Origin: Fabrea salina
Taxonomy: Eukaryota; Ciliophora; Heterotrichea; Heterotrichida; Fabreidae
Length of the DNA: 64,000 nt
Direction of reading: 5' to 3'
Assembly: GCA_022984795.1 (NCBI GenBank)
Contig: JALIHJ010000011.1
Span: 248,001 to 312,000, forward strand
The position numbers and the translations under genes were made by a program. Below the pieces are notes generated by a model that was given only the letters and a program-made list of their open reading frames with translations, was not told the origin of the DNA and ran no database searches. Positions 1 to 64,000 of this stretch are shown here, in pieces; the stretch's first letter is position 1; each line of letters starts with the position of its first letter.

Positions 1-18
1 CTTTCATTTACAGTTAAT

Positions 19-768
19 ATGGACTCTGTAAGCACTAGCCTGTACAACCATAGAAGGTCTACTTCTTCTCCTTGTGACGAAATGAAAGAACTCGACTCAA
101 ACACTTCAGAGTACTTATACGCTCCGTACGGCAAAGCCCACACCTACGTAAGGCACCTCAACTCTAAGTACGAACTCGCTCAGATGCGAAATGCAGAATT
201 TAACAGCTCTTTTACAGGGTTCAAGTATTTCCAAAACTCCAGTCCCCAAAACAACTCTAAGTTCAGAGTGTCTTACTACCCCGAAGCTAAACTTCCAGAT
301 GAACTAGCTCAGAAGCAAAAACTAGTTACTCAGTACAACAAACCTTTCCATCACAAACCCAAAAGGAAGGTCTATAAACCCCGCCCTTCAAGTTCTTTAG
401 AGTCCAAAATCAACTTTGACGACCCATTAGGCAAAAAGTACAAAAACTACCTAAAAGAAATCATGAAAAAAGCCAACAGGAACTGGGAAGCCCGCGGCCA
501 CAGTCCCCACTACAAAGACGAGTTCCTTGAAGAAATCTCCAAAAGCAAAGATGAAAAGTCCAAAAAGTTTTCAAGCATAATCTCCCAACTAACTCAGTAC
601 AAAGAAAGACCCAAACCTCTCAGGTACACTCTGGACACTACTAACCGCTCACCTTCAAGAGTTAAAAAACCTCACAAGAAACAAGAAAAGCCTAAACCTT
701 TAGAGCGCAACTCCATGCCGCCTTACTTGACTGTAACAAGCATTTCTTTTTTCCAAAACAGTAATTAA
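19..768 (+). CDS. Hypothetical basic, low-complexity protein (249 aa)
   Basis: An ATG in the AT-rich context usual here (cagttaatATG) opens an uninterrupted frame ending in TAA. The protein is rich in Lys, Ser, Pro, Tyr and Asn, with basic clusters such as KPKRKVYKPRP near residues 115-125 and a basic tail (RVKKPHKKQEKPKPLE). I see no signal peptide, membrane segment or known domain. It is probably a largely disordered, positively charged ciliate-specific protein; a cytoskeletal or nucleic-acid-associated role is only a guess from charge. It ends 3 bp before the stop of the convergent DnaJ gene. Confidence 0.7.
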   Translation: MDSVSTSLYNHRRSTSSPCDEMKELDSNTSEYLYAPYGKAHTYVRHLNSKYELAQMRNAEFNSSFTGFKYFQNSSPQNNSKFRVSYYPEAKLPDELAQKQKLVTQYNKPFHHKPKRKVYKPRPSSSLESKINFDDPLGKKYKNYLKEIMKKANRNWEARGHSPHYKDEFLEEISKSKDEKSKKFSSIISQLTQYKERPKPLRYTLDTTNRSPSRVKKPHKKQEKPKPLERNSMPPYLTVTSISFFQNSN

Positions 769-771
769 TCA

Positions 772-2064
772 TTAAAAGATAGTTCCTGAGCACTGCACTC
801 TTTGTCCCCGCATTCTGGGGTCGTCTTCGTCGTCTTCTTGGTCACCGTAGTCTGAGTGGATCTTTGTGGTGTTCTCAGTAATGTGAGACTTCTCAAACGG
901 AATAGTGCTAAAGACTTCTCCTGAAGGCTCTATTTCCATGCTTTCTCCTGGCAGTATCTGCCTTAACTCTTGCAAGTCGCTTTCGCTGAATGTGTTGGGG
1001 GCTGGAAACTCTATTTCGAAGTACACAAACAAGTTTCCAAACTTAAAAGGAGTCCTCATAAGAGGCATGCCTAGCTCTTGCACTGTTTTAACATCGCCAG
1101 GCTTCACTATTTCTCCTGGGGATGCCTTAATCAGTTTTTCACTGCCGTCTAAGTGCTTAATGGTGAAGGCAAACCCTGTCAAAGCGTCTTTCAAGTTGAT
1201 TTTTTTCTCAATAATCAAGTCGGCCTTTTTCCTTTTGAAGACTGGGTGTTTCTTCTCCCTCAAAATCACGATTAAGTCCCCAGGAAGCATTCCAGGTTGT
1301 TCGTCGCTTTCTCCGTGGAAGTTCAGTTTGTGTCCATTAGGAACTCCTTTGTCAATAGTGACTTCAATGACTTTTTTTTCTTTAATGACTTGGTTGCCTT
1401 TGCACTTTTTGCACCTGTGTTTAGGGTCTACTGACTTGCCTTTGCCTCGGCACTTGTCACAGGGCCCGGTAGATTGAGAGTACATTCCAGGTCCTATCTG
1501 AGTTACTCTTTTAACCATCCCTCTGCCTTGGCACTCGTTGCACTCGTTGACTTTGCTGCCTCCTTTTCCTTCGCACTCAGAACAGCATCTGTCTCTGTTG
1601 ATTGCGATTTTCCTGGAGCCTCCATTGTAAATCTCTTCCAAAGTCACTTCAATAGTGAACTCTGCGTCAGGGGACTTGCGTGGGCCTTCTTCACGTCTGC
1701 CACCTCCTCTGCGGCCCATGAGTAGGTCAAAAATGTCTTGGGGGTCGTCATGGCCTCCCATACCTCCCATGCCTTCTTTTATTCCTTTTTCACCGTACTT
1801 GTCGTAGATCTTTCGCTTTTCTTCGTCTGTTAAGACTTCAGCTGCTTCTGAGATTTCTTGGAATTCTTTGGGGTCGCCTCCTTTGTCGGGGTGCTTCTTG
1901 ATTGCCAATTTGCGGTAGGCCTTTTTGATTTCTGCAGTTGTAGCGTTTTTATCAACGCCAAGTATTTTGTAATACTTCTCGTTGTCTACCTCTCTAGGGT
2001 CAGGACCTCCTCCGCCTGCATGTCCGCCAAAAAAATCACCGAAAGGAAACCCTCCTCCAAACAT
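772..2064 (-). CDS. Type I (class A) DnaJ/Hsp40 co-chaperone
   Basis: 430 aa, DNAJA1/Ydj1-like. A short Gly/Phe-rich leader precedes a J domain (about residues 28-92) with the HPD motif (KKHPDKGG), which in this family stimulates Hsp70 ATPase. A Gly-rich linker follows, then four Cys-rich repeats: [24 protein letters not shown] and CKKCKGNQ, the last lacking its glycines. The beta-sandwich client-binding C-terminal domain ends in an acidic stretch. The terminus is VQCSGTIF, so the Cys is not at the CaaX position and farnesylation as in yeast Ydj1 is not expected. The Gly-rich extension before the J domain is unusual. Probably cytosolic. Confidence 0.95.
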
Positions 2065-2321
2065 TAGTTAATTATAAGTGCATTTTTCTTATATACTGAA
2101 ACTGTCGTCTAGAAGGTTCGATTATGGCGAAATTAATGGTGCAGATTACAACTTAACTAGCTGTTCTGATGGTATCGGTTTTAACTGTTAGGGGTTTCTT
2201 GGGAAACCTAGTGCTTTTTCTGTCTTTTAACTTAAGTTTTTATTCATATTATTTAGACTAAACTTAATTACCGATTTTAATGGAAACTAGTCCAGGAATT
2301 GAGGCTCTAATTAGCTGATAA
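2065..2321. other. 257-bp spacer between divergent genes; hairpin and T-run
   Basis: No credible ORF. It holds a perfect 6-bp hairpin at 2193-2208 (GGTTTC-TTGG-GAAACC) followed by a T-run near 2215, and upstream a GGTTCGATTA string (2115-2124) and TGGCGAAATT (2125-2134). These resemble Pol III B and A boxes but stand in the wrong order for a tRNA and do not fold as one. It may be the shared promoter of the DnaJ and RBR genes or a small unrecognised RNA; neither is demonstrated. Confidence 0.4.
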
Positions 2322-3368
2322 ATGGAATACAAAGTTCTTTCTGATGACTCCGTTAGCGGTTGCTTAATCTGCACGAAAGAAAAGCCTAAACAAGAGTTTT
2401 TAATAATTCCTAACTGTGAACACTACTTCTGCACTGAGTGCTTGAAATCTTACTTCATTCAAAGAATTGAAAGCAACACTGTACTACAAATAGGGTGCCC
2501 TATGCATGAATGCTGCAACTCAGAAATTTCAGAGGTAGCCCAGCTAGTCTTGGACCAAGAAACTAAAGCCAGACTAGACGAGCTTAAATTCAACGCTGAA
2601 GTAGACTCTGACCCTAATAAACACTGGTGCCCTGTTCCTAACTGCAGAGGCTTTGCAGTTGTTTCTTCAGAAGGAGTCTTTTGCCAGACTTGCTCAACCC
2701 AAGTATGTCCTGAGTGCACTCAAGAAGCCCACACTGGTGAGTGCTTAATTGACCAGAGCCTTAGCGAGTACATTCGAAGTCACAATCTAAAAAAGTGTCC
2801 TAATTGCACTAACTTCATTGAAAAAAGATACGGCTGCAACGAAGTGAAGTGCCCCTGTGGAACTAAGTTTTGCATAAGGTGTGGAAAACTCTACGACGAT
2901 GACCACGACTTCTTAAAATGTGAGTTTGGGGAAAACCTAGATCAGGCACCCTGGCGAGTAGTAGTGTTTCTGTGCTTGACTTGGGTTATACTTCCGTTTG
3001 CGTTTGGAATAGTATTTATCAGCGAACTTGAAAACTGGAGAGTAGGCGAGATCAGTGAAGACTTAGCTAACCACATTTTGAAGTACAAAAAAATTTACTA
3101 CCCTTTAATAGTAGTGCTTTCTTTACCAGGGTGTGCCTTAATTATAGTTTATTTCGCTGCTCGACAAGCTTACAGAGTTTCTGAAAAGATTCTAGCAAAT
3201 AAATCAGTTTCCTTGAAAATACTTACTTTTCCGGGAGTAGTTATTTTGTTTGTGATTAACTTTTTGCTATGCAACTTACTTGGGATCTTTATGTTCTCAA
3301 TTACTGTCCTCTTTATGCCTTTTTTAGGGATTAAGCTTTTGCTAACCAAGTTAGATAGAGTTAATTAG
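2322..3368 (+). CDS. Membrane-anchored RBR (RING-IBR-RING) E3 ubiquitin ligase
   Basis: 348 aa. RING1 occupies about residues 14-66 (CLIC...CEHYFCTEC), the IBR about 85-141 (CPVPNC...CQTC..CPEC), and RING2 about 159-200 (CPNC..IEKRYGCNEVKC). In RBR ligases RING1 receives an E2 and RING2 carries ubiquitin on a catalytic Cys; here that residue is C172 in GCNEVKC. The last 140 residues contain three or four hydrophobic segments (about 212-233, 257-277 and 300-345), like the TM-tailed RNF19/RNF144/RNF217 ligases, so it probably acts on an endomembrane. The 3' end overlaps the convergent NT-C2 gene by 8 bp. Confidence 0.9.
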   Translation: MEYKVLSDDSVSGCLICTKEKPKQEFLIIPNCEHYFCTECLKSYFIQRIESNTVLQIGCPMHECCNSEISEVAQLVLDQETKARLDELKFNAEVDSDPNKHWCPVPNCRGFAVVSSEGVFCQTCSTQVCPECTQEAHTGECLIDQSLSEYIRSHNLKKCPNCTNFIEKRYGCNEVKCPCGTKFCIRCGKLYDDDHDFLKCEFGENLDQAPWRVVVFLCLTWVILPFAFGIVFISELENWRVGEISEDLANHILKYKKIYYPLIVVLSLPGCALIIVYFAARQAYRVSEKILANKSVSLKILTFPGVVILFVINFLLCNLLGIFMFSITVLFMPFLGIKLLLTKLDRVN

Positions 3369-5691
3369 ACTTTTTACAATTTTTACAGAGTTGGTTTCTT
3401 AAGTTCTGGATTTCGAGTTCCAGTTCGTTTGTGTAGTTAAGTGTCTGTCCGAATCTTTCGTTGATCTTGTAAAGTTCGACTTCCATTTGAGTGTACTGCA
3501 CAGAGTATTCTCTTATTTGTTCCTGGGCATCTTTATACTTGCCTTTTAGGTTTTCTTTTTCTAGGTCTGAGTTGGCCCAACCCATTTTGGAGTCCACGTA
3601 TTTCTGTTCGGTTTCTTTGTTAGTTTTTTGGAGTTTGTCTAGTTTGAGTTTGAGGTCTTTGTTTTCAGTTTGGAGCATTTCAATACACTGTTTAAGGTTT
3701 TGTTGCTCCATAGACTGTAAGTTGGAGTCTTCTTGTTCTTCAAATTCATTCTGGAGTTCGTTTACTTGTTGTTTCAGCATTTTGTTTTCAACTTGGAGTT
3801 TGTTGAGTTGTTTTTCAAGGTGCTCAGTGGACTGGTTTTTCTTGGACTCAACTATTTCGAGTTGGTGTTCTAGTATGCTTATTTGGTCTTTAAGTTGGGT
3901 TTTTTCTGAGGAGTGGTTTTCTTGGAGTTGACTGATGTAGTTTTCGAAGGACTGTATTTGTTCTTGCAAAACAGCGTTGGCTGGGTCTGAGAACTCAGAG
4001 TTAGTGGCCTTTTTAAGTTGGTCTTTTAAAGTGGAGTTTTCGGACTCTAAGTTGCACTTTAAAGTAAACATTTCTTGGATTTCGGTGTTTTTGGAGCCTA
4101 GTTCTTTTTTGTAGCGGTTGACTCTGGATTCTAGTTTTTGGATTTGATTGAGTAGTTGTTGTTTAGAAACAGACTGCTGGATGTTTTCTTTGTCATACTG
4201 TTTGTTTTCGTAGTCGTTAAGTGCTTTTTGGAGTTCTTCTATTTGTTTTTTTAAGTTTTTGTTTTCTTTTAGGTTTGCAACCTTGTCTGAGTTACTTATT
4301 TCTTGAAAGTCTTTGAGTTTGGACTTGAGTTGGGTGTTTTCTTGCTTTACAAACTGAATTTCGCACTCAAGACTGCTTACCATTTCTTTGTAGCTTTCTT
4401 CGCAGTCTCTTAGTTCAGCTTTGGACTTTTTGAGGGTGGTTTGTAGGTCAGTGTTTTTCTGGAGAATGTGTTCTTTTTCGTTTTCTCTGTTAGCTATGTC
4501 TTTTTTCAGGTTGTTGATTAAAGCTTCGGTTTGTTGTTTGTACCTGTTGAAAGCAGAGTCTTTTTCGAGGGACCTAGGGGTGCTTCTGAGTTGTTCGAGT
4601 TCTTTTCTGAGACTACTTATGTCGTTTCTCAGCTTGGAGTTTTGGTTTTGCATGTGATTTAGACTGTCGTGCAAGCTGTCGTTTTCTTGTTGTAGTGCTT
4701 CACATTGCTGTGAAAACTTCAAGTGGTTGTCTTGGGCTTCTTGCAATTCTTCTCTTAACTGCTCAGAGGTTGTTTGGTTTTCTTGAGTGTTTTCTAGTTT
4801 AGTTTCTAGTTGGGCCTTTTGGTCTTTTAGCTGTTGGAGTTTTTGGGCTTTTCTAGTATACTTGTCACTCCAGTTTTTGGATTCTTTTTGGTAAGTTGTT
4901 AGTTTTTCTTTGAGGTTTTTAACAGTTTCAGAGTGACTGTTGCGTTCTTTTTTGATTTGTTCGTACACAACTCCTAGTTCGACCTGTGACTCTTCTTTTT
5001 CGGCTTTTAAAGACTCGTTTTCTTTTTCAAGCAAAGAAACCTGTGCTTGGAGTTCTTTGGTTTTGTTGTCTTCTTTGACCTTCTTAAGCATTGGTGGTCT
5101 TCCTTTAGTACCAGGCACCACTTGTGTTTTGGTGTCTTCGAACTCTGAAAGGTCTTGTTCTGAAAACAACTGTCCTTGGTAGTCGTCTTCAGTACCCATA
5201 CTTACAGTTCCTGAAGCTTCACTGATGTTGTCGGCGACCTGGGCTTCTCCTAAAGCTTGTGCACCTGTAGAAATGCAGACTTTAGCTTTTTTATCAGGGC
5301 AGCCTTCTAAGTTAAGTTCTTTTTCACAAAGGGGTTTTTCAAGGCACTCAGCTAAGTTAAGTGTGAGGTGTCCTACTTTTTTGCGGGACTTTTGGTCAAT
5401 GACTGCTTGGACAGTGATGACTGCTTTTTTCTTGAGGTACTTGTCCTTTTTGTCTAGGTAAAGAGTGTTGATCATAGTTAATGTTTCATTAATTTCTACA
5501 CTTCCAGACGAGGGTGACAAGGGGTAGTGGTTTTTAGTTTCGATTCTTTTTTTTCCTAAGTAAAGCTTACTTCTTTTCCATATAATGTTAACTTTCACTG
5601 GTTGCGTTAGGTGCAACTGGAGCCAGTGCACACTGATGTCGAAAGAAAACACTTGTTTCTTAGCACCTATTCTGCCCAGGTACTTAGCCAT
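3361..5691 (-). CDS. NT-C2 domain plus long coiled-coil protein
   Basis: 776 aa. Residues 1-150 resemble the N-terminal C2-like (NT-C2, EEIG1/EHBP1-type) domain: beta-rich, with KVNIIWKRSKLYLGKKR and GHLTLNLAECLEKP. An acidic linker follows, and residues about 205-770 are near-continuous heptad-rich coiled coil ending in a basic tail (NQLCKNCKKSN). NT-C2 domains generally place coiled-coil proteins on membranes or organelles and link them to the cytoskeleton. The next gene downstream of its start (5698-6774) is a shorter paralogue with the same architecture, pointing to tandem duplication. The precise partner cannot be told from sequence. Confidence 0.75.
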   Translation of the reverse strand: MAKYLGRIGAKKQVFSFDISVHWLQLHLTQPVKVNIIWKRSKLYLGKKRIETKNHYPLSPSSGSVEINETLTMINTLYLDKKDKYLKKKAVITVQAVIDQKSRKKVGHLTLNLAECLEKPLCEKELNLEGCPDKKAKVCISTGAQALGEAQVADNISEASGTVSMGTEDDYQGQLFSEQDLSEFEDTKTQVVPGTKGRPPMLKKVKEDNKTKELQAQVSLLEKENESLKAEKEESQVELGVVYEQIKKERNSHSETVKNLKEKLTTYQKESKNWSDKYTRKAQKLQQLKDQKAQLETKLENTQENQTTSEQLREELQEAQDNHLKFSQQCEALQQENDSLHDSLNHMQNQNSKLRNDISSLRKELEQLRSTPRSLEKDSAFNRYKQQTEALINNLKKDIANRENEKEHILQKNTDLQTTLKKSKAELRDCEESYKEMVSSLECEIQFVKQENTQLKSKLKDFQEISNSDKVANLKENKNLKKQIEELQKALNDYENKQYDKENIQQSVSKQQLLNQIQKLESRVNRYKKELGSKNTEIQEMFTLKCNLESENSTLKDQLKKATNSEFSDPANAVLQEQIQSFENYISQLQENHSSEKTQLKDQISILEHQLEIVESKKNQSTEHLEKQLNKLQVENKMLKQQVNELQNEFEEQEDSNLQSMEQQNLKQCIEMLQTENKDLKLKLDKLQKTNKETEQKYVDSKMGWANSDLEKENLKGKYKDAQEQIREYSVQYTQMEVELYKINERFGQTLNYTNELELEIQNLRNQLCKNCKKSN

Positions 5692-5697
5692 TTATTA

Positions 5698-6774
5698 TTA
5701 CTGATCTTGGACAGTGAACCTCCGCATTAGTCTGTTGAGCCGAGTTCCCAACTCAGAAGTCATTTGAGGAAGTTCCTGAGGTTCTTCTGCTGCTTCTTGC
5801 TTGGTTTCTTCTTCGTCTTCAGAAAGTCCTTGGGGTTCTTCTGCTTCTTCTTTAGTTTGTTCTTGAGTTTCTTGTGTAGTTTCAATACCCTTTAGTTTGG
5901 CACTAAGTTTCAATTACTTTTCTTGAAAGAGTTCTTTGTTTTTCAGAGTTAGTTGGGCAATGACCTTTTTGAGATCTTCTTTTTCGTCAATAGCTTGTTG
6001 GATGTCAGCTTTTAGTTTAGAAACTTCTACAGAGAGTTGTTGGCTGTTTAACAGTTACTCTTCGATTTGGTTTACTTTTTGTTCTTGTTGGATTTTGAGT
6101 TTTTCTTTTTCTAAGTTTTGGCAGTTTTGTTTGGTTCTTTTGAGTTCTTCAATTGCACTAGTGAGTTGTTGTTTTAAGTCCAAGTTTTCTTTTTGAAGCA
6201 TGTCAAGTTGGAAGTGGATTCCTTCTTCAGAAGCTCTTTTTTGTTCTTCGCTGCTTAAACTTGAAGCTCTGTTGTCCTTAGTTTCTTCTTCGAAAGAACC
6301 CTCGATTATGTCTTGGATAGTTTCTTCTTCTGGGTCTACTCTTTCGGCTTTAATACTTAAACAGATCTCAGCACTTTTGTCGGGGCACTTCTCAATAGGG
6401 AGTATTAGTTCGCTGGCAGGCACTTCCATAAAGTCCACTAGGTTCAAAGAAACCTTGCCAATTTGTTTGCTTTTGCCATTTGTTTCTCCTAGTATTTTGA
6501 TCTCAGCTGTTTTTTCAAGGAACTTTCCCGAGGTTTTCTGGTATAGCGTATTAAGCATCTTCAGAGTTTGGTCAACATTAACTCTGCGGGTGTTTTCAGC
6601 GGCGTTTATAGGTTCTTCGGTCTCGGAGACTTTGTTTCCTTTCTAGAAATTACTTCTTTTCCAACTTATCTTGAGTGAAGTTGGGGCTTTAACTGACAAG
6701 TCTATGTAATGAATCGTGATCTCGTAAAGCAACTTTTCAGTATGGGTTCCTAAACGTTTGATCAAACTTGCCAT
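5698..6774 (-). CDS. Shorter NT-C2/coiled-coil paralogue, four exons
   Basis: 343 aa from exons 6654-6774, 6059-6638, 5918-6043 and 5698-5902. Three 15-nt introns each contain an in-frame stop; removing them yields a continuous protein. Exon 1 begins MASLIKRLGTHTEK and runs across the first junction as ISWKRRNKVSETEE, parallel to IIWKRSKLYLGKKR of the neighbour at 3361-5691. An NT-C2-like domain (residues 1 to about 140, with GKVSLNLVDFMEVP) precedes coiled coil and an acidic Glu/Gln tail ending RRFTVQDQ. Three of the window's eight standard introns lie here. Its start codon is 11 bp from that of the divergent CC1-box gene. Confidence 0.85.
5903..5917 (-). other. 15-nt intron (GTAATTGAAACTTAG)
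   Basis: Third intron of the NT-C2 paralogue. Without removal the frame stops after LFQEK; with it the protein continues into NAKLKGIETTQET. A at position 10. Confidence 0.88.
6044..6058 (-). other. 15-nt intron (GTAACTGTTAAACAG)
   Basis: Second intron of the NT-C2 paralogue. It starts after QIEE-coding sequence and contains an in-frame TAA. Removal continues the coiled coil as EDQQLSVEVSKLKAD. A at position 10. Confidence 0.88.
6639..6653 (-). other. 15-nt intron (GTAATTTCTAGAAAG)
   Basis: First intron of the NT-C2 paralogue. It carries TAG in frame; removal joins KR to RNKVSE and matches the neighbouring paralogue. A at position 10, 3' end AAAG instead of the usual TAG. Confidence 0.85.
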
Positions 6775-6785
6775 TTATTAATAAC

Positions 6786-8015
6786 ATGGAAAACTTATCA
6801 GCTGAGGCCATCTCAAGTGTAGACCACCTCCACCTACGCAAGATGCTTGACTCCATTTCAATCCAACTCAACTTGCCTTTCTTAGAAAGACGCGGAAAAA
6901 ACCACCAGCACAGAGAAGACCCCATCTCCGAACTAGAAGACGTGATCCAAGAACTCACAGAGCGCGAAAAAGAACTCCAAGCTGCAGTAGGAATTGCCAA
7001 GATGCTTCTTGAAAACAACGAACAACTCTACAACGACTACTTAGATGTTTATCAGTCTTTAGAAGATCAAAAAGGAAAAAACCAACACTTAACTTACCAA
7101 GTGGAGAACCTCAGCGACAACTTAGACCAGCACGAGTCCAAACACCAAGAAATCAACAAAGCTTTAATAACTGCCGAAGAACAAGTGCTGATTCTCACAG
7201 CTGAAAACAGAAGACTTTCTCAACAAGTAAACAAACCTAAAGAAACCACTGACTCCCAAAAAGACTCAGTTGAAGAACTCAAAAAAGAGTTCCAGGAACA
7301 GTTCAAGCAAATCACCAAGTACAAAGTAGACCTAGAAAGACAAGTCAAAAAACTACAAGAAGATAAAAGTAAACTAGAAGCAAGTAACTCTAGTTACCAA
7401 GAAGACACTCTTAAACTCAAGTCCAAACAAGAAAAACTCGAAACCAAAAACAAAGAACTCGAAGACTTAGTCAAACAACTCAAAGAAGAAACACACCACC
7501 AACAAGCTTCATATGAACAACTCCACCAAAAAAACCAAGTTTACAGTTCCAAAATAGAAAAACTAGAAGAAGAACTAAGACTTGCTGAAGAAGCACGCCA
7601 CAAATCCCTCAAAGAACACAAAGAGTCCCAAAGCTTCTCCCTCAACTCAGAACTAGCAAGTCTCGAAGAACCCATTGACGAAGAAAACCTTTTTGTAGTT
7701 AAAAACCTAACAACTACCCATCCACAAGAAGTATTTTACCTACGCAAAAAGTACGAACCCCCTAGAAAAGACCCCAGTGAAGAGTACTTTACTTTGGTGA
7801 CTCAGGCTGTGAAAATGAACTCTCCTTACATGGACACTATATGCGTAATCCCTACTCAAAGCTTGTACAAAAAGGCTTTGGACAACGACGTTCCTTTCCA
7901 CAGGTGGCACATTTGGATTGAAAGCCAACTTAACTCCTACTACATTCAGATGCTTTACAAACACGAAATCAACAAACGAGAGCCTCTGAGGAAAAGGCTA
8001 GGGTTTAAGTCTTAG
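6786..8015 (+). CDS. Coiled-coil protein with CC1-box, likely dynein adaptor
   Basis: 409 aa. The start is the ATG at 6786; the in-frame triplet upstream at 6768 is TTG and lies inside the divergent gene. After a short N-terminus, residues 66-75 read AAVGIAKMLL within the helix LQAAVGIAKMLLENNEQLY. This matches the CC1-box (AAxxG...LL) by which BICD, Spindly, TRAK and HAP1 bind dynein light intermediate chain. Coiled coil runs to about residue 280, followed by SLNSEL (285-290), which resembles the Spindly motif that contacts dynactin's pointed end. The C-terminal 100 residues look globular, with Trp/Tyr-rich strings such as HRWHIWIESQLNSYY, and could be the cargo end. Function is inferred from motifs. 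Confidence 0.75.
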   Translation: MENLSAEAISSVDHLHLRKMLDSISIQLNLPFLERRGKNHQHREDPISELEDVIQELTEREKELQAAVGIAKMLLENNEQLYNDYLDVYQSLEDQKGKNQHLTYQVENLSDNLDQHESKHQEINKALITAEEQVLILTAENRRLSQQVNKPKETTDSQKDSVEELKKEFQEQFKQITKYKVDLERQVKKLQEDKSKLEASNSSYQEDTLKLKSKQEKLETKNKELEDLVKQLKEETHHQQASYEQLHQKNQVYSSKIEKLEEELRLAEEARHKSLKEHKESQSFSLNSELASLEEPIDEENLFVVKNLTTTHPQEVFYLRKKYEPPRKDPSEEYFTLVTQAVKMNSPYMDTICVIPTQSLYKKALDNDVPFHRWHIWIESQLNSYYIQMLYKHEINKREPLRKRLGFKS

Positions 8016-8028
8016 TAATGCTAATAAT

Positions 8029-8280
8029 ATGTCTTGGAACTTCTTCGATGCTTGGGTTCCTAAAAGAACTTCCCACAAAGCCAAGCCCTGCACCTTTGAA
8101 GAGATGAAACTCCAAGAAACCAAGTGCAGTAACTCCTACGAAAAGTGGAAGTCCTGTGTAGACACCAAAGGCTTCAATGACTCTGTTTGCCGAGAAAAAC
8201 TACTTGAAAAGTACTACTCTTGTGTGAGCAAACTCAAAAATATGAAGGTTTATTTAGAGGATAAAGACTTAAGGACTTAG
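8029..8280 (+). CDS. Small CHCH-like twin-Cys protein
   Basis: 83 aa with four paired Cys in a helix-hairpin arrangement: CSNSYEKWKSC (CX9C) and CREKLLEKYYSC (CX10C). Twin CX9C proteins are usually imported into the mitochondrial intermembrane space by Mia40 and serve respiratory-chain assembly or structure. The second spacing is one residue longer than canonical, so exact family membership is uncertain. No signal peptide, as expected for this class. The stop overlaps that of the convergent membrane-protein gene by 4 bp. Confidence 0.7.
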   Translation: MSWNFFDAWVPKRTSHKAKPCTFEEMKLQETKCSNSYEKWKSCVDTKGFNDSVCREKLLEKYYSCVSKLKNMKVYLEDKDLRT

Positions 8281-8957
8281 ACTACTTCTGGAGTTAGGGA
8301 GTCTTCTAGTAGGTTTTCTTTTTGTTGAATTCTTTCAAACTGTTTCTTTTTAACCAGTCTTCCCAGTTCTAAAGAAACCAAAGACAGCAAAAAGCACGCC
8401 ACTGCAGCTAAGTAAGTAAAAGAATTTGTGTAGGTCATCCCTGGGTACACAGAGTGCACTTCAAGTGCAAACGGTAAGTTCACTGTTAGCATATATAAAA
8501 TAATCACTCCCCATGCTATTGGGTAATGCTGTCTGAATATTTGGATTCTGTTCCAAATAAAGTCAAACAGTATCAACAGGAGGGGAACTGCATGCAGTAG
8601 TATGTTTTCAGCAATGTTGTCTTCTGTAATTCCTATCACCGGAGCAATCGCCGACCAAAAGTACACCGTAATCACCCACTCCATTGACCAAATTACACAG
8701 TAAACCACAAAAGCCACTTTGTCTAAACTCTGGAATTTCATAGACAAAACGGCCAAAGCAAAGAATATCATGGTGCTTGTTGCACCCCAACTCGTCAAGA
8801 AGACAAAGAATATTTCAGGGTTGCTTATGAAGAAGAATAGAAAAATAGACAAAGTGATTACTAAGGACACTGACCTAGATACTTTAAGCAACTTTGAATG
8901 GCTACCTTCGTAAATTGAATTTGGAGGGTCTTTCCAGAAATAGTCTCTCCAGCCCAT
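8277..8957 (-). CDS. Six-TM protein, FAR-17a/AIG1-like
   Basis: 226 aa with about six hydrophobic segments and short polar termini. The order of motifs resembles the AIG1/ADTRP family of membrane threonine hydrolases: a Thr in TSWGATSTMIFF, a WVITVYFW helix, then His in LLHAVPLLLILFDF and a VYPGMTYTN segment. In human AIG1/ADTRP the catalytic pair is a Thr and a His in comparable helices, acting on fatty-acid esters of hydroxy fatty acids. Family assignment is from memory of motif order and is moderate; it could be an unrelated ciliate membrane family. A tandem paralogue lies 50 bp away at 9008-9688. Confidence 0.7.
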   Translation of the reverse strand: MGWRDYFWKDPPNSIYEGSHSKLLKVSRSVSLVITLSIFLFFFISNPEIFFVFLTSWGATSTMIFFALAVLSMKFQSLDKVAFVVYCVIWSMEWVITVYFWSAIAPVIGITEDNIAENILLHAVPLLLILFDFIWNRIQIFRQHYPIAWGVIILYMLTVNLPFALEVHSVYPGMTYTNSFTYLAAVACFLLSLVSLELGRLVKKKQFERIQQKENLLEDSLTPEVV

Positions 8958-9007
8958 TAATAAATGTAAGTGATTACGTCACTTACGGATTTAAATGGTA
9001 AGATTAC

Positions 9008-9688
9008 TTAGAGCTGGGACTGAGCAAGTGAAAGACTCAAAGCCCCGCTTTTAGCTTGTAGATTTTGAAGTTGCTTGTTTTTAACTAGCCTTCCTAGTTC
9101 TAGAGAAACCAAAGACAGCAAAAAAATCCCCAACATAGCTAAGTAAGTAAAAACATTAGTATAAGTCATTCCTGGGTACACAGCGTGTACTTCAAGTGCA
9201 ACAGGTAAGTTCACTGATACTGTGTAAATAAGTATGAAACTCCAAACTATAAGGTAGTACTGTCTGAAGATCTGGACTCTGTTCCACACAAAGTCAAATA
9301 GTATCAGTAGCAAAGGAACGCCATGTACCTCCAGTTGCTCAATTATCTGGTCAGTGGAAACACCCACTACTGGAGCAATTGCTCCCCAAAAGTACACTGT
9401 GATAACCCACTCTAAAGACCAAACCAAGGAATGCATCACAAACACTACTTTATCCAAAGCTGGAACTTTCATAGTCAACACAGCCAAAGCAAAGAAAACC
9501 ATAGTAGAAGTTGCTCCCCAACTTGTCATGTAAGTAAAGAAAAGCACTGGGTAACTTATCAAGTGTGACAAAAACACGTACAACATAATAACTAGAGAGA
9601 CTGACCTAGAAACCTTAAGCAACTTTGAGTGGGTCCCTTCGTAAATTGAATTTGGAGGGTCTTTCCACAAGTAGTCTTTCCAGCCCAT
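9008..9688 (-). CDS. Six-TM AIG1-like protein, tandem paralogue
   Basis: 226 aa, the same length as its neighbour at 8277-8957 and collinear throughout. It has the same opening (MGWKDYLWKDPPNSIYEG), the same Thr segment (TSWGATSTMVFF), the same His segment (VHGVPLLLILFDFVW) and the same VYPGMTYTN loop. Differences concentrate in the first and last helices and the tail (AKSGALSLSLAQSQL). Conservation of the candidate catalytic Thr and His in both copies supports activity in both, but substrates cannot be told. Head-to-tail arrangement indicates local duplication. Confidence 0.7.
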   Translation of the reverse strand: MGWKDYLWKDPPNSIYEGTHSKLLKVSRSVSLVIMLYVFLSHLISYPVLFFTYMTSWGATSTMVFFALAVLTMKVPALDKVVFVMHSLVWSLEWVITVYFWGAIAPVVGVSTDQIIEQLEVHGVPLLLILFDFVWNRVQIFRQYYLIVWSFILIYTVSVNLPVALEVHAVYPGMTYTNVFTYLAMLGIFLLSLVSLELGRLVKNKQLQNLQAKSGALSLSLAQSQL

Positions 9689-9717
9689 TTATCAATTACT
9701 ACTACAAATCCTCATGA

Positions 9718-10968
9718 TTAACTCCCTCTTTTAAAAATCCTTTTCCAAAAAGACCTTTTCTTAGGGTGTTCTTCAACTTTGCCGCTTCTTTTAGAAACTT
9801 TCATAGCGTCTTTTTCCATTTCAGCCTCAGCATACCTGAGTTTGGCTTCTATGATTTGTTGCTGGGCTTCCGTAAGCCTTTTTTCAAGCTCTTCTCTGCC
9901 TTCGAAACTGAGTCTTTGTCCCAGCGACAACCTGTTTGGGCTGAAGTAGTCTCCAAGTTCTGACAATTCGTCATGGAGAGATCCCAAGTCGGGGTTGGCC
10001 GGGTCGTCTTTGTAGTCTTGGAGTTGTTGCTCGAGTTCGAGTTTTTGTTGTTGGAGTTCGAATATCCGGGTGGCCATTTCTTCTTGGAGTTCGGCTTTGG
10101 CTTTAATGGCTTGTTCGTTGTTCATGGAGTGGGTTTCTTCTTTGTGGCTGAGTTGTTCTTTCAGAGTGTTGAGTGAGTCCTGGAGTAGTTTTTTCTCTTG
10201 TTCTAGTTTGTTTAGTTTAGCTTCGTGCTTAACTGACTCTTCTTTGGAGGCTTCTGCTGAGTTATCGAGTTCTTGCTTGAGTTCTTCAACTTGGGACTCA
10301 TAGGTTTTAAGGGCTTTTTGAAGGATGGAGTTCTTCACACTGAGTTCTTTGACTTCTTCGTTTTTTTCGAGGTTGAAGTCTTCTGCCCTTTCAGTTATTT
10401 CTTTTTCTAAGCTGTTGATGACTTTGTCTTTGTGCATAAGGGTCTTTTTAAGACTGTCTAGTTCTTCTTCTAAGTTCCTGTTTCTTTCTTCCAGAACTCC
10501 TGTGTTTTCCCTCAAGTCTTCTGTTTTAGAAAGGCTTTCTTCTAGTTTTCCGTAACAAGTGCTTAGGTCTTTTTTGAGTTCTTGGTTTCTAAGTTGTGCT
10601 CCTTCAAGAGAGTTCTTTAGGTCTGCTATTTCTTCTTCGTAAGTGTTTTGTTGGTTTAGGGTTTCTTGAGTTAGTTTGGAGTTTTCTTGTTTTAAGTTGA
10701 GAATGAGTTCTTCCTTGGCTTTGAGTTCTTCGAAAAGGTTCAAGCACTCAGTTTCTAGTTCTTGGCACTTGTTGCAAAAGTCAGTTCCGGGAAGGTCTTC
10801 TGTGTCCACTACATGCTGCACAAAAGCTTTTAGTTGTTTTTGTGAGTAAAGCTGGGCTTTTGCTTGTATTAAGGAGTGGTTGGGGTTAGTGCTTAGTTGT
10901 TCAAACAAAGAATCTACTTTTTGCTTTTCAGCACTTAGTTCTGTTTCAACTTGTTGTAAGAGTTCCAT
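9718..10968 (-). CDS. Coiled-coil protein with basic amphipathic C-terminus
   Basis: 416 aa, nearly all predicted coiled coil (Glu/Lys/Leu heptads) from about residue 85 to 385. A CNKCQELETEC cluster lies near residue 65-75. A non-helical stretch (LGDYFSPNRLSLGQRLSF) interrupts it near residue 340, and the protein ends KKRSFWKRIFKRGS, an aromatic/basic segment of the kind that binds acidic membranes. No globular domain is recognisable. A tether or vesicle-associated role would fit the tail but is inference. The gene ends 5 bp from the start of the monooxygenase gene's 3' end. Confidence 0.7.
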   Translation of the reverse strand: MELLQQVETELSAEKQKVDSLFEQLSTNPNHSLIQAKAQLYSQKQLKAFVQHVVDTEDLPGTDFCNKCQELETECLNLFEELKAKEELILNLKQENSKLTQETLNQQNTYEEEIADLKNSLEGAQLRNQELKKDLSTCYGKLEESLSKTEDLRENTGVLEERNRNLEEELDSLKKTLMHKDKVINSLEKEITERAEDFNLEKNEEVKELSVKNSILQKALKTYESQVEELKQELDNSAEASKEESVKHEAKLNKLEQEKKLLQDSLNTLKEQLSHKEETHSMNNEQAIKAKAELQEEMATRIFELQQQKLELEQQLQDYKDDPANPDLGSLHDELSELGDYFSPNRLSLGQRLSFEGREELEKRLTEAQQQIIEAKLRYAEAEMEKDAMKVSKRSGKVEEHPKKRSFWKRIFKRGS

Positions 10969-10972
10969 TTAA

Positions 10973-12502
10973 TTATTTAGTTTGGGAGTACAAAGTAGCG
11001 TCTGGACGGATCACATAAGAGCTTGTGTTAGGGGATGGAAGTGTGTAAACTGGGTGTCTTGGAAGTTCAGCTTTTTTCTGTCCTTCTAAGTGAACAAACA
11101 AAGGTTTGTTTTGCTTTTCCAGAACTGATTTGGGCAGTTCCCTAAAGTCAACTTGTTTTTCTTCAAGTGAAACTTTGAGGTTAGGCGCAAGAGCACCTCC
11201 TCCTTTGGCAAAGAAGCCTTGTGGGTAGCTGTATTCTAGGTCTTCTTTCGGGTACAGCAATTGCAGTAAGTTTTCTTCGTGAGCTAGGTACTCTTTAGCG
11301 TTGGAGTCTTTAAGTAACACCTTTTGGCCTAGTTTCATTCCGTAGTTAAACCACACGTTCCCTAAAGGCATCCACTCTGCAAGCGTTTGAAACCCTTTGG
11401 CGTAGTTGAGGTCCAGTCCAAAAGCCTTAGCAATATCTACAGTCTTTCTGTAGTTCTGGCCACTAGCTTCAATTATGTACTTAGTTCTGAGTGTTCTTTC
11501 TTGGCTGTAAGTAGGCAGCAACTCAGGGTAAGCAAACTTCCAGTATAAGTTGTAAGCATCCCCTACCCCTGTGTTAAGTCCAAACCCACCTGCAGGTGAC
11601 AGCTGGTGAGCAGCGTCGCCTGCCAAAAAGACTCTTCCTTTTTGCATGTTGAGTGAGTACCTAGCTGACATTCTCCAAAGCTTCACAGAACTGATCTTGA
11701 CGTCTGTTAAGTTAGTTGTGGGTGAAGCTGTTCGGTTGATCATTTCACACAACTCTGAATTAGTGTAGTCTGAAGGTCTTTGAAGTGAAGGGTAAAAAGG
11801 AAGTTGCAGTATGAACTCTCCTTCGTCTGCATCGTGCATAACCAAAACGTTCACTATGTCTTCGTTGTACACAAAGTAAAGCATTGCAGGGTTTTGTTTA
11901 GCAATCTCTCCCAAAGACTTAGAGTAGAAGTGAACGTTCAAAAAACTCTGCAAGTTAGGGTCCCCTTCAAGTGGAATGTCAAGAACTCCCCTCACTCGGC
12001 TTCCAGCTCCGTCACAAGCAACCAGGTAGTCTGCTTCGTACATTTCTCCGTTCAAGCACTTCACCTGGACTCCACTGTCTCCTTGCTTGAGGCTCAAAAA
12101 CTCCCTTTCAAGCTCAACTTCAATATCAGAGGGCAGGTCTTCCCCCAGAATCTTAAGCAGTCTGTGTTGAGGAATGTTAGTTGAGGGATGACGTGTAAGT
12201 GCTTGTTGTTTAAGTGCTCTTGCTGTAGAGTAGTGGTCGTGTTTGCGGTACACTGTTCCTGTCAAGTGGGAGCAGTACACAAAGTGCCGCCAGTGGTCTA
12301 AAGGCTTAACTTGCTCCCTTATCTTCGAGGAAATTCCTAATTGGTGAAAGACCTCCATGGAGCTTGAGTGCAAAAAGTGTGCAGAAGGGTGAGTACTTAG
12401 AGTAGGTTGTCTTTCTAAAACAGTGGTAGATACCTTGGCTTGCGACAAAAGCCTAGCAAGAGTCAAGCCTACAGGTCCGGCCCCAATTATCAGAACCTTC
12501 AT
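10973..12502 (-). CDS. FAD-dependent aromatic-ring monooxygenase (PheA/UbiH type)
   Basis: 509 aa. Residues 3-30 form the FAD-binding Rossmann motif (VLIIGAGPVGLTLARLL, with GxGxxG). The DG motif appears as YLVACDGAGSRVRG. The second FAD motif is RVFLAGDAAHQLSPAGGFGLNTG (about residues 290-312), with the GD contacting the ribityl chain. Flavin monooxygenases of this group hydroxylate phenolic or polycyclic substrates using NAD(P)H and O2. The C-terminal extension (from about residue 400) is short compared with phenol hydroxylases. No mitochondrial leader is evident, so a ubiquinone-pathway role is less likely than catabolism or pigment/secondary metabolism, but this is unresolved. Confidence 0.88.
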   Translation of the reverse strand: MKVLIIGAGPVGLTLARLLSQAKVSTTVLERQPTLSTHPSAHFLHSSSMEVFHQLGISSKIREQVKPLDHWRHFVYCSHLTGTVYRKHDHYSTARALKQQALTRHPSTNIPQHRLLKILGEDLPSDIEVELEREFLSLKQGDSGVQVKCLNGEMYEADYLVACDGAGSRVRGVLDIPLEGDPNLQSFLNVHFYSKSLGEIAKQNPAMLYFVYNEDIVNVLVMHDADEGEFILQLPFYPSLQRPSDYTNSELCEMINRTASPTTNLTDVKISSVKLWRMSARYSLNMQKGRVFLAGDAAHQLSPAGGFGLNTGVGDAYNLYWKFAYPELLPTYSQERTLRTKYIIEASGQNYRKTVDIAKAFGLDLNYAKGFQTLAEWMPLGNVWFNYGMKLGQKVLLKDSNAKEYLAHEENLLQLLYPKEDLEYSYPQGFFAKGGGALAPNLKVSLEEKQVDFRELPKSVLEKQNKPLFVHLEGQKKAELPRHPVYTLPSPNTSSYVIRPDATLYSQTK

Positions 12503-12618
12503 TATTTAATTAATTTGAATTATTGCAAAGTGTCTGGGTCTCTGGATTGAATTTTGGTTAAAGACTTCGAGTCTCGTAAGTTTGAATTTAGCCATTATTG
12601 CACTGGGACTTTACTTAA
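12503..12618. other. 116-bp AT-rich spacer
   Basis: No ORF. It is flanked by TTAATTAA at 12506-12513 and 12615-12622 and contains a short perfect palindrome, AGACTTCGAGTCT (12562-12574). The flanking arms do not pair as a tRNA T-arm, so I do not call a tRNA. Confidence 0.4.
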
Positions 12619-13125
12619 TTAAACTAAAAACACAAAAGTTAACAAGGCAAACAAACAAAGCACACAAACTGCTGTAGCTTCTTTCTGCGAGACGGTGTCT
12701 ATATGCGGGTTAAGCGCATCTCCAACACCGTACTCAGATGTGCCCAGCAAAGACTGAATGGTAGGGAAGAACCCAAACCCAGCAAAAACACTAACGCCTT
12801 CTCCAGGGCCAGCGTAGCCGAAGTCTTCTCCCAAGTTACGAAAAGGGTTGTAAGAAGAGTTCCTCACAGGTTCAGAACGCTGGGGAGGAGGTCTAGGGGG
12901 CATGGTTTGGTTTGGTAGAGCTTCGTTTTCTTTTGTGTAGAGAGGAATGATGGACTGCATGCTGATTCCTGAGTTGCAAGCTGGACAGGTGTAGGATTGT
13001 CTGTTTTGCTGGAGCCAACTGTAAATGCAAGGCCAGCAGTAAAGGTGTCCGCAAGGAGTCACTATGGGTTCCCTTGCCTCGTCAAAGCATATCAAGCACT
13101 CGAACCTTCTGTACTCTTCTTCCAT
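12619..13125 (-). CDS. RNF5/RNF185-like ER RING E3 ubiquitin ligase
   Basis: 168 aa starting at the Met of MEEEYRRFECLICF. An in-frame Met further upstream would overlap exon 1 of the divergent aminopeptidase gene and is less likely. An N-terminal C3HC4 RING (about residues 10-53: CLIC, CGHLYCWPC, CPAC) is followed by a Pro-rich linker and a C-terminal hydrophobic anchor (about 145-168). This is the layout of RNF5/RNF185/RMA1, tail-anchored ER ligases in ER-associated degradation; length fits (human RNF5 is about 180 aa). The start codons of this gene and the aminopeptidase lie 12 bp apart. Confidence 0.88.
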   Translation of the reverse strand: MEEEYRRFECLICFDEAREPIVTPCGHLYCWPCIYSWLQQNRQSYTCPACNSGISMQSIIPLYTKENEALPNQTMPPRPPPQRSEPVRNSSYNPFRNLGEDFGYAGPGEGVSVFAGFGFFPTIQSLLGTSEYGVGDALNPHIDTVSQKEATAVCVLCLFALLTFVFLV

Positions 13126-13137
13126 TCTTATACTACA

Positions 13138-15225
13138 ATGGAAGAAATCAAACTTCTTAAGGAAGTGAAGCCCCTCCACTACAGCATCGACTTAAACATG
13201 TAAGTACTAAGTAGCAACATGCAGCAAGGGAGCTACACCGGGCAAGAGCTGGTTACTTTAGTTCTTGAAAAGCCTTTGTCAGGCATCCACATACATTCTT
13301 CAGACCCTCTGCAGTTGAAGTCAGCTAGTTTGCAGTTCCCCAAAACAGCTGACTTGAAGTTTTTCAAGGGAAAGTTCGACAAGGTTGCTGTTGTGTTTGA
13401 GGAAGAGTTAAGTGGAGAAGTAAAACTGCTGTTTACCTTCGGAGCAGAACTCAACTGGAGTTCTGAAGGGTTTTACCTTTCAAGCCAAACAATGGCTTCT
13501 ACTCACTTCGAACCAATCTATGCCAGACAGGCACTTCCTTGCTTTGACGAGCCCAACAAAAAAGCCGTTTTCAAGTTGTCAGCAAGTGTAGAAGAGGACT
13601 ACTGCATAGTTTCCAACACAGAAGCAACAAACGTTCACTACAAAGACGGAAGAGTTTTTTATGAGTTCGAAGAAACTCCTTTGATGCCGGTCTACTTGCT
13701 TCACTGGAGTGTTTTAAAGGAGGAGGTGATCCAAACTAAGTCAAACCGAGGAGTTTCTGTAAGTGTGTACACACCCACTCCTCACTACGCAGAACCCTTT
13801 CTGCACTTGGCCAAAGAAGCCTTGGAGTACTTTGAAGAGTACTTTGAAATTCCTTACCCACTTAAAAAACTAGACCTAGTTTCAGTACCCACTCTGAAAA
13901 TGAGAGCTATGGAAAACTGGGGAGCCATCACTTTTAACTCTAACTGCATCAAAAAAACTCCTCAAGAAGACCTTCAAACCTTTCCCAGAAACGCAAGGAC
14001 AGTTTGTCACGAGGTTTCTCATATGTGGTTTGGAAACTTAGTTACAATGGACTGGTGGACTCACATTTGGCTCAACGAAGGCTTTGCTAGGTTCATTGAG
14101 CACAAGTGCTTGGATTATCTTCGCCCTGACATGAGAGTTTGGGTTAAGTTTTTGCCTGACGTGTTTTCGCTTGCACAAGCTAAAGACGTAAGTAGGACGC
14201 ACCCTATAGAAATAGAATGCAGCGACCCCAACACCATCGGAACTATATTTGACGCTATAAGTTACGCAAAAGGAGCCAGTGTAGTGAGGATGCTTGAAGA
14301 TTTCATGGGAGAACAAAAGTTCAAAGAAGGAATTCAGGAGTACTTGAGAGTTTATGCCTACAAAAACACTACTACTGAGATGCTTTGGGAAGTTTTAGCT
14401 AAGCACTCTTCTTGTGAACTTGGAAAAATCATGAACACTTGGACTAGCCAAGAAGGTTTTCCTTACTTAACCGTTGAAAAACTAAACGACTCCACCTACA
14501 ACCTCTCCCAGAAAAGGTTTTCTGAAACAGAAACTACCCAATTGTGGGAAATTCCTGTTAAGTTTTTAGACTCAAACTTTAGTCTGCACAGTATACTTTT
14601 GTCCACTCAAGAAACCCAAATAAAGTTGCCCCAGCCTTCTAGTTTTTTGAAACTTAACTACCAGACTAGGGGTTTTTACAGAGTGCTGTACAGCAAAGAG
14701 CTCTTCAGTAGCCTTTGCAGAGTTGCAAGTTCTTTTTCTGTTGAAGACAGGTTTGGACTACTAAGTGACACTTTTGAGTTTGCTAAACTGAAAAAAGTTG
14801 AAACCAACGATGTTTTTGCACTTATAAATGCTTTTCTGCCTGAATATGAGTTCATTATGCTTAAGAAAATAAGTGAAGTGCTGTTGCAACTCATTGAAGC
14901 ATTCAGTAGTAACTACGAAGTACTCAGTAACCTTTTGAGTTTTACTAAAAAGGTTTACAGGCCCGTTTGGAAGAAGTACAAACTCTTCAAACAAGAACCC
15001 TTTTACGACTTTAACTCTATGTTGCTCATTGCTTATGGCAACCTTTGTGACCTGTGCAGGGACAAAAAAGTTTCCCAAAAGGTTTTAAGCACTTACGAGT
15101 CTGGTGAACTCCGTGCAGAGCTAACTCCACTAGTTGCCAAGGCAACTCAAGTGCTTGAGTCCGAGTACGACCTAGTTTTAACCGACCCAGAGACTTTAAC
15201 TTACATAATACCTAAAAATGAGTAA
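13138..15225 (+). CDS. M1 family (gluzincin) aminopeptidase
   Basis: 690 aa from exons 13138-13199 and 13215-15225. Removing the 15-nt intron joins HYSIDLNI to NMQQGSYTGQE, restoring the conserved first strand of the M1 N-terminal domain. Zinc site HEVSH is at 286-290 with the third ligand Glu 19 residues on, in WLNEGFARF. The exopeptidase motif normally GAMEN reads RAMEN (251-255), a Gly-to-Arg change. The enzyme resembles the puromycin-sensitive/ERAP group but is well short of their usual 850-900 aa: the C-terminal helical domain is abbreviated, with an ordinary TAA stop and no downstream continuation. Probably cytosolic, no signal peptide. Confidence 0.93.
13200..13214 (+). other. 15-nt intron (GTAAGTACTAAGTAG)
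   Basis: Intron of the M1 aminopeptidase. The unspliced frame stops in the intron; splicing restores a family-conserved strand. A at position 10. Confidence 0.93.
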
Positions 15226-15243
15226 CCTGATAATTATCTAAAA

Positions 15244-15612
15244 ATGAACATCCAGAACGCTAGAGCTTTGAAGTTGCCAACAGTAAGTTTAACATAGAGT
15301 CAAGAAATACTAAAAAAGCTCAAAGCTGACAGACGAAAAAGAATCAAGAAGAACACAGAAAAATCAAATGAAGTTACTAGTGAAATGACCTCCACCAGTG
15401 CAATCAACCCCAAAGAAAAAAAGCCCAAAAAAGGACCCAAGAAAGAATGCACGGAAACTCCAAGCGAACCCTTAAACAAAACAGACATTAGGGATTCCAA
15501 ATTTAGTTTTGAGGCTTCTATGAACTCAGAGAAAACTAGCCTTTTTAATATTTTATGTGTGAAGTTTTGCAAGTGGTCCTGCTTAGCAAAGCGAACTCCC
15601 GCAAGCCCTTAA
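15244..15612 (+). CDS. Small basic hypothetical protein, two exons
   Basis: 117 aa from exons 15244-15282 (13 codons) and 15298-15612. The reading frame from the first ATG meets a TAG inside a 15-nt element with all the marks of the window's introns; removal continues TSQEILKKLKADRRKRIKKN. The protein is Lys-rich (PKEKKPKKGPKKE), then carries a hydrophobic/Cys-rich end (SLFNILCVKFCKWSCLAKR). No domain recognised. It sits 18 bp after the aminopeptidase stop and 18 bp before the rhodanese gene. Confidence 0.65.
15283..15297 (+). other. 15-nt intron (GTAAGTTTAACATAG)
   Basis: Phase-0 intron between codon 13 (Thr) and Ser-14 of the small basic protein. A at position 10, TAG end. Confidence 0.8.
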
Positions 15613-15630
15613 CTGTATAAAAATAACAAA

Positions 15631-16452
15631 ATGGATCCCTTCATTTCGATATTTGAGTTCTCCAACTTAGACCCTTCTGAATACACTCTTATCCAGTGCG
15701 TGCTTCCCAACTACCCTGTGAAGTACCACATAGACCATTCGCACCTCTTTAGGATTCCAGATGTCTATGAAGAATTTGTGGAAGCTATTAGGAAACTGGA
15801 CCTAGATTACGAAAAAAGAATTGTGTGCTACGACTCTGGGGACATGCGAGTAGCCAGCAGGGTGTTCTGGGGACTCAGAGCAGCTGGGTTCGACGAAGTG
15901 CAAGTTCTGGTAGGAGGACTCCACTCAGCGGGAGAACTAGGTCTTGAAATAGAAGAAGGTCCTCCTTCTGAAATTGTTTCCACAACTTCGCCTTTCCTTC
16001 CGTTTAACTACACCACTGTGCTTTCCTACTCAGAGTTGATTAGAAAGGACTCGTTTTTTCAGCAAGTGATTCATGTAAATGGAATAGCCATAAGACTGGA
16101 TGACGCCAATGGACTCAGAGAACCCTCTGAAATCAAAAACGACTTTGAAAAGCTGGGCATAAGTTACAGGCCTGGAAGTGCTTTGATAATCCACGGAAGG
16201 GACTCTGCGTTGTGTGGAATGATGATTAGGTACTTAGGAGAAAAGGCTATATCTGTAGTTTTCGAAAGCAGTACTAAAGGGTTCACCATATCTAAAGAAA
16301 GGTCTTCTACAATCGACAGTGGCTACTTTTCAGCAAGTGAAACTGCGTTTTTTGACGCTGATACTCCACACAGCGGTAACTTGTCTTACAGGAGTTCCTT
16401 AAGAAGCACTCCTGGTGAAGAACAAAGGGGATGTTGTTGTTTGCTTTTTTAA
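15631..16452 (+). CDS. Tandem rhodanese-fold protein with C-terminal CaaX motif
   Basis: 273 aa. Domain 1 (about 1-110) is like the non-catalytic half of mercaptopyruvate sulfurtransferases: RIVCYDSGDMRVASRVFWGL then VQVLVGGL. Domain 2 (about 125-225) has the catalytic-loop region ALIIHGRDSALCGMMI. Aligned with the usual CGSGVTAC loop, the nucleophilic Cys is His188, so classical sulfurtransferase activity is not expected. A Ser-rich tail ends GCCCLLF; CLLF fits a CaaX box of the geranylgeranyl type (Phe last), with two adjacent Cys available for palmitoylation. This suggests a membrane-tethered, non-catalytic rhodanese, perhaps a phosphatase- or persulfide-binding module. The anchor is inferred from motif only. 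Confidence 0.8.
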   Translation: MDPFISIFEFSNLDPSEYTLIQCVLPNYPVKYHIDHSHLFRIPDVYEEFVEAIRKLDLDYEKRIVCYDSGDMRVASRVFWGLRAAGFDEVQVLVGGLHSAGELGLEIEEGPPSEIVSTTSPFLPFNYTTVLSYSELIRKDSFFQQVIHVNGIAIRLDDANGLREPSEIKNDFEKLGISYRPGSALIIHGRDSALCGMMIRYLGEKAISVVFESSTKGFTISKERSSTIDSGYFSASETAFFDADTPHSGNLSYRSSLRSTPGEEQRGCCCLLF

Positions 16453-16468
16453 TTAATTGAAATTTACA

Positions 16469-18268
16469 TTAAATTTGTATTTTAATTCTAGGTTTTAGTT
16501 CTTTGACAACCTGAGTTATTTCTGAAGTCAGAAAGTTCCTGTTTAGTCTTAAAACTGTCAAAGACCCTGGCAAGTTCTTAGCAATGTAGTTAGCACCAAT
16601 GTTACCTATTTTGTTGTTTTCTAAGTACAGTTTCTTCAGACTGAACAGTTTCCGCAAACCTTCGCTCAAAAACCTTGCTCCTAAGTCCTGCAAGGTGTTT
16701 TCGTTCAGTGAAAGTATTTCTAAGTTCCCAGGTAAACTGTCTACTAAGTACTTAGCTCCTTCACTTCCTATCTCGTTTTCAGCTAAGTACAGTTCACTCA
16801 GACTCTCTAAGTTGTTTAGTGCAGCACTCAAAGACTTAATGCCTTTCTTGCCTAAGTTGTTTCCCCAAAGTCTCAAAATCCTAAGCTCACTTAAGTTGTC
16901 TAAAGCCAAGGCTAAGAAGTAAGCCCCACAGGGTCCCAGGTGGTTTTGGTTAAGTGCAAGCAACCTTAGTTTAGTGAGGTGTGCAAAGGCTGGCTGGAGC
17001 AACTCCATGCCTTGGGCCTGCAACTCACAGTTGTTAAGTTCCAGAACTTCCAAGTGTTCCATGTTTACCAAAACCTTGCTGAGCCACTTGCTTTCAGTAG
17101 GAGCAAACCACCTTAGAGCTTTGGAGGTGTTGTTGACTACTTTCAAACACAAACTCTGGAGGTCTTCAGAAAGGTTTTCTAGACACTCTGAAAAGGACTC
17201 GAAACTTTCAGTCTCTTGAGTAGTGTCCAGTTTGGAAGGACTCATTTCGCTTTTAGTTATCATTGTTTGTGGCTGTGTTTCTTCTTCGCTTTCGGAGTCT
17301 AGGTCCTTTAGCCACTCTCTCAGTTGCAAAAAGTCTAGTCTTTTGGCTTCGTCAACCTCCAGCATTGCTTTTAGTAAAGACTTGGCTTTTTCTGAGTAGT
17401 ATATTCTGGTAACTGCTGTTTGGATTCTTTGTTTAAGAGTGAAGTTTTTGCTTGGACTTGAGTTTAGGCTTTTAGGAACTCTCAAAGTGGCCATTTGCAG
17501 TAAAGTCAGTCCTAAAGAGTACACATCAGACTTAAAAGGGTTGTGTGAAACTATAGCGTCTTTGTTGTTTCCTTTCCAAATGTCATCGTAGGCTTCTTTG
17601 AGTTTAGGACTGAAGTAGTTAGCTGTGCCTGCTACGTTAAGCACACAACTAGAAATGGTTTCTTCGCCTTCAATACTCAGCCCAAAGTCACAGATCTTCA
17701 AAAGACCCCCCTTAAACACCAGTATGTTCCCAGGCTTCACGTCCCTGTGCACTAAGTTGTGTCTTTGCATCAAAGCAAAAGCATCCACTAAAGCACTAGT
17801 GTGCTTGAACCACTCCTCTTCAGTCCAGTAGTCAGCCTTGGCACTCCTTTTGTGGACTTCAGTTTCTAAGTCACTGAGGCCTCTTTCCATAAGAATCACT
17901 AACTTGTAAGCCCCAGCTTGGCCTTCGATGTAGCTTTTCAGACATCTGCAGATGTTAGGGTGTCTCAGACTGCGCTGCAAAGCTGCTTCTTCTTGGCGTT
18001 TGTTTACTTCTGAAAGACAACTGCAGTACTGGACCTTAGCTATGTGTGGTTTGGACTTGTAAAGAGCTTCGAATACAAGGGTTCTGAAGTCCGGAGTGTG
18101 GTACTTTAAAGCAACCAGTTGCAGTGGCGTGGACACTGACTTTGCAAGGTGCTGTGACTCAGTTCGCATGTGAGTGAGTAAGCAATCTTCGCAAAAACTA
18201 AGTTCACAACAAGTGAACTTGACTTGTTTGAAGCACCAAGTTTCGTTGCATGTTAAGTTGTTTCCCAT
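16469..18268 (-). CDS. B-box / Ser-Thr kinase / leucine-rich-repeat protein
   Basis: 599 aa with three parts. Residues 7-40 are a B-box-like zinc finger (CNETWC...CC..FCEDC..H...H). Residues about 60-325 are a protein kinase: AKV Lys near 78, HRDVKPGN at 174-181, DFG at 194-196, then a GTANYFSP activation-segment end; the Gly-rich loop is not recognisable. Residues about 390-590 are ribonuclease-inhibitor-type LRRs (LYLAENEIGSEGAKYL units). The opening MGNNLT fits an N-myristoylation signal. The catalytic residues look intact. I know no standard family with this order of domains; partner recognition through LRRs is inference. Confidence 0.88.
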   Translation of the reverse strand: MGNNLTCNETWCFKQVKFTCCELSFCEDCLLTHMRTESQHLAKSVSTPLQLVALKYHTPDFRTLVFEALYKSKPHIAKVQYCSCLSEVNKRQEEAALQRSLRHPNICRCLKSYIEGQAGAYKLVILMERGLSDLETEVHKRSAKADYWTEEEWFKHTSALVDAFALMQRHNLVHRDVKPGNILVFKGGLLKICDFGLSIEGEETISSCVLNVAGTANYFSPKLKEAYDDIWKGNNKDAIVSHNPFKSDVYSLGLTLLQMATLRVPKSLNSSPSKNFTLKQRIQTAVTRIYYSEKAKSLLKAMLEVDEAKRLDFLQLREWLKDLDSESEEETQPQTMITKSEMSPSKLDTTQETESFESFSECLENLSEDLQSLCLKVVNNTSKALRWFAPTESKWLSKVLVNMEHLEVLELNNCELQAQGMELLQPAFAHLTKLRLLALNQNHLGPCGAYFLALALDNLSELRILRLWGNNLGKKGIKSLSAALNNLESLSELYLAENEIGSEGAKYLVDSLPGNLEILSLNENTLQDLGARFLSEGLRKLFSLKKLYLENNKIGNIGANYIAKNLPGSLTVLRLNRNFLTSEITQVVKELKPRIKIQI

Positions 18269-18310
18269 TAATATGGTTGTAAATCATAGAAACAATTTAG
18301 AATAATTTAA

Positions 18311-18718
18311 ATGTCTATAAGTTTGAGAAACCTCAAAAACCGCAGAGACAGCCTTTTAGAAGACACTCGAAGAGAACCCTTTAGAAAACTTCCAAGTGTT
18401 TTAAGTCGCAGAAGCCAACTTTCTAAAGTAAAAAGTACTTTACTTAAAAAAAGACAACAAAATCTCAGCGAAAAGCCTTTGAAAGAGTCTTTTTCTGAAG
18501 CTAAGTTCAAAGGTTACTTTGCTAAAAAGGAGCACAGAAAACTCAGTGCAGCCCGTGAAACCCCAAAGAAGCCTCAGAGTCGAAAAGGAGTCTGGCGAAG
18601 CTTTGCCCTTTTCAAAGTCCCTACTGACGTTAACCACTTTATTTATTCAGTCAACAACCCCAAACTAGTTGCTGAGTGCAACCAAAACATTTCCCGCTTA
18701 CTGTCTAAGTTATATTAA
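18311..18718 (+). CDS. Hypothetical basic protein (135 aa)
   Basis: Uninterrupted frame rich in Arg, Lys, Ser and Leu (MSISLRNLKNRRDSLLED..., then KKEHRKLSAARETPKKPQSRK). The C-terminal third (VWRSFALFKVPTDVNHFIY) is more hydrophobic and may be structured. No known domain. It overlaps the convergent Kelch-like gene by 14 bp at the 3' end. Confidence 0.6.
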   Translation: MSISLRNLKNRRDSLLEDTRREPFRKLPSVLSRRSQLSKVKSTLLKKRQQNLSEKPLKESFSEAKFKGYFAKKEHRKLSAARETPKKPQSRKGVWRSFALFKVPTDVNHFIYSVNNPKLVAECNQNISRLLSKLY

Positions 18719-19661
18719 GCACTAAGCTAACTTCCTTATTTACATAGCTAAAAGCATAAAGTTGGTCAGTAACAAAGTACACTTTAGAAAAATACTTTTT
18801 AGGTGCACACTGCACTTGGCATGAAAAACTAAACTCCAAAAACCCCATTTCCCAGTTCTGAGTGTTTTTAGACTCACAAAAAGCATTGCCTTTTAGCAGA
18901 AGTAATTCCTCGTCTGACCTGCACAGTAACTTAAATCCCCAGCCCAGTCCACTCAGCACACTTGTGTAAGTGCCAGTGCTAACTTGATACTTAAAAACCT
19001 TGTCTGTGTTGTTTGCAGTTATGAAAAAGCAACCCTCAAACACCACTGAGCTACTGTGGTTCAAAGACTCAGGTAAAGAAGCAAATGACTTCCACATCTG
19101 AGTCTGCAGGTCAAACCGACAACAGTTCTTAGAAGCACCTCTGTAGTGGATTCTAAAACCTCCAAAAAAGTAGATGCTTGAGTTGTAGTAAACAGCAGTG
19201 GAGCCGTAAATAGGAGGGTCTGGGAAAGGGAGTTCCTGGAACTCTAGAGTTTGGAGGTCAAGTTGGTAAGACTTAGATATTCCAAAAAAACTCACACCGG
19301 CAAGAAACAACTTTTCGTCTGGCAAAAGGCATTCAGCCCCTACACTGCTTAATTTCAGAGTTGACTTTAAACAAAAAGACTTTACTTCCTGGGTTTCTAA
19401 GTCCAGTTTAAACAGTTGGGAGTCCTTTGTGAAAAAACAGATTTGTTTTCCTTTATACAAGTAAGCTTCTTGAGTGTACTTTTTAGCAAGTACTTTAAAG
19501 TCTTCGTAAGTTGCAGCAGCAAAGTATAAGTTACACAAAAAGACTTGTTGTCTTTTCAAAGACTGAAAGTAAGACTTACACACCCTTTCCATCAAAACTG
19601 TTTCTGTAAGACTTAAGTAAGACAGAACCACTTCTAAAGCCGAACCTAGTTTATCAAGCAT
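18705..19661 (-). CDS. Kelch-like beta-propeller protein, possible F-box
   Basis: 318 aa from the Met of MLDKLGSALEVV; a Met three codons upstream (19670) is also possible but would overlap the divergent kinase gene. The N-terminal 45 residues (VLSYLSLTETVLMERVCKSYFQSLKR) resemble an F-box helix bundle weakly. The rest shows Kelch-like units: QLDLQTLEFQELPFPDPP, AVYYNSSIYFFGG, CRFDLQTQMWKSFASLP. Such proteins commonly present substrates to Cullin-RING ligases, but the F-box call is tentative. The start lies 1 bp from the start of the choline/ethanolamine kinase gene. Confidence 0.75.
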   Translation of the reverse strand: MLDKLGSALEVVLSYLSLTETVLMERVCKSYFQSLKRQQVFLCNLYFAAATYEDFKVLAKKYTQEAYLYKGKQICFFTKDSQLFKLDLETQEVKSFCLKSTLKLSSVGAECLLPDEKLFLAGVSFFGISKSYQLDLQTLEFQELPFPDPPIYGSTAVYYNSSIYFFGGFRIHYRGASKNCCRFDLQTQMWKSFASLPESLNHSSSVVFEGCFFITANNTDKVFKYQVSTGTYTSVLSGLGWGFKLLCRSDEELLLLKGNAFCESKNTQNWEMGFLEFSFSCQVQCAPKKYFSKVYFVTDQLYAFSYVNKEVSLVLNIT

Positions 19662-19662
19662 T

Positions 19663-20589
19663 ATGAACATTTTCCAGAAGCTAAAAGAAAATATACAGGA
19701 CTACCAAAACTTACCTGACGAAACCATAAGTCTTGAACAGCTTAGTGGGTGGACTAACAAAGTTTACAAAGTCTCAGCTCCTTTCAAAGAACCCCTGATT
19801 TTCAGAGAATTCGGCAGCGTACCTCTTGTGTCTGAACAACTCGAAAGAAGGAACTTCCAAATGCTTTCAGATGCTAACTTAGGCCCTAAGTTGCTGGCTC
19901 AAGGAGAGGGGTTCCGAGTGGAACAGTTTTTGCCAGGGGAATCTTTGTCTAGAAAAGAAATGGGTGCTTATGCCACTCAAGTAGGAAGTGTGCTTAGTCA
20001 CTTCCACCAGGTGCAAACTGGAACAGGCAAGCCAGCCACTCAGACTTTCATTGAAAACTGGTCTGAGTTGTTTCTTAAGCAATCCCAAACTTACGAGTTG
20101 GGCGAAAACTCTCCAAAACTGGAAGAACTAAAGATCCTCACAGACCCAGAAGCCCACGAAGGGGTTTTTTCACTGCTTCCCAAAAGTGACTTGGTTTTTT
20201 CACATAACGACTTTTCTTACCAAAACATACTCAAAACCTATAACGGGTTAGTTATAATCGACTTTGAGTACGCAGACTTAAGTTTTCCAGGAATAGACTT
20301 AGCAAACTACATTGTAGACTCGATGTTTGACTACTCTAGGTCAGTATACGAGTACTTTCCTGAAGACCAACTCAGTCCTTCAGAAGAGTCTGAGTTAGTA
20401 GGCACCTACGCTCAGGAGTCGAACCTCAACGAAGAAGACTTAACTAACCAAGTCCAAGCTTGCAAAGCTGCAGTGAACTTCATGGGAGCCCTTTGGGCAG
20501 CGTGCAACTTCACTCCTCCTAACTACGAGTACTTAGAGTACTCCAAAGTAAGACTGGACCTCTACAACTTTTACGCTTCAAGACTCTAA
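19663..20589 (+). CDS. Choline/ethanolamine kinase
   Basis: 308 aa. N-lobe GWTNKVYKVSAP is the phosphate-binding region of this kinase-like fold. The catalytic Brenner motif is LVFSHNDFSYQNIL (about residues 182-195), and the metal-binding choline-kinase motif is VIIDFEYADLSFPGIDLANY. It phosphorylates ethanolamine or choline with ATP, the first step of the Kennedy pathway for PE and PC. The window also holds two ethanolamine-phosphate cytidylyltransferases (31067-33746), the second step, so an ethanolamine preference is plausible but not proved. Length is slightly below the 350-450 aa of animal enzymes. Cytosolic. Confidence 0.93.
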   Translation: MNIFQKLKENIQDYQNLPDETISLEQLSGWTNKVYKVSAPFKEPLIFREFGSVPLVSEQLERRNFQMLSDANLGPKLLAQGEGFRVEQFLPGESLSRKEMGAYATQVGSVLSHFHQVQTGTGKPATQTFIENWSELFLKQSQTYELGENSPKLEELKILTDPEAHEGVFSLLPKSDLVFSHNDFSYQNILKTYNGLVIIDFEYADLSFPGIDLANYIVDSMFDYSRSVYEYFPEDQLSPSEESELVGTYAQESNLNEEDLTNQVQACKAAVNFMGALWAACNFTPPNYEYLEYSKVRLDLYNFYASRL

Positions 20590-20595
20590 TTAATT

Positions 20596-20883
20596 ATGGG
20601 AGATTCTGGCATTTTTAATGAGCCAAAGCGCAGGTGCAACCTAAGGTTCCCCGACAAACAAACTATAGAAAAGATCAAAGCCAACTACTCCAAGAAAAAA
20701 GTTAACCCTCCTGCTATAAGAATTAGGTCCTTCAAACACTGCCACTCTAGCAGCCCTAACTCTAATAGAGTCCTCAAAAGGGCCATTCAAAAATACTCAA
20801 ACAGTCCCTACAGAACCAAGCCTAACCTGCTGAGCCAGCCAGTTACTGAAAGACTAATAATAAAGTTACGTGAAAGATATTAA
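20596..20883 (+). CDS. Small basic hypothetical protein (95 aa)
   Basis: Starts 7 bp after the kinase stop in the context aattATGGG. Arg/Lys/Ser/Asn-rich with no hydrophobic segment (RRCNLRFPDKQTIEKIKANY..., RIRSFKHCHSSSPNSNR). No domain recognised. Ends 2 bp before the convergent stop of the PAS/HK-like gene. Confidence 0.55.
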   Translation: MGDSGIFNEPKRRCNLRFPDKQTIEKIKANYSKKKVNPPAIRIRSFKHCHSSSPNSNRVLKRAIQKYSNSPYRTKPNLLSQPVTERLIIKLRERY

Positions 20884-20885
20884 CT

Positions 20886-22406
20886 TTATCGACTATACTT
20901 CTGCATAATTCTCCAAACTTCTTTGGTGTCTTCTTGTTCAGCACTGGGTTCGACACACACACTCTCTTGTTTGGACACACCCATATGAGTTTTGGATTCT
21001 TGAAAATCATTTTTAGCTCTTGGAAGGATTTGGTAAAACCGTTGGAAAGCGTCTTTATTGGGATTCCAAACAACACAATCCTCAGACTTTTCAAGCGCGA
21101 AAGGCGAGAGTCTCAAAACCGGATGTTTGACTTTATGAGACGAAGGCTTGAAAGGGATCTCCATAACTATAGTGACCATATTGCCTATTTCTGGTCTAAC
21201 ATTGGACTCTATTATAGCTCCTCGCATTATCAACAGCATTGAGTCAAACATAGTAAGGCACACTCCGTTCATGTTGTACTCCCTCGTAATTTGCAAAAAC
21301 GACTTCCTCTGAATATTGTTCCCCCGCACAGTGAAGGTACTTATTAACTCTGGAGTTGATAAGTTTTCGGCTGAAAAAGTGAACTTGTACTGCACAAAAA
21401 GGTACTTGGCGCTTGTGTACGACTTAAGGTCCAAACTGACTTTTCCGCCACTTATGCTTTTGCTAATGCAGTAGTCTAAAAGGGTAGCTACTAGTAACTC
21501 GTTCAGGATGTAGTCGCCTTGCAAAGAGGTAGGCATCTTTTGGGACTTAGAGTAACAGAGTTCAATTCCTTTGTCCAATGCTTTTATAAACTGAGTTTCC
21601 ACTACTGACTGCACTGACTTGTCTAAGTTGAAGTGTTCCAAAACTACTTCTATCTGGCCTCTGAAGTGACTCTGGAGCAACACACTTCCTCTTGCAAACA
21701 ACAAAAGTTCTCTTAGTTTGCAGATAAGGTTTCTGTCTATTGGCTTGTTGTGGTAACTCTCAACTACTTTGTTAAGCTCTACAACTTCTTTCAGCAAGTC
21801 TGAGTAAACTTGGTAAACTAGTTCTCTCTGGCCTAAGTACTGGGATATCGGGTTTATGGTAATCATAACTACAGATGACTCTTTCCACTTACCAACAGAA
21901 GCATTAAAAAGGGTCCCGAGCAAGTTTGGACCTTTGAAAATAGAAACTTCTTCTTGAGGCACTTGACCCGAAAAAGCCCTTTCTACAAGTTTCTTAACTC
22001 TTCCTTGGGATCTTTCTTCTACTAAGTCGCACAAAGCTTCTTTTCTGAGTTTCTCTGCTGATAAAAGCTCTTCAGCCTTTTGGTTCCAGTAAAGAACCCT
22101 GAATTCTGTGTTTACGTAAACCACTGGACATGGAAGACTGTGTATTAAGTTCTGGGAGTTCAAGTTATAGTGTTTAAGTTCGATTGCTTGTTCACAGGCC
22201 CTTCTGAGTGTGGAGTCAAGTATATAGGCCACAAGTCCTACTGTGTACACTGAACTAATTAAGTTTAAAAGCCCCAAAGGCAATGCCATCCAAATCAAAA
22301 AATACACTGCACAGACCACTAAGGCTATTCGTTTTATATTTAAGGTTGTAGTAACTTTAGTTAAGCGGTCGAAGTTGTTCGCATCTAGGATTCGGAAGTT
22401 CTTCAT
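20886..22406 (-). CDS. Membrane PAS protein with degenerate histidine-kinase core
   Basis: 506 aa from the first ATG (MKNFRILDANN); upstream in-frame codons begin at a GTG and are not used. Two hydrophobic segments (about 26-70) precede a PAS-like domain (about 90-190: SLPCPVVYVNTEFRVLYWNQKAEELL). The remainder aligns loosely with sensor histidine kinases: LLLFARGSVLLQ, then KALDKGIELCYSK, then LNELLVATLLDYCISKSISGGKVSL where an ATP-binding N-box would be. No SHELRTP-type phosphoacceptor and no GxGxG lid are visible, so it is probably a catalytically inactive sensor. An intact hybrid kinase lies nearby at 27132-29249. Confidence 0.7.
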   Translation of the reverse strand: MKNFRILDANNFDRLTKVTTTLNIKRIALVVCAVYFLIWMALPLGLLNLISSVYTVGLVAYILDSTLRRACEQAIELKHYNLNSQNLIHSLPCPVVYVNTEFRVLYWNQKAEELLSAEKLRKEALCDLVEERSQGRVKKLVERAFSGQVPQEEVSIFKGPNLLGTLFNASVGKWKESSVVMITINPISQYLGQRELVYQVYSDLLKEVVELNKVVESYHNKPIDRNLICKLRELLLFARGSVLLQSHFRGQIEVVLEHFNLDKSVQSVVETQFIKALDKGIELCYSKSQKMPTSLQGDYILNELLVATLLDYCISKSISGGKVSLDLKSYTSAKYLFVQYKFTFSAENLSTPELISTFTVRGNNIQRKSFLQITREYNMNGVCLTMFDSMLLIMRGAIIESNVRPEIGNMVTIVMEIPFKPSSHKVKHPVLRLSPFALEKSEDCVVWNPNKDAFQRFYQILPRAKNDFQESKTHMGVSKQESVCVEPSAEQEDTKEVWRIMQKYSR

Positions 22407-22439
22407 CAGAAATAAGTAATTTACCACAACTTACAATTA

Positions 22440-23150
22440 TTAAAGGTGGCTGCCAAAACTGTTCCTAACTTCCATGTCTAAAGAACTGGAAACTTGGTGT
22501 TTTTTGGCAGTAGTTGCTACTGAGGTTCTTCGGTACTTCTTGCCTCTTGACTGACCAAACAAGTTGTTGCTTTGTATTTTAGGAAAATCGACTGAGTTTT
22601 TGGTCTTTGGCTGGACTGAGTTCCGTTTTTGGTTGAAGTGCGAAACTTTAGGAGTGTTTAAAAAAAGCTTTTTAGGAGAAACCTGAGTAGGAATTTCTTT
22701 ATGGATTCGAAAGTACTTTTGGAGGTAGTCTAGGTTTTCAAACTTGCGGTAGGCTTTAATGGTTTCTATTTTGAGTCCAGGAGAAGGCGTGAAGCTGTTT
22801 GAAACTTTGGGCTCTGGAGAGTTCTTGAGTTCCTGGAACCTTTTGAAACGAGGGTTCTGCATGTACCTAGTTGACATCTCTGTAAAAGGTGACTGGTAAA
22901 TTGAAGCACTCCGAGTTTTCTGCACTAAGTTGCTTTGGTGTTGGGTGGACTTCAGTTTAAAAGGGGAGTTGGGTTTGAGGAACCGAGTGATTTCTTCTGA
23001 AAGTAGTTTTCTCTCTATAGGGCGAGACTCCAAAAGCTCACTTTTGACCCTTGTGTTTTTTGGGGAGTTTTTGGACAAAATTATTTCCTTTAAGTTTTTT
23101 ACGATGTTTCCAGAAGAGCTTTCGTTGCCTTCGGACTGAGTAGTTTCCAT
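22440..23150 (-). CDS. Hypothetical disordered basic protein (236 aa)
   Basis: Ser/Lys/Asn/Pro-rich, with repeated short motifs such as SP-containing basic strings (NSPKNTRVKSE, QVSPKKLFLNTP, FTPSPGLKIE). This is the style of a cytoskeleton- or kinase-regulated disordered protein. No membrane segment, zinc site or coiled coil of note. Function unknown. It is followed on the same strand by the Ras-like GTPase gene. Confidence 0.6.
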   Translation of the reverse strand: METTQSEGNESSSGNIVKNLKEIILSKNSPKNTRVKSELLESRPIERKLLSEEITRFLKPNSPFKLKSTQHQSNLVQKTRSASIYQSPFTEMSTRYMQNPRFKRFQELKNSPEPKVSNSFTPSPGLKIETIKAYRKFENLDYLQKYFRIHKEIPTQVSPKKLFLNTPKVSHFNQKRNSVQPKTKNSVDFPKIQSNNLFGQSRGKKYRRTSVATTAKKHQVSSSLDMEVRNSFGSHL

Positions 23151-23182
23151 TCAAAATTAGTTATTAAATATAGAGTATGGAG

Positions 23183-23914
23183 CTAAGTAATCACACACCC
23201 AGGGTTCCTTCCTGAACACCCACACAGTCTGGGCTTCTTCACCGCTAGTTCTTCGTTGCTTAAGTAGTGGCTTTCTTCTGTTTGGCTGAATTCAAAGTTC
23301 TTAGCAACTTTACCAACTATGTAACTAAACACTTTATCAACATTGAGGTTGCACAAAGCACTTGCTCTGAAGTACTTTATGTCAAAGTTGTCCTGGACTG
23401 ACTGTACTTCAGCAGTACTTACTTCTCTGTCGCTTAAGTCAGCTTTGTTGCCTACAAGTATTTTTTCAGTGAAGAACTCATTGGTTCTTTGTTTCTCAGC
23501 TTCGCTGAAGCAACTCAGTAAGTTTTTGGCTTGTTCAAAGCTTTTTTTGTCAGTGAGGTCGAACACAACTACTACTGCGTGCAAAGGTCTTTCTTGGTAC
23601 AAGAAGTTTTCTTGTGAGTCATTAGAAGCGAAGTTTTGGTTTTGGAGAACAGCATTGAAAGTCTGTGTGAAGTAAGGGTCTTCTTTAAGGAGAAGTGGGT
23701 GGTCCACTCCAAACACATCTATCAGTTCAGTTAACACCCAGGCTTTTGAGTTTTCCAAGTCAACGCTAATGCACTTCCGGTAGTTTTCTACAGAGTTTGT
23801 TCGCTCATAAGCAGAGTTGAACTGGTTGTTCAGGAACCTGTTAAGTAAAGATGTTTTTCCTGCATACGAGGGTCCTAGGAGTCCTATTCTTATTACTTTT
23901 CCATTACTTTTCAT
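23183..23914 (-). CDS. Ras-like small GTPase with insertion and CaaX box
   Basis: 243 aa. G1 is GPSYAGKTS (14-22), G3 is DVFG (66-69), G4 is NKAD and G5 is within RASAL. Between G3 and the next core strand lies an extra segment of about 40 residues (VDHPLLLKEDPYFTQTFNAV region). The C-terminus has Cys pairs (LCGCSGRNPG) and ends CVIT, a CaaX box predicting farnesylation. Standard Ras proteins are about 190 aa; the insertion and tail explain the excess. Probably a membrane-tethered signalling switch of a ciliate-expanded class; it does not fit Rab, Rho or Arf. Confidence 0.85.
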   Translation of the reverse strand: MKSNGKVIRIGLLGPSYAGKTSLLNRFLNNQFNSAYERTNSVENYRKCISVDLENSKAWVLTELIDVFGVDHPLLLKEDPYFTQTFNAVLQNQNFASNDSQENFLYQERPLHAVVVVFDLTDKKSFEQAKNLLSCFSEAEKQRTNEFFTEKILVGNKADLSDREVSTAEVQSVQDNFDIKYFRASALCNLNVDKVFSYIVGKVAKNFEFSQTEESHYLSNEELAVKKPRLCGCSGRNPGCVIT

Positions 23915-23915
23915 C

Positions 23916-25616
23916 TTAATTAGCTAAACCTATCGGACTATTGCAGATCGGGCAGAGCACTTTGCACCTTCTGGAGACTGATCGGACTTCAACTTGCCTC
24001 TTTAAGTATTCGGAAACGTTTGTGTAGCAAGTATGGCAGTATAAGCACCCACAAGAAACTTGATGAATTCTTTCAAGTTCAAGTTCCTTACTGCAAAACT
24101 GACAGGTACATTTTAATTCTTTGATTAATCCTTTAGCTCTTCTGTCTAGTTTTTTTCCACAGTAGCACTTTTCATGGTGCATAATATCAAATATGCACTT
24201 TCGGCAGAAGATGTTTTCACAACTACAGACATTTACATATCCTTGGGAGGAGTGGCACTTTGCGCAGTTCTGACTTGAGCCGTTAGTGGGTTCTTGAGCA
24301 AGAGTTTTTTTGAACTCCTCAACTATTTTAAGAAGTTCTGGTTTACTTGGTACTGTTGTTGAATCCCTAACTTGTTTCTCAAGAACCTCAATAGTTGTTT
24401 TGATAGCATAAAATTCTGGATTCTCGTCCTCACTCTGGATTTTAGTTTGTTCATAATTCATCGAGGCATTATAACCAGTTTCATTGAGTTTTTGAGACCC
24501 CAAATTACCACTAGTAGCTCCATTGTGGCTTATTGGTGGCTGGACAGGCATTGAGCCATCAGTCCCACTAGGATCTTGAGGCCCACTAACAACTCTATTG
24601 GCACTTGTGGGGAGTTGAGTACGAACTGGTCCACGAGAACTAATGTCAGTGTGAGTCAGAGGTTTCATTGAAGGGTTACTTATACCACTATACTGGTTAC
24701 TAGGAAAACCAAAGTTTCCAGGTTGGCGCATACCGTTGGCATTCAATCTAGACTGAGTGTTTTTGGTTGTAGTTTTCTTTTCAGTGGGACTTGAAGACCT
24801 TTTCCTGCTTCTCATCTGCACAGAATTATCTCCAAAAACACTTTGCAATATTTCTATAAAGGTTTTTCTTGTCCGTTCATGTGGATGCAGAAATTCCCTT
24901 AGTATGTTTTTAATAATTTCACTGTAGTTGCAGTAACTTAAAACCCATTCTATGTCTGAGTGATCAAAATCCCTCTGCAAAAAAACCATCTCCAAAAAGA
25001 CCAGTCCTAAGGCATACACGTCCGACTTCAAAGGTGAACTAGAGGTTCCATTGTGCATTTCAGGACTCCAGTAGTTAGAATTGGAAGGCTTCATCTCAGG
25101 TTTCCTTCCTGACTCTCTGCAATACTGAGACATCCTTACTTTGAACCAGCACACTCCTTGGCCGTAAAATCGATGCAGGTTTCCAGGGTGGATGTCTCCG
25201 TGGATGTATCCTTTGCTTTCAATGGTTGCAAATGTATGAGTTAAGTATCTAAAGTGGTATTCTAACTCATTCTCACTAAAAGCCGTTCCTGCGCTAAGTC
25301 TTCCAGTGAGTTCTTCAGTTAAAGAACCATTTTGTGGATACTCCATAACAAACATTGCATAAGAAGCTGCTGAGCCACTTCCTCCGAGCGTGTAGCCTTT
25401 GAACTCTAGAATGTTGGGGTGCTTCAAGTTAGTTAATGCCAAACTGAGCTTCTGCAGTTGGTTTATATGCTCGATGCTCTTAACCTGAAGTTTGTCTATG
25501 AGAACGATTGACTGGTCTCCGCGATAAAACTGGCCCTGGATAAATTCCTCACCAGTTTGAGGATCCTTATGCAAAATTCCCTGGAAATTGATTTTTGTAA
25601 TGTCTATTTCGTCCAT
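23916..25616 (-). CDS. Pseudokinase with C-terminal RING-like zinc fingers
   Basis: 566 aa. Residues about 10-265 have the protein-kinase fold. The catalytic loop is HGDIHPGN (139-146), keeping Asp and Asn but replacing the loop Lys with His, and the DFG region reads KVRMSQYC (159-166), so metal binding is lost; the Gly-rich loop is absent. SDVYALGLVFLEM (helix F) is well kept. A Ser/Asn/Pro-rich linker (about 270-440) leads to two Cys-rich modules: CAKC...CSC..IFCRKC...CYC and CTCQFC...CGCLYCHTC...CPIC, both RING/IBR-like. The combination suggests a scaffold or a ligase gated by a dead kinase domain. Codon usage in the linker is more A/T-rich than in neighbours. Confidence 0.8.
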   Translation of the reverse strand: MDEIDITKINFQGILHKDPQTGEEFIQGQFYRGDQSIVLIDKLQVKSIEHINQLQKLSLALTNLKHPNILEFKGYTLGGSGSAASYAMFVMEYPQNGSLTEELTGRLSAGTAFSENELEYHFRYLTHTFATIESKGYIHGDIHPGNLHRFYGQGVCWFKVRMSQYCRESGRKPEMKPSNSNYWSPEMHNGTSSSPLKSDVYALGLVFLEMVFLQRDFDHSDIEWVLSYCNYSEIIKNILREFLHPHERTRKTFIEILQSVFGDNSVQMRSRKRSSSPTEKKTTTKNTQSRLNANGMRQPGNFGFPSNQYSGISNPSMKPLTHTDISSRGPVRTQLPTSANRVVSGPQDPSGTDGSMPVQPPISHNGATSGNLGSQKLNETGYNASMNYEQTKIQSEDENPEFYAIKTTIEVLEKQVRDSTTVPSKPELLKIVEEFKKTLAQEPTNGSSQNCAKCHSSQGYVNVCSCENIFCRKCIFDIMHHEKCYCGKKLDRRAKGLIKELKCTCQFCSKELELERIHQVSCGCLYCHTCYTNVSEYLKRQVEVRSVSRRCKVLCPICNSPIGLAN

Positions 25617-25628
25617 TTATATCTATAA

Positions 25629-27122
25629 TTACTTAAAACGCGACAAGAACCTTTGTAGTATTTCGGGAGCTCTAGGAACGTCAAGTTGGAGGTCAGAAAT
25701 GCCTTCTTGGGTTCTTTCGAGTCCCTTTTCTAGTTGAGCTTGAGACACCACGCCGTGCTCTACCAAAAAGACCAGTAGTGAAATAGTATCTTCTTGTTCC
25801 TTGTCTGTTTTGTCCATAGACATTTCAATGGCCTTCTTCACAAAAGCGTGCATGTACTGGGGACAGCAAAGTCCTTTCAGGCACTCCTTGGCGTTGCTGG
25901 CGTCTTGACTGTCAAAGTACTCTTGGACAATAGTTCGGAACTCTTCTTTGTAGTCAGTGTTAGAAACCACGTCAGGCCGCCAAACACTTTGTAAAGTAGT
26001 AAACGAGTCCAAAGGCTTCAAAAGGTTCTGGGTACTCTGTAGAACCTCCACTTCAGGGTTCTCGATGTCGGGCTCGCTAAGCTCAGCATCCCCTAAGTAC
26101 TTAGGAGCTAAGCAGTCGTCTGCAACGGCTCTTGCCATGAACTTTGCGAGTATCTCACCTGCACGCGGAACGTCTATGCAGTACTCGTGGATGTTCCACA
26201 AAAGGTCGTCAAAGGCCTCTACATACATTTCAGGAGAACAAGTTCCCTGGACTTCACACAGCAGTCTGCTGCAGAGTTCTTTTTGGGAGTTGTTTTTGTC
26301 AAAGGCGAGTTCTATAGCCTTCCTCAGAAAAAGGTGGCCAGTGATTTGGGGAAGTTCCTTCTTAAGGAACTCTGCAATGTCCAAAATGACTCCGTTGGCG
26401 TAGTACTCAGTCAGTACTCCAGTTATTTTGTCCTTGAGAGCTCGGTTGTTCTCAACTAAATCTCCTACTACTGTGTTTCCAACCCTAATTTCTCTTAAAA
26501 CATAAGCACCTCTGCCTAAGTTGTAGACTTCCAAAGGCACTCTGAACACAGCTCTTTGTTCCAAAAGTCCAGACTGGACAACCTGGACCAAAAACTCAAG
26601 GAGCACTTCAGCTCCGTTGGGCACGTCTGTAAGGATTTCTTGGATTTCTCTGTAAAGCCTATCGAAGGCCCTTCTGAGTTGGGTGGAGGAAACAGTCCGG
26701 GAAGAATGCAGCAGCTCAATCAACCCCAAAGCCAACTCTTGTTCCCTAGGTCCTACTTCAATAGCTACTTGAATTACTCTTCCTAAAATCACAGAGTGAG
26801 TTTTGGGGTTTTTGAGCGACTTCACCCACTGCACAAAGGGAGGAAAAGACTCTGTTTTAAAGACTTCTTCAGTTTTAGTGCGTGCTGCTATTTTCAGTTC
26901 TGTGGAGTCAAAAGCAAAGTGAGGTCGGGAATATACAGGCAGAGGAGTCCTTATAGGCGAGTACTCTACAGAGGGCTGTTCGTAAGCCTGGTACACTACC
27001 TCGTCTTCGCTGTTGTAGTTGGGGTCTCCTTTGAGCTCTGAACGCAGTTCTAAGTCTGACTTTCCGTCAGCTTTCCCCCAGCCAAACCTGCCTCCGCCTT
27101 GTTTTTTAGGTTCACCTTTCAT
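25629..27122 (-). CDS. Triple MA3-domain protein (PDCD4/MRF-like)
   Basis: 497 aa. A Gly/Lys-rich N-terminus (KKQGGGRFGWGKADGK) precedes three helical MA3 repeats at about 75-200, 228-350 and 380-497. Each has the typical ending of the family: EILTDVPNGAEVLLEFL, EYCIDVPRAGEILAKFM and DLQLDVPRAPEILQRFL. PDCD4 (two MA3) and plant MRF proteins (four) bind eIF4A through these domains and inhibit or tune translation initiation. Three copies is an intermediate number; the first is the most divergent. The eIF4A-like pseudohelicase at 48726-49865 is a conceivable but unproved partner. Confidence 0.88.
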   Translation of the reverse strand: MKGEPKKQGGGRFGWGKADGKSDLELRSELKGDPNYNSEDEVVYQAYEQPSVEYSPIRTPLPVYSRPHFAFDSTELKIAARTKTEEVFKTESFPPFVQWVKSLKNPKTHSVILGRVIQVAIEVGPREQELALGLIELLHSSRTVSSTQLRRAFDRLYREIQEILTDVPNGAEVLLEFLVQVVQSGLLEQRAVFRVPLEVYNLGRGAYVLREIRVGNTVVGDLVENNRALKDKITGVLTEYYANGVILDIAEFLKKELPQITGHLFLRKAIELAFDKNNSQKELCSRLLCEVQGTCSPEMYVEAFDDLLWNIHEYCIDVPRAGEILAKFMARAVADDCLAPKYLGDAELSEPDIENPEVEVLQSTQNLLKPLDSFTTLQSVWRPDVVSNTDYKEEFRTIVQEYFDSQDASNAKECLKGLCCPQYMHAFVKKAIEMSMDKTDKEQEDTISLLVFLVEHGVVSQAQLEKGLERTQEGISDLQLDVPRAPEILQRFLSRFK

Positions 27123-27131
27123 AATTACTAG

Positions 27132-29249
27132 TTATACTAAGTTACTTGCAACACTTTTCAAAAGTACTTCTGCATTCACGGGCTTCATCAAGACTTTCTT
27201 CATTCCGCTTCTTTCGCACTGTGTGATTTCTTCTATTCTTGAGAAAGCAGTGTAGCCTATTATAAAGGGCAACTTGCTGATGTTTTTGTGTTTGTAGTCC
27301 TCAATGATAACTTCAGTAGCTTCCCACCTGTTCATCTCAGGCATGTTGCAGTCCATTATGATCAGTTTAAGAGGACATCCAGTTCTGTCAAAATGCCTTG
27401 TTTTTTCTACTGCTTCTTTACCATTGCAAGCTTCTGCAATTTGCAGATTCAGCGACTCTAGCAGAGTCACTACTATGTACCTGTTGAAGGAGTCGTCGTC
27501 TACAACCATCAGGTCTGGCCTTTGTTTTGAACTTTGGAACTCGTAAACATAGACGGGATGCTCAATTTCATTGGGCAAATCTGTTGAGTCGTCAGCTTCT
27601 ACAATGCAAGCCGGTCCTAAAACTTGCAACTCAAAGGAAAATACAGAACCTAAACCCAGTCCAGAAGAAACTTCGATACACTGACCTCCTAACTCTTTCA
27701 CAAGTAGGTTTGAAATATGGAGCCCTAGTCCACACCCCTCTGCTGTGACTTCGGGTGAGTGAACTCGGTTAAATAAACCAAAAAGCTCTCTAAGGCGTTC
27801 TGGAGCTATTCCTATTCCAGTGTCCCTCACAGACACAGCTAAGTTGTTTCTGGAGTTAACCCATCCACACAGCTCTATTTCGCCTTTGAAAGTGAACTTA
27901 ACTGCGTTGCTGAGTAAGTTCAGAATGACTTGGCAGAGTCTTTTTCCGTCAGTTAGTACTGTTTGAGGCAGTGAAGGGTCAAGTCTCAGAAAAAGTTTAA
28001 CTCCTTTTTTGGAAGCTTGGATCTCAATAAGTTGAACTAATTCTAAAAAAGTATCTCTAATTGGAGTTTCAGAAGTTTCTATGCGGAAAACGCCTGCTAA
28101 AATCTTTGAGTAGTCAAGTAAATCATTCACTAAGGAAGAAAGCATACTTGTTGAAATTCCTATTATTTTAAGCTCTTCTAGGCAGCTGCCAGTTAAGTTT
28201 TCTGTAGCTATGAGTTTTTGTGTGAGTGCTGAAATAGAGTTGGTAGGAGTCTTGAGTTCATGCGAAACTGACCTAAGAATGGCGTTTTTGCAGCGGTTTT
28301 CTGCAGAGACTTGTTCGAGTTTCATAAGCTCGTCTATGTTTTTGACAACTAAAAGAACAGCAGAGAAGTTCCCCCACTGTATTTTCTTGGCTTTCCACTC
28401 AAGGTTCTTGTTCATGTACTCAGTGATGCCTAAAGTAACTTCTTCATTCAGGTCTAGTTCAAAGCACTTCTTTATGTCGTCTAGAAGAGAAGGGTTCACA
28501 GAGTTATTGAAAAACAACCTCCTTTCTTGTGTGTAGTTAAGTCCAGCTATAGTCTGCAGAATGTTTTGATCAGGAAGAAAAATTTCCAGAATGTTGAAGT
28601 TTTGAAGCAGTATTTCGTTCTGAGGCGACAGAAGAAGCAAACCTTCAGGCATGTTTTCAATCAGAACGCAAAGTCGGTTTTGGAGTGCTTCTCTTTCAGT
28701 TTGGTTTTGGAAGAGCTCCAAGCTTTGTTTTTTCCGGGACTTTTCGTTCCAGTAAACTAAGTATATAAACACTAGCGAACAGTAAAGTGCTGGAATGTCT
28801 TCGTAGATGTTGTTGAAGAGCTTCCACAACTCAGAACCCAGCCAGAGTCCTACGTGCTTCACCAGAACTCCTAGGACCACTTTAGGAGACTGGATTACTT
28901 TTATTTCGTAGTATACTATAAAGGAAGTAGATATTACTATCAGCCCATTACTGTGTCCTGGGAACAAACAGTGCCTCAGGTACAAGTTCATCAAGTTAAA
29001 GACTTCGCAGAAGAAAACTACTGATAGCTTTTTAACTCTGACTGAGTCTTTTTTGATAAGCCAGTATGAAACTAGTACAGAAGAAAATATCAGTGCCAGA
29101 ACTGCGTCTAGGTAAAAAATTCTCGTGTACAGCAGTGATCTGAACAAAAATATTAAGCTGATCACTATGTGGCTTACTGTGATTATGTACCTAAGTCCTG
29201 AAAATATGGATTCTGTTTCTTTTTGTTTCCAAATAGCTTTTTCTGACAT
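27132..29249 (-). CDS. Membrane hybrid sensor histidine kinase with receiver domain
   Basis: 705 aa. Five or six hydrophobic segments span residues 18-170. A PAS-like region follows (CVLIENMPEGLLLLSPQNEILLQ). HisKA has the phosphoacceptor H330 in SVSHELKTPTNS. The ATPase domain shows the N-box LNLLSNAVKF, G1 DTGIGI and G2 GCGLGLHIS. The C-terminal receiver keeps the acidic pair (VVDDDS), the phospho-Asp in IIMDCNMPEM, Thr in GYTAF and Lys in LMKPV. All residues for a His-Asp relay are present. Such hybrid kinases are common in ciliates and require an HPt protein, not seen here. The ligand is unknown. Confidence 0.93.
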   Translation of the reverse strand: MSEKAIWKQKETESIFSGLRYIITVSHIVISLIFLFRSLLYTRIFYLDAVLALIFSSVLVSYWLIKKDSVRVKKLSVVFFCEVFNLMNLYLRHCLFPGHSNGLIVISTSFIVYYEIKVIQSPKVVLGVLVKHVGLWLGSELWKLFNNIYEDIPALYCSLVFIYLVYWNEKSRKKQSLELFQNQTEREALQNRLCVLIENMPEGLLLLSPQNEILLQNFNILEIFLPDQNILQTIAGLNYTQERRLFFNNSVNPSLLDDIKKCFELDLNEEVTLGITEYMNKNLEWKAKKIQWGNFSAVLLVVKNIDELMKLEQVSAENRCKNAILRSVSHELKTPTNSISALTQKLIATENLTGSCLEELKIIGISTSMLSSLVNDLLDYSKILAGVFRIETSETPIRDTFLELVQLIEIQASKKGVKLFLRLDPSLPQTVLTDGKRLCQVILNLLSNAVKFTFKGEIELCGWVNSRNNLAVSVRDTGIGIAPERLRELFGLFNRVHSPEVTAEGCGLGLHISNLLVKELGGQCIEVSSGLGLGSVFSFELQVLGPACIVEADDSTDLPNEIEHPVYVYEFQSSKQRPDLMVVDDDSFNRYIVVTLLESLNLQIAEACNGKEAVEKTRHFDRTGCPLKLIIMDCNMPEMNRWEATEVIIEDYKHKNISKLPFIIGYTAFSRIEEITQCERSGMKKVLMKPVNAEVLLKSVASNLV

Positions 29250-29287
29250 TTACACACCTTTATCGACTAAGTTAATTAATGCTTGAA

Positions 29288-30142
29288 TTAAAGACTAAGC
29301 ACAGGCTTGGCGTTGTCTTCTCCGCAAAGAATCACTAGAAGGTTGCTTACGAGTTTTCCCTTGACCTCGTTGTCTAACCTTATGATTTCCCTTTTCTCAA
29401 GCCCCAAAATAGCTGACTCAACCATTTGCAACGCTCCGTTAACAATGCTTTTACGCGCTGCTATAACAGCTTCGGCTTGCTGGCGCCTTAGCATAGCTGC
29501 AGCAATTTCTTCGGAGTAGGCTAGATCACTTATGTAAGCTTCTTCAACTGCTATGCCTGCTCTTGCTATTCCATTTTCTAGCTCTTCAATGAGTTTGTCG
29601 TTGATTTCCCTTCTGCTGGCTCTAAGTGATACTTCTTCATCACTCTCAGCATCATAAGGATACAAACCTGCTACGAACCTTAGAGCTGAATGACTCTGAA
29701 TGCTCATGAAATGCTCGAAGTTGTCCACTTCATAAATAGACTTTGCAGTATCCTTTATTCTCCAAACAATAACTGCAGAAATGAATATAGGGTTACCCTT
29801 ATAGTCATTAACCTTTATCCTTGTGGTTTGCATGTTCCTGAGTCCCACGAATATTTTTTTACCTCCGTAAAAAGGATTACACCAAGAAAGGCCACTTCTT
29901 CTGATAGTGCCTTTATAGTAGCCACAAAACTGTACAACTACAGCCTGGTTAGGATCCAGTGAAAACAAACCACAGAACATAACTAAAGAAACAATGATCA
30001 AAGCTCCAGTTATACCAATCACCCAGTAGAGTTTTGTAAGAATCGAAATAACTAAAATCACTATTGCAATAACTAGTATGCCTAGTGCCACTACAAGCAT
30101 TTTGGGACCTGTTAAAGCTGTGTATTCAGTTTCCTCAACCAT
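29288..30142 (-). CDS. SPFH/band-7 membrane protein, copy 1
   Basis: 284 aa. Two adjacent hydrophobic segments (about 14-58) are followed by an SPFH domain (about 65-240) starting LDPNQAVVVQFCGYYKGTIR and including GLSWCNPFY, NDYKGNPIFISAVIVWRI and an Ala/Glu-rich helix (EEIAAAMLRRQQAEAV). It is closest to the bacterial/plant SPFH proteins that oligomerise on membranes and mark microdomains, rather than to prohibitins. Tandem paralogue at 30180-31034, with near-identical 3' halves at DNA level. Confidence 0.88.
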   Translation of the reverse strand: MVEETEYTALTGPKMLVVALGILVIAIVILVISILTKLYWVIGITGALIIVSLVMFCGLFSLDPNQAVVVQFCGYYKGTIRRSGLSWCNPFYGGKKIFVGLRNMQTTRIKVNDYKGNPIFISAVIVWRIKDTAKSIYEVDNFEHFMSIQSHSALRFVAGLYPYDAESDEEVSLRASRREINDKLIEELENGIARAGIAVEEAYISDLAYSEEIAAAMLRRQQAEAVIAARKSIVNGALQMVESAILGLEKREIIRLDNEVKGKLVSNLLVILCGEDNAKPVLSL

Positions 30143-30179
30143 CTTATAATTTATTCTACTATCTTGTAATAGGCTTTGT

Positions 30180-31034
30180 TTAAAGACTAAGCACAGGCTT
30201 GGCGTTGTCTTCTCCGCAAAGAATCACTAGAAGGTTGCTTACGAGTTTTCCCTTGACCTCGTTGTCTAACCGTATAAGTTCTCTTTTCTCGAGCCCCAAA
30301 ATAGCTGACTCAACCATTTGCAAAGCTCCGTTAACAATGCTTTTACGCGCTGCTATAACAGCTTCGGCTTGCTGGCGCCTTAGCATAGCTGCAGCAATTT
30401 CTTCGGAGTAGGCTAGATCACTTATGTAAGCTTCTTCAACTGCTATGCCTGCCCTATTGAGTCTCTCCTCCAATTGTTCGATGAGTTTGTCGTTGATTTC
30501 TCTTTTGCTAGCTCTAAGTGATACTTCGTCGTCGTTTTCAGCATCATAAGGATACAAACCTGCTACGAACCTTAAAGCTGAATGACTCTGAATGCTCATA
30601 AACTGTTCGAAACTGTCCACTTCGTAGGTAGCTTGTGCAGTATCGCCAACTCTCCAAACAACAACTGCAGAAATGAATATAGGGTTACCCTTATAGTCAT
30701 TAACCTTTATCCTTGCAGTTTGCATGTTCCTGAGCCCAATAAAAACCTTTTTACGCCCATAAAAAGGGTTGCACCAAGAAAGGCCACTTTTCCTGATAGT
30801 CCCTTTATAGTAGCCACAAAAGTGCACAACTACAGCCTGGTTAGGATCCAGTGAAAACAAACCGCAAAGAAGTATGAAGCACAAAAGAAATATGATAGAA
30901 GGAGCTACCAACAAAACATACACTTCTATAATAAAACACAAAGCAAAAAACACAGCATTTAAAAGGATAATCCCTAGTATAATCCCAAGCATCTTGGGTC
31001 CCGACAGAGCCCTATAAACCTTTTCCTCAACCAT
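30180..31034 (-). CDS. SPFH/band-7 membrane protein, copy 2
   Basis: 284 aa, collinear with copy 1. The N-terminal hydrophobic region (about 12-58) has diverged freely while the SPFH core and tail (ILCGEDNAKPVLSL) are almost identical. At DNA level the last 90 bp or so of coding sequence (30181-30271) match copy 1 exactly at an offset of 892 bp, and a further stretch of about 165 bp differs at one or two sites. This is the pattern of recent gene conversion in an older duplication. Different membrane segments with the same core suggest the copies could co-assemble or mark different compartments. Confidence 0.88.
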   Translation of the reverse strand: MVEEKVYRALSGPKMLGIILGIILLNAVFFALCFIIEVYVLLVAPSIIFLLCFILLCGLFSLDPNQAVVVHFCGYYKGTIRKSGLSWCNPFYGRKKVFIGLRNMQTARIKVNDYKGNPIFISAVVVWRVGDTAQATYEVDSFEQFMSIQSHSALRFVAGLYPYDAENDDEVSLRASKREINDKLIEQLEERLNRAGIAVEEAYISDLAYSEEIAAAMLRRQQAEAVIAARKSIVNGALQMVESAILGLEKRELIRLDNEVKGKLVSNLLVILCGEDNAKPVLSL

Positions 31035-31066
31035 ATTTATACGTTTGAGTTAAGAAATAGTTAATG

Positions 31067-32359
31067 CTAAATCTCTGCAACGTACTGCTTGTGGGCGTAG
31101 TAGTTGACTTCGTTCTCAACCATTCTTTTGTTTCTTTGGACGTACTGAAGGCGGTTAGCCACGATCCTGTCAACAATGTCCTCAGTGTTAATCATGGTTT
31201 CACTCTCCACCTCAGCGTAAATGCCCAACTCCTTAGCTACTCTGTAAGGATCCTCAGAAGGGTTCTCGTCACTTGCGTTTTTGTGGTTGCTTCCCTGGAC
31301 CACTAGACCTATGTTCAGGGTTTTGATCATGTCTTGAGTTATTTCCCAAGGAGCCCCCATGATCACGTCGTCCACGTAGCGCATCGCAAGCAAGTTCAGA
31401 GTTCTTTCGTGTAAATTCATGATGGGGTAGTTCTTGCCTTTGTGGAAGTTAGCGGTTTTATCGTCGTGGACTCCAACTATCAAGTAGTCTCCTAACTCCT
31501 TTGCTTTCTTAAGTGTTTCAACGTGGCCTTTGTGCAGCATGTCAAAGGTTCCGTCAATGTACACTATTTTGTCCCCAGGACCAGGCGACTTGTTGGAACT
31601 GAACTGCGTTATGCGTCTTGCAGTAGCCAAGAACTTTGAAGCCGAGGGACTGTGTGAGATCTGACTAGCTGGCAACGACTCAGACTCAATAGTTTCTCCT
31701 TGAGTCATCAAAAGCATCTTGCCAACCATTTCGGTTGTAGAAATTCCTTCGGTGCGCTTCACAACTTTCAAGAGGCCAGCTTGCCTCACGTCAGCGTAAG
31801 CGTCTGTTCCAGTGTCTTTCCTTATGGCTAAGTCATCTCCATGGACCACATAGTCACATCCTGCCCTTTGCAAAATTTCAGGAGTCACATAGTACTCCAC
31901 TCCGTCAATCACAGTGTCCGCCCACTTGCAAGCAGCTGCCATGGCATAGCGTTCGTCCTGAGCCATCACAGGAGGGCCTTTGCACCTGCGGATTTCTTCA
32001 TCCGAAATAACCCCAACAACTAGTTCGTCTCCTAAGGCACGGGCTTGACGCATGCAGTTAAAGTGGCCAGAGTGGATGATGTCCATGCAAGCCGCCATGT
32101 AAATCCTTACTTTCTTAGGCCCTGCTAGGGACCTTGGGATTTCTGATGCGTAGTCGGACAACCTAGCTAGGATGTTTTCAACATCTATTTCTAAGTCAGA
32201 AGTTAGGGCACTGGACTGCAGTAGTTTTTGGCGCAGTTCTGTGTTTTCTTCTAGTCTATGCAAAATACAAACTAGCAGCTGCGGATCAACTTCCATATTA
32301 ATTACCCTAATACTGCCCGGTGCATTCGTTTTGGAGTCATTCTTCTTAAACTTACTCAT
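31067..32359 (-). CDS. PCYT2: Ethanolamine-phosphate cytidylyltransferase, copy 1
   Basis: 430 aa with two cytidylyltransferase domains, the hallmark of the ethanolamine-specific enzyme. Domain 1 has the nucleotide-binding motif MDIIHSGHFN and RTEGISTTEMVGKML; domain 2 has VVYIDGTFDMLHKGHVE. The enzyme makes CDP-ethanolamine from CTP and phosphoethanolamine, the rate-setting step of PE synthesis. The start is uncertain: the Met at 32296 (MEVDPQLL) sits in the TAATTAATATGG context typical here and would give 409 aa, whereas the longer start adds a Lys/Ser-rich leader. A divergent paralogue begins 52 bp away. Confidence 0.95.
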   Translation of the reverse strand: MSKFKKNDSKTNAPGSIRVINMEVDPQLLVCILHRLEENTELRQKLLQSSALTSDLEIDVENILARLSDYASEIPRSLAGPKKVRIYMAACMDIIHSGHFNCMRQARALGDELVVGVISDEEIRRCKGPPVMAQDERYAMAAACKWADTVIDGVEYYVTPEILQRAGCDYVVHGDDLAIRKDTGTDAYADVRQAGLLKVVKRTEGISTTEMVGKMLLMTQGETIESESLPASQISHSPSASKFLATARRITQFSSNKSPGPGDKIVYIDGTFDMLHKGHVETLKKAKELGDYLIVGVHDDKTANFHKGKNYPIMNLHERTLNLLAMRYVDDVIMGAPWEITQDMIKTLNIGLVVQGSNHKNASDENPSEDPYRVAKELGIYAEVESETMINTEDIVDRIVANRLQYVQRNKRMVENEVNYYAHKQYVAEI

Positions 32360-32411
32360 GGTAGTACCAAACCCTCAACCCTATTAGTTAAAAATAATGT
32401 AATAGATAATA

Positions 32412-33746
32412 ATGGCCGAAATTCATTTCGAGAGTCAAGTCTTATTCTTCAATTTTCTCGCCAAGTTCAGTTTAGAGGTTATGAAGAGCCAAGAGCTCCA
32501 AGGAAGCATTCTGAGGTTCTGCGAGTCTTCCAGTGGCCTTTCAGAAGTTTCTCAGCTTACAAAGCAGTTCCTAACTTCGTTTAGGAATCACTTAAATGAG
32601 TTGGCCACTCCTTCTCCTTTGCTTAGTGGCTTTCAGGAAAAAAGAACTGCTGACCCTAACCGAATTTACATGGATGGATGCTTTGACCTTATGCACTCTG
32701 GCCATTTTAACGCCCTTCGTCAGGCAAGAAAATTAGGCAAGGTCTTAGTTGTAGGGGTGCATTCTGATCTTGAGATCACTCGCAATAAAGGACCTCCAGT
32801 TATGAACGAAAGAGAAAGGTACGCGATGCTCCGTGCTTGCAAGTGGGTGGATGAAGTTGTAGAGGACGCTCCTTACTCACCTAGCATTGAGCTTCTAGAC
32901 TCGCTGAATTGCTTATACGCTGCCCATGGCGACGACCTTTCCTTGAATGAAGATGGAAACGACTGCATGTCAGTACTAAAAAAAGAAGGTAGGTGCAAAA
33001 TATTCAAGAGGACAGAGGGGATCTCTACCACCCAGTTAGTTGGCAAGTTGCTGCTCATGACTCGTGATGTTTGGGAAAAGGTTGAGAGTCCAACCACTTC
33101 TAAAGAACTCACTTTGCAAACTGAGACTTTTATCCAAGACTCCCAAACTAACCAAAAAACTCTTTTAACTACAAGTCGCCGCATTGCGGAGTTCTCAAAT
33201 GCAAGCAAACCTAAACCTGGTGACACAGTAGTTTACATTGACGGTACATTTGACCTGTTCCACATAGGACACCTAGAAACAATTAAAAAGGCTAAGGAGC
33301 TAGGCAATTACCTCATTGTAGGCGTTCACGACGACCAAACTGTCAACGAACACAAAGGGTCCAACTTCCCAATAATGTCTCTGCACGACAGAGTAATGTG
33401 CGTGTTGTCTATGAAGTACGTAGACGAAGTAGTTATGGGAGCTCCCTGGGACGTAACTCAAGACCTAATCACAGGGTTCAACATAAACATAGTGGTGCAA
33501 GGAACTGTTCGTAAAGGAAACTGTTTAAACTTCAGAAAAGGCAGCATTGAAATAACCGAAGACCCCTATAAAATACCTAAACAACTTGGAATCTACAGAG
33601 AAGTTCAAAGCACTTGCCAGCTGGACACTCGAGACATTGTTGCTAGGATAGTTGAAAACAGGTTTAAGTACTTTGCTAAATACCAAAAAACCTCTTCAAG
33701 GGAAGACAAGTACACGGAGGAACGCCACTACGTGCAAGAAGTTTAA
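32412..33746 (+). CDS. PCYT2: Ethanolamine-phosphate cytidylyltransferase, copy 2
   Basis: 444 aa, same two-domain layout. Domain 1 has MDGCFDLMHSGHFNALRQAR, with the canonical DGCFD start that copy 1 replaces by AACMD, and domain 2 has IDGTFDLFHIGHLETIKKAK. RTEGISTTQLVGKLL is kept. The N-terminal 75 residues are not conserved with copy 1. Both HxGH sites are intact, so it should be active. The head-to-head duplicate arrangement implies inverted duplication, or duplication followed by inversion. The two are more diverged than the SPFH or ALDH pairs, implying an older event. Confidence 0.95.
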   Translation: MAEIHFESQVLFFNFLAKFSLEVMKSQELQGSILRFCESSSGLSEVSQLTKQFLTSFRNHLNELATPSPLLSGFQEKRTADPNRIYMDGCFDLMHSGHFNALRQARKLGKVLVVGVHSDLEITRNKGPPVMNERERYAMLRACKWVDEVVEDAPYSPSIELLDSLNCLYAAHGDDLSLNEDGNDCMSVLKKEGRCKIFKRTEGISTTQLVGKLLLMTRDVWEKVESPTTSKELTLQTETFIQDSQTNQKTLLTTSRRIAEFSNASKPKPGDTVVYIDGTFDLFHIGHLETIKKAKELGNYLIVGVHDDQTVNEHKGSNFPIMSLHDRVMCVLSMKYVDEVVMGAPWDVTQDLITGFNINIVVQGTVRKGNCLNFRKGSIEITEDPYKIPKQLGIYREVQSTCQLDTRDIVARIVENRFKYFAKYQKTSSREDKYTEERHYVQEV

Positions 33747-33768
33747 TAACAAACGGACTTTAAGTACA

Positions 33769-34434
33769 CTATTCCTCGTTAACACTTATTTCCTGGATGT
33801 TTTCACTCTCTTCACTCTGGATTTCGTACTTGGCCTGCTTGGGCAGTTGGTTCTTTAAAAGAATAGAGTTCTGGAGTCCGTTCTCAGTGTGTTGCCTTTC
33901 TTCGAGTTCACTGGCTTCGTTCAAGTCAATGATGCTGATATCAGTTTTGCGCATATTCTTCACGAAAAAGATTAGTCTGAAGTAAATAACTGCTGTTCTG
34001 AACAACAGCAAAATCATTCCACCCAACTCGTCCAAGTCCCCAAAAAGCCCCCCTAAAATGTACCCTACAATTAAACTCACCAGCACCAAAAAAGTTACTC
34101 CCAAGTCCACCACGTTAGCCCACTCCTTGAGGAAGGTAGGCCAGTTCTGCATGTAACCTCTCCAAACTACTTCTCCTACCATCATGCAACTCAGTGCTAC
34201 TTCTATGCACAGAAAAGCTTTTTCAGTTGGATATTCTCCAAACTTCACCATTGTCCAGCCTATGCAAACTAAGCAACCTATGATTTGCAATACGTAAAAG
34301 GACTTGCAGTACCCAGAGTAATATAAGCGACTCATTTGGACTTTCCACTTGTTTTGTTGGGTTTGCAGGAGGTGTCCTGTAGATACCACGTCTCCTGAAG
34401 TATACAGCCCGTTGTTGTTTCTTTGGTCTTTCAT
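33769..34434 (-). CDS. Four-TM voltage-sensor-like protein without pore
   Basis: 221 aa with four hydrophobic segments (about 46-62, 72-91, 107-129 and 138-160) between hydrophilic ends. Segment 2 carries acidic residues (CIEVA, GEVVWR), segment 3 starts with Asp (ANVVDLGVTF), and segment 4 has spaced basic residues (R146, R153, K159, R162, K163). This is the layout of ion-channel S1-S4 voltage sensors, as in Hv1 or TMEM266, with no S5-S6 pore. The spacing of the S4 charges is not the strict every-third-residue pattern, so voltage sensing is uncertain. An acidic cytoplasmic tail follows. Confidence 0.7.
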   Translation of the reverse strand: MKDQRNNNGLYTSGDVVSTGHLLQTQQNKWKVQMSRLYYSGYCKSFYVLQIIGCLVCIGWTMVKFGEYPTEKAFLCIEVALSCMMVGEVVWRGYMQNWPTFLKEWANVVDLGVTFLVLVSLIVGYILGGLFGDLDELGGMILLLFRTAVIYFRLIFFVKNMRKTDISIIDLNEASELEERQHTENGLQNSILLKNQLPKQAKYEIQSEESENIQEISVNEE

Positions 34435-34482
34435 TTATTTAAACCAAACTTAACTTAGTAAGAACTCCGACAAAGCATAAAA

Positions 34483-35850
34483 ATGGGAAGAATCTATATG
34501 AGCAAGAACCCATTCACTCAAGAAGTCTACAAGACTTTTGAGTACGCCACCAAGAGCCAAGTAGAGGAGACGATTTCTGCCTCTCACTCAGCTTATCAAA
34601 GGTTCTCAAAGTCAAGTTTCTCAGAAAGGGGAGAAAAACTCCAGAACCTAGCCAACATTTTGAAGGAAAACAAGAATGAACTTGCTCACCTTATTGCTAC
34701 TGAAATGGGAAAACCAGTCAGCTCCGGAGTTTCTGAAATTATGAAGTGTGCTAGTTGCTGCGAGTACTACGCCCAAAATGGAGGATCTTTGCTGGCTGAC
34801 CAAACTTATGATGTCCCCAATGGGAAGTGCTATGTTAAGTACCAACCTTTGGGTCCTATTTTGTCAATCATGCCCTTCAACTTTCCTTTCTGGATGCCTT
34901 TCAAAATGTCCATTCCCCACCTGATGGCTGGAAACACTATCATTCTCAAACACACTGCTAGTGTTCCTCAGTGTGCACTCAAGATTGACGAAATTACCAC
35001 TCAGGCCGGACTTGAGCATGAGTTCAAGAACCTGTTTTTAAGTACTGACATGATGGAAGATGTTATTGGAGACCCCAGAATCAAGGGAGTAAGCTTAACT
35101 GGGTCCGTAAGTGCTGGAAAGTCTGCTGCTCGCATAGCTGCTTCCCACATGAAAAAGTTTGTTATGGAACTTGGAGGCTCAGACCCCTTCATTGTTCTTC
35201 AAGATGCTAATGTAGAAGAAGCTGTCAAAAAACTAACAGCTGCTAGGCTGCGAGTCACAGGGTGTACCTGTATCTCCCCCAAACGAGCAATCATTGCAAA
35301 GGAAGTCTATGACCAGTTTGAGTCAGCTCTGGCAAACGAAGTTGCTAAGTGGAGCTACGGAGACCCAACAGAGCAAGAAACACAACTAGGACCACTGGCT
35401 AGGGAGGACCTGGCAGACCAACTGCAGAAGCAAATAGAAGACTCTGTGGCAATGGGAGCAAGAGTAGTCTACGGAGGAGAAAGACTAGGAGCCACAATGA
35501 TCCAGCCTACTGTCTTAGCCGACGTGACTCCTGAAATGCCAGTGTTTCACACTGAAACCTTTGGGCCGCTGTTCCCCCTAATAAAGGCAGAGAACGAAAA
35601 GGATGCAATTGAAATAGCTAACAACAGCATCTACGGCCTAGGAGCAAACCTGTTCACAGGCAACAAAGAAAGGGCTGAAAGAGAAATAGCTCCCCAACTT
35701 GAGTCAGGTTTAGTTTTCATTAACGATGCTGTGACAAGCATAGTGAATGTGCCTTTTGGAGGAATCAAAAACAGTGGAATGGGAAGGGAACTCGGCGACT
35801 TAGGAATAAAAGAGTTCACAAACCCTAAAACAATATTCATTAAGGAATAA
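34483..35850 (+). CDS. YneI/Sad-type succinate-semialdehyde dehydrogenase, copy 1
   Basis: 455 aa aldehyde dehydrogenase. General base E229 is in VMELGGSDPFIVL and the nucleophile C263 in TGCTCISPKR, 34 residues apart as in the superfamily. The N-terminus (NPFTQEVYKTFEYA) and the ELGGSDPFIVL variant are typical of the bacterial YneI/Sad group, which oxidises succinic semialdehyde with NAD(P)+. The Gln usually two residues before the nucleophile is Cys here. No targeting peptide. A tandem paralogue follows after 14 bp, with two near-identical DNA patches. The bacterial flavour raises the possibility of ancient lateral acquisition. Confidence 0.93.
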   Translation: MGRIYMSKNPFTQEVYKTFEYATKSQVEETISASHSAYQRFSKSSFSERGEKLQNLANILKENKNELAHLIATEMGKPVSSGVSEIMKCASCCEYYAQNGGSLLADQTYDVPNGKCYVKYQPLGPILSIMPFNFPFWMPFKMSIPHLMAGNTIILKHTASVPQCALKIDEITTQAGLEHEFKNLFLSTDMMEDVIGDPRIKGVSLTGSVSAGKSAARIAASHMKKFVMELGGSDPFIVLQDANVEEAVKKLTAARLRVTGCTCISPKRAIIAKEVYDQFESALANEVAKWSYGDPTEQETQLGPLAREDLADQLQKQIEDSVAMGARVVYGGERLGATMIQPTVLADVTPEMPVFHTETFGPLFPLIKAENEKDAIEIANNSIYGLGANLFTGNKERAEREIAPQLESGLVFINDAVTSIVNVPFGGIKNSGMGRELGDLGIKEFTNPKTIFIKE

Positions 35851-35864
35851 GTGTAAATAGTCAA

Positions 35865-37232
35865 ATGGCAAGAGTGTTTGTTTCCAAGAACCCCTTCACT
35901 CAGCAAGTCTACAAGAACTTTGAGTTTGCAAGTTCTTCTGAAGTAGAAGCTGCTTTGACTGAGTCAGCCAACTCCTTCAAAGTGTTTTCTCAAAAGAGTT
36001 TCTCAGAAAGAGCTCAGAAACTAACTACTTTAGGGCAGATCTTGAGAGAACAGAAACAAGAACTTGCTCACCTTATGGCTATTGAAATGGGCAAGCCTCT
36101 CCAGTCTGGAATCTCAGAAGTCCTCAAGTGTGCAGAGTGCTGTGACTACTATGCCCAGAATGCTGAGAACTTGCTTTCCGATGAGAGTTTTAGTCTGCCC
36201 GACGGAAAGTGCTATGTTAAGTACCAACCTTTGGGTCCTATTTTGTCAATCATGCCCTTCAACTTTCCTTTCTGGATGCCTTTCAAAATGTCCATTCCCC
36301 ACCTGATGGCTGGAAACACTATCATTCTCAAACACGCTGAGAATCTACCCCAGTGCGCACTGAAGGTTGACGAAATCACCACTCAGGCTGGACTTGAACA
36401 CGAAGTTAAAAACTTGTTTTTAAGTATTGACCAAGTTAAACAAGTAATTGCAGACTCTAGAATTAAGGGGGTCAGTCTCACTGGCTCTGTAGGTGCTGGC
36501 AAAGCTGTAGCAAGTCTAGCTGCTTCCCACATGAAAAAGTTTGTTATGGAGCTTGGAGGCTCAGACCCCTTCATTGTTCTTCAAGATGCTGATGTTCAGA
36601 GTTCAGTGAGTGCTTTGGTAACTGCACGCTTGCAAGTCACAGGGTGTACCTGTATCTCCCCCAAACGAGCAATCATTGCAAAGGAAGTCTATGACCAGTT
36701 TGAGTCAGCTCTGGCAAACGAAGTTGCTAAGTGGAGCTACGGAGACCCAACAGAGCAAGAAACACAAATAGGACCACTGGCTAGGGAGGACCTGGCAGAC
36801 CAACTGCAGAAGCAAATAGAAGACTCTGTGGCAATGGGAGCAAGAGTAGTCTACGGAGGAGAAAGACTAGGAGCCACAATGATCCAGCCTACTGTCTTAG
36901 CCGACGTGACCCCTGAAATGCCAGCTTTTAGAACTGAGATGTTTGGTCCAGTATTTTGTTTGATAAAGTCAGAGAACGAAGAACATGCAATCCAACTAGC
37001 AAACGATACTGAATATGGACTAGGAGCAAGTATTTTTACAGGCAACAAAGAAAAGGCTGAAAGAGAAATAGCTCCAAGGATTGATTCAGGAATGTGCTTT
37101 GTGAACAGCCCTGTAAAAAGCATTGTAGAAGTTCCTTTTGGAGGAGTGAAGAACAGTGGACTTGGAAGAGAACTTGGTGGACTAGGAATAAAAGAGTTCA
37201 CAAACCCCAAAACAGTATTTATTAAGAACTAA
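35865..37232 (+). CDS. YneI/Sad-type succinate-semialdehyde dehydrogenase, copy 2
   Basis: 455 aa, exactly the length of copy 1. It has the same Glu (VMELGGSDPFIVL) and the same GCTCISPKR nucleophile region, so both should be active. The substrate-facing C-terminal part differs (PVFCLIKSENEEHAIQLAND versus PLFPLIKAENEKDAIEIANN). DNA identity is patchy: 36207-36335 equals 34825-34953, and 36635-36924 matches 35253-35542 with two differences, while flanks differ widely. The stop abuts the convergent NHE gene with no spacer. Confidence 0.93.
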   Translation: MARVFVSKNPFTQQVYKNFEFASSSEVEAALTESANSFKVFSQKSFSERAQKLTTLGQILREQKQELAHLMAIEMGKPLQSGISEVLKCAECCDYYAQNAENLLSDESFSLPDGKCYVKYQPLGPILSIMPFNFPFWMPFKMSIPHLMAGNTIILKHAENLPQCALKVDEITTQAGLEHEVKNLFLSIDQVKQVIADSRIKGVSLTGSVGAGKAVASLAASHMKKFVMELGGSDPFIVLQDADVQSSVSALVTARLQVTGCTCISPKRAIIAKEVYDQFESALANEVAKWSYGDPTEQETQIGPLAREDLADQLQKQIEDSVAMGARVVYGGERLGATMIQPTVLADVTPEMPAFRTEMFGPVFCLIKSENEEHAIQLANDTEYGLGASIFTGNKEKAEREIAPRIDSGMCFVNSPVKSIVEVPFGGVKNSGLGRELGGLGIKEFTNPKTVFIKN

Positions 37233-40193
37233 CTATAACGAATTACGAATTAGCGTGAGGTTTTGAAGAGGACCGCTGAATTGCCGTGTCCTTTTATCTG
37301 AATAAAACTTGTTTGAGCCATGGCCGAAGTCCAAGTAGTTCTTAGCAGTGAACCTATTAAGTAGCTTAGATTTGCAGTAATTACAAAAAGCAAGTCCTAA
37401 AGTCTTGCTAAGAGTAATTTGCTTTCCAAGTTCAGTGGGGAACTCCAGCAGCGCTGAAAACTCCACAACCTCCAAAAACTCATCTGTTGGGTAAACCAAA
37501 GTAGGAGATATCAAGGTATTTGACAAGTTGCCGGACAAAAGAATCCCTCCTGACTTAGCTTGTTTGAACTCGCTTACTTCGAGTAAGGTTACTTTGCTGT
37601 CTTGGACAACAGTGTAGATATACTCCTCTTTAGCTTCCTCCAGCTGAAGTACTTCTTTATAGTAAATCAAGATCTCCTCTGAAGCTTCAGTGTAGATTTC
37701 TTGGAGGAAACAAGTCTGCTGCAAAGCACTTTTAGGCAGTTCAGCTGCTACTACTATGGTTTCAGCCTTTGCTGCAGTTAAAGTAACTGGGAACTCCGGC
37801 AGTAAGTGTTGCACTCCTACAATGTTTCCTATTTTGAGCTTTTGGTTGATCCAAGCACCCTTTTCAAGAACTCTTCCTCTGAAAATCAAAAACGCGTTTT
37901 GGGTTTCTTGGCCTTCTTCAAAAAGCAAGTCTCCTGCATTGAAGGTTTTCAGCTCAGTGGCATTGCACAAATCACTGATTTGCTCTTCAGAAGCACTGGT
38001 GAAGCGGTTAGTGAGAAGTTGCTCTAAAGGAGGTAGTCGAGAAGTACTGCTGATTTTAAGCGACTTCCAAGTTTTGTCCACAGCTTCCAGCAGGTTTTCG
38101 TGTTCTATTTCTTCAATGACTCCCTGCTCAAATATTTCTTCGATGAGTTTTCTTTGGGAAAGAACTAGCATTTTGCAGGCTTGTCTGCTGTGGATGTTCG
38201 AAACTATTTCAGGGTAGGCTTCAATTATGTGGTTCTCCACAAATTCTTTGCAAAGTTTTACTTGGTTCTCGGACTCTTCCAAAATAACTGAGTAAACTTT
38301 TTGGTCTGAGTTAAGTTTCATTTCAGATATGAGTTCCCTGGCTTCTTGGTGGCACTTGATAAAAGTACTGGCTGCGTCATAAGCCTCCACTATTCTGTGG
38401 AAAATTGCCCTCCTGAAAAGCCCTCCAACTAGCTTGAACTTTGAAAGCATAAATAAAACACTCAGCCACTTAGAGTTCAGGATTTCGTACTCAAGTAGTT
38501 TCCAGTCCTCCATACTTTGGTTGACACTGTCCAGTGCCAAGTTACAAGTGTCCCTCAAAAGCACGTAAGTAGTTCCCAAGCACTGCCCTGACTCAAACTC
38601 GTGCCAGTACACTCCCTTCAGAATTGCGTAGAACCTCCTTCTGACTTCTATGAGTACTTCTTCTCTTGAGAACTCAGAGAAACTGTTGTACAGTGCCAAA
38701 AGTTCTTCAAAAGAGGCCTTGGGTTTTTCTTTAAGGATTTGCAGACCAGAAGGAGTCTTCCTCATTACGCCTTTGAGCAGCTGCATAGGACCCACCAAGT
38801 CATTGACCATTCCCCAGTTGGCAGAGTAGAACTCCTTGCTGTTTTTAAGGGACTCTAGTTTTTCAAAGGTTTCGTGAGTGATGGCAGAAGTAACTCCTAT
38901 CATCATGCTTTCTTGCACTCTAGATAGTCCTTCTAGTTTGAACTTCCTAAACAACAACTTAACTAAGTAGGTGTCTATAGATATAGTAAGTGCAGATGTT
39001 CCCAAAGCAAAAAACAAAACCAGGCTTTTGAACCTTTTGTCCAGGTGCTCATGGTGAGATGCTATCAGTGCTAGAGTTATGGATATAGTTCCCTTCAGTC
39101 CTGACAAAGTCAGTATAGCTAGCTGCTTCAAGTTCACTGCAAAAGCCTTTTTAACTGAGTAGTTCAAAACAGGGTAGTGGAGTAAAATAGAAACCCCCCT
39201 TGTTACATGCACCAAGAAAAACAACCCTATTAACTTGTAGAGGTCACCCACTTCCAAGTGCTTTTGCTCAGTAACCTGCATTCCCAGAAGCATTCCACCA
39301 ATCACAAAAACTACTCCTTCAGTGTTCTTGCCCAGTATTTCCCAAAAAGAATGCAGCTTCTCCTCCACCACTATACTCACTAGAGTTATTCCGTAAGCTG
39401 ACATAAACAACCCGAACCCCAGCACTGAAATCGCGCCTGAAAACTCAATCCCCAACCCGTCACAGATGAAAAACAACAGGTAAGAACTTGCTAGGGTTAA
39501 ACTCACTTCTCTGTAGATGTCATTAGTTATTCTGTGCAAAAGAAACCCCACAACTAAGCAAAAACAAAACCCCACTGCCAGTCCTCCCCCAACTTCGCGC
39601 AAAAACAGCACTATGCCTTCTCCAATGCCTCCCTCTGAATCCCCAGAGATCTCTTCAATCAGCACTAAGAACAAAACCAAAACAGCTGCTTCGTTCACAA
39701 GGGTCTCTCCTTCAAGCAAACTTTCAAACCTCCTTTCAGCCTTGATTTCTTTGAGTTGTGCCACCACAGCAACATGGTCAGTGGCACTTAGCACAGTTCC
39801 CATCAGCCAAACTTCTTGGAAACTGTAGTCATACCCTAGTATGAACTTTATAGCTACTGCTGTTAATAGGGAATTCACAAGTACCACTGTTGTTCCCAAG
39901 AATATGTACTGCACGAAGCGCCTTTTGAAAGTGTACCACTCAGTACCTAAAGCTGCTTCAAATATGAGCACAGGCATCACGCTTAGCAGTATGAGTTCTG
40001 GATCAAGATGATCCACCATCTCAACTGCATCTTTAAGATTGCCTAAGTAAGCTCCAAGCACCCTCAACAAAAGCCCACTTATCAAAAGCAAAGGAGCTAC
40101 TTGGAGTTTTAGCTTTTCCTTCAACGAGTAACACCCCACACAGATCAACACACACAAGTTCAGCAAAAGAATGATGTAATGCGACTCTTCCAT
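37233..40193 (-). CDS. NHE/CPA1 antiporter with cNMP-binding-like domain
   Basis: 986 aa. Residues 1-410 are a 12-13 TM Na+/H+ exchanger domain of the SOS1/sperm-NHE branch (LMGTVLSATDHVAVVAQLKEI). The cation-site pair, normally Asn-Asp, reads N167-E168 in GETLVNEAAVLVLF, and the DP of the SATDP motif is DH. The long cytoplasmic part holds helical sequence and, at about 727-830, a cyclic-nucleotide-binding-like domain (FNAGDLLFEEGQ...FLIFRGRV, IGNIVGVQHLLPE) with no evident phosphate-cassette Arg. Unlike sperm NHE there is no voltage sensor between them. It probably controls pH or Na+ across a membrane. Confidence 0.9.
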   Translation of the reverse strand: MEESHYIILLLNLCVLICVGCYSLKEKLKLQVAPLLLISGLLLRVLGAYLGNLKDAVEMVDHLDPELILLSVMPVLIFEAALGTEWYTFKRRFVQYIFLGTTVVLVNSLLTAVAIKFILGYDYSFQEVWLMGTVLSATDHVAVVAQLKEIKAERRFESLLEGETLVNEAAVLVLFLVLIEEISGDSEGGIGEGIVLFLREVGGGLAVGFCFCLVVGFLLHRITNDIYREVSLTLASSYLLFFICDGLGIEFSGAISVLGFGLFMSAYGITLVSIVVEEKLHSFWEILGKNTEGVVFVIGGMLLGMQVTEQKHLEVGDLYKLIGLFFLVHVTRGVSILLHYPVLNYSVKKAFAVNLKQLAILTLSGLKGTISITLALIASHHEHLDKRFKSLVLFFALGTSALTISIDTYLVKLLFRKFKLEGLSRVQESMMIGVTSAITHETFEKLESLKNSKEFYSANWGMVNDLVGPMQLLKGVMRKTPSGLQILKEKPKASFEELLALYNSFSEFSREEVLIEVRRRFYAILKGVYWHEFESGQCLGTTYVLLRDTCNLALDSVNQSMEDWKLLEYEILNSKWLSVLFMLSKFKLVGGLFRRAIFHRIVEAYDAASTFIKCHQEARELISEMKLNSDQKVYSVILEESENQVKLCKEFVENHIIEAYPEIVSNIHSRQACKMLVLSQRKLIEEIFEQGVIEEIEHENLLEAVDKTWKSLKISSTSRLPPLEQLLTNRFTSASEEQISDLCNATELKTFNAGDLLFEEGQETQNAFLIFRGRVLEKGAWINQKLKIGNIVGVQHLLPEFPVTLTAAKAETIVVAAELPKSALQQTCFLQEIYTEASEEILIYYKEVLQLEEAKEEYIYTVVQDSKVTLLEVSEFKQAKSGGILLSGNLSNTLISPTLVYPTDEFLEVVEFSALLEFPTELGKQITLSKTLGLAFCNYCKSKLLNRFTAKNYLDFGHGSNKFYSDKRTRQFSGPLQNLTLIRNSL

Positions 40194-40220
40194 AATTTTT
40201 GCAACACTTAAGTTATACAG

Positions 40221-40685
40221 CTAGTCCTTCAACATCAAAATAACTTTATACCTTCTTTCGTTATCAACTAAATGACAGAACTGGAACAGTTGTTTTTCGT
40301 GGACTTGGAGGCAGTTGGAGTTGTCCTCTATAGAAGGGTCTTCAAAAACCTGCGTGGTGCCTTCGTACTCCAAAGATGACTTGGCGCCATGGAGTTTGAT
40401 TTTGTAATTAACTCTTTCTGGGGCTCTGAGCAAAACTGACACTAACTCAGTGTCTTCGTCAAAATACTCTTCAAAAATGCAGCTGATTTTATTGAAGTCA
40501 AGCACTACGAATCTGAATCCGTAAGACTCAGGGTCCATCATCAACTCTAAAGCAAATTTGTTATGTTTGCAACTAGAATGTGAAAAAATCCCGTGTGAAT
40601 TAACTAAGTGCCCAGCTAGGTCTTCTGGATTCCCTTCCCACTCGCACTCTACTTCTTCTATTTCTCTGTAGTAACAGTGCACCAT
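40221..40685 (-). CDS. SINA/TRAF-like domain protein lacking RING
   Basis: 154 aa. The start (VECEWEGNPEDLAGHLVNSHG) resembles the second zinc finger of Siah (CxW.G....HL...H). The rest resembles the Siah TRAF-like substrate-binding beta sandwich (YKIKLHGAKSSLEYEG, NCLQVHEKQLFQF). Siah proteins carry an N-terminal RING, absent here: upstream 40686 onward has no RING coding in any frame I can read. It could be a substrate-binding half that competes with or recruits a ligase. Only part of the first zinc finger remains. Moderate confidence in the fold. Confidence 0.7.
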   Translation of the reverse strand: MVHCYYREIEEVECEWEGNPEDLAGHLVNSHGIFSHSSCKHNKFALELMMDPESYGFRFVVLDFNKISCIFEEYFDEDTELVSVLLRAPERVNYKIKLHGAKSSLEYEGTTQVFEDPSIEDNSNCLQVHEKQLFQFCHLVDNERRYKVILMLKD

Positions 40686-41221
40686 CTAACAGATTTTACA
40701 CATTAACTTTGTTCCTTTAATACTTACTTAGCAACTAAGAGTCTTCTTCAAACACCATCTGAGCTACTGACTTCCTTTCCGTGGAAAAGAAAACTTATGC
40801 ACTGTCGGAAACAGTTCTCTTTCGCGTTTTAGGTTTTCCTAGTTGCTAACATTCTGATGGAAGCGTTCAGATGTAAAGGCTCTTCATGCTGTTGCAACCC
40901 AAAACTTTGTGGAGCTGGGGAACTTCTTTGTGCTCTTTTTCAAAGCCACCCCCTTTCAAATAAAACTTCCTTAAAAAGGAATCTTTAGCAAAATAACTTT
41001 AACTAAAGCCTTACACATTAGTTTGAGCCAGTAACTCAAGAAGTAAGTATTGTAATAATCAGTCCAAGAGCACTACTTTAGAATACCCATCTAATCACCG
41101 CACTCAACTCTAGGCATCGTTTATTTTTCACGGGATAAAACGCTTCTGAACAGTAGTACTTTAGTTAAAAGCTTTTAACCTTCAGAAGTAGAATCATGAC
41201 TGACTCGGAAACTATAATTAA
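40686..41221. other. 536-bp spacer, longest in the window; possible structured RNA
   Basis: The two flanking genes diverge from here. No long ORF. A perfect 10-bp inverted repeat, TTAGCAACTA at 40728-40737 and TAGTTGCTAA at 40840-40849, encloses 102 bp holding a further hairpin (ACTGT-CGGAA-ACAGT, 40801-40815). The whole could fold as one stem with internal hairpins. A 43-codon Cys-rich frame (40857-40988, CKGSSCCCNPKLC) follows; I doubt it is a gene. The remainder is featureless AT-rich sequence and probably includes both promoters. Confidence 0.4.
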
Positions 41222-41629
41222 ATGAAAATCCTGACTAAAAAGTACTACTTAAGAAGCAACGTCAAAGAAAGAAAGTCCCAAGACTCAGTTTCTACTGAAA
41301 GCAGCTCAATAAAGCCACAAAGAACCCGAAAAACGGAAAAACAAACCAAAATACTCGAAACAGCTTTTGTGCAAGGGAACTTCTGGGAAAAACAGTGCAT
41401 AAAGAACTTAGCAGTGCAAACAGGCCTCACCCAGGCTCAGGTGTACAAATGGGGGTGGGACTACTCCAGAAAAGCCAAAAAGCTACCTAAGTTGCACAGA
41501 CTGTTATGCGGAGAAATCATCCAGCTTCCTGAACTCGAAACTAGCATGTTCATGACTCAAAGGAACTATAGACTTACACTAAGAGATCCTACCCAAAAGA
41601 CCTCACAAACTCAAGTTAAATTATTCTAA
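41222..41629 (+). CDS. Atypical homeodomain-like protein
   Basis: 135 aa. Residues about 33-87 look like a homeodomain: a basic arm (QRTRKTEKQTKILETAF), helix 2 (KQCIKNLAVQTGL), then TQAQVYKWGWDYSRKAKK as helix 3. The invariant Trp48 equivalent is kept (YKW), but WFxNRR is WGWDYSR, so the base-contacting Asn51 is Asp. The helix-turn-helix spacing and the basic end are otherwise typical, so DNA binding with altered specificity, or loss of it, are both possible. Overlaps the convergent NADAR gene by 9 bp. Confidence 0.75.
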   Translation: MKILTKKYYLRSNVKERKSQDSVSTESSSIKPQRTRKTEKQTKILETAFVQGNFWEKQCIKNLAVQTGLTQAQVYKWGWDYSRKAKKLPKLHRLLCGEIIQLPELETSMFMTQRNYRLTLRDPTQKTSQTQVKLF

Positions 41630-42064
41630 CTGGTCTCTGAGTTGCATGAGCAAAACACCCATTCTGTTTTTAGACCCAGCCAAAGAACCTCCCCAGTAGT
41701 AGTCTTTGTGGGAGTCCTCAACTAAAGTTGCAGGCGCAGTGCTCAACAAAGCTTGTCTTAGTTCAGAGTGCTGGCTGAACTTAGCCCTGATGCCTGTAGC
41801 CATAACTTGTTCTTTTCTGTGTTGCCACTCTTCCCTGTCGTAGCCTAGTTGTTTAGCAGTTCTTTGGGCTTCCTTTGGAGTTTTGCACTCTAGCACCTTT
41901 GAAAACTTCCAACTTTCCTCAAACTTTTGGCATTGGAAGTAGTGTTCAACTGTAGGATAAGTAATTCCTTCAATAGTTACTGGAGCTGGGTAAAAGTTGC
42001 CTAAGTAAACATTTTCTTGTTTAACACGGGCTGTTGGCTTGCCGTAGAAGTAAACAGTTGCCAT
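41621..42064 (-). CDS. NADAR-family (YbiA-like) N-glycosidase
   Basis: 147 aa, a single NADAR domain: LGNFYPAPVTIEGITYPTVEHYFQCQKF at the N-terminal half and KDYYWGGSLAGSKNRMGVLLMQLR at the end, with the conserved Glu, Trp and Asn residues. YbiA/RibX enzymes cleave N-glycosidic bonds of early riboflavin intermediates, and other members act on NAD/ADP-ribose derivatives or reverse guanine ADP-ribosylation. Which activity applies cannot be read from sequence. Length fits free-standing members (about 150-160 aa). Confidence 0.9.
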   Translation of the reverse strand: MATVYFYGKPTARVKQENVYLGNFYPAPVTIEGITYPTVEHYFQCQKFEESWKFSKVLECKTPKEAQRTAKQLGYDREEWQHRKEQVMATGIRAKFSQHSELRQALLSTAPATLVEDSHKDYYWGGSLAGSKNRMGVLLMQLRDQLE

Positions 42065-42073
42065 TCTTAGTTA

Positions 42074-42592
42074 TTATTTTTGTTTCTTGCTTTTCTTCTG
42101 AGGTTTCGGTCTGTACAAAAGCTTAATTCCAAAACCAAACAAACCAAAGATCACAAGGAACACAACTAACAAGTAACCCCACCCAAAAACAGGACCAGTC
42201 ACTACCTCAGGCTGGGGCTCGGGCTGCATTTCTGATAAGCTCTGGAACAAGTTTTTCTGTGAGTCAGTGAGTTCGGGAGGAAAGTCTCCGTTGAACTGAA
42301 GGAGGTCTAGTTCCATCAAGTGTGAGTGGTTGTACTCAAGGGAGTCTTTTTCACTGATGACTTTTAGGGCCTCTTCCTGAGTGATGGAGTGAAAGCAGTA
42401 CTCCAGAAGGTCTGCTAGCATTTTGTTGAGCACTAGGTCTTCTTGGTGCTTAGAAGACTTTATAACTGAGTCAAGTTCTGCCTGGTTTGCTTCTAAGTAG
42501 TACCTAGAAAGCACCAAGCAAGCACTCATTTTGGTTTTCTTGAGTTGGTCCTGTGCTAGGCATCCAACTATCAGGAAAACTAAACTTAACAT
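42074..42592 (-). CDS. Secretory type I single-pass membrane protein
   Basis: 172 aa. A signal peptide (MLSLVFLIVGCLAQ) probably cleaves after residue 13-14. The lumenal part (about 15-127) is helical and has three Cys at positions that could form disulphides. A strong TM segment (about 130-154, GWGYLLVVFLVIFGLFGFGIKLLY) is followed by a short basic cytosolic tail (RPKPQKKSKKQK), where the KKSKKQK end is dibasic, compatible with ER retrieval. No family recognised. Confidence 0.7.
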   Translation of the reverse strand: MLSLVFLIVGCLAQDQLKKTKMSACLVLSRYYLEANQAELDSVIKSSKHQEDLVLNKMLADLLEYCFHSITQEEALKVISEKDSLEYNHSHLMELDLLQFNGDFPPELTDSQKNLFQSLSEMQPEPQPEVVTGPVFGWGYLLVVFLVIFGLFGFGIKLLYRPKPQKKSKKQK

Positions 42593-42610
42593 TTATTCTT
42601 CAGTAATATA

Positions 42611-43447
42611 TTAAATCATAGCGTTAAGTATTTCTTCAGTAACTATAGTTAAACTTGGAGCTTTAAAGGTAGCAACAACTTCTTTGATGTCGCTGACTCG
42701 GTGTTCCATAGCAAAGAAACTAGGGTTCTCCAAGAGTGCCAGCATAACTTCTAGCAAGGGCTTAACAAGTTCTTCCTCAGAAAGTGTTGAAAGGTGTGAA
42801 AGAACAATGTCGCAAAGAGTCTTTAAGTCGTTTGTGTAGAAGAAAGTGTCCATGGTGTCTTCACACTTAAGCAAGTTCTTGATGCACTCCAGGCAGTCCT
42901 CCAGCAGTTTGTCTTCACTTCTGTTAATCATGTGCAACAGGATCTCTCCGAAGTGGCGGGCGTTCTTGTGTTGGTTGCAGCACTGCACCATGATCTGCTG
43001 GTCGTGGATGAATATCCGCACTAGTATCGAAAGCACAGCTTTGCAAGCCAGTTCGTCTTGAAGGTACTCCAAGGAGTCAAAGCACTGCTTGGCCAAGGCT
43101 AAGCTGCAGTCTAGGTCTTCTTGCTGTGCAAGTATTATAAAGGCGTCATAGGAAACTTCTTCAGTTTCTTTTTTCTCTAGGTACCTTTTAAGTGCTTCCT
43201 TGAACTCTTCATTGTCTAGTTGAGGCCCTACTTTTTCGGGTGAAAACTGGCAGAAGACCCGCAGAATTCTAAGAAACTTTTCAGTGTAAGTGGACTTTTC
43301 GTTGAAGAAGTTTTTGACGAGGGAACTAACTAAGCCGTACTCAGGTTCGGCAATGGAGTCTATCCACTCTTGCACCTTGGGTCCGGGAATCTTTCCTTCG
43401 AGTTTCCCCATCAACTCAAAAATTTCATCGATCTGAGCCAAATCCAT
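42611..43447 (-). CDS. SPIN90/Ldb17/Dip1-like protein (Arp2/3 regulator)
   Basis: 278 aa, all-helical armadillo-like. The segment DTFFYTNDLKTLCDIVLSHLSTL (about 205-227) matches the signature of the SPIN90/NCKIPSD-Ldb17-Dip1 family (FFYTND.K.L.DI...L). In animals and yeasts these proteins activate Arp2/3 to nucleate linear actin filaments without a pre-existing filament. Only the helical domain is present; there is no SH3 or Pro-rich region. It is shorter than Dip1 (about 370 aa). Assignment is from that signature and helical character, so moderate. Confidence 0.72.
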   Translation of the reverse strand: MDLAQIDEIFELMGKLEGKIPGPKVQEWIDSIAEPEYGLVSSLVKNFFNEKSTYTEKFLRILRVFCQFSPEKVGPQLDNEEFKEALKRYLEKKETEEVSYDAFIILAQQEDLDCSLALAKQCFDSLEYLQDELACKAVLSILVRIFIHDQQIMVQCCNQHKNARHFGEILLHMINRSEDKLLEDCLECIKNLLKCEDTMDTFFYTNDLKTLCDIVLSHLSTLSEEELVKPLLEVMLALLENPSFFAMEHRVSDIKEVVATFKAPSLTIVTEEILNAMI

Positions 43448-43472
43448 TTATTTTAATGTACAAAGAATTAAG

Positions 43473-44498
43473 TTAGGAGTCCTTCAAGGAATTTTCAATT
43501 GCCATTTTAATCATGGCTTCTTCGTCCATTTCTTCGTTGTCTTCTTGAATTGAGCGTCTTTCAATGAACTCAGGAATCTCAGAAGTCCCTTCGAGTTGAG
43601 TCAAGTCTACACTAGGAAGGGCGTCGCACATAAGCACTCTGTAGAAAAAATCAGAAACAGCTCCACTGAACTCAAAAGGACGAGTGGAGTTGTGGTCTCC
43701 TTCCATGTACAAAATGTTTTTGTCGCCTGCGTAAGCTTCGTAGACTTCTTTGGAGTGAGCTGGCGCTACGAAGTCGTCGTCGTTTCCTGTTCCAAAGAGC
43801 GAAGGGCAGAAGCACTGCTTAGCAGCGTCCACAGGGTTGAGTTCGTCCAAGTTCATGCCTGTTTTCTTCATGCAAGTTTTTTTTACCATAGAGTAGACAC
43901 TTTTCATCACAAAACCAGGAACCCGTGCGTACTTCTTGCAGAGCTCCATCGCTAACTTCTTGAACGACGAAAAAGGCGAGTCCAGCACCAAACCTGCCAC
44001 CCCGAAGTCCTGACTTGCGTAGAAAATAGCTGTCACAGCCCCCATGCTGCGTCCCCAAAGCCCAATGGCCCCTACTCTCCTTTCTGACCTCAGGTGCTCT
44101 ACAAGGACTCCCAAATCTTCTTTTTCGTTCCACCCGAGGGTGATGTACTCGCCCTCCGACATGCCACAGCCTGCAAAGTCCAAACACACCAAGGTGATGT
44201 TTGACGGCATCAGCACAGGGATCCCTGCTAGTCCTTCTAGTCTTGAAGAGCAGTTGCCGTGTAAGTAAACAACACAAGGAAGCACTTCAGTTACTCGTTC
44301 ACTTTCAACAGGTTCGAAGTGCGAAGCGTAGATTTTGTTTCCTCTTGCGTTGGTGATTGTGAAGTCTGTTCTTTGAAATGTCCTTCCGTGCAGGTTGAAT
44401 TGCGAAGGCCCTAGGTCTTCACTTGAGTACTCTTCTCTGGGAGGCCGAATTATTGCTTGCCACAGCGACCCGTAACCTTCTTTTAGTTTTTTGAACAT
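43473..44498 (-). CDS. Alpha/beta hydrolase with C-terminal ubiquitin-interacting motif
   Basis: 341 aa. The oxyanion/HG motif is VVYLHGNCSSRLEG and the nucleophile elbow GLWGRSMGAVTA (GxSxG). Asp and His candidates are in GNDDDFVAP and MEGDHNST, so the catalytic triad is complete. It resembles the S33/BAAT-like ABHD hydrolases seen widely in ciliates. Residues about 322-341 (EEMDEEAMIKMAIENSLKDS) match a UIM (acidic start, Ala, Ser-Leu). A hydrolase carrying a UIM could act on, or be regulated by, ubiquitinated material. No signal peptide. A USP gene starts 11 bp upstream on the other strand. Confidence 0.87.
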   Translation of the reverse strand: MFKKLKEGYGSLWQAIIRPPREEYSSEDLGPSQFNLHGRTFQRTDFTITNARGNKIYASHFEPVESERVTEVLPCVVYLHGNCSSRLEGLAGIPVLMPSNITLVCLDFAGCGMSEGEYITLGWNEKEDLGVLVEHLRSERRVGAIGLWGRSMGAVTAIFYASQDFGVAGLVLDSPFSSFKKLAMELCKKYARVPGFVMKSVYSMVKKTCMKKTGMNLDELNPVDAAKQCFCPSLFGTGNDDDFVAPAHSKEVYEAYAGDKNILYMEGDHNSTRPFEFSGAVSDFFYRVLMCDALPSVDLTQLEGTSEIPEFIERRSIQEDNEEMDEEAMIKMAIENSLKDS

Positions 44499-44509
44499 TT
44501 AATTATAAG

Positions 44510-45646
44510 ATGGATGAATATGCTACTGCTTGCAGAGGTTTAGAAAACCATATAGGAGCCAACAACTGCTTTTTAAACGTAGTGTTGCAGTCGCTCTGGC
44601 ACTTGCCTTCTTTTAGGGACCAATTCAAAAAAGACTCTTGCCACCACAGTGCTTCAAGTTCCTTCTGTTTGTTTTGTGAACTCCAGTCCCTCTATATCCA
44701 GTATCAGTACAGCGAATCTCCTGTTTTGAACGTAGAGAAAGTCCGCATAGCTTTGGAAGCAACTGCCTCCAACACCAAGGCTTTCAATGCCAACTCAACT
44801 GGCGACGCTGTAGAGGCTTTTGAAGCTATTCTGAATTACTTGCATCAACAAAAAAGTTCTGAAAACTGCAACTGCACAACCCACAAAGTGTTTGGTTTCA
44901 AACTCAACCAAGTTTTGCACTGTGCCTGCAGAAGTTCCTCTGTAAGCAACTCAACTCAGTACCTGCTGCGACTTTACATCACTCAAATGATGGAAATCTC
45001 CCTGAGCAACCCTGAATTGATGTTGGACGAACTGATAGGAAGAGCAGTTTCTGAAGACTCAGCTTGCAAACTCTGCAGTACTTCTAGGGTAGAAAACCAC
45101 TGTGTAAAGTTCCCTAAAGTAAGGACTAGTTAGAACCTAGCAGTGTCACTGACCTGGGCAGACCACACTCCAGAAACCATTGAGTGGTTAGTGAACATGA
45201 TATCTCCAGTGTTGTTTGTCACCCACATTTTCGAGGCTTCAGAGTGCAAGCACCCTAGGTTCATTCTGCGAGGAATGATTTGCTTTACCCTGGGCCACTA
45301 CATTGCTTTTTTCTTCAGCATCAGACGCAATGTTTGGATTCAGTTCGACGACACCCAAGTGAAGTACATAAAGTCTTGGGAAAGTGTCTGCGATAAAATG
45401 CTCAGAGGCAAAATAGCCCCCACAGTGCTTTTTTATGAAAGCGCTAAGTCCCTAGACTCCTACAAAGATACACAAATTCTAGACTGCATAGGGACTCAAA
45501 AAACCAACAGACTCATGGAACCTGAAGTGTACTTTGAAAGCTACGAAGACAGTGAAGTAGTTAACTTAGGCGGGCTTGTTTGGGGAGCGCGGCTTCGTGA
45601 AAGAGAAGCCTACAAGAAAAACATGCACAGGTGCTGTGTTTTCTAA
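44510..45646 (+). CDS. USP53/54-like ubiquitin-specific protease with CaaX-like end
   Basis: 373 aa from exons 44510-45118 and 45134-45646. Removing the 15-nt intron joins FPK to NLAVSLTWADHT in frame. The Cys box is GLENHIGANNCFLNVVLQSLWH with nucleophile C20; the His box is TLGHYIAFFFSIRRNVWIQFDD with H258. The pattern GxxNxxxxNxCFLN..LQ.LWH is closest to USP53/USP54. Both catalytic residues are present, as are Cys pairs of a zinc subdomain (CLFC, CKLC). The chain ends RCCVF, a possible CaaX (CCVF), which would anchor it to membrane, as known for USP32. Confidence 0.9.
45119..45133 (+). other. 15-nt intron (GTAAGGACTAGTTAG)
   Basis: Intron of the USP gene. The unspliced frame stops at its TAG, separating the Cys box from the His box; splicing reunites them. 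A at position 10. Confidence 0.92.
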
Positions 45647-45679
45647 CTAGAATTTAACCAATGACTTAAGTTTAATAAA

Positions 45680-45856
45680 ATGAAGGATAAGGACCAGAAC
45701 CAACAAGGAAGCAACCTTGAAGTTTTGTGTGAATTCGACAACTTTTTCATAGAAATAAAACAAGAACTGAAGGCCAAGCAGCTCCAAGCAGAAAAGCGCT
45801 ACAATTTTGATTTTGAAAAGGAACAGAGTTATAACAATAACCAACTAAAGTATTAA
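45680..45856 (+). CDS. 58-aa Cip/Kip/KRP-like cyclin-dependent kinase inhibitor
   Basis: An ATG-to-TAA frame of 59 codons after the USP gene. Residues 18-23 (EFDNFF) and 38-45 (EKRYNFDF), followed by EKEQSY, match in order and spacing the CDK-inhibitor domain of plant KRPs (E-[ILV]-[DE]-x-FF ... KYNFDF) and the KWNFDF insertion of p27Kip1, which enters the CDK active-site cleft. The upstream cyclin-binding RxLF motif is not seen, so only the kinase-inhibiting part remains. The opposite strand shows a 65-aa frame here, which I regard as its shadow. Such a minimal inhibitor would be unusual. Confidence 0.68.
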   Translation: MKDKDQNQQGSNLEVLCEFDNFFIEIKQELKAKQLQAEKRYNFDFEKEQSYNNNQLKY

Positions 45857-46039
45857 ATTAGTGTTTCCAAAGATTTTCACAGCATTTCTTCCCTTTAAAG
45901 CGCCAAAATCAGATGAATTATTGCGAATGGCTTTAACTTAGCATTTTTGGTTAAGCCTGACCTTCTAGAACACTTGACTAAGTAATTCCTAATTTCTTTA
46001 TAAGGGCTTTCGAACATGATTTTTAAGTTAAGAGCTGCA
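45857..46039. other. 183-bp 3'-3' spacer
   Basis: AT-rich sequence between the convergent CDK-inhibitor and aminotransferase genes. No ORF, repeat or fold stands out. Confidence 0.4.
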
Positions 46040-47008
46040 TTAAGAAAATCTTTCATAGGGAACTGGTTCTGTCAAGTTCTGGTCGAGGTTTCCCGCCAAC
46101 ATAGCTTGTTGAATGTACTTTGTCACTGGACCTACTTCGCCTGTGCCAATACTTTCTCCGTCCCACTCAATTATTCCTTCTACGCGGTCTGCAGAACATT
46201 GGAGCATTTCAACTGCTTTTTTGGCCTCAGAAACGTGGATTTGGCGTTGTTCTACGCCAGAAAGTCTACCTTCTTTAACCAGTTCTTGGGCGTGGTGCAT
46301 GACCCTTTCTATAGTAATCCCGTTGAGTATTTTGTCGAAGGGAGGAGTCACAAGTACTTGCTCTGGAAGTACAAATGCTAAGTTGGCAACGCAACTTTCA
46401 GTGACATAGCCTTCGTCGTCCAACTGCACTCCTAAACGCCCTCCTTTTTCTAGGCTTTCCATTGCACACAAAGCATTCAGTAAGTAGTTAGTGGACTTCA
46501 TTGTTGCAAGGAACTTAGGTTTCAAGGGAACTCCAACTGTGAATTCCTTAAACCCTGCTTCGTAGGGCTTCATGTAATCTGCTTCAGTAACTGCTGCGTA
46601 TAGTGTAGACATTCCAGACGTTGGAACCACTCCTAAACTCCCTGGCCCAGTGCTCATCCAGCACCTAATTTGTGCATTGCGCAACTTAGAAGCCGCTACT
46701 AAGTCCAGTAAAGCTGTCTTCATGTCCTGGGTACTCATAGGAAGCTCAATTCTAGCTTGTTTTGCAGAGGCTTCGAAGCGCCTAAGGTGGCGGTCCATCA
46801 TGATTACGCGTCCTTCAACAATACCAATTACATCAAACACAGAATGCCCTCTGTGGACCATGTGGTCGTCAATAGGGACACTCATAAAGGCAGGGTCAAG
46901 AATGATGCCTCCGAGTCTAGAGTTGTAAAAAGCCTTGATGTACTTAGGGGCTTTATCCTCGAGAGCTGAAAGTATTTCTTCGCTAGAACTGAGAATGCGG
47001 GCCTGCAT
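46040..47008 (-). CDS. Class IV PLP-dependent aminotransferase
   Basis: 322 aa, fold type IV (branched-chain/D-amino-acid aminotransferase family). The PLP Lys is in TMKSTNYLLNALC, the PLP-phosphate binding region is YVTESCVANLAFV (Glu and the Asn), and LNGITIERVM closes the site. The early VHRGHSVFDVIGIVEGRVIMMDRH fits D-alanine transaminase/aminodeoxychorismate-lyase members more than mitochondrial BCAT (length about 320 rather than 380). Likely substrates are D-amino acids or 4-amino-4-deoxychorismate; sequence alone does not decide. No transit peptide. Confidence 0.88.
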   Translation of the reverse strand: MQARILSSSEEILSALEDKAPKYIKAFYNSRLGGIILDPAFMSVPIDDHMVHRGHSVFDVIGIVEGRVIMMDRHLRRFEASAKQARIELPMSTQDMKTALLDLVAASKLRNAQIRCWMSTGPGSLGVVPTSGMSTLYAAVTEADYMKPYEAGFKEFTVGVPLKPKFLATMKSTNYLLNALCAMESLEKGGRLGVQLDDEGYVTESCVANLAFVLPEQVLVTPPFDKILNGITIERVMHHAQELVKEGRLSGVEQRQIHVSEAKKAVEMLQCSADRVEGIIEWDGESIGTGEVGPVTKYIQQAMLAGNLDQNLTEPVPYERFS

Positions 47009-47026
47009 TTATTAACTAAACAATTG

Positions 47027-48481
47027 TTAGAAACTGGATTTATTACAGATCGCGCTGATTTCTTCGTCCTGTCTGCCCTTGGTTTCTTTAAGCATGAGAC
47101 CTGCAATTCCTGCAACTCCAAACAGAAGTGAAAACAGCACAAGACAAATGCTGAAACCACCGCTTAAGTCAAGAATTGGTCCTGCAGTGAGGGGTGCTAA
47201 GAGTCCTCCTAGTCTTGCAAGGGCATTTGCCCACCCGTTTCCTATGTTGCGGATTTCAGTAGGGTAAGACTCCGGAGTGATGGTGTACAAGGCTGCAAAA
47301 CTCATCATCATGAAGAAGTTTATCAAGGAGGAAAAAGCAAGCGTCTAAATAAATCTTACACTGGCCAAGTTAAAAGCAATTTCAAACAAGAAAGTGCAAC
47401 CTGCTGCAAAAACAAAAGGCAGAGCTACAGTCATGCGTCTTCCCAGCCTAGTTTCAACTAGCCATGCTGAAAGCAAGATAGCGGGAATTCCACAGCCTTG
47501 CTGCAATAAGACAACCCCTGCTAGGCTTTTGTTGCCGCTGAGATTGTTGCCACTGTTTTCTAATAAGTCAGGCATGAAAACTGTGATTCCTGTGTACGAG
47601 TATATCGACCCAAAATAAATTATGGTGAACATCAGTGTAGTTTTGATAAATCTGGGTCCAAAGAGTTTTTTCATCATTTCAAAAGCTGACTCTTCTTGGG
47701 TTTCTGGAGTTTCTTCAGTTTCAGGTGTGGTTCTGTCAAGCAACTGCAGGTCATTGGTGGGGGATTGTTCCACTCTGTTGTTTTGTCGAGCAATCTTCTG
47801 AAGGACTTCGTTAGTTTTGTCAACTTGACCCTTACTGAGGTAGTAACTGGGAGTTTCGTCCAATATTTGTCTTATTAAAAAGAAAAAAACTTCTAAAACA
47901 CAGGAAACGCCAGCTTGGAACCTCCAGTCATTTATTGAAGTAGTGTTGGTCTCCGCTATAATTAAGGCAATTAGGGCAGAAACCACGCCTCCGAATGCCC
48001 AACAAGTGGCCAAAATAGTCAAAGTCCAAGCTTTGCTAGGCGGACAAAATTCAGAATAAACTGTGCCTCCTACGGCCAACTCGCCTCCCATTCCAAAACC
48101 CAATATGAACAAAAAAACCATCATCATTTCGAAGTTCACTGAAAACGTCAGACCTAAGCTTGCCAAAGCCGCCACCAAGACGGTCTTTTTGAAAGCAAAC
48201 ATACGCCCAAATTTGTCCCCCAGCACTCCCCAGGCATAACAGCCACAAAACATACCGAAAACGTACATGGAAGTAATGAATCCCCTAACAGATTCATCCA
48301 AGTTCCAATCTTTGCCTGAGTCTTCGATTATGAACCCAAGGTTCGTGGTCCACATCTGGTCAAACATCCAAGCCTACATGAAATTTACAGAACCACATAT
48401 TAAAAACAACTTTTTCTGGTACCTGCCCCAGCCTATTTTCTCTAGCTGGTTTCCAACTAAGCGTGCTGCTGAGTCTGACAT
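47027..48481 (-). CDS. MFS transporter, SV2/SLC22-like, three exons
   Basis: 474 aa from exons 48389-48481, 47360-48373 and 47027-47344. Two 15-nt introns split the frame. Exon 1 (MSDSAARLVGNQLEKIGWGRYQ) supplies the GxGRfQ segment before TM1, and exon 3 supplies TM9-12. About 12 TM segments. The loop-2 signature is WGVLGDKFGRMFAFKK (GxxxDRxGRR type) and TM4 has GFGMGGELAVGGTVYSEF, typical of the SV2/organic-ion branch. Substrate unknown. The last TM is followed by a short tail. Confidence 0.9.
47345..47359 (-). other. 15-nt intron (GTAAGATTTATTTAG)
   Basis: Second intron of the MFS gene. It joins FNLAS to TLAFSSLINFF within a TM region. A at position 10. Confidence 0.92.
48374..48388 (-). 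other. 15-nt intron (GTAAATTTCATGTAG)
   Basis: First intron of the MFS gene, phase 0, joining LFLICGS to AWMFDQMW in the first TM helix. A at position 10. Confidence 0.92.
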
Positions 48482-48725
48482 TTTTTTATAGTTACTCCTC
48501 TCTGACGGATAATCAAACTAAATCATGGAGTTCCATAATCTTTAAAACTCCTTAACTCACCTACTTTGGCCTTAAGACCCACAAACTCCTTTAAACATTA
48601 AATTATACCACCAAACCTAGCTTCCTTCGGATTGCACATTTCTCCCTAAAACCCAAAAATGGCTGCAATTTGTATTTTTGCATTAAATACAAACTAGATA
48701 AGTCAACTAGACAACTAGTTATTAA
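48482..48725. other. 244-bp divergent spacer
   Basis: Between the divergent MFS and pseudohelicase genes. Very AT-rich with only trivial ORFs. Presumably holds both promoters. No repeat or RNA fold noted. Confidence 0.4.
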
Positions 48726-49865
48726 ATGGTTGAAAGAGCAAGTGGAATAGAAACCAATTGGAAAGGAAGTCCTCTGAACTCCTACAGAGAAGTAGTTAGA
48801 GACCAAATGCTTTTAAAAGAAATACCTGAAAAGGAAATTGACTCCCCACTTGAGACAGTCAGGTTTGGATTGCCCATCATACTTTCTGAGTCAAGTGTTA
48901 AAATCCAAGCACCCACAGGCACTGGCAAAACTCCTTTATTGCTTCTTGGAGTTGTTCTGCAACTCAGACCTGATCTGGAAAGTACCCAGTTCATCCTTAT
49001 TCAACATAGAAAGTACTTAGTTACTGAACTCTACAAAGACTTAAAAGAATGGACTTCCCACCTAGACATTAGAATTGCAATATGCACAGGTGACCAGGAG
49101 TACGGACAGTGCAGAAGAGAAGTAAGGGGAGCACATATAGTTGTTGGAACATTTGCAAGGATTTACAACATGATGAAGAAAAACTTCATCAACACTCAGA
49201 ACCTAAAAGTGTTTTGTGTGGACTCGCCCAGTGTGTGTTTCTGTGTTGACTACTCCCTTGATGTGCTTAGTAGTTTGTTTAACCGCAACACTAAGTTTTG
49301 GTGGTTTGGAATAAATGAAGAGTCCTTTGAAGAAGAAGCAATGAGGACTCTGAGTCCTGAGTACTACTACGTCAAACTAAACACTTTGGAAGAGTTCCTC
49401 AATAAAACTTCCCACTCTGTGATCGAAGTGGACTCCTTAGAACAAAAACTAGAGGTTACTAAGTCTTTGTGCTACAAGAACTCCAAGCCTAAAATTATTT
49501 TTTGCAACGAAGAAACAATTGAGGAGGTTTCTGATAGCTTGTCTGAAGAACTAGCAGTAGTTCAGATAACTAAAAGACTCATGGGGGAAAAACCCAACAC
49601 CCTTCTAAAGCTCTTTGAAGACGGCCGGGCTAAAATAGTTGTTCTTCCAGGAGTTCAGTACTTTGCAAGGAAACTCAACTGCAAGCAAGTAGTAGAAGTA
49701 ATTAACTTCGACTTTCCAAGTGACGTTGAAAACTACATCATGAGGATCAGAAGGAACTCCTACGTCAACGGGGACAAAATCATAAACTTGGTAGCTAACC
49801 AAGAAGAAAGGCTAATTGTTGAAGAAATCCAAAGTACTTATAGCACTCGCTTTAAATTCAAATAA
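48726..49865 (+). CDS. eIF4A-like DEAD-box pseudohelicase
   Basis: 379 aa collinear with eIF4A. Motif I is intact (APTGTGKT, 62-69) and motif Ib is recognisable (VVGTFARIYNMM). DEAD is DSPS (166-169), SAT in motif III reads GIN, and the arginine-finger motif HRIGRxxR is MRIRRNSY (about 339-346). Thus ATP hydrolysis and unwinding should be lost, while overall fold and perhaps nucleotide binding remain. The C-terminal VINFDFPSDVENYI...EEIQSTYSTRF mirrors the eIF4A end. It may compete with or scaffold true eIF4A, possibly with MA3 proteins. The frame is intact, so it is not a decayed pseudogene. Confidence 0.85.
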   Translation: MVERASGIETNWKGSPLNSYREVVRDQMLLKEIPEKEIDSPLETVRFGLPIILSESSVKIQAPTGTGKTPLLLLGVVLQLRPDLESTQFILIQHRKYLVTELYKDLKEWTSHLDIRIAICTGDQEYGQCRREVRGAHIVVGTFARIYNMMKKNFINTQNLKVFCVDSPSVCFCVDYSLDVLSSLFNRNTKFWWFGINEESFEEEAMRTLSPEYYYVKLNTLEEFLNKTSHSVIEVDSLEQKLEVTKSLCYKNSKPKIIFCNEETIEEVSDSLSEELAVVQITKRLMGEKPNTLLKLFEDGRAKIVVLPGVQYFARKLNCKQVVEVINFDFPSDVENYIMRIRRNSYVNGDKIINLVANQEERLIVEEIQSTYSTRFKFK

Positions 49866-49867
49866 TA

Positions 49868-51603
49868 ATGAATTGGCTCACGGTAGTTCTACTTGTGTGT
49901 GTGATTTTGTTCACTGTGCTGTTGCTTTACAAGTTCGCTTCCAAAAGCACCCAGTGGTGGGTCTTGGTGCTTGTGTTTTTCAGCTGGAACATGGACTTTG
50001 CAGTGATTGTGCTGATTCCTTACGATGTGGAAATGACTCTTAGGGGACTTCAAGACAACTGGTTAGAAACAGCTTGGAAAGTTATGTACTGGACACTTTT
50101 CGTTATGTGTTGGTTCGTGTTGCCAGTGTCCCAGGGGTACTTGATGGGGGGTGAGTTCACTTTCTTCGGAAAGCTTGGAGCAGCCCTTTACCGAAGAATT
50201 AGAACGATTCTTATGATGTCTGCACTGGGTTTAGCTTTCATCATTTACTTGTTTATCCGAGGAACCCTGGACCCCCAAAACGTGCCTGCTTTTCTAGTAG
50301 CAATGAGTAATTGCTGGGGGTTGTTTTTGATAATCATGCTTTTGGGCTATGGCTTAGTGGCTATTCCTAGGTCCGCCTGGAACAACGGCAACATCAAGGC
50401 TACTTTGAATTACTACTACTTTAAAACAGTAGGGATTGACCAGAACCTTAGTGACAATAAGCACGACTTAACTGCAGCTGTTGAAAAAGCCAATGGTTAC
50501 TCCCAGACCATCAAGCAGGACTCCAGTCTCAGAAAGTACATTGATGCTATTTTGGCAAAGTGTCCTGAGTCTATACAGTCAGGCTTAGCCCGCACCAAGT
50601 CTTACCGAGATAAGCAAGACTACGGCCCCGAAACAAAGGAAGCCCTTGTTGAACTACACCAAGAAATCAAAAAACTTGTTTCTGAATTCCACAGGTCAGA
50701 ATGGTATTGGTTAATTAGAGTCGTTGGGAAAGACATCTCAAAACCACTTTTAAAATCCAAGACATTGTTGAACACATAGACAGTCCCAACAAGGTTATTC
50801 ATAGCCAGTTTTGGCCAGTTAAAACAGGCAAGTTCAAGAGGTGCCGGGAAGTGCTTGAGTGGTTTTGGTTCACAAGAGCGAGAGGGTTCCTTTCAAGGAT
50901 ACTAGGGCTGCTGCTGGGGTGCATGAGTATTTTGATAGTGTTGGGGGAAGTTACTTTGTTTGTGTCTTCTCCAATAGGAGTGGTTCCTTTGTTGTTTGAA
51001 GAAGAACACGGTGCTTTCTCCACCCAAGTTCTGTGTTTGGTTCCTTTGCTTTACATACTTTACAGCACTTACATAGCCCTGTTCAGACTCCGTTTGAAGG
51101 GGAAATACGGAATGTACTCCCACAACAACACAGATGCTGCCAACTTAGTTTGGTGTTCCCTTATAATGGCAAGACTGACTCCTCCTTTAGTTTACAACTT
51201 TTTGTTACTTATAAAGGTTGACAACACCAGGTTCAGTAAAGTAATGGGAGTCATAGACATTGTGCCTATACTAGGACAGGACTTTGCAGTGTTCTTTCCT
51301 CTGATTTTGGTGCTTTTTTGCCTCGTGCACATTTTCAACCTGCAGGGCAAGTTAATGAACTGTTTGGGGTTCCCTCAGTTTGTGTTTAGTGAAAACTACA
51401 ACGACGAAAGAGTAAGTGAAGGAAGAGACTTAATCCAAAAAGAAAGGAGTGGAACTGAAAGGTCTGCTGTCTCCCAGGCTTACTCCGTCCACGAACCTGC
51501 TCGAAACCCCGTACAAGAGCATAGTTTCAACCCCTCTACGCAGTCTAGGTACCAACGAATAAGACAAGCTTATTCCCAATACAAGAAACCACTGCTTCCA
51601 TAA
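49868..51603 (+). CDS. LMBR1/LMBRD2-like multi-pass membrane protein
   Basis: 572 aa if exons 49868-50703 and 50721-51603 are joined. Nine or so TM segments are split by a long cytosolic loop. IPYDVEMT in TM2, then LPVSQGYLMGGEFTFFGKL, matches the LMBR1 family (LVPLDVY..., LPLLQSY..GEFT). The loop holds LRKYIDAILAKCPESIQ and LVELHQEIKKLV, as in LMBRD2, after which homology continues only in another frame (RWERHLKTTFKIQDIVEHID). LMBR1-type proteins are endocytic or GPCR-associated membrane proteins. The frame change needs a 17-nt intron or reflects a frameshift; see the separate entry. Confidence 0.82.
50704..50720 (+). other. Candidate 17-nt intron (GTATTGGTTAATTAGAG)
   Basis: Within the LMBR1-like gene the frame must shift by 2 mod 3. 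The only GT-AG element doing so is this one, giving EC-RWERHLK across the junction. The first 15 nt (to TAG, 50718) match the window's intron pattern with A at position 10, but splicing there makes a TGA at the junction and leaves the wrong frame. It starts GTAT, not GTAA like the other eight. Confidence 0.45.
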
Positions 51604-51634
51604 TTAATTAACTTCGCACAAAAGATCCACAAGC

Positions 51635-52405
51635 TTAGAAAAGCTTAATAAAGACTGGCTTGAATCTTTTTTTAGTCGGTTTTTTTGTAAATAGGCCATC
51701 TTCTCTAGGTTCACTTTTTGCTTTGGCAGCTTCTTCAATCAAATGCAACACTTGACCCATCATCGTGTTTTTCTTATCTTTGAAGTGGTTTCTAATTACT
51801 TTCTTCAAACTAACAGAAAGGTTCTTTGCAACTTCAGTCACAGCGTACTCAGCAGTTTGACATCTAGTAGTCATTTCTTTGTATTCACTTTCAGAGAACT
51901 TTAGGGAACTGCTAGAGCCCATCAAACCCAAGTGAATGCATTTGAGAATTCTATAAAGGTTGTTATCCTCCATTAGTTGCCTTTCGGGTAGTTCTTTCCA
52001 GTGATCTAGAATTGACAACTGGACACTTCCGTCAGCGCGGAGTAGATAAAATATAGAAGTAGCAACTAGACTTTTTGGGTTCATAATTCTGAGCTTAGGA
52101 GGATCAATGGGGTAGTTGTCTGGCACATCTATTTTGAACAATTTGCCTTTTATGAGGGCTACTAGTTCATATCCAGATTTCACAACCGTCCCAAGGTTTC
52201 CCACTGAGTTTATGGCTTGTATTTCGTCCTCGATTTTCGTATGAGCCGTCAAGTACCGTGTTTCGTATCTGGAAGAATACTGGGGAAAACACTCAGCTTT
52301 CCTAGGTCTTTTTCTAGGAATACTCAAACTTGATTCCTTCTGGAAAGCCAAGCAGTCTTTTATTGAGTCAGAGGTTCCAAACCAATACTCTACGGTTAAG
52401 TTCAT
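51635..52405 (-). CDS. Inactive E2-like (UBC-fold) paralogue, Cys to Gln
   Basis: 256 aa. UBC core at about 60-190: LFKIDVPDNYPIDPPKLRIMN is the E2 YPxxPP segment. The active-site strand reads DGSVQLSIL where E2s have GxVCLSIL, so Gln129 replaces the catalytic Cys. The opening (MNLTVEYWF) and the C-terminal helix with FKDKK parallel the active neighbour at 52413-53414. Like UEV proteins it may act as a non-catalytic partner or ubiquitin binder. It lies 7 bp after its paralogue on the same strand. Confidence 0.83.
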   Translation of the reverse strand: MNLTVEYWFGTSDSIKDCLAFQKESSLSIPRKRPRKAECFPQYSSRYETRYLTAHTKIEDEIQAINSVGNLGTVVKSGYELVALIKGKLFKIDVPDNYPIDPPKLRIMNPKSLVATSIFYLLRADGSVQLSILDHWKELPERQLMEDNNLYRILKCIHLGLMGSSSSLKFSESEYKEMTTRCQTAEYAVTEVAKNLSVSLKKVIRNHFKDKKNTMMGQVLHLIEEAAKAKSEPREDGLFTKKPTKKRFKPVFIKLF

Positions 52406-52412
52406 TAATTTA

Positions 52413-53414
52413 TTAATTAATTTCCGACAAAAGATCTATAAGGTCAGTAACGGTATCCATGAAGGCAGTTTTGGGGCCTTGTCTAGCCAATTCGTTTGCA
52501 GTGCGTCTGTTCTGGAACACTACGTTGGGGTTGAACTGGTCAGCCTCTTCTACGTAAGATAACACTTGAGTTATTATCTCTTCTTTTTTATTTTTAAAGT
52601 GAGCTTTGATTACTTCCTTAAACTCTTCAGGGGGATTCCTAAGCATATTAACCATAGCATACTTGATTGTTCCGTACTTAACAATCGTTTGGTAGGCCTT
52701 GTTTTCAGGACATTCTGGACTCATAGTTTCGAATGAAGGTTCCTTTTGCACGATGTTGGAGTCCATCACAAGAGACTGAATAGACACCAGCAGTCCAGCA
52801 AGGTTTCTAGTGGTTGGGTTCCACCTTTCCTCAGAAGAGCCTTCCCAGGTGTTCAGTATCGACAAACAAACAGTTCCGTTCACGTACAGGTTGGGATTGA
52901 ACCTCATAATCCCTCCTGTGTTGGTGAGTTTGAGTTTAGGGGGACTCATGGGGTAGTCATCGGGTAACTTTATGCTGAAGTGAAACAACCCGTTTTGGTA
53001 AGGAGTTCCCAGAGTGCCCGTTAAAATAGCCTGCAGTTCCTGGATGTTGGATTCATTCATTTTGACAAAGATTGCAGCATTTTCGTGGCAGGGCAAGTTT
53101 TTGCTGAGGTTCCTGATTTCTTGGTTAATCCTTTTAGTAAAAATAGGGTTCATAGGTGGGTTTCCAAGATTCCCTGAGTAGTAGGAAAAGGTATGCTTGC
53201 GCATCTGCTTTTCGTAGGAGTTTTCTTCCCTGGGTCTTTTCGTAGGAAGTTCTGGAGTTCCTTGGATTTCTAGGTATATTTTGTCCAGCAGTGTTTTAGA
53301 GTTTTCTTCTCTGGGTCTTCTAGCAACTTCTGGAGTTCTTTGGGGCTTCATGTATTTGTTGCCCTGGAGCTCTCCGGAGTTTTCGAACCAGTAGTCTACC
53401 TCCAAAGTGTTCAT
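52413..53414 (-). CDS. UBE2O/BIRC6-like ubiquitin-conjugating enzyme (E2)
   Basis: 333 aa. UBC domain at about 90-245: YPMSPPKLKLTN, FNPNLYVNGTVCLSILNTWEG with catalytic C183, then ERWNPTTRNLAGLLVSIQSLV. This phrasing (NPNLYxxGxVCLSILxTW) is characteristic of the large E2s UBE2O/BIRC6 and plant UBC23/24, here as a small stand-alone form. The N-terminal 85 residues hold a duplicated short motif (TPEV..RPREENS and TPEL..RPREENS). Tandem with the Cys-less paralogue. Starts 12 bp from the divergent B-box gene. Confidence 0.92.
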   Translation of the reverse strand: MNTLEVDYWFENSGELQGNKYMKPQRTPEVARRPREENSKTLLDKIYLEIQGTPELPTKRPREENSYEKQMRKHTFSYYSGNLGNPPMNPIFTKRINQEIRNLSKNLPCHENAAIFVKMNESNIQELQAILTGTLGTPYQNGLFHFSIKLPDDYPMSPPKLKLTNTGGIMRFNPNLYVNGTVCLSILNTWEGSSEERWNPTTRNLAGLLVSIQSLVMDSNIVQKEPSFETMSPECPENKAYQTIVKYGTIKYAMVNMLRNPPEEFKEVIKAHFKNKKEEIITQVLSYVEEADQFNPNVVFQNRRTANELARQGPKTAFMDTVTDLIDLLSEIN

Positions 53415-53426
53415 TTATACCTAAAT

Positions 53427-54464
53427 ATGAGTGAAAAGCCTAAAAACAAAAAACAGAAGTCAGACAGGTCCAACTCTGGCTCACCTAAGTCCAGGAAGTC
53501 AAGCACAGGATCTAAAAAGTCCAGAAAGTCAAGTCCTAGTTCTCCAGTTCCAAAAGAAAAACCCCAAGAAGTCACTGCGTCTGTCAACAACTGCTTTGCT
53601 CACTCGAAACCCTTCAGCTACTACAACGAACTCAAAGAAGAACCCCTTTGCGAGGATTGTGTTAAGTCACCCCAGCAGTCGTCCTTCCAGAACAAAGTAC
53701 TCCCTATAGAACACGCTTACAGAAACCGCCTTTCCTCAATTTACCAACTTTTGAATTCAAAGCTGATTCCCAAAAGAGAGTTCCTCAAAGCCCAAATGAG
53801 GAAAACTGAATTCGCACTTGAAGACTTCAACAGGACCAAGCAAGCCATAGAAAGAGACATCAAAAGCGAATTTTGCGCAATGAACGAAAGACTCAACGCA
53901 GCCCACGGCTCCAAAGTAGCTCTGCTCACTCACAGCATTAAAGGCATCAAAGAAGACTTAGTCCGCATTAACGAAGTTTCTGAAAAACTCGAAAAGTCTG
54001 GAGAAGACATGGTGGGGTTCATGGTTAACTTTAGGCAACTGGAGGAGTCACTGGACTTGTGTCTGAACAAGCCTGTAGGAGGAGACACAGGGGTCTCTCC
54101 TCAAGACCTGCCTCGCGAACTAGAAGAAGTCAGAACCATCCTTGAGAACTACTCTGCTCTGGAAGGACTCAACGCCTGCAAAAACCAAATCATTTGGAAA
54201 CTCCTTTCCCGAACCTCCAAGGATACTCCCCTTGAGGAACCTGCCCAAAAAGAAATAGCAGAGTGGGCTAAGTTAACTGGCAACTACGCCAAACAACTCT
54301 TCAAGTATCAAATGGTGTGTGACTTCTGTGGAGTTACTTTGGACGAAAAAAGTGTTAACACAGAGTGCCTGCGCAACACACAGTTTAGTTACTTCTACAA
54401 GAACCTTTCTGCTCCAGAAGAAGCCAAAAAAACTGGAAGGCACTACTTTCTTAAGCAAACTTAA
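53427..54464 (+). CDS. B-box zinc-finger/coiled-coil (TRIM-like) protein
   Basis: 345 aa from the ATG at 53427 (MSEKPKNKKQKSD); the open frame upstream overlaps the divergent E2 gene and is discarded. A Lys/Ser/Pro-rich start (repeats of SRKSS/KSRKS) precedes a B-box (about 55-80: CFAHSKPFSYYNELKEEPLCEDC) and a helical coiled coil (about 85-250). Near the C-terminus CDFCGVTLDEK is a possible half zinc site. No RING, so ligase activity is not predicted. B-box plus coiled coil usually mediates self-assembly. Confidence 0.8.
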   Translation: MSEKPKNKKQKSDRSNSGSPKSRKSSTGSKKSRKSSPSSPVPKEKPQEVTASVNNCFAHSKPFSYYNELKEEPLCEDCVKSPQQSSFQNKVLPIEHAYRNRLSSIYQLLNSKLIPKREFLKAQMRKTEFALEDFNRTKQAIERDIKSEFCAMNERLNAAHGSKVALLTHSIKGIKEDLVRINEVSEKLEKSGEDMVGFMVNFRQLEESLDLCLNKPVGGDTGVSPQDLPRELEEVRTILENYSALEGLNACKNQIIWKLLSRTSKDTPLEEPAQKEIAEWAKLTGNYAKQLFKYQMVCDFCGVTLDEKSVNTECLRNTQFSYFYKNLSAPEEAKKTGRHYFLKQT

Positions 54465-54465
54465 A

Positions 54466-54774
54466 TTAGTAAATATCATTCTTTTCGAAAACAGAAAGTT
54501 GCCAAAACTTAACTTGTGCAGAACAAACACTCCAAAGTTTCATTTCAACTGGGTACACCAGTCCTCCAACCAGAGAAACTGGAAGAACTACTGAGTAGAA
54601 CTTCTTCCAGTGGTTGATTCTAGCAACCTGGTCTGAGTTGTGCTTTATAAGTCCCTGGGCCAGCCACACAGAACTCAGAGCCACTCCCGTTAAAAAGTAA
54701 GTTCTGTAGTTGACTGAAAAACTAGGTTCTAGGGCTTGTTGTTTCTTGGGCAACTCTCTTTGCAAGTACTCCAT
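54466..54774 (-). CDS. Small membrane protein, unknown (102 aa)
   Basis: Two hydrophobic segments (about 24-42, TYFLTGVALSSVWLAQGLI; and about 60-75, FYSVVLPVSLVGGLVYPV) separated by a basic loop (HNSDQVARINHWKK). Hydrophilic N-terminus, aromatic end. This hairpin topology is common among small mitochondrial or ER proteins, but no family is recognised. Ends 2 bp from the convergent B-box gene's stop. Confidence 0.62.
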   Translation of the reverse strand: MEYLQRELPKKQQALEPSFSVNYRTYFLTGVALSSVWLAQGLIKHNSDQVARINHWKKFYSVVLPVSLVGGLVYPVEMKLWSVCSAQVKFWQLSVFEKNDIY

Positions 54775-54780
54775 AATATA

Positions 54781-55275
54781 ATGGGGAACTACTGCATGTC
54801 TAAAGAAAACAGCCCCAGAAGCATTCCTTCAGAAGGTTCCCTTTCGCTCCAAGTTTTTTCTCTGCAAAAGCCCAAACTACTTTCACCCAAACTTAAAAAC
54901 ATTTCTTTTTGTGATTCAAAGTCTTTTGACAAAATCCGTGTCAGGAACCCTGAACCCCCACTGGACCCTGAGTCGAGTTCTAGAAACTACTCCAGCAGTT
55001 TTAGTTCGTCTGAGATTTCAGTGCTTTTGAACAAAGCTGAAGAACGCCTTAACTCCACTTGTGACTTGTCACTCCAAAACAGCGAGTCGTTAGGACCTAC
55101 TGAACACTGCTTTGAAAAGTCTGAAGTTCCTCCTACTCCACACAAAAAACCCCTGCATCCCAAAATTAAGTACAGAAAAGAGATTCCCCAAGTCAAACAG
55201 AACTTAAGGAAAAAACTGCTAACGCGGTTTAAAACCCACAACAAGTGTGAAGCTATTACTTCTTTTTACCACTAA
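54781..55275 (+). CDS. Hypothetical protein with N-myristoylation/palmitoylation signal
   Basis: 164 aa from the ATG at 54781. The upstream part of the frame overlaps the divergent gene. The N-terminus MGNYCMSKENS has Gly2, Cys5 and Ser7, the dual-acylation pattern of many signalling proteins (MGNxC..S). The rest is Ser/Lys/Pro-rich and disordered, with a central NYSSSFSSSEISVLLNKAEERL patch and a basic end. Probably membrane-associated through its lipidated N-terminus. Function unknown. Confidence 0.68.
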   Translation: MGNYCMSKENSPRSIPSEGSLSLQVFSLQKPKLLSPKLKNISFCDSKSFDKIRVRNPEPPLDPESSSRNYSSSFSSSEISVLLNKAEERLNSTCDLSLQNSESLGPTEHCFEKSEVPPTPHKKPLHPKIKYRKEIPQVKQNLRKKLLTRFKTHNKCEAITSFYH

Positions 55276-55331
55276 TTAACTAATGTACACTTGCCTGATT
55301 CTAAACATATTTACCAATGGCTATAATCTAA

Positions 55332-56237
55332 ATGGCGTCTACTGAAGTCACAATATCGGCGGGACAAGGGCTATCCAGACAGATCAGTGAGGTAGCAAGA
55401 CTGCTTGAAACTCACAAAGAAGCAACTATTTCAGCAATCAACCTTGCAATACCCTCAGCAGTGAACCTTGTAGAGTTGGTAAAGCACAAAATCAAAGGCT
55501 TGCACCAAGTTAACAAGTTCGAAAGAGTTGCAGACTCGAACAAAACAAGAGTCGTTATCAAACTAAGCCTCAAAGCCCTTGACTCATCCGACAAGGGATA
55601 TCAAGCCCCCATTCCCGACTCCCAAGTTACAGAGACTCCTCTTAAAGAAATGAAGTTGCCTCCCCGCACCGAGTCCAGACGACCCGCTCCTAGAGGCACC
55701 AGAAGAGGCGGCTTCAGTTCTTCGCGTGGAGTTAGAGGCCGCGGCCGTCCTATGAGGGGAGGTGGCCGAGCTCCTAGATCAACTAGACCAGGGGAACCAG
55801 AAGCTAGCAAGTACGTGAGAGCTCCTAAGCAGTCCTCCGAAGCCAACGCCCAACCTAACGAAGTGCTGATTAACGCCAAAGGTAGAGTGCGCGAGTTCGT
55901 GAAAGCTGCTCTGCTCAACTTCAAAAAGAGCAACATGAAAACAGTTGTGTTGAAGGCTTCAGGAACAACAATCCCGAAAGCAGTGGCTGCAGCAGAACAA
56001 ATCAAAACTTACGAACCTGGTCTGCACCAAATCAACTGTATCCAAAAACGAGTAGTGAAGGACGTTTTCAAACCAATTGAAGAAGGCCTTGACGATGTTG
56101 TAATTGAAAGAAACCTTGAAGGAGTTGAAATCACCCTAAGTAAGGACCCCCTTGACACCAAGAACCCTGGGTTCCAGCCCCCAATCTCCTCCGATAAAGT
56201 CCAGGACATTTCTGTAGAGGACGTTTTAAAATTCTAG
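55332..56237 (+). CDS. Double Alba-domain RGG-box protein
   Basis: 301 aa. Alba-like domain 1 is about 10-95 (EATISAINLAIPSAVNLVELVK...RVVIKLSLKALD) and domain 2 about 178-275 (VLINAKGRVREFVKAALLNFKKSNMKTVVLKASGTTIPKAV, more canonical). The linker (about 115-160) is Arg/Gly-rich (RRGGFSSSRGVRGRGRPMRGGGR). Alba proteins bind RNA or DNA (RNase P/MRP subunits Rpp20/25, mRNA regulators in protists). Two domains in one chain around an RGG box suggests an intramolecular pseudo-dimer on RNA. Confidence 0.87.
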   Translation: MASTEVTISAGQGLSRQISEVARLLETHKEATISAINLAIPSAVNLVELVKHKIKGLHQVNKFERVADSNKTRVVIKLSLKALDSSDKGYQAPIPDSQVTETPLKEMKLPPRTESRRPAPRGTRRGGFSSSRGVRGRGRPMRGGGRAPRSTRPGEPEASKYVRAPKQSSEANAQPNEVLINAKGRVREFVKAALLNFKKSNMKTVVLKASGTTIPKAVAAAEQIKTYEPGLHQINCIQKRVVKDVFKPIEEGLDDVVIERNLEGVEITLSKDPLDTKNPGFQPPISSDKVQDISVEDVLKF

Positions 56238-56252
56238 TTAACTACATGAATC

Positions 56253-57041
56253 TTAATACTTGATGTAGAGTCTTTCTATGCTTTCTAAGGAAGGCTGCTC
56301 TTCTGGAGGCTGCAGAGCTGGAACAGAAGGCGTTTCTACATGGAGTTGGTTCAAATCCAAAAGCAAAGACTCGCAGACAGAAGCTAGTTGTGGAGTAGGA
56401 CTTTGGTAAGAAATCCTGGGTGCTCTGGGCATTTCTAGTTGTGGAATGCTTATTCTGGTTCTGCTCAAGTTCAGTATTTGTTCTCTCTGAGCAATCGACT
56501 CTAAGAACCTAAAATCCTGGTTGAGGAGGTTCTCGAAGTCTATTCTGGGGACTCTCATAGTGGGTAAACTCAACATCCTGGGAGTTGCGAACTCTTCAAA
56601 GTGCTTTGTACTTTCGAAGTACTTTGCTAGCAGTGCTAGTTGGAAACTTAAGTTCTGTGCGTTTCTAATCAAAACTTTGTCCCTCAAAACAAACTGGGTG
56701 ATTTCTCGCATTGCATCAAGTCCTTCGGACCGGTACTCAGGCGATTGCATAGTTTCAATCATAAGTTTAAGTACAGCGTCTTCGGCTTTTTCAGTTCTGA
56801 GCACAGAAGCCAAGAAGTCAAGGGTTTTGTCTCTAGAGTTAGGGTCTTCCAGCAGTCTTTGGAGGAGTTTTTTGAACAACTCGTAAACTTCCTCCTCAAC
56901 TTCTGGATCCTGCAGGGCTTCTACTGTAGAGTCTACTAAAAGTTTAGTCAACTGTGTTTCTAGGAACTTCACTGCAAAGAACGAAGACCCAACTAGCACT
57001 CCTGTAGACACTGCCAATCTCAATCCCTGCTTCAGATACAT
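56253..57041 (-). CDS. Hypothetical protein with N-terminal membrane anchor
   Basis: 262 aa. A hydrophobic segment (about 8-26, RLAVSTGVLVGSSFFAVKFL) with basic flanks could be a signal anchor or mitochondrial presequence-plus-TM. Then helical sequence (VEEEVYELFKKLLQRLLED..., about 35-130), and a Pro/Leu-rich C-terminal part with repeated short motifs (RMLSLPTMRVPRI, RISIPQLEMPRAPRI). No family recognised. Confidence 0.65.
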   Translation of the reverse strand: MYLKQGLRLAVSTGVLVGSSFFAVKFLETQLTKLLVDSTVEALQDPEVEEEVYELFKKLLQRLLEDPNSRDKTLDFLASVLRTEKAEDAVLKLMIETMQSPEYRSEGLDAMREITQFVLRDKVLIRNAQNLSFQLALLAKYFESTKHFEEFATPRMLSLPTMRVPRIDFENLLNQDFRFLESIAQREQILNLSRTRISIPQLEMPRAPRISYQSPTPQLASVCESLLLDLNQLHVETPSVPALQPPEEQPSLESIERLYIKY

Positions 57042-57117
57042 TTCTATCGTGCATTTTAGTATGGCTCAAAACACAACTACTACTTCTTAAAGTCCTAGCA
57101 GTTCTATTCAGTTTATA

Positions 57118-58743
57118 ATGTTAAAAAGGGCAACTCGTCTTTTTAGTAACTTCAACAGCCACATAATTCCTGCTGAAGTCGACAAAACTTCAGAGAGCTT
57201 CCTAGCTAACCAACAAAAGTTCTTGGCTGCCAGGGAGGAACTCTTGTCCAGAATAGCCAAGGTCAAGCAAGGAGGTGGTCCTAAGGCTGTGCAAAAACAC
57301 AAAGCCCGCAACAAGCTTTTTGCAAGAGAAAGAATTGATGCTATACTGGACAAAGGCTCGCCTTTTCTAGAACTTTCCCAACTAGCAGCACACGACGTGT
57401 ACGGAGAAGACGTTCCCAGTGCTGGAATCATTGCTGGAATCGGGCGTGTCCACAACCAACTTTGCGTTATTGCCTGCAATGACGCCACTGTGAAAGGAGG
57501 AACTTACTACCCCCTAACTGTGAAAAAACACCTCAGGGCCCAAGAAATAGCTATTGAAAACAGACTTCCCTGCATATACATTGTTGACTCCGGAGGTGCT
57601 AACCTGCCTAGACAAGACGAAGTTTTTCCCGACAAAGAACACTTCGGAAGGATCTTTTACAACCAAGCACAAATGTCTAGTTTGGGAATTCCCCAAGTGT
57701 CAGTGGTTTGCGGCAGCTGCACTGCAGGTGGGGCTTACGTGCCTGCTATGAGTGACGAAAACGTCATTGTTACCAGAAACGGAACCATTTTCCTAGGAGG
57801 GCCGCCTTTGGTGAAAGCAGCCACGGGAGAAGTAGTAACTGCTGAAGACTTGGGAGGCGCTACTTTGCACTGCACTACTAGTGGACTTACAGACCACTTT
57901 GCTAAGAACGAAGCCCATGCTTTTAGGCTTGCTAGAGACATCGTTAGAAACATCAAGGCCCCCAAACCATTTATGAGCCAGGACTTCGAAGAGCCCCTTT
58001 ACGACATTGAAGACATTGCTGGAATAGTGTCTGTGGACCTCAAAACTTCCTTTGACATCAAGCATGTGATTGCTAGGATTGTTGACGGAAGCCGTTTCCA
58101 CGAGTTCAAGCAGGAGTACGGCGAAAGCCTAGTTACTGGGTTTGCTCACTTGTACGGACAAGAAGTAGGAATAGTTGCTAACAACGGAATCCTGTTTTCC
58201 GAGTCTGCAATTAAGGGTTCGCACTTCGTCCAACTGTGCGACCAAAGAAGGATTCCACTAGTGTTTCTGCAAAACATTACTGGGTTCATGGTGGGGCAGC
58301 AGTACGAAGCTGAAGGAATAGCTAAGCACGGAGCTAAAATGGTGAACGCAGTAGCAACAGCCACAGTGCCTAAACTCAGTCTTATAGTGGGAGCAAGTTA
58401 CGGCGCAGGCAACTACGGCATGTGTGGAAGGGCCTACAACCCCAGGTTTATGTTTATGTGGCCCACTGGCAAGATTTCAGTTATGGGTGGAGACCAGGCT
58501 GCTAATGTGCTTGCTGAAGTGAACGCCAACAAGGACAAGTGGACACCTGAAGAAGCAGAGTCGTTTAAGTCGGGGATCAGAGAAAAGTATGAAAAAGAAG
58601 GAAGTGCTTACTACGCCACCGCGAGACTTTGGGACGACGGAGTAATAGATCCCTTCCAAACCAGACAAGTTTTGGGGTTGGGTTTGTTTGCAGCTCTGAA
58701 CAACGTGCCTCCCAAGAACCCCCACGCAGTCTTTAGGATGTAA
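57118..58743 (+). CDS. MCCC2: Methylcrotonoyl-CoA carboxylase beta subunit
   Basis: 541 aa carboxyltransferase. An Arg/Ser/Asn-rich start ([15 protein letters not shown]) looks like a mitochondrial presequence. Conserved blocks: [70 protein letters not shown] and [19 protein letters not shown]. These phrases separate MCC-beta from propionyl-CoA carboxylase beta. With the biotinylated alpha subunit it carboxylates 3-methylcrotonyl-CoA in leucine breakdown. The alpha subunit is not in this window. Length is near the usual 560 aa. Confidence 0.96.
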
Positions 58744-58751
58744 GAATTTAA

Positions 58752-61265
58752 ATGAGCGAAAACATTAAAGTAGTTTGCAGAATCCGACCTGCTAACGGCG
58801 AAGAAAGTTGCATCATTGCCTGCAGCAAAGGAGTCATAGCTTCGGCCTCGCCGTTTAGCAAGTCCTTTTTGGAACAAGAGGTTTCAGGAAGGAAGCTGAA
58901 CTGGCTCAAAGCCCAACTTATGCAAAAAGGCACTATACTTAAGTTCGACGACGTTGCTCCAGAAGACACTTCTCAGTCCCAACTCTTCAAGAACTGGATC
59001 CAAAGTCCAGTCACAAACCTATTCACGGGCAGAAGTGCTGCTATAGTAGCTTTTGGAACATCAGGAGCGGGCAAAAGTTTCACAATGAGAGGAGGCGAAG
59101 GACAAAAAAGAGGTTTGATTCTGCGGGCAGTGGAAAGTATTCTTTCTCTGAACTCAAGACAAAGAAAACCTTTCAGCATCCACATAACTGGAGTGGGAGT
59201 TGTTGATGAAAACACTCACCACTTAATTAGAGTCCACTCCTCCATTTCCGAAATCGAAGACCTGCACGCTGCTCTGCACGAAGCCCTGCGCAACAGGAAA
59301 CTTTTAGTGAAGGAAGGAAAGGACAGAGTCCACTTCATCGTTAGTATCAAACTCTACCAAAAGGAAGAACTGATTTCCCAAATCCAGTTTGCAGAACTAG
59401 CAGGTTCCCAACTAGCACACAAACCCATAGCTAGGGCCTTCAACACCATTTCAAACATACTCACGCAAACTTCTCCAAGCTGGGAAGACACTGCAATAGG
59501 TAGGCAAATGGGCAGAGTGTTAAATATTTACAACTCTTCTAACCCCAGTCAAGTAGTGCTGGTGTGCTGTGTTAACCCCAAACTCTCTTTTTACTCAGAC
59601 ACACTTGCTGCCCTTAAGTTTACTTCTCGAATAAGAGAGTGCGTAGGTGAAACCAGACTTAAGGCCCAAATTGAAAGGATGGAAGAGTCCCTCCAGAAAG
59701 AAAAAGAACGCCACGCTTCCCAGTTGCAAGCACTCCAGTCAAGTTTGAAACACGAAAACAGAGTGTTCACCCAAATCCAGAACTCTTCAGTGCTGGAAAG
59801 TTCTGAAAAAGAAACAGTGCATCTGAGGGAAGAACTCAAAGCTAAAAGTGCTGAAAACTCTCGACTTTCTCAAGAACTTGAAGACAGTTCCTTACACAAC
59901 GCACAACTCAAAGGACAAGTTGCAGGGCTGAACCACAAACTGCAGTCACTCCAGGAATCCAAACTGCAAACTACTGCTGAACTCGAAGAAACCAAACAAA
60001 AACTTGAATTTGCCCACGAAAAAATAACTTTCTACCAAAACAAAACAGAAGAGTACAAAGCTTCCCTGAGCAAAATGAAAGAAGACACCCAAAAACTCAA
60101 GCAAGAAGCAGACCACAAGTACCAAAACATCCTCCAAGAACTTTCTCAGTCGCAAACCCAAAAACAAGAACCAGAAGAAGACCTCAAGGTGGACGTGGTT
60201 ATTTCTCACCTAAGACGCAGTTCAATCATTGACGCCCAGGAACTCCTCAATAGTTTGAGTTCACAAATCAACTCGCTTACTTGCCAAAGTTACTCTTCAC
60301 AAACCAACGACTTAACTCTAAGGGTTGAACAAACCCAAAAAGAAACTCTTCGGGAAATAGAAAACATAAAGACCCAGTTAGCAGAACCCCAAGAAAACCA
60401 CCAACTCGAAGCTGAGTGCAAAATCCTCAGAGAACAACTCAAAGTCACCAACGAAGAAAAAGAAAAAACCATTGAACATATCAACTCTGTACATAACTCC
60501 CAAATCAACAGTTTGCTTGGCAAAATGAAAGAACTCTCGGACAAACTCCAAGAAGAACAGTGCCTCAGAGAAGAAGCTATTTCCAAAGTAAAGGAACTCA
60601 ACTCCAAAAGTTCCAGTGAGTCTCTCAAACTGACAGAACTTCCCCAAGAACAACTTGCAGCTAAAGTCCAGGACTTGTCCCAGTCTGTCCAAATGCTAAC
60701 TCAAGAAAGAGACCAACTCATCCAAAGAACTGAAAAACTACTCAAACAAAACACAGACAAAGAAGAACAAATCCAAGAACTATTTTCCTCCAACAGCAAT
60801 TTAGAAAACGAAGTCCTCAAAATCACTTCTTTCATTTCAGACTACGAAAGCCTAATCTACGAACTCAGGAAGTGCTTGTCAGAGGCCAGTGCTGAAGCAA
60901 AACAAGCTCGCCAAGAAAAAACCCAACTTGAAAGTGCCAACTCAAGACTCCACACCCAAGTTTCTGAACTCAAAACTAAACTTGAAGAAGAAAGGTCTCA
61001 AAGCGAGCAAAGAATTCTAGAGTATATGCAGGAGTCAAATAAATCTAACGCTGAAAACCAAACTAACTCAGCTAAGCTCGAAGACCTTCAGTTCCAACTA
61101 TCCCAGCTGAAACTAGAGAACGACCGCCTTACTATCGAAAACAACAGCTTGAAGTCAGAAGTTGATAAACTTAAAACTCCTTTTGATGGTATTGAAAAGC
61201 GCATAGGTTCTGTGAGAAGCATCATAGCTGACTTGGAAGAACTATCAAATCGAGAATTGTTGTAA
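58752..61265 (+). CDS. Degenerate kinesin-like protein with long coiled coil
   Basis: 837 aa. A shortened motor-like domain (1 to about 300) starts KVVCRIRPANGEE. The P-loop GTSGAGKSFTM (102-112) is usable, but switch I, normally NxxSSRSH, is EGKDRVHFIV (188-197), switch II DLAGSE is ELAGSQ (215-220), and the neck-proximal TLAALKFTSRIRE is kept. Most microtubule-binding loops are trimmed. Residues about 300-830 are coiled coil. Loss of switch residues predicts weak or absent ATP-driven motility, so it may be a static microtubule or spindle/basal-body linker. Frame intact throughout. Confidence 0.86.
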   Translation: MSENIKVVCRIRPANGEESCIIACSKGVIASASPFSKSFLEQEVSGRKLNWLKAQLMQKGTILKFDDVAPEDTSQSQLFKNWIQSPVTNLFTGRSAAIVAFGTSGAGKSFTMRGGEGQKRGLILRAVESILSLNSRQRKPFSIHITGVGVVDENTHHLIRVHSSISEIEDLHAALHEALRNRKLLVKEGKDRVHFIVSIKLYQKEELISQIQFAELAGSQLAHKPIARAFNTISNILTQTSPSWEDTAIGRQMGRVLNIYNSSNPSQVVLVCCVNPKLSFYSDTLAALKFTSRIRECVGETRLKAQIERMEESLQKEKERHASQLQALQSSLKHENRVFTQIQNSSVLESSEKETVHLREELKAKSAENSRLSQELEDSSLHNAQLKGQVAGLNHKLQSLQESKLQTTAELEETKQKLEFAHEKITFYQNKTEEYKASLSKMKEDTQKLKQEADHKYQNILQELSQSQTQKQEPEEDLKVDVVISHLRRSSIIDAQELLNSLSSQINSLTCQSYSSQTNDLTLRVEQTQKETLREIENIKTQLAEPQENHQLEAECKILREQLKVTNEEKEKTIEHINSVHNSQINSLLGKMKELSDKLQEEQCLREEAISKVKELNSKSSSESLKLTELPQEQLAAKVQDLSQSVQMLTQERDQLIQRTEKLLKQNTDKEEQIQELFSSNSNLENEVLKITSFISDYESLIYELRKCLSEASAEAKQARQEKTQLESANSRLHTQVSELKTKLEEERSQSEQRILEYMQESNKSNAENQTNSAKLEDLQFQLSQLKLENDRLTIENNSLKSEVDKLKTPFDGIEKRIGSVRSIIADLEELSNRELL

Positions 61266-61682
61266 TTAATTATTTGATGGAACGAACTGATTGTTGTAGT
61301 AGAGACTTAGTTCCGGGTACAAAGTAATCACCTGGTTTTCGTATTTCAAGGCCATTTGCCAAGTTAAGTCCTTACTTCTGGGGTCTCTGCTCAGCATTAC
61401 AAATAAGGCATTCAGTGAAAACATAGTTCCGAAAAACCCCAGTCCTCTTCTCCAGCCAAAACTCTCTCCTGAGTACCTTCGCAAAAACTTTTTGTCAACA
61501 AACAAAGCTCCCCCCAGTGCTATTACGTACGATCCAATCATGGACATCTTCATCTTCTTGTTCATTCTTTCGAACTCGTTTTCCAGAGAATCCGGAGATA
61601 TATTGAGTTGGTTCATAGAATATGCTAGTGCAAACCTCCCCAACAACTTGTCTCGGTAACCAGGGTTCTCATGAGGGTCCAT
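61266..61682 (-). CDS. Small two-TM hypothetical protein (138 aa)
   Basis: Two hydrophobic segments: about 48-62 (MIGSYVIALGGALFV) and about 82-97 (LGFFGTMFSLNALFVML), joined by a basic loop (DKKFLRRYSGESFGWRR). The first 45 residues are hydrophilic. Possibly a mitochondrial inner-membrane protein by size and topology; not recognised. The stop abuts the kinesin-like gene's stop with no spacer. Confidence 0.62.
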   Translation of the reverse strand: MDPHENPGYRDKLLGRFALAYSMNQLNISPDSLENEFERMNKKMKMSMIGSYVIALGGALFVDKKFLRRYSGESFGWRRGLGFFGTMFSLNALFVMLSRDPRSKDLTWQMALKYENQVITLYPELSLYYNNQFVPSNN

Positions 61683-61699
61683 TTTATTTACTAATTACT

Positions 61700-63076
61700 T
61701 TAATCAACTTTTACTTGTTTAGGCTTTAGCAAGCCCTTCTGCAGTTTGAGTATAACCAGCAAGTTAACTCCTAAAAGCAAAAAGCCACACACTGCAAACC
61801 CTAGGTTCGAAAAAAAGCCTTTAAATAAGTGCAGAACTACAAAAGAACATAAGGTCGACAAAAAGGCTGGTGGAGGAGGCAACAACCTCTTTGCAGGGAG
61901 TTTGAAGTGCTCGTGCAGGTACTTCCAACTCAAAGCAATTCTCAGACTCATAACTACTATGTTGGAGTAAATCATCCCTTGGGCTCCTAAATTCGAAAGT
62001 AAGTAAGTCAAACCCAAAAAGGCCAAAGAAAGCAAAAACATCCAGTACTGCTTGAGATACAGCTCTTTTTGAGTAGCTTTTGCAAACACAATAGCTTCAC
62101 TGATTCCGTTTATAGCCATCACACATATGTACACAGAGTACACTGCTAAAGTTGACCCTGTCCCAATCGAAGCCCACTCACTTCCGTACAGTATTTGAAT
62201 GCAGAGGTCTGAAAAGTGAATTCCGTAACAAACACCTAGCAAGCCAACAGTCCACATCAGTCCAAACACCCACCTTATTGCTTCTATTGCTTCTTCCCTC
62301 TGCAAGTCTTTAGTAAACAAGTTATGAGTAATTTCTTCAATGGGCAAAAACACAAGTCTGCACACAATCGAACCTAAGTTTGAAACCAAAGCGTAGATTC
62401 CCTGTTCTTTTTTGTCAATGTCTAAGTATGTTATTGTGAGTTTTTCGCCTTCAGACAAGAAAAACTTAAGAATCGAAATAACCACTAAAGCCTTCGATGT
62501 TGCCACCACTTCCTCTTCAAACTGACTTATTTCAAGTGGAGGCATCACAGGAGTAGTTACTATGTAAGAACCCAAAACTATCAACGAGTAAGCTAACTGG
62601 CCCCACCCAAAGGCCTGGACACCTAAGTCAGCCAGCATCAAAATAACCAGACCTCTGACTAAGAACCCAAGAGTCTCCCCCAGAACTCTTCCCTTGGCCT
62701 TCAAGTTCATCAACTCCCACAAACAAAAAGGCTCTGATAAAGCCTCAATCATTCCAGCCACAACAAACAGTAACCTAGTCAAGGGGTCTCCTCCCCACAC
62801 AAAAAATAAACCACATCCCAACCCCCAAGAAACCACAACTGAAACCCAACTTAAACTAAAGGGGATACTTTTGCTCCTCAGTGACGCCTTTCTGAAAATT
62901 TCCCTAGAAAAGTGAAGAATCAGTGTACTCAGAAGTGCAAAGTTGATGTTGCCTGCTCCGTAGACTTCTGGACTCATTGCCCTTGCTATTGCAATATTGA
63001 GTTGAGTGTTCAGCACTTTAGAAATCAGCTGGTAAGCTAGTAGCTTTTTCCCTGTTTCGTATGCTTTGTTTAGCAT
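61700..63076 (-). CDS. RFT1: RFT1-like ER multi-pass protein
   Basis: 458 aa with about 12-13 TM segments. The N-terminus is diagnostic: LNIAIARAMSPEVYGAGNINFALLSTLILHFSREIFRKASLR matches the RFT1 signature (PExYG....LL..T.LF.SRE.FR). RFT1 supports N-glycosylation through handling of Man5GlcNAc2-PP-dolichol across the ER membrane, though whether it is itself the flippase is debated. The fold is MOP/MATE-like. Slightly shorter than animal RFT1 (about 540 aa). Confidence 0.9.
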   Translation of the reverse strand: MLNKAYETGKKLLAYQLISKVLNTQLNIAIARAMSPEVYGAGNINFALLSTLILHFSREIFRKASLRSKSIPFSLSWVSVVVSWGLGCGLFFVWGGDPLTRLLFVVAGMIEALSEPFCLWELMNLKAKGRVLGETLGFLVRGLVILMLADLGVQAFGWGQLAYSLIVLGSYIVTTPVMPPLEISQFEEEVVATSKALVVISILKFFLSEGEKLTITYLDIDKKEQGIYALVSNLGSIVCRLVFLPIEEITHNLFTKDLQREEAIEAIRWVFGLMWTVGLLGVCYGIHFSDLCIQILYGSEWASIGTGSTLAVYSVYICVMAINGISEAIVFAKATQKELYLKQYWMFLLSLAFLGLTYLLSNLGAQGMIYSNIVVMSLRIALSWKYLHEHFKLPAKRLLPPPPAFLSTLCSFVVLHLFKGFFSNLGFAVCGFLLLGVNLLVILKLQKGLLKPKQVKVD

Positions 63077-63101
63077 TTATATTATGCAGCCATTATAAAC
63101 C

Positions 63102-64000
63102 ATGGAAGCGCTCAACATGTTTGCAGCAACAGTCTCTGCCATGGGACCACTCTGCTTAGTTACTTTCTCAGGAGCACTTCTGGCTCACTTCCAGGTCCTC
63201 AACAAAAGGTCTAACGAAATCACAGCAACTGCTTGTTTCAAGTTTTTGCTTCCTACTTTCGTGCTGGTCAATATCACAAAGGGCATAGACTTTAGCTCAA
63301 TATCGCACTGGTGGCCTTTAATTGTAGTGCCACTCATTGCAATACTGATTTCCTCTACTGTGGGAGCACTCCACACCTTCTTCTTAAACCCACCAAAACA
63401 TGTGAGGTTTTCAATGAACTACTTACTAATATTTGCAAACTTAACAAATGCCCCAGTCTTACTGCTGAACGGTGCGTGCTCTTCTTATGGTCCTTTGTAC
63501 GGAGAAGACTCCTGTGACAAAGTCAACACCTACATATTTCTGCAAGTCATGCTTTTCAACCTTATCGCAATTTCAGGTGGGTATGGACTTGTCTACTTGG
63601 ACTACTTAGAAAAAATAAAGGCCAAAGACGACTCCCTAACTGCTAACGAAGGCCCACAGATTAGTCTCAAAAAAATGATGATCAAACAGTTCTACAGCCC
63701 AATTCCACTTATGATTTACATAGGCTGCATACTAGGAAGCATACCTGGAGTCAAGTCTATTTTCACAGAAGAAGATGCTCCTCTAGCCCCCGTGTTTGAC
63801 TCTTTGTACATGGTGGGACACTCTGGTGTGGTCTTATCTCAGATGGTCCTAGGCAGTAACATGTGGCTTACACGCAAACAAGAAGCTGTTGTTACAAAGA
63901 GGTACATAGCTACTGTCATAGTACTTAGGTGTGTCGTCATTACTTTCATAGGAGTAGTTTTTATTTGGTGGTTGTACAACTTAGGCATTTTTGGAGATGA
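63102..64000 (+). CDS. Auxin-efflux-carrier (AEC/PIN-like) transporter, 3' partial
   Basis: 299 codons are open from the ATG to the window edge with no stop, so the gene continues beyond. The first 105 residues contain the typical AEC start: a TM helix, then FKFLLPTFVLVNITKGIDF, then NYLLIFANLTNAPVLLLNGACSSYGPLYGED, followed by a cytosolic loop and further TMs (QFYSPIPLMIYIGCILGSIPG). AEC proteins carry small organic anions; in protists the substrate is unknown. Divergent from RFT1 by 25 bp. Confidence 0.85.
   Translation, partial: MEALNMFAATVSAMGPLCLVTFSGALLAHFQVLNKRSNEITATACFKFLLPTFVLVNITKGIDFSSISHWWPLIVVPLIAILISSTVGALHTFFLNPPKHVRFSMNYLLIFANLTNAPVLLLNGACSSYGPLYGEDSCDKVNTYIFLQVMLFNLIAISGGYGLVYLDYLEKIKAKDDSLTANEGPQISLKKMMIKQFYSPIPLMIYIGCILGSIPGVKSIFTEEDAPLAPVFDSLYMVGHSGVVLSQMVLGSNMWLTRKQEAVVTKRYIATVIVLRCVVITFIGVVFIWWLYNLGIFGD

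Follow-up and report, generated by a model that had tools for sequence, protein, structure and literature searches.

The open reading frame (ORF) at positions 45680-45856 (+ strand) of the window, that is the whole analysed stretch of 64,000 nucleotides from Fabrea salina, raises the question whether a ciliate protein of 58 amino acids can belong to the Cip/Kip/KRP-type inhibitors of cyclin-dependent kinases (CDKs), and whether such a small protein would still act as one. Most of what is known of CDI inhibitors comes from animals and land plants. In a passage of PMC10904545, homologues of KRP and SMR are given as absent from two green algae, Ostreococcus tauri among them. A diatom survey detected no CKI in Phaeodactylum tricornutum, and its table records one CKI, type unstated, for the alga Ostreococcus tauri (PMC2872877). 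Among the papers listed, none was found by title or by the start of the abstract to report CDI or KRP proteins in ciliates, and a paper on regeneration in Stentor (PMC9371601) contains none of the words CDK inhibitor, kip, cyclin-dependent or CDKN.

The analysis points to a protein that probably belongs to a CDI family expanded in this ciliate, ends short of the C-terminus of the domain and would dock on cyclin-CDK. At least eight ciliate members, two of them clearly above the Pfam cut-off, bear on the question whether CDI inhibitors go back to early eukaryotes or arrived by transfer. Furthermore, natural minimal versions of 54-61 amino acids, with and without the last segment, make the inhibiting part of the domain directly testable.

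The open reading frame at 45680-45856

The ORF runs from ATG to TAA in one open frame and encodes MKDKDQNQQGSNLEVLCEFDNFFIEIKQELKAKQLQAEKRYNFDFEKEQSYNNNQLKY (58 residues), in agreement with the free-standing form named in the original prediction. It was annotated as a truncated CDI protein of the Cip/Kip/KRP type on the basis of the Pfam CDI model, paralogues, coding score and start context. The start context TTAAGTTTAATAAA (45666-45679, +), immediately 5' of the ATG, resembles those of the long genes; an A/T-rich stretch (e.g. TTATAA, AATAA) is located at this place in many genes of the window. Among 1309 other ATGs, 1.0% equalled or exceeded the score of TTAAGTTTAATAAA, which was at least as high as that of 64% of 45 long-ORF starts, three of the 48 long ORFs (45197, 47345 and 50923) having been excluded from the model with an ATG that looked internal.

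The coding score, calculated from codon content with the 48 long ORFs of the window as training set, was 0.332 bits per codon (range of the long ORFs 0.127-0.506). This value was attained by one of 47 spurious ORFs (45-80 aa), and it is the highest among the 14 short ORFs (40-120 aa) located outside the long ORFs. By codon adaptation index the ORF was not separated from the spurious ORFs, 23 of the 47 being as high. We regard ORF 45680-45856 as a real gene.

Its start is located 33 bases 3' of the stop of the gene 44510-45646 (+), and the downstream neighbour is an ORF on the opposite strand (46040-47008). The upstream gene consists of two open frames joined across the 15-nt stretch GTAAGGACTAGTTAG at 45119, a supported intron; the start of its product, GLENHIGANNCFLN, presumably resembles ubiquitin-specific proteases. 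Two 15-nt introns were supported in the window by a scan for frame continuation, in which other lengths gave 0-3 introns too, so that 15 nt is not singled out. Both the short gap and the intron of the neighbour would suit an exon of a larger gene, either the upstream gene itself or a gene that carries the C-terminal segment missing here (see below) in a downstream exon. However, with the sole 15-mer GT..AG on the + strand in 45560-46040 the upstream frame still runs into a stop and the frames stay unjoined, and no such 15-mer is present inside the ORF. We consider an exon of a larger gene extremely improbable. A junction to the neighbour by a 15-nt intron, the one length examined, was rejected, no 15-nt GT..AG joining the frames.

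The 48 long ORFs of the window end with TAA (37) or TAG (11), and none of them with TGA (0/48). Among the 83 frames of at least 150 codons bounded by TAA or TAG, 44 are without any TGA. TGA seems to be avoided as a stop in the window.

Relationship to the CDI family

The Pfam model CDI (PF02234) matched the protein with 19.1 bits and an E-value of 0.0014 over profile positions 14-38 of 49. The relatedness to CDI claimed before, and the match proposed as a check by HMM search, were thus recovered, but the curated cut-off of 25 bits was not reached. Out of 24,736 Pfam families CDI was the sole one reported at E<=10, a result limited by the HMMER filters, which discard most weak matches. When the protein was searched against the six frames of the whole genome (18.3-Mb assembly, 103 contigs), it recovered itself and three further ORFs, designated C48 (4.5e-4), C50 (0.015) and C26 (0.028), each of which matches CDI. 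In the genome C48 is the best hit of the window ORF (4.5e-4), and C48 in turn hits the window ORF best (3.9e-4).

With the CDI model as query, eight places were detected in the genome at E<=10. C26 (28.6 bits) and C50 (26.2) were above the cut-off, C25 (26.1) and C35 (25.3) passed it only together with neighbouring matches, and C6:227167 (24.3), C54 (18.9), the window ORF (18.4) and C48 (17.0) were below. Scored as whole proteins, C26 (28.0 bits) and C50 (27.6), both of which were recovered without the CDI model, exceeded the cut-off, and C35 (24.9), C25 (24.4), C6:227167 (23.0), C48 (18.2) and C54 (18.0) were under it. CDI was matched at E<=1 by all eight members. Searches with five single members gave family members only at E<=10 among the best candidates scored, and of 14 control genomes one responded to the CDI model, under the cut-off. 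Altogether, the genome contains at least eight free-standing CDI ORFs of 54-148 aa (54, 58, 61, 84, 95, 104, 140 and 148 aa), each in one open frame, the start codons being our choice. The window ORF is one of this group and no lone micro-inhibitor.

The product is short and highly charged, and its single Pfam E-value is only 0.0014. Furthermore, a profile built from the window ORF, C48, C50 and C26, the members recovered independently of the CDI model, failed to reach p21 or p27 in the PDB at E<=10. These points would fit a chance resemblance, the short ORF being either not translated or the source of an unrelated peptide that is charged and helical. Against it stand the paralogue network across the whole genome, the gene-like start context and a leave-one-out profile of seven members, which scored the protein with 32.7 bits (E 1.8e-8; best of 5000 shuffles 13.7), although this score is not fully independent, as three of the seven profile members had been recovered with the window protein. 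With the same profile the ORF's own fragment was the only one of 1011 window fragments among the six best matches. Chance resemblance is very improbable in our judgement.

No PDB chain was found at E<=10 with the window protein alone. In a search of 177,635 PDB sequences with a profile of all eight members, four of which were chosen via the CDI model, the top five of the 24 listed matches were p21/p27 chains, with E-values of 0.13-0.24 and hence of only 0.13 at best. Homology to accepted CDI members is reached through intermediates, the paralogues C26 and C50 being over the cut-off. Judged from these comparisons, the window protein is very probably a CDI relative.

In the longer members C54, C6:227167, C26 and C25 the S/T-rich tails, too, are weakly similar to one another. 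Short stretches of the types R-S-T-[LM]-S and [EN]-[IL]-P are present in most of these four tails; they are possibly phosphorylation or degradation signals. C54 stops at TGA, which makes its end less certain should TGA not serve as a normal stop here. Relatives were also sought in viral contigs (14 pattern matches) and in bacterial and archaeal genomes (225 pattern matches); none was confirmed in either set, as expected for a ciliate family.

Parts of the protein and comparison with known inhibitors

Residues 18-23, EFDNFF (45731-45748, +), show a loose likeness to motif C of plant KRP and SIM proteins, EIERFF, with three of six residues identical. Across the family, the first F of this stretch is an aromatic F or W in all eight members, and F is found at the second in three of eight. 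It is followed by a charged linker, IEIKQELKAKQLQA (residues 24-37; 45749-45790, +), delimited by the family alignments, in which E25, K27, E29, L30 and K31 are invariant in the four closest members and L30 in all eight. The adjacent EKRYNFDFEKEQ (residues 38-49; 45791-45826, +) is the counterpart of the WNFDF region of p27 in the family alignment and in the profile alignment with p21/p27. It contains the kinase-binding core [YW]-x-[FY]-D-F as YNFDF (residues 41-45), of which Y41, D44 and F45 are invariant in all eight members; together with the start Met and L30 these are the invariant positions of the family (window numbering). The last part, SYNNNQLKY (residues 50-58; 45827-45853, +), stands at the place where six of the eight members have a segment ending with R-[YF]-x-W (RFVW, RFIW, RYEW, RFIW, RFAW and RYQW). 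A single-sequence AlphaFold model, which is weak evidence and uninformative on a partner-bound strand, consists of one helix (residues 4-57, mean pLDDT 85.9) and gives no support for a p27-like strand.

The Y/W-N-F-D-F core is shared with the animal Cip/Kip proteins p21, p27 and p57, and the family profile aligned to p21/p27 from this core through x-W. p27 carries RxLFG, a C-terminal strand and an ATP-site 3-10 helix. In the p27-CDK2-cyclin A complex (1JSU) NFDF is located on the kinase N-lobe, the next strand replaces a kinase strand and the 3-10 helix fills the ATP site. In contrast, the window protein is without cyclin docking by RxLFG, without the C-terminal strand and without the 3-10 helix. 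An N-terminal RxLFG motif was not found in its 58 residues, and the absence of RxLF noted in the original prediction was confirmed. Of the three kinase-contacting parts of p27 only the NFDF part is present; we therefore expect the protein to dock, and to inhibit at the ATP site weakly or not at all.

Plant KRPs have a terminal Y-x-W, which is absent from the window protein. In plant ICK/KRP proteins an EIEEFF-like stretch, a short charged linker and a YNFD core are found in the same order as here. These proteins are also the nearest in spacing, the distance from FF to NFD being 15 residues in the pepper KRP motif KIPTTREIEEFFATAEKQQQRRFIEKYNFDPVNEKPL (excerpt of PMC13408456) and 18 in the window protein. 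The order of EFDNFF and EKRYNFDFEKEQ described before is as in KRPs, but their spacing agrees only approximately. According to passages of the respective papers, plant KRPs have 19-32 kDa (PMC10904545) and a C-terminal conserved domain (PMC9911667), whereas the window protein is almost the domain alone. Motif C is common to plant KRP and SIAMESE and is described there as a putative D-cyclin-binding motif that is maybe not critical for every interaction (PMC10904545, in part). The SIAMESE/SMR proteins are small and carry motif C (EIERFF/EIEDFF) as the KRPs do (excerpts of PMC10904545 and PMC13408456). In the former excerpt SIM binds CDKA;1 via motif A; the NFDF core of the window protein, in contrast, is a CDI feature.

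Both EFDNFF and the core had been assigned to the kinase-binding half of the inhibitors. This holds for the core; EFDNFF resembles motif C and is therefore not simply a part of the kinase-binding half. More likely, the first of the two elements is motif-C-like and the second opens the kinase-binding half. Given this likeness, the window protein may also contact a cyclin.

The window ORF and C48 (54 aa) both end soon after Y-N-F-D-F, without R-[YF]-x-W. A frameshift concealing the missing segment was rejected, as [YF]-x-W is present in none of the three frames, either to 46039 in the window or for about 190 bases past the stop of C48. For 34 aligned codons of the pair a pS of 0.73 and a pN of 0.30 were determined, local alignments favouring conserved stretches; the difference suggests constraint. 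The absence of a conserved C-terminal segment in two of eight members, together with a score of the window protein below the Pfam cut-off, could also indicate a decaying CDI paralogue without its former C-terminus, on the way to a pseudogene and no longer functional. However, the reciprocal-best sister C48 has nearly the same end point, the pN of the core is low compared with a near-saturated pS, and no remnant of the segment is found in the downstream frames of either ORF. Start context and coding score are gene-like as well. Decay is thus regarded as quite improbable.

Predicted action and candidate partners

The last CDI segment, kept by six of the eight members, is missing in the window protein, and its activity as an inhibitor is therefore less certain. 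Of the title CDK inhibitor given to it originally, the family can be retained, and the activity has to be worded with more caution. The proposed relevance to very large cells gained no evidence from these results. The protein more likely than not binds a CDK-cyclin complex; an inhibition of kinase activity by the protein alone is a tentative assumption, somewhat on the doubtful side.

If the truncated family member docks on cyclin-CDK, its motif-C-like start and the helix would lie along the cyclin and the cyclin-kinase cleft, and Y-N-F-D-F would pack on the kinase N-lobe as in the p27-CDK2 structure. As the R-[YF]-x-W strand and the later parts are missing, the first strand of the kinase would not be displaced and the ATP site would not be blocked. 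On one of the CDK-cyclin pairs of the genome the window protein might then inhibit weakly or partially, or compete for docking.

Alternatively, the protein could be an anti-inhibitor, which sits on the cyclin/N-lobe site, does not inhibit, and either shields the kinase from the complete siblings or helps CDK and cyclin to assemble. Two reciprocal-best paralogues have kept YNFDF and the motif-C-like start and are without the last segment, and six complete siblings are available as competitors; short peptides, however, are maybe too weak binders to compete. On the sequences we judge this action rather unlikely. A broader proposal is that the ciliate lineage expanded CDI into micro-proteins, of which a truncated subclass (window ORF and C48) docks without inhibiting and antagonises the complete siblings. 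This appears clearly unlikely; if true, a pair of brake and brake release would be built into one family.

For the preferred reading, docking on cyclin-CDK, candidate partners were examined in the genome. The 18.3-Mb assembly contains 45 Cyclin_N matches, three of which have an internal stop, so that they are not necessarily 45 intact genes. Among the 132 of 451 candidates that were scored, four kinases are 55-64% identical to a fission-yeast cdc2 query, and all four contain P-S-T-A-I-R-E. The cyclins and PSTAIRE CDKs of the genome are possible partners of the window protein.

For so small a genome, 45 Cyclin_N matches are a high number. At least 135 kinase matches were obtained with the CDK query in the genome, 132 of the 451 first-look candidates having been scored. 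On the contig of the window, but outside the window, the CDI ORF C6:227167 is located about 4 kb from the cyclin match C6:231071. A frame of 703 aa at C55:10543-12654 (+) matched F-box-like (1.3e-9), kinase (5.8e-50), Cyclin_N (2.2e-35) and Cyclin_C (3e-10) models and is, by its predicted domains, an F-box-CDK-cyclin fusion. In its kinase part HRD is changed to HRN and DFG to DLT, and the lysine of VALKK is probably R; this part looks like a pseudokinase.
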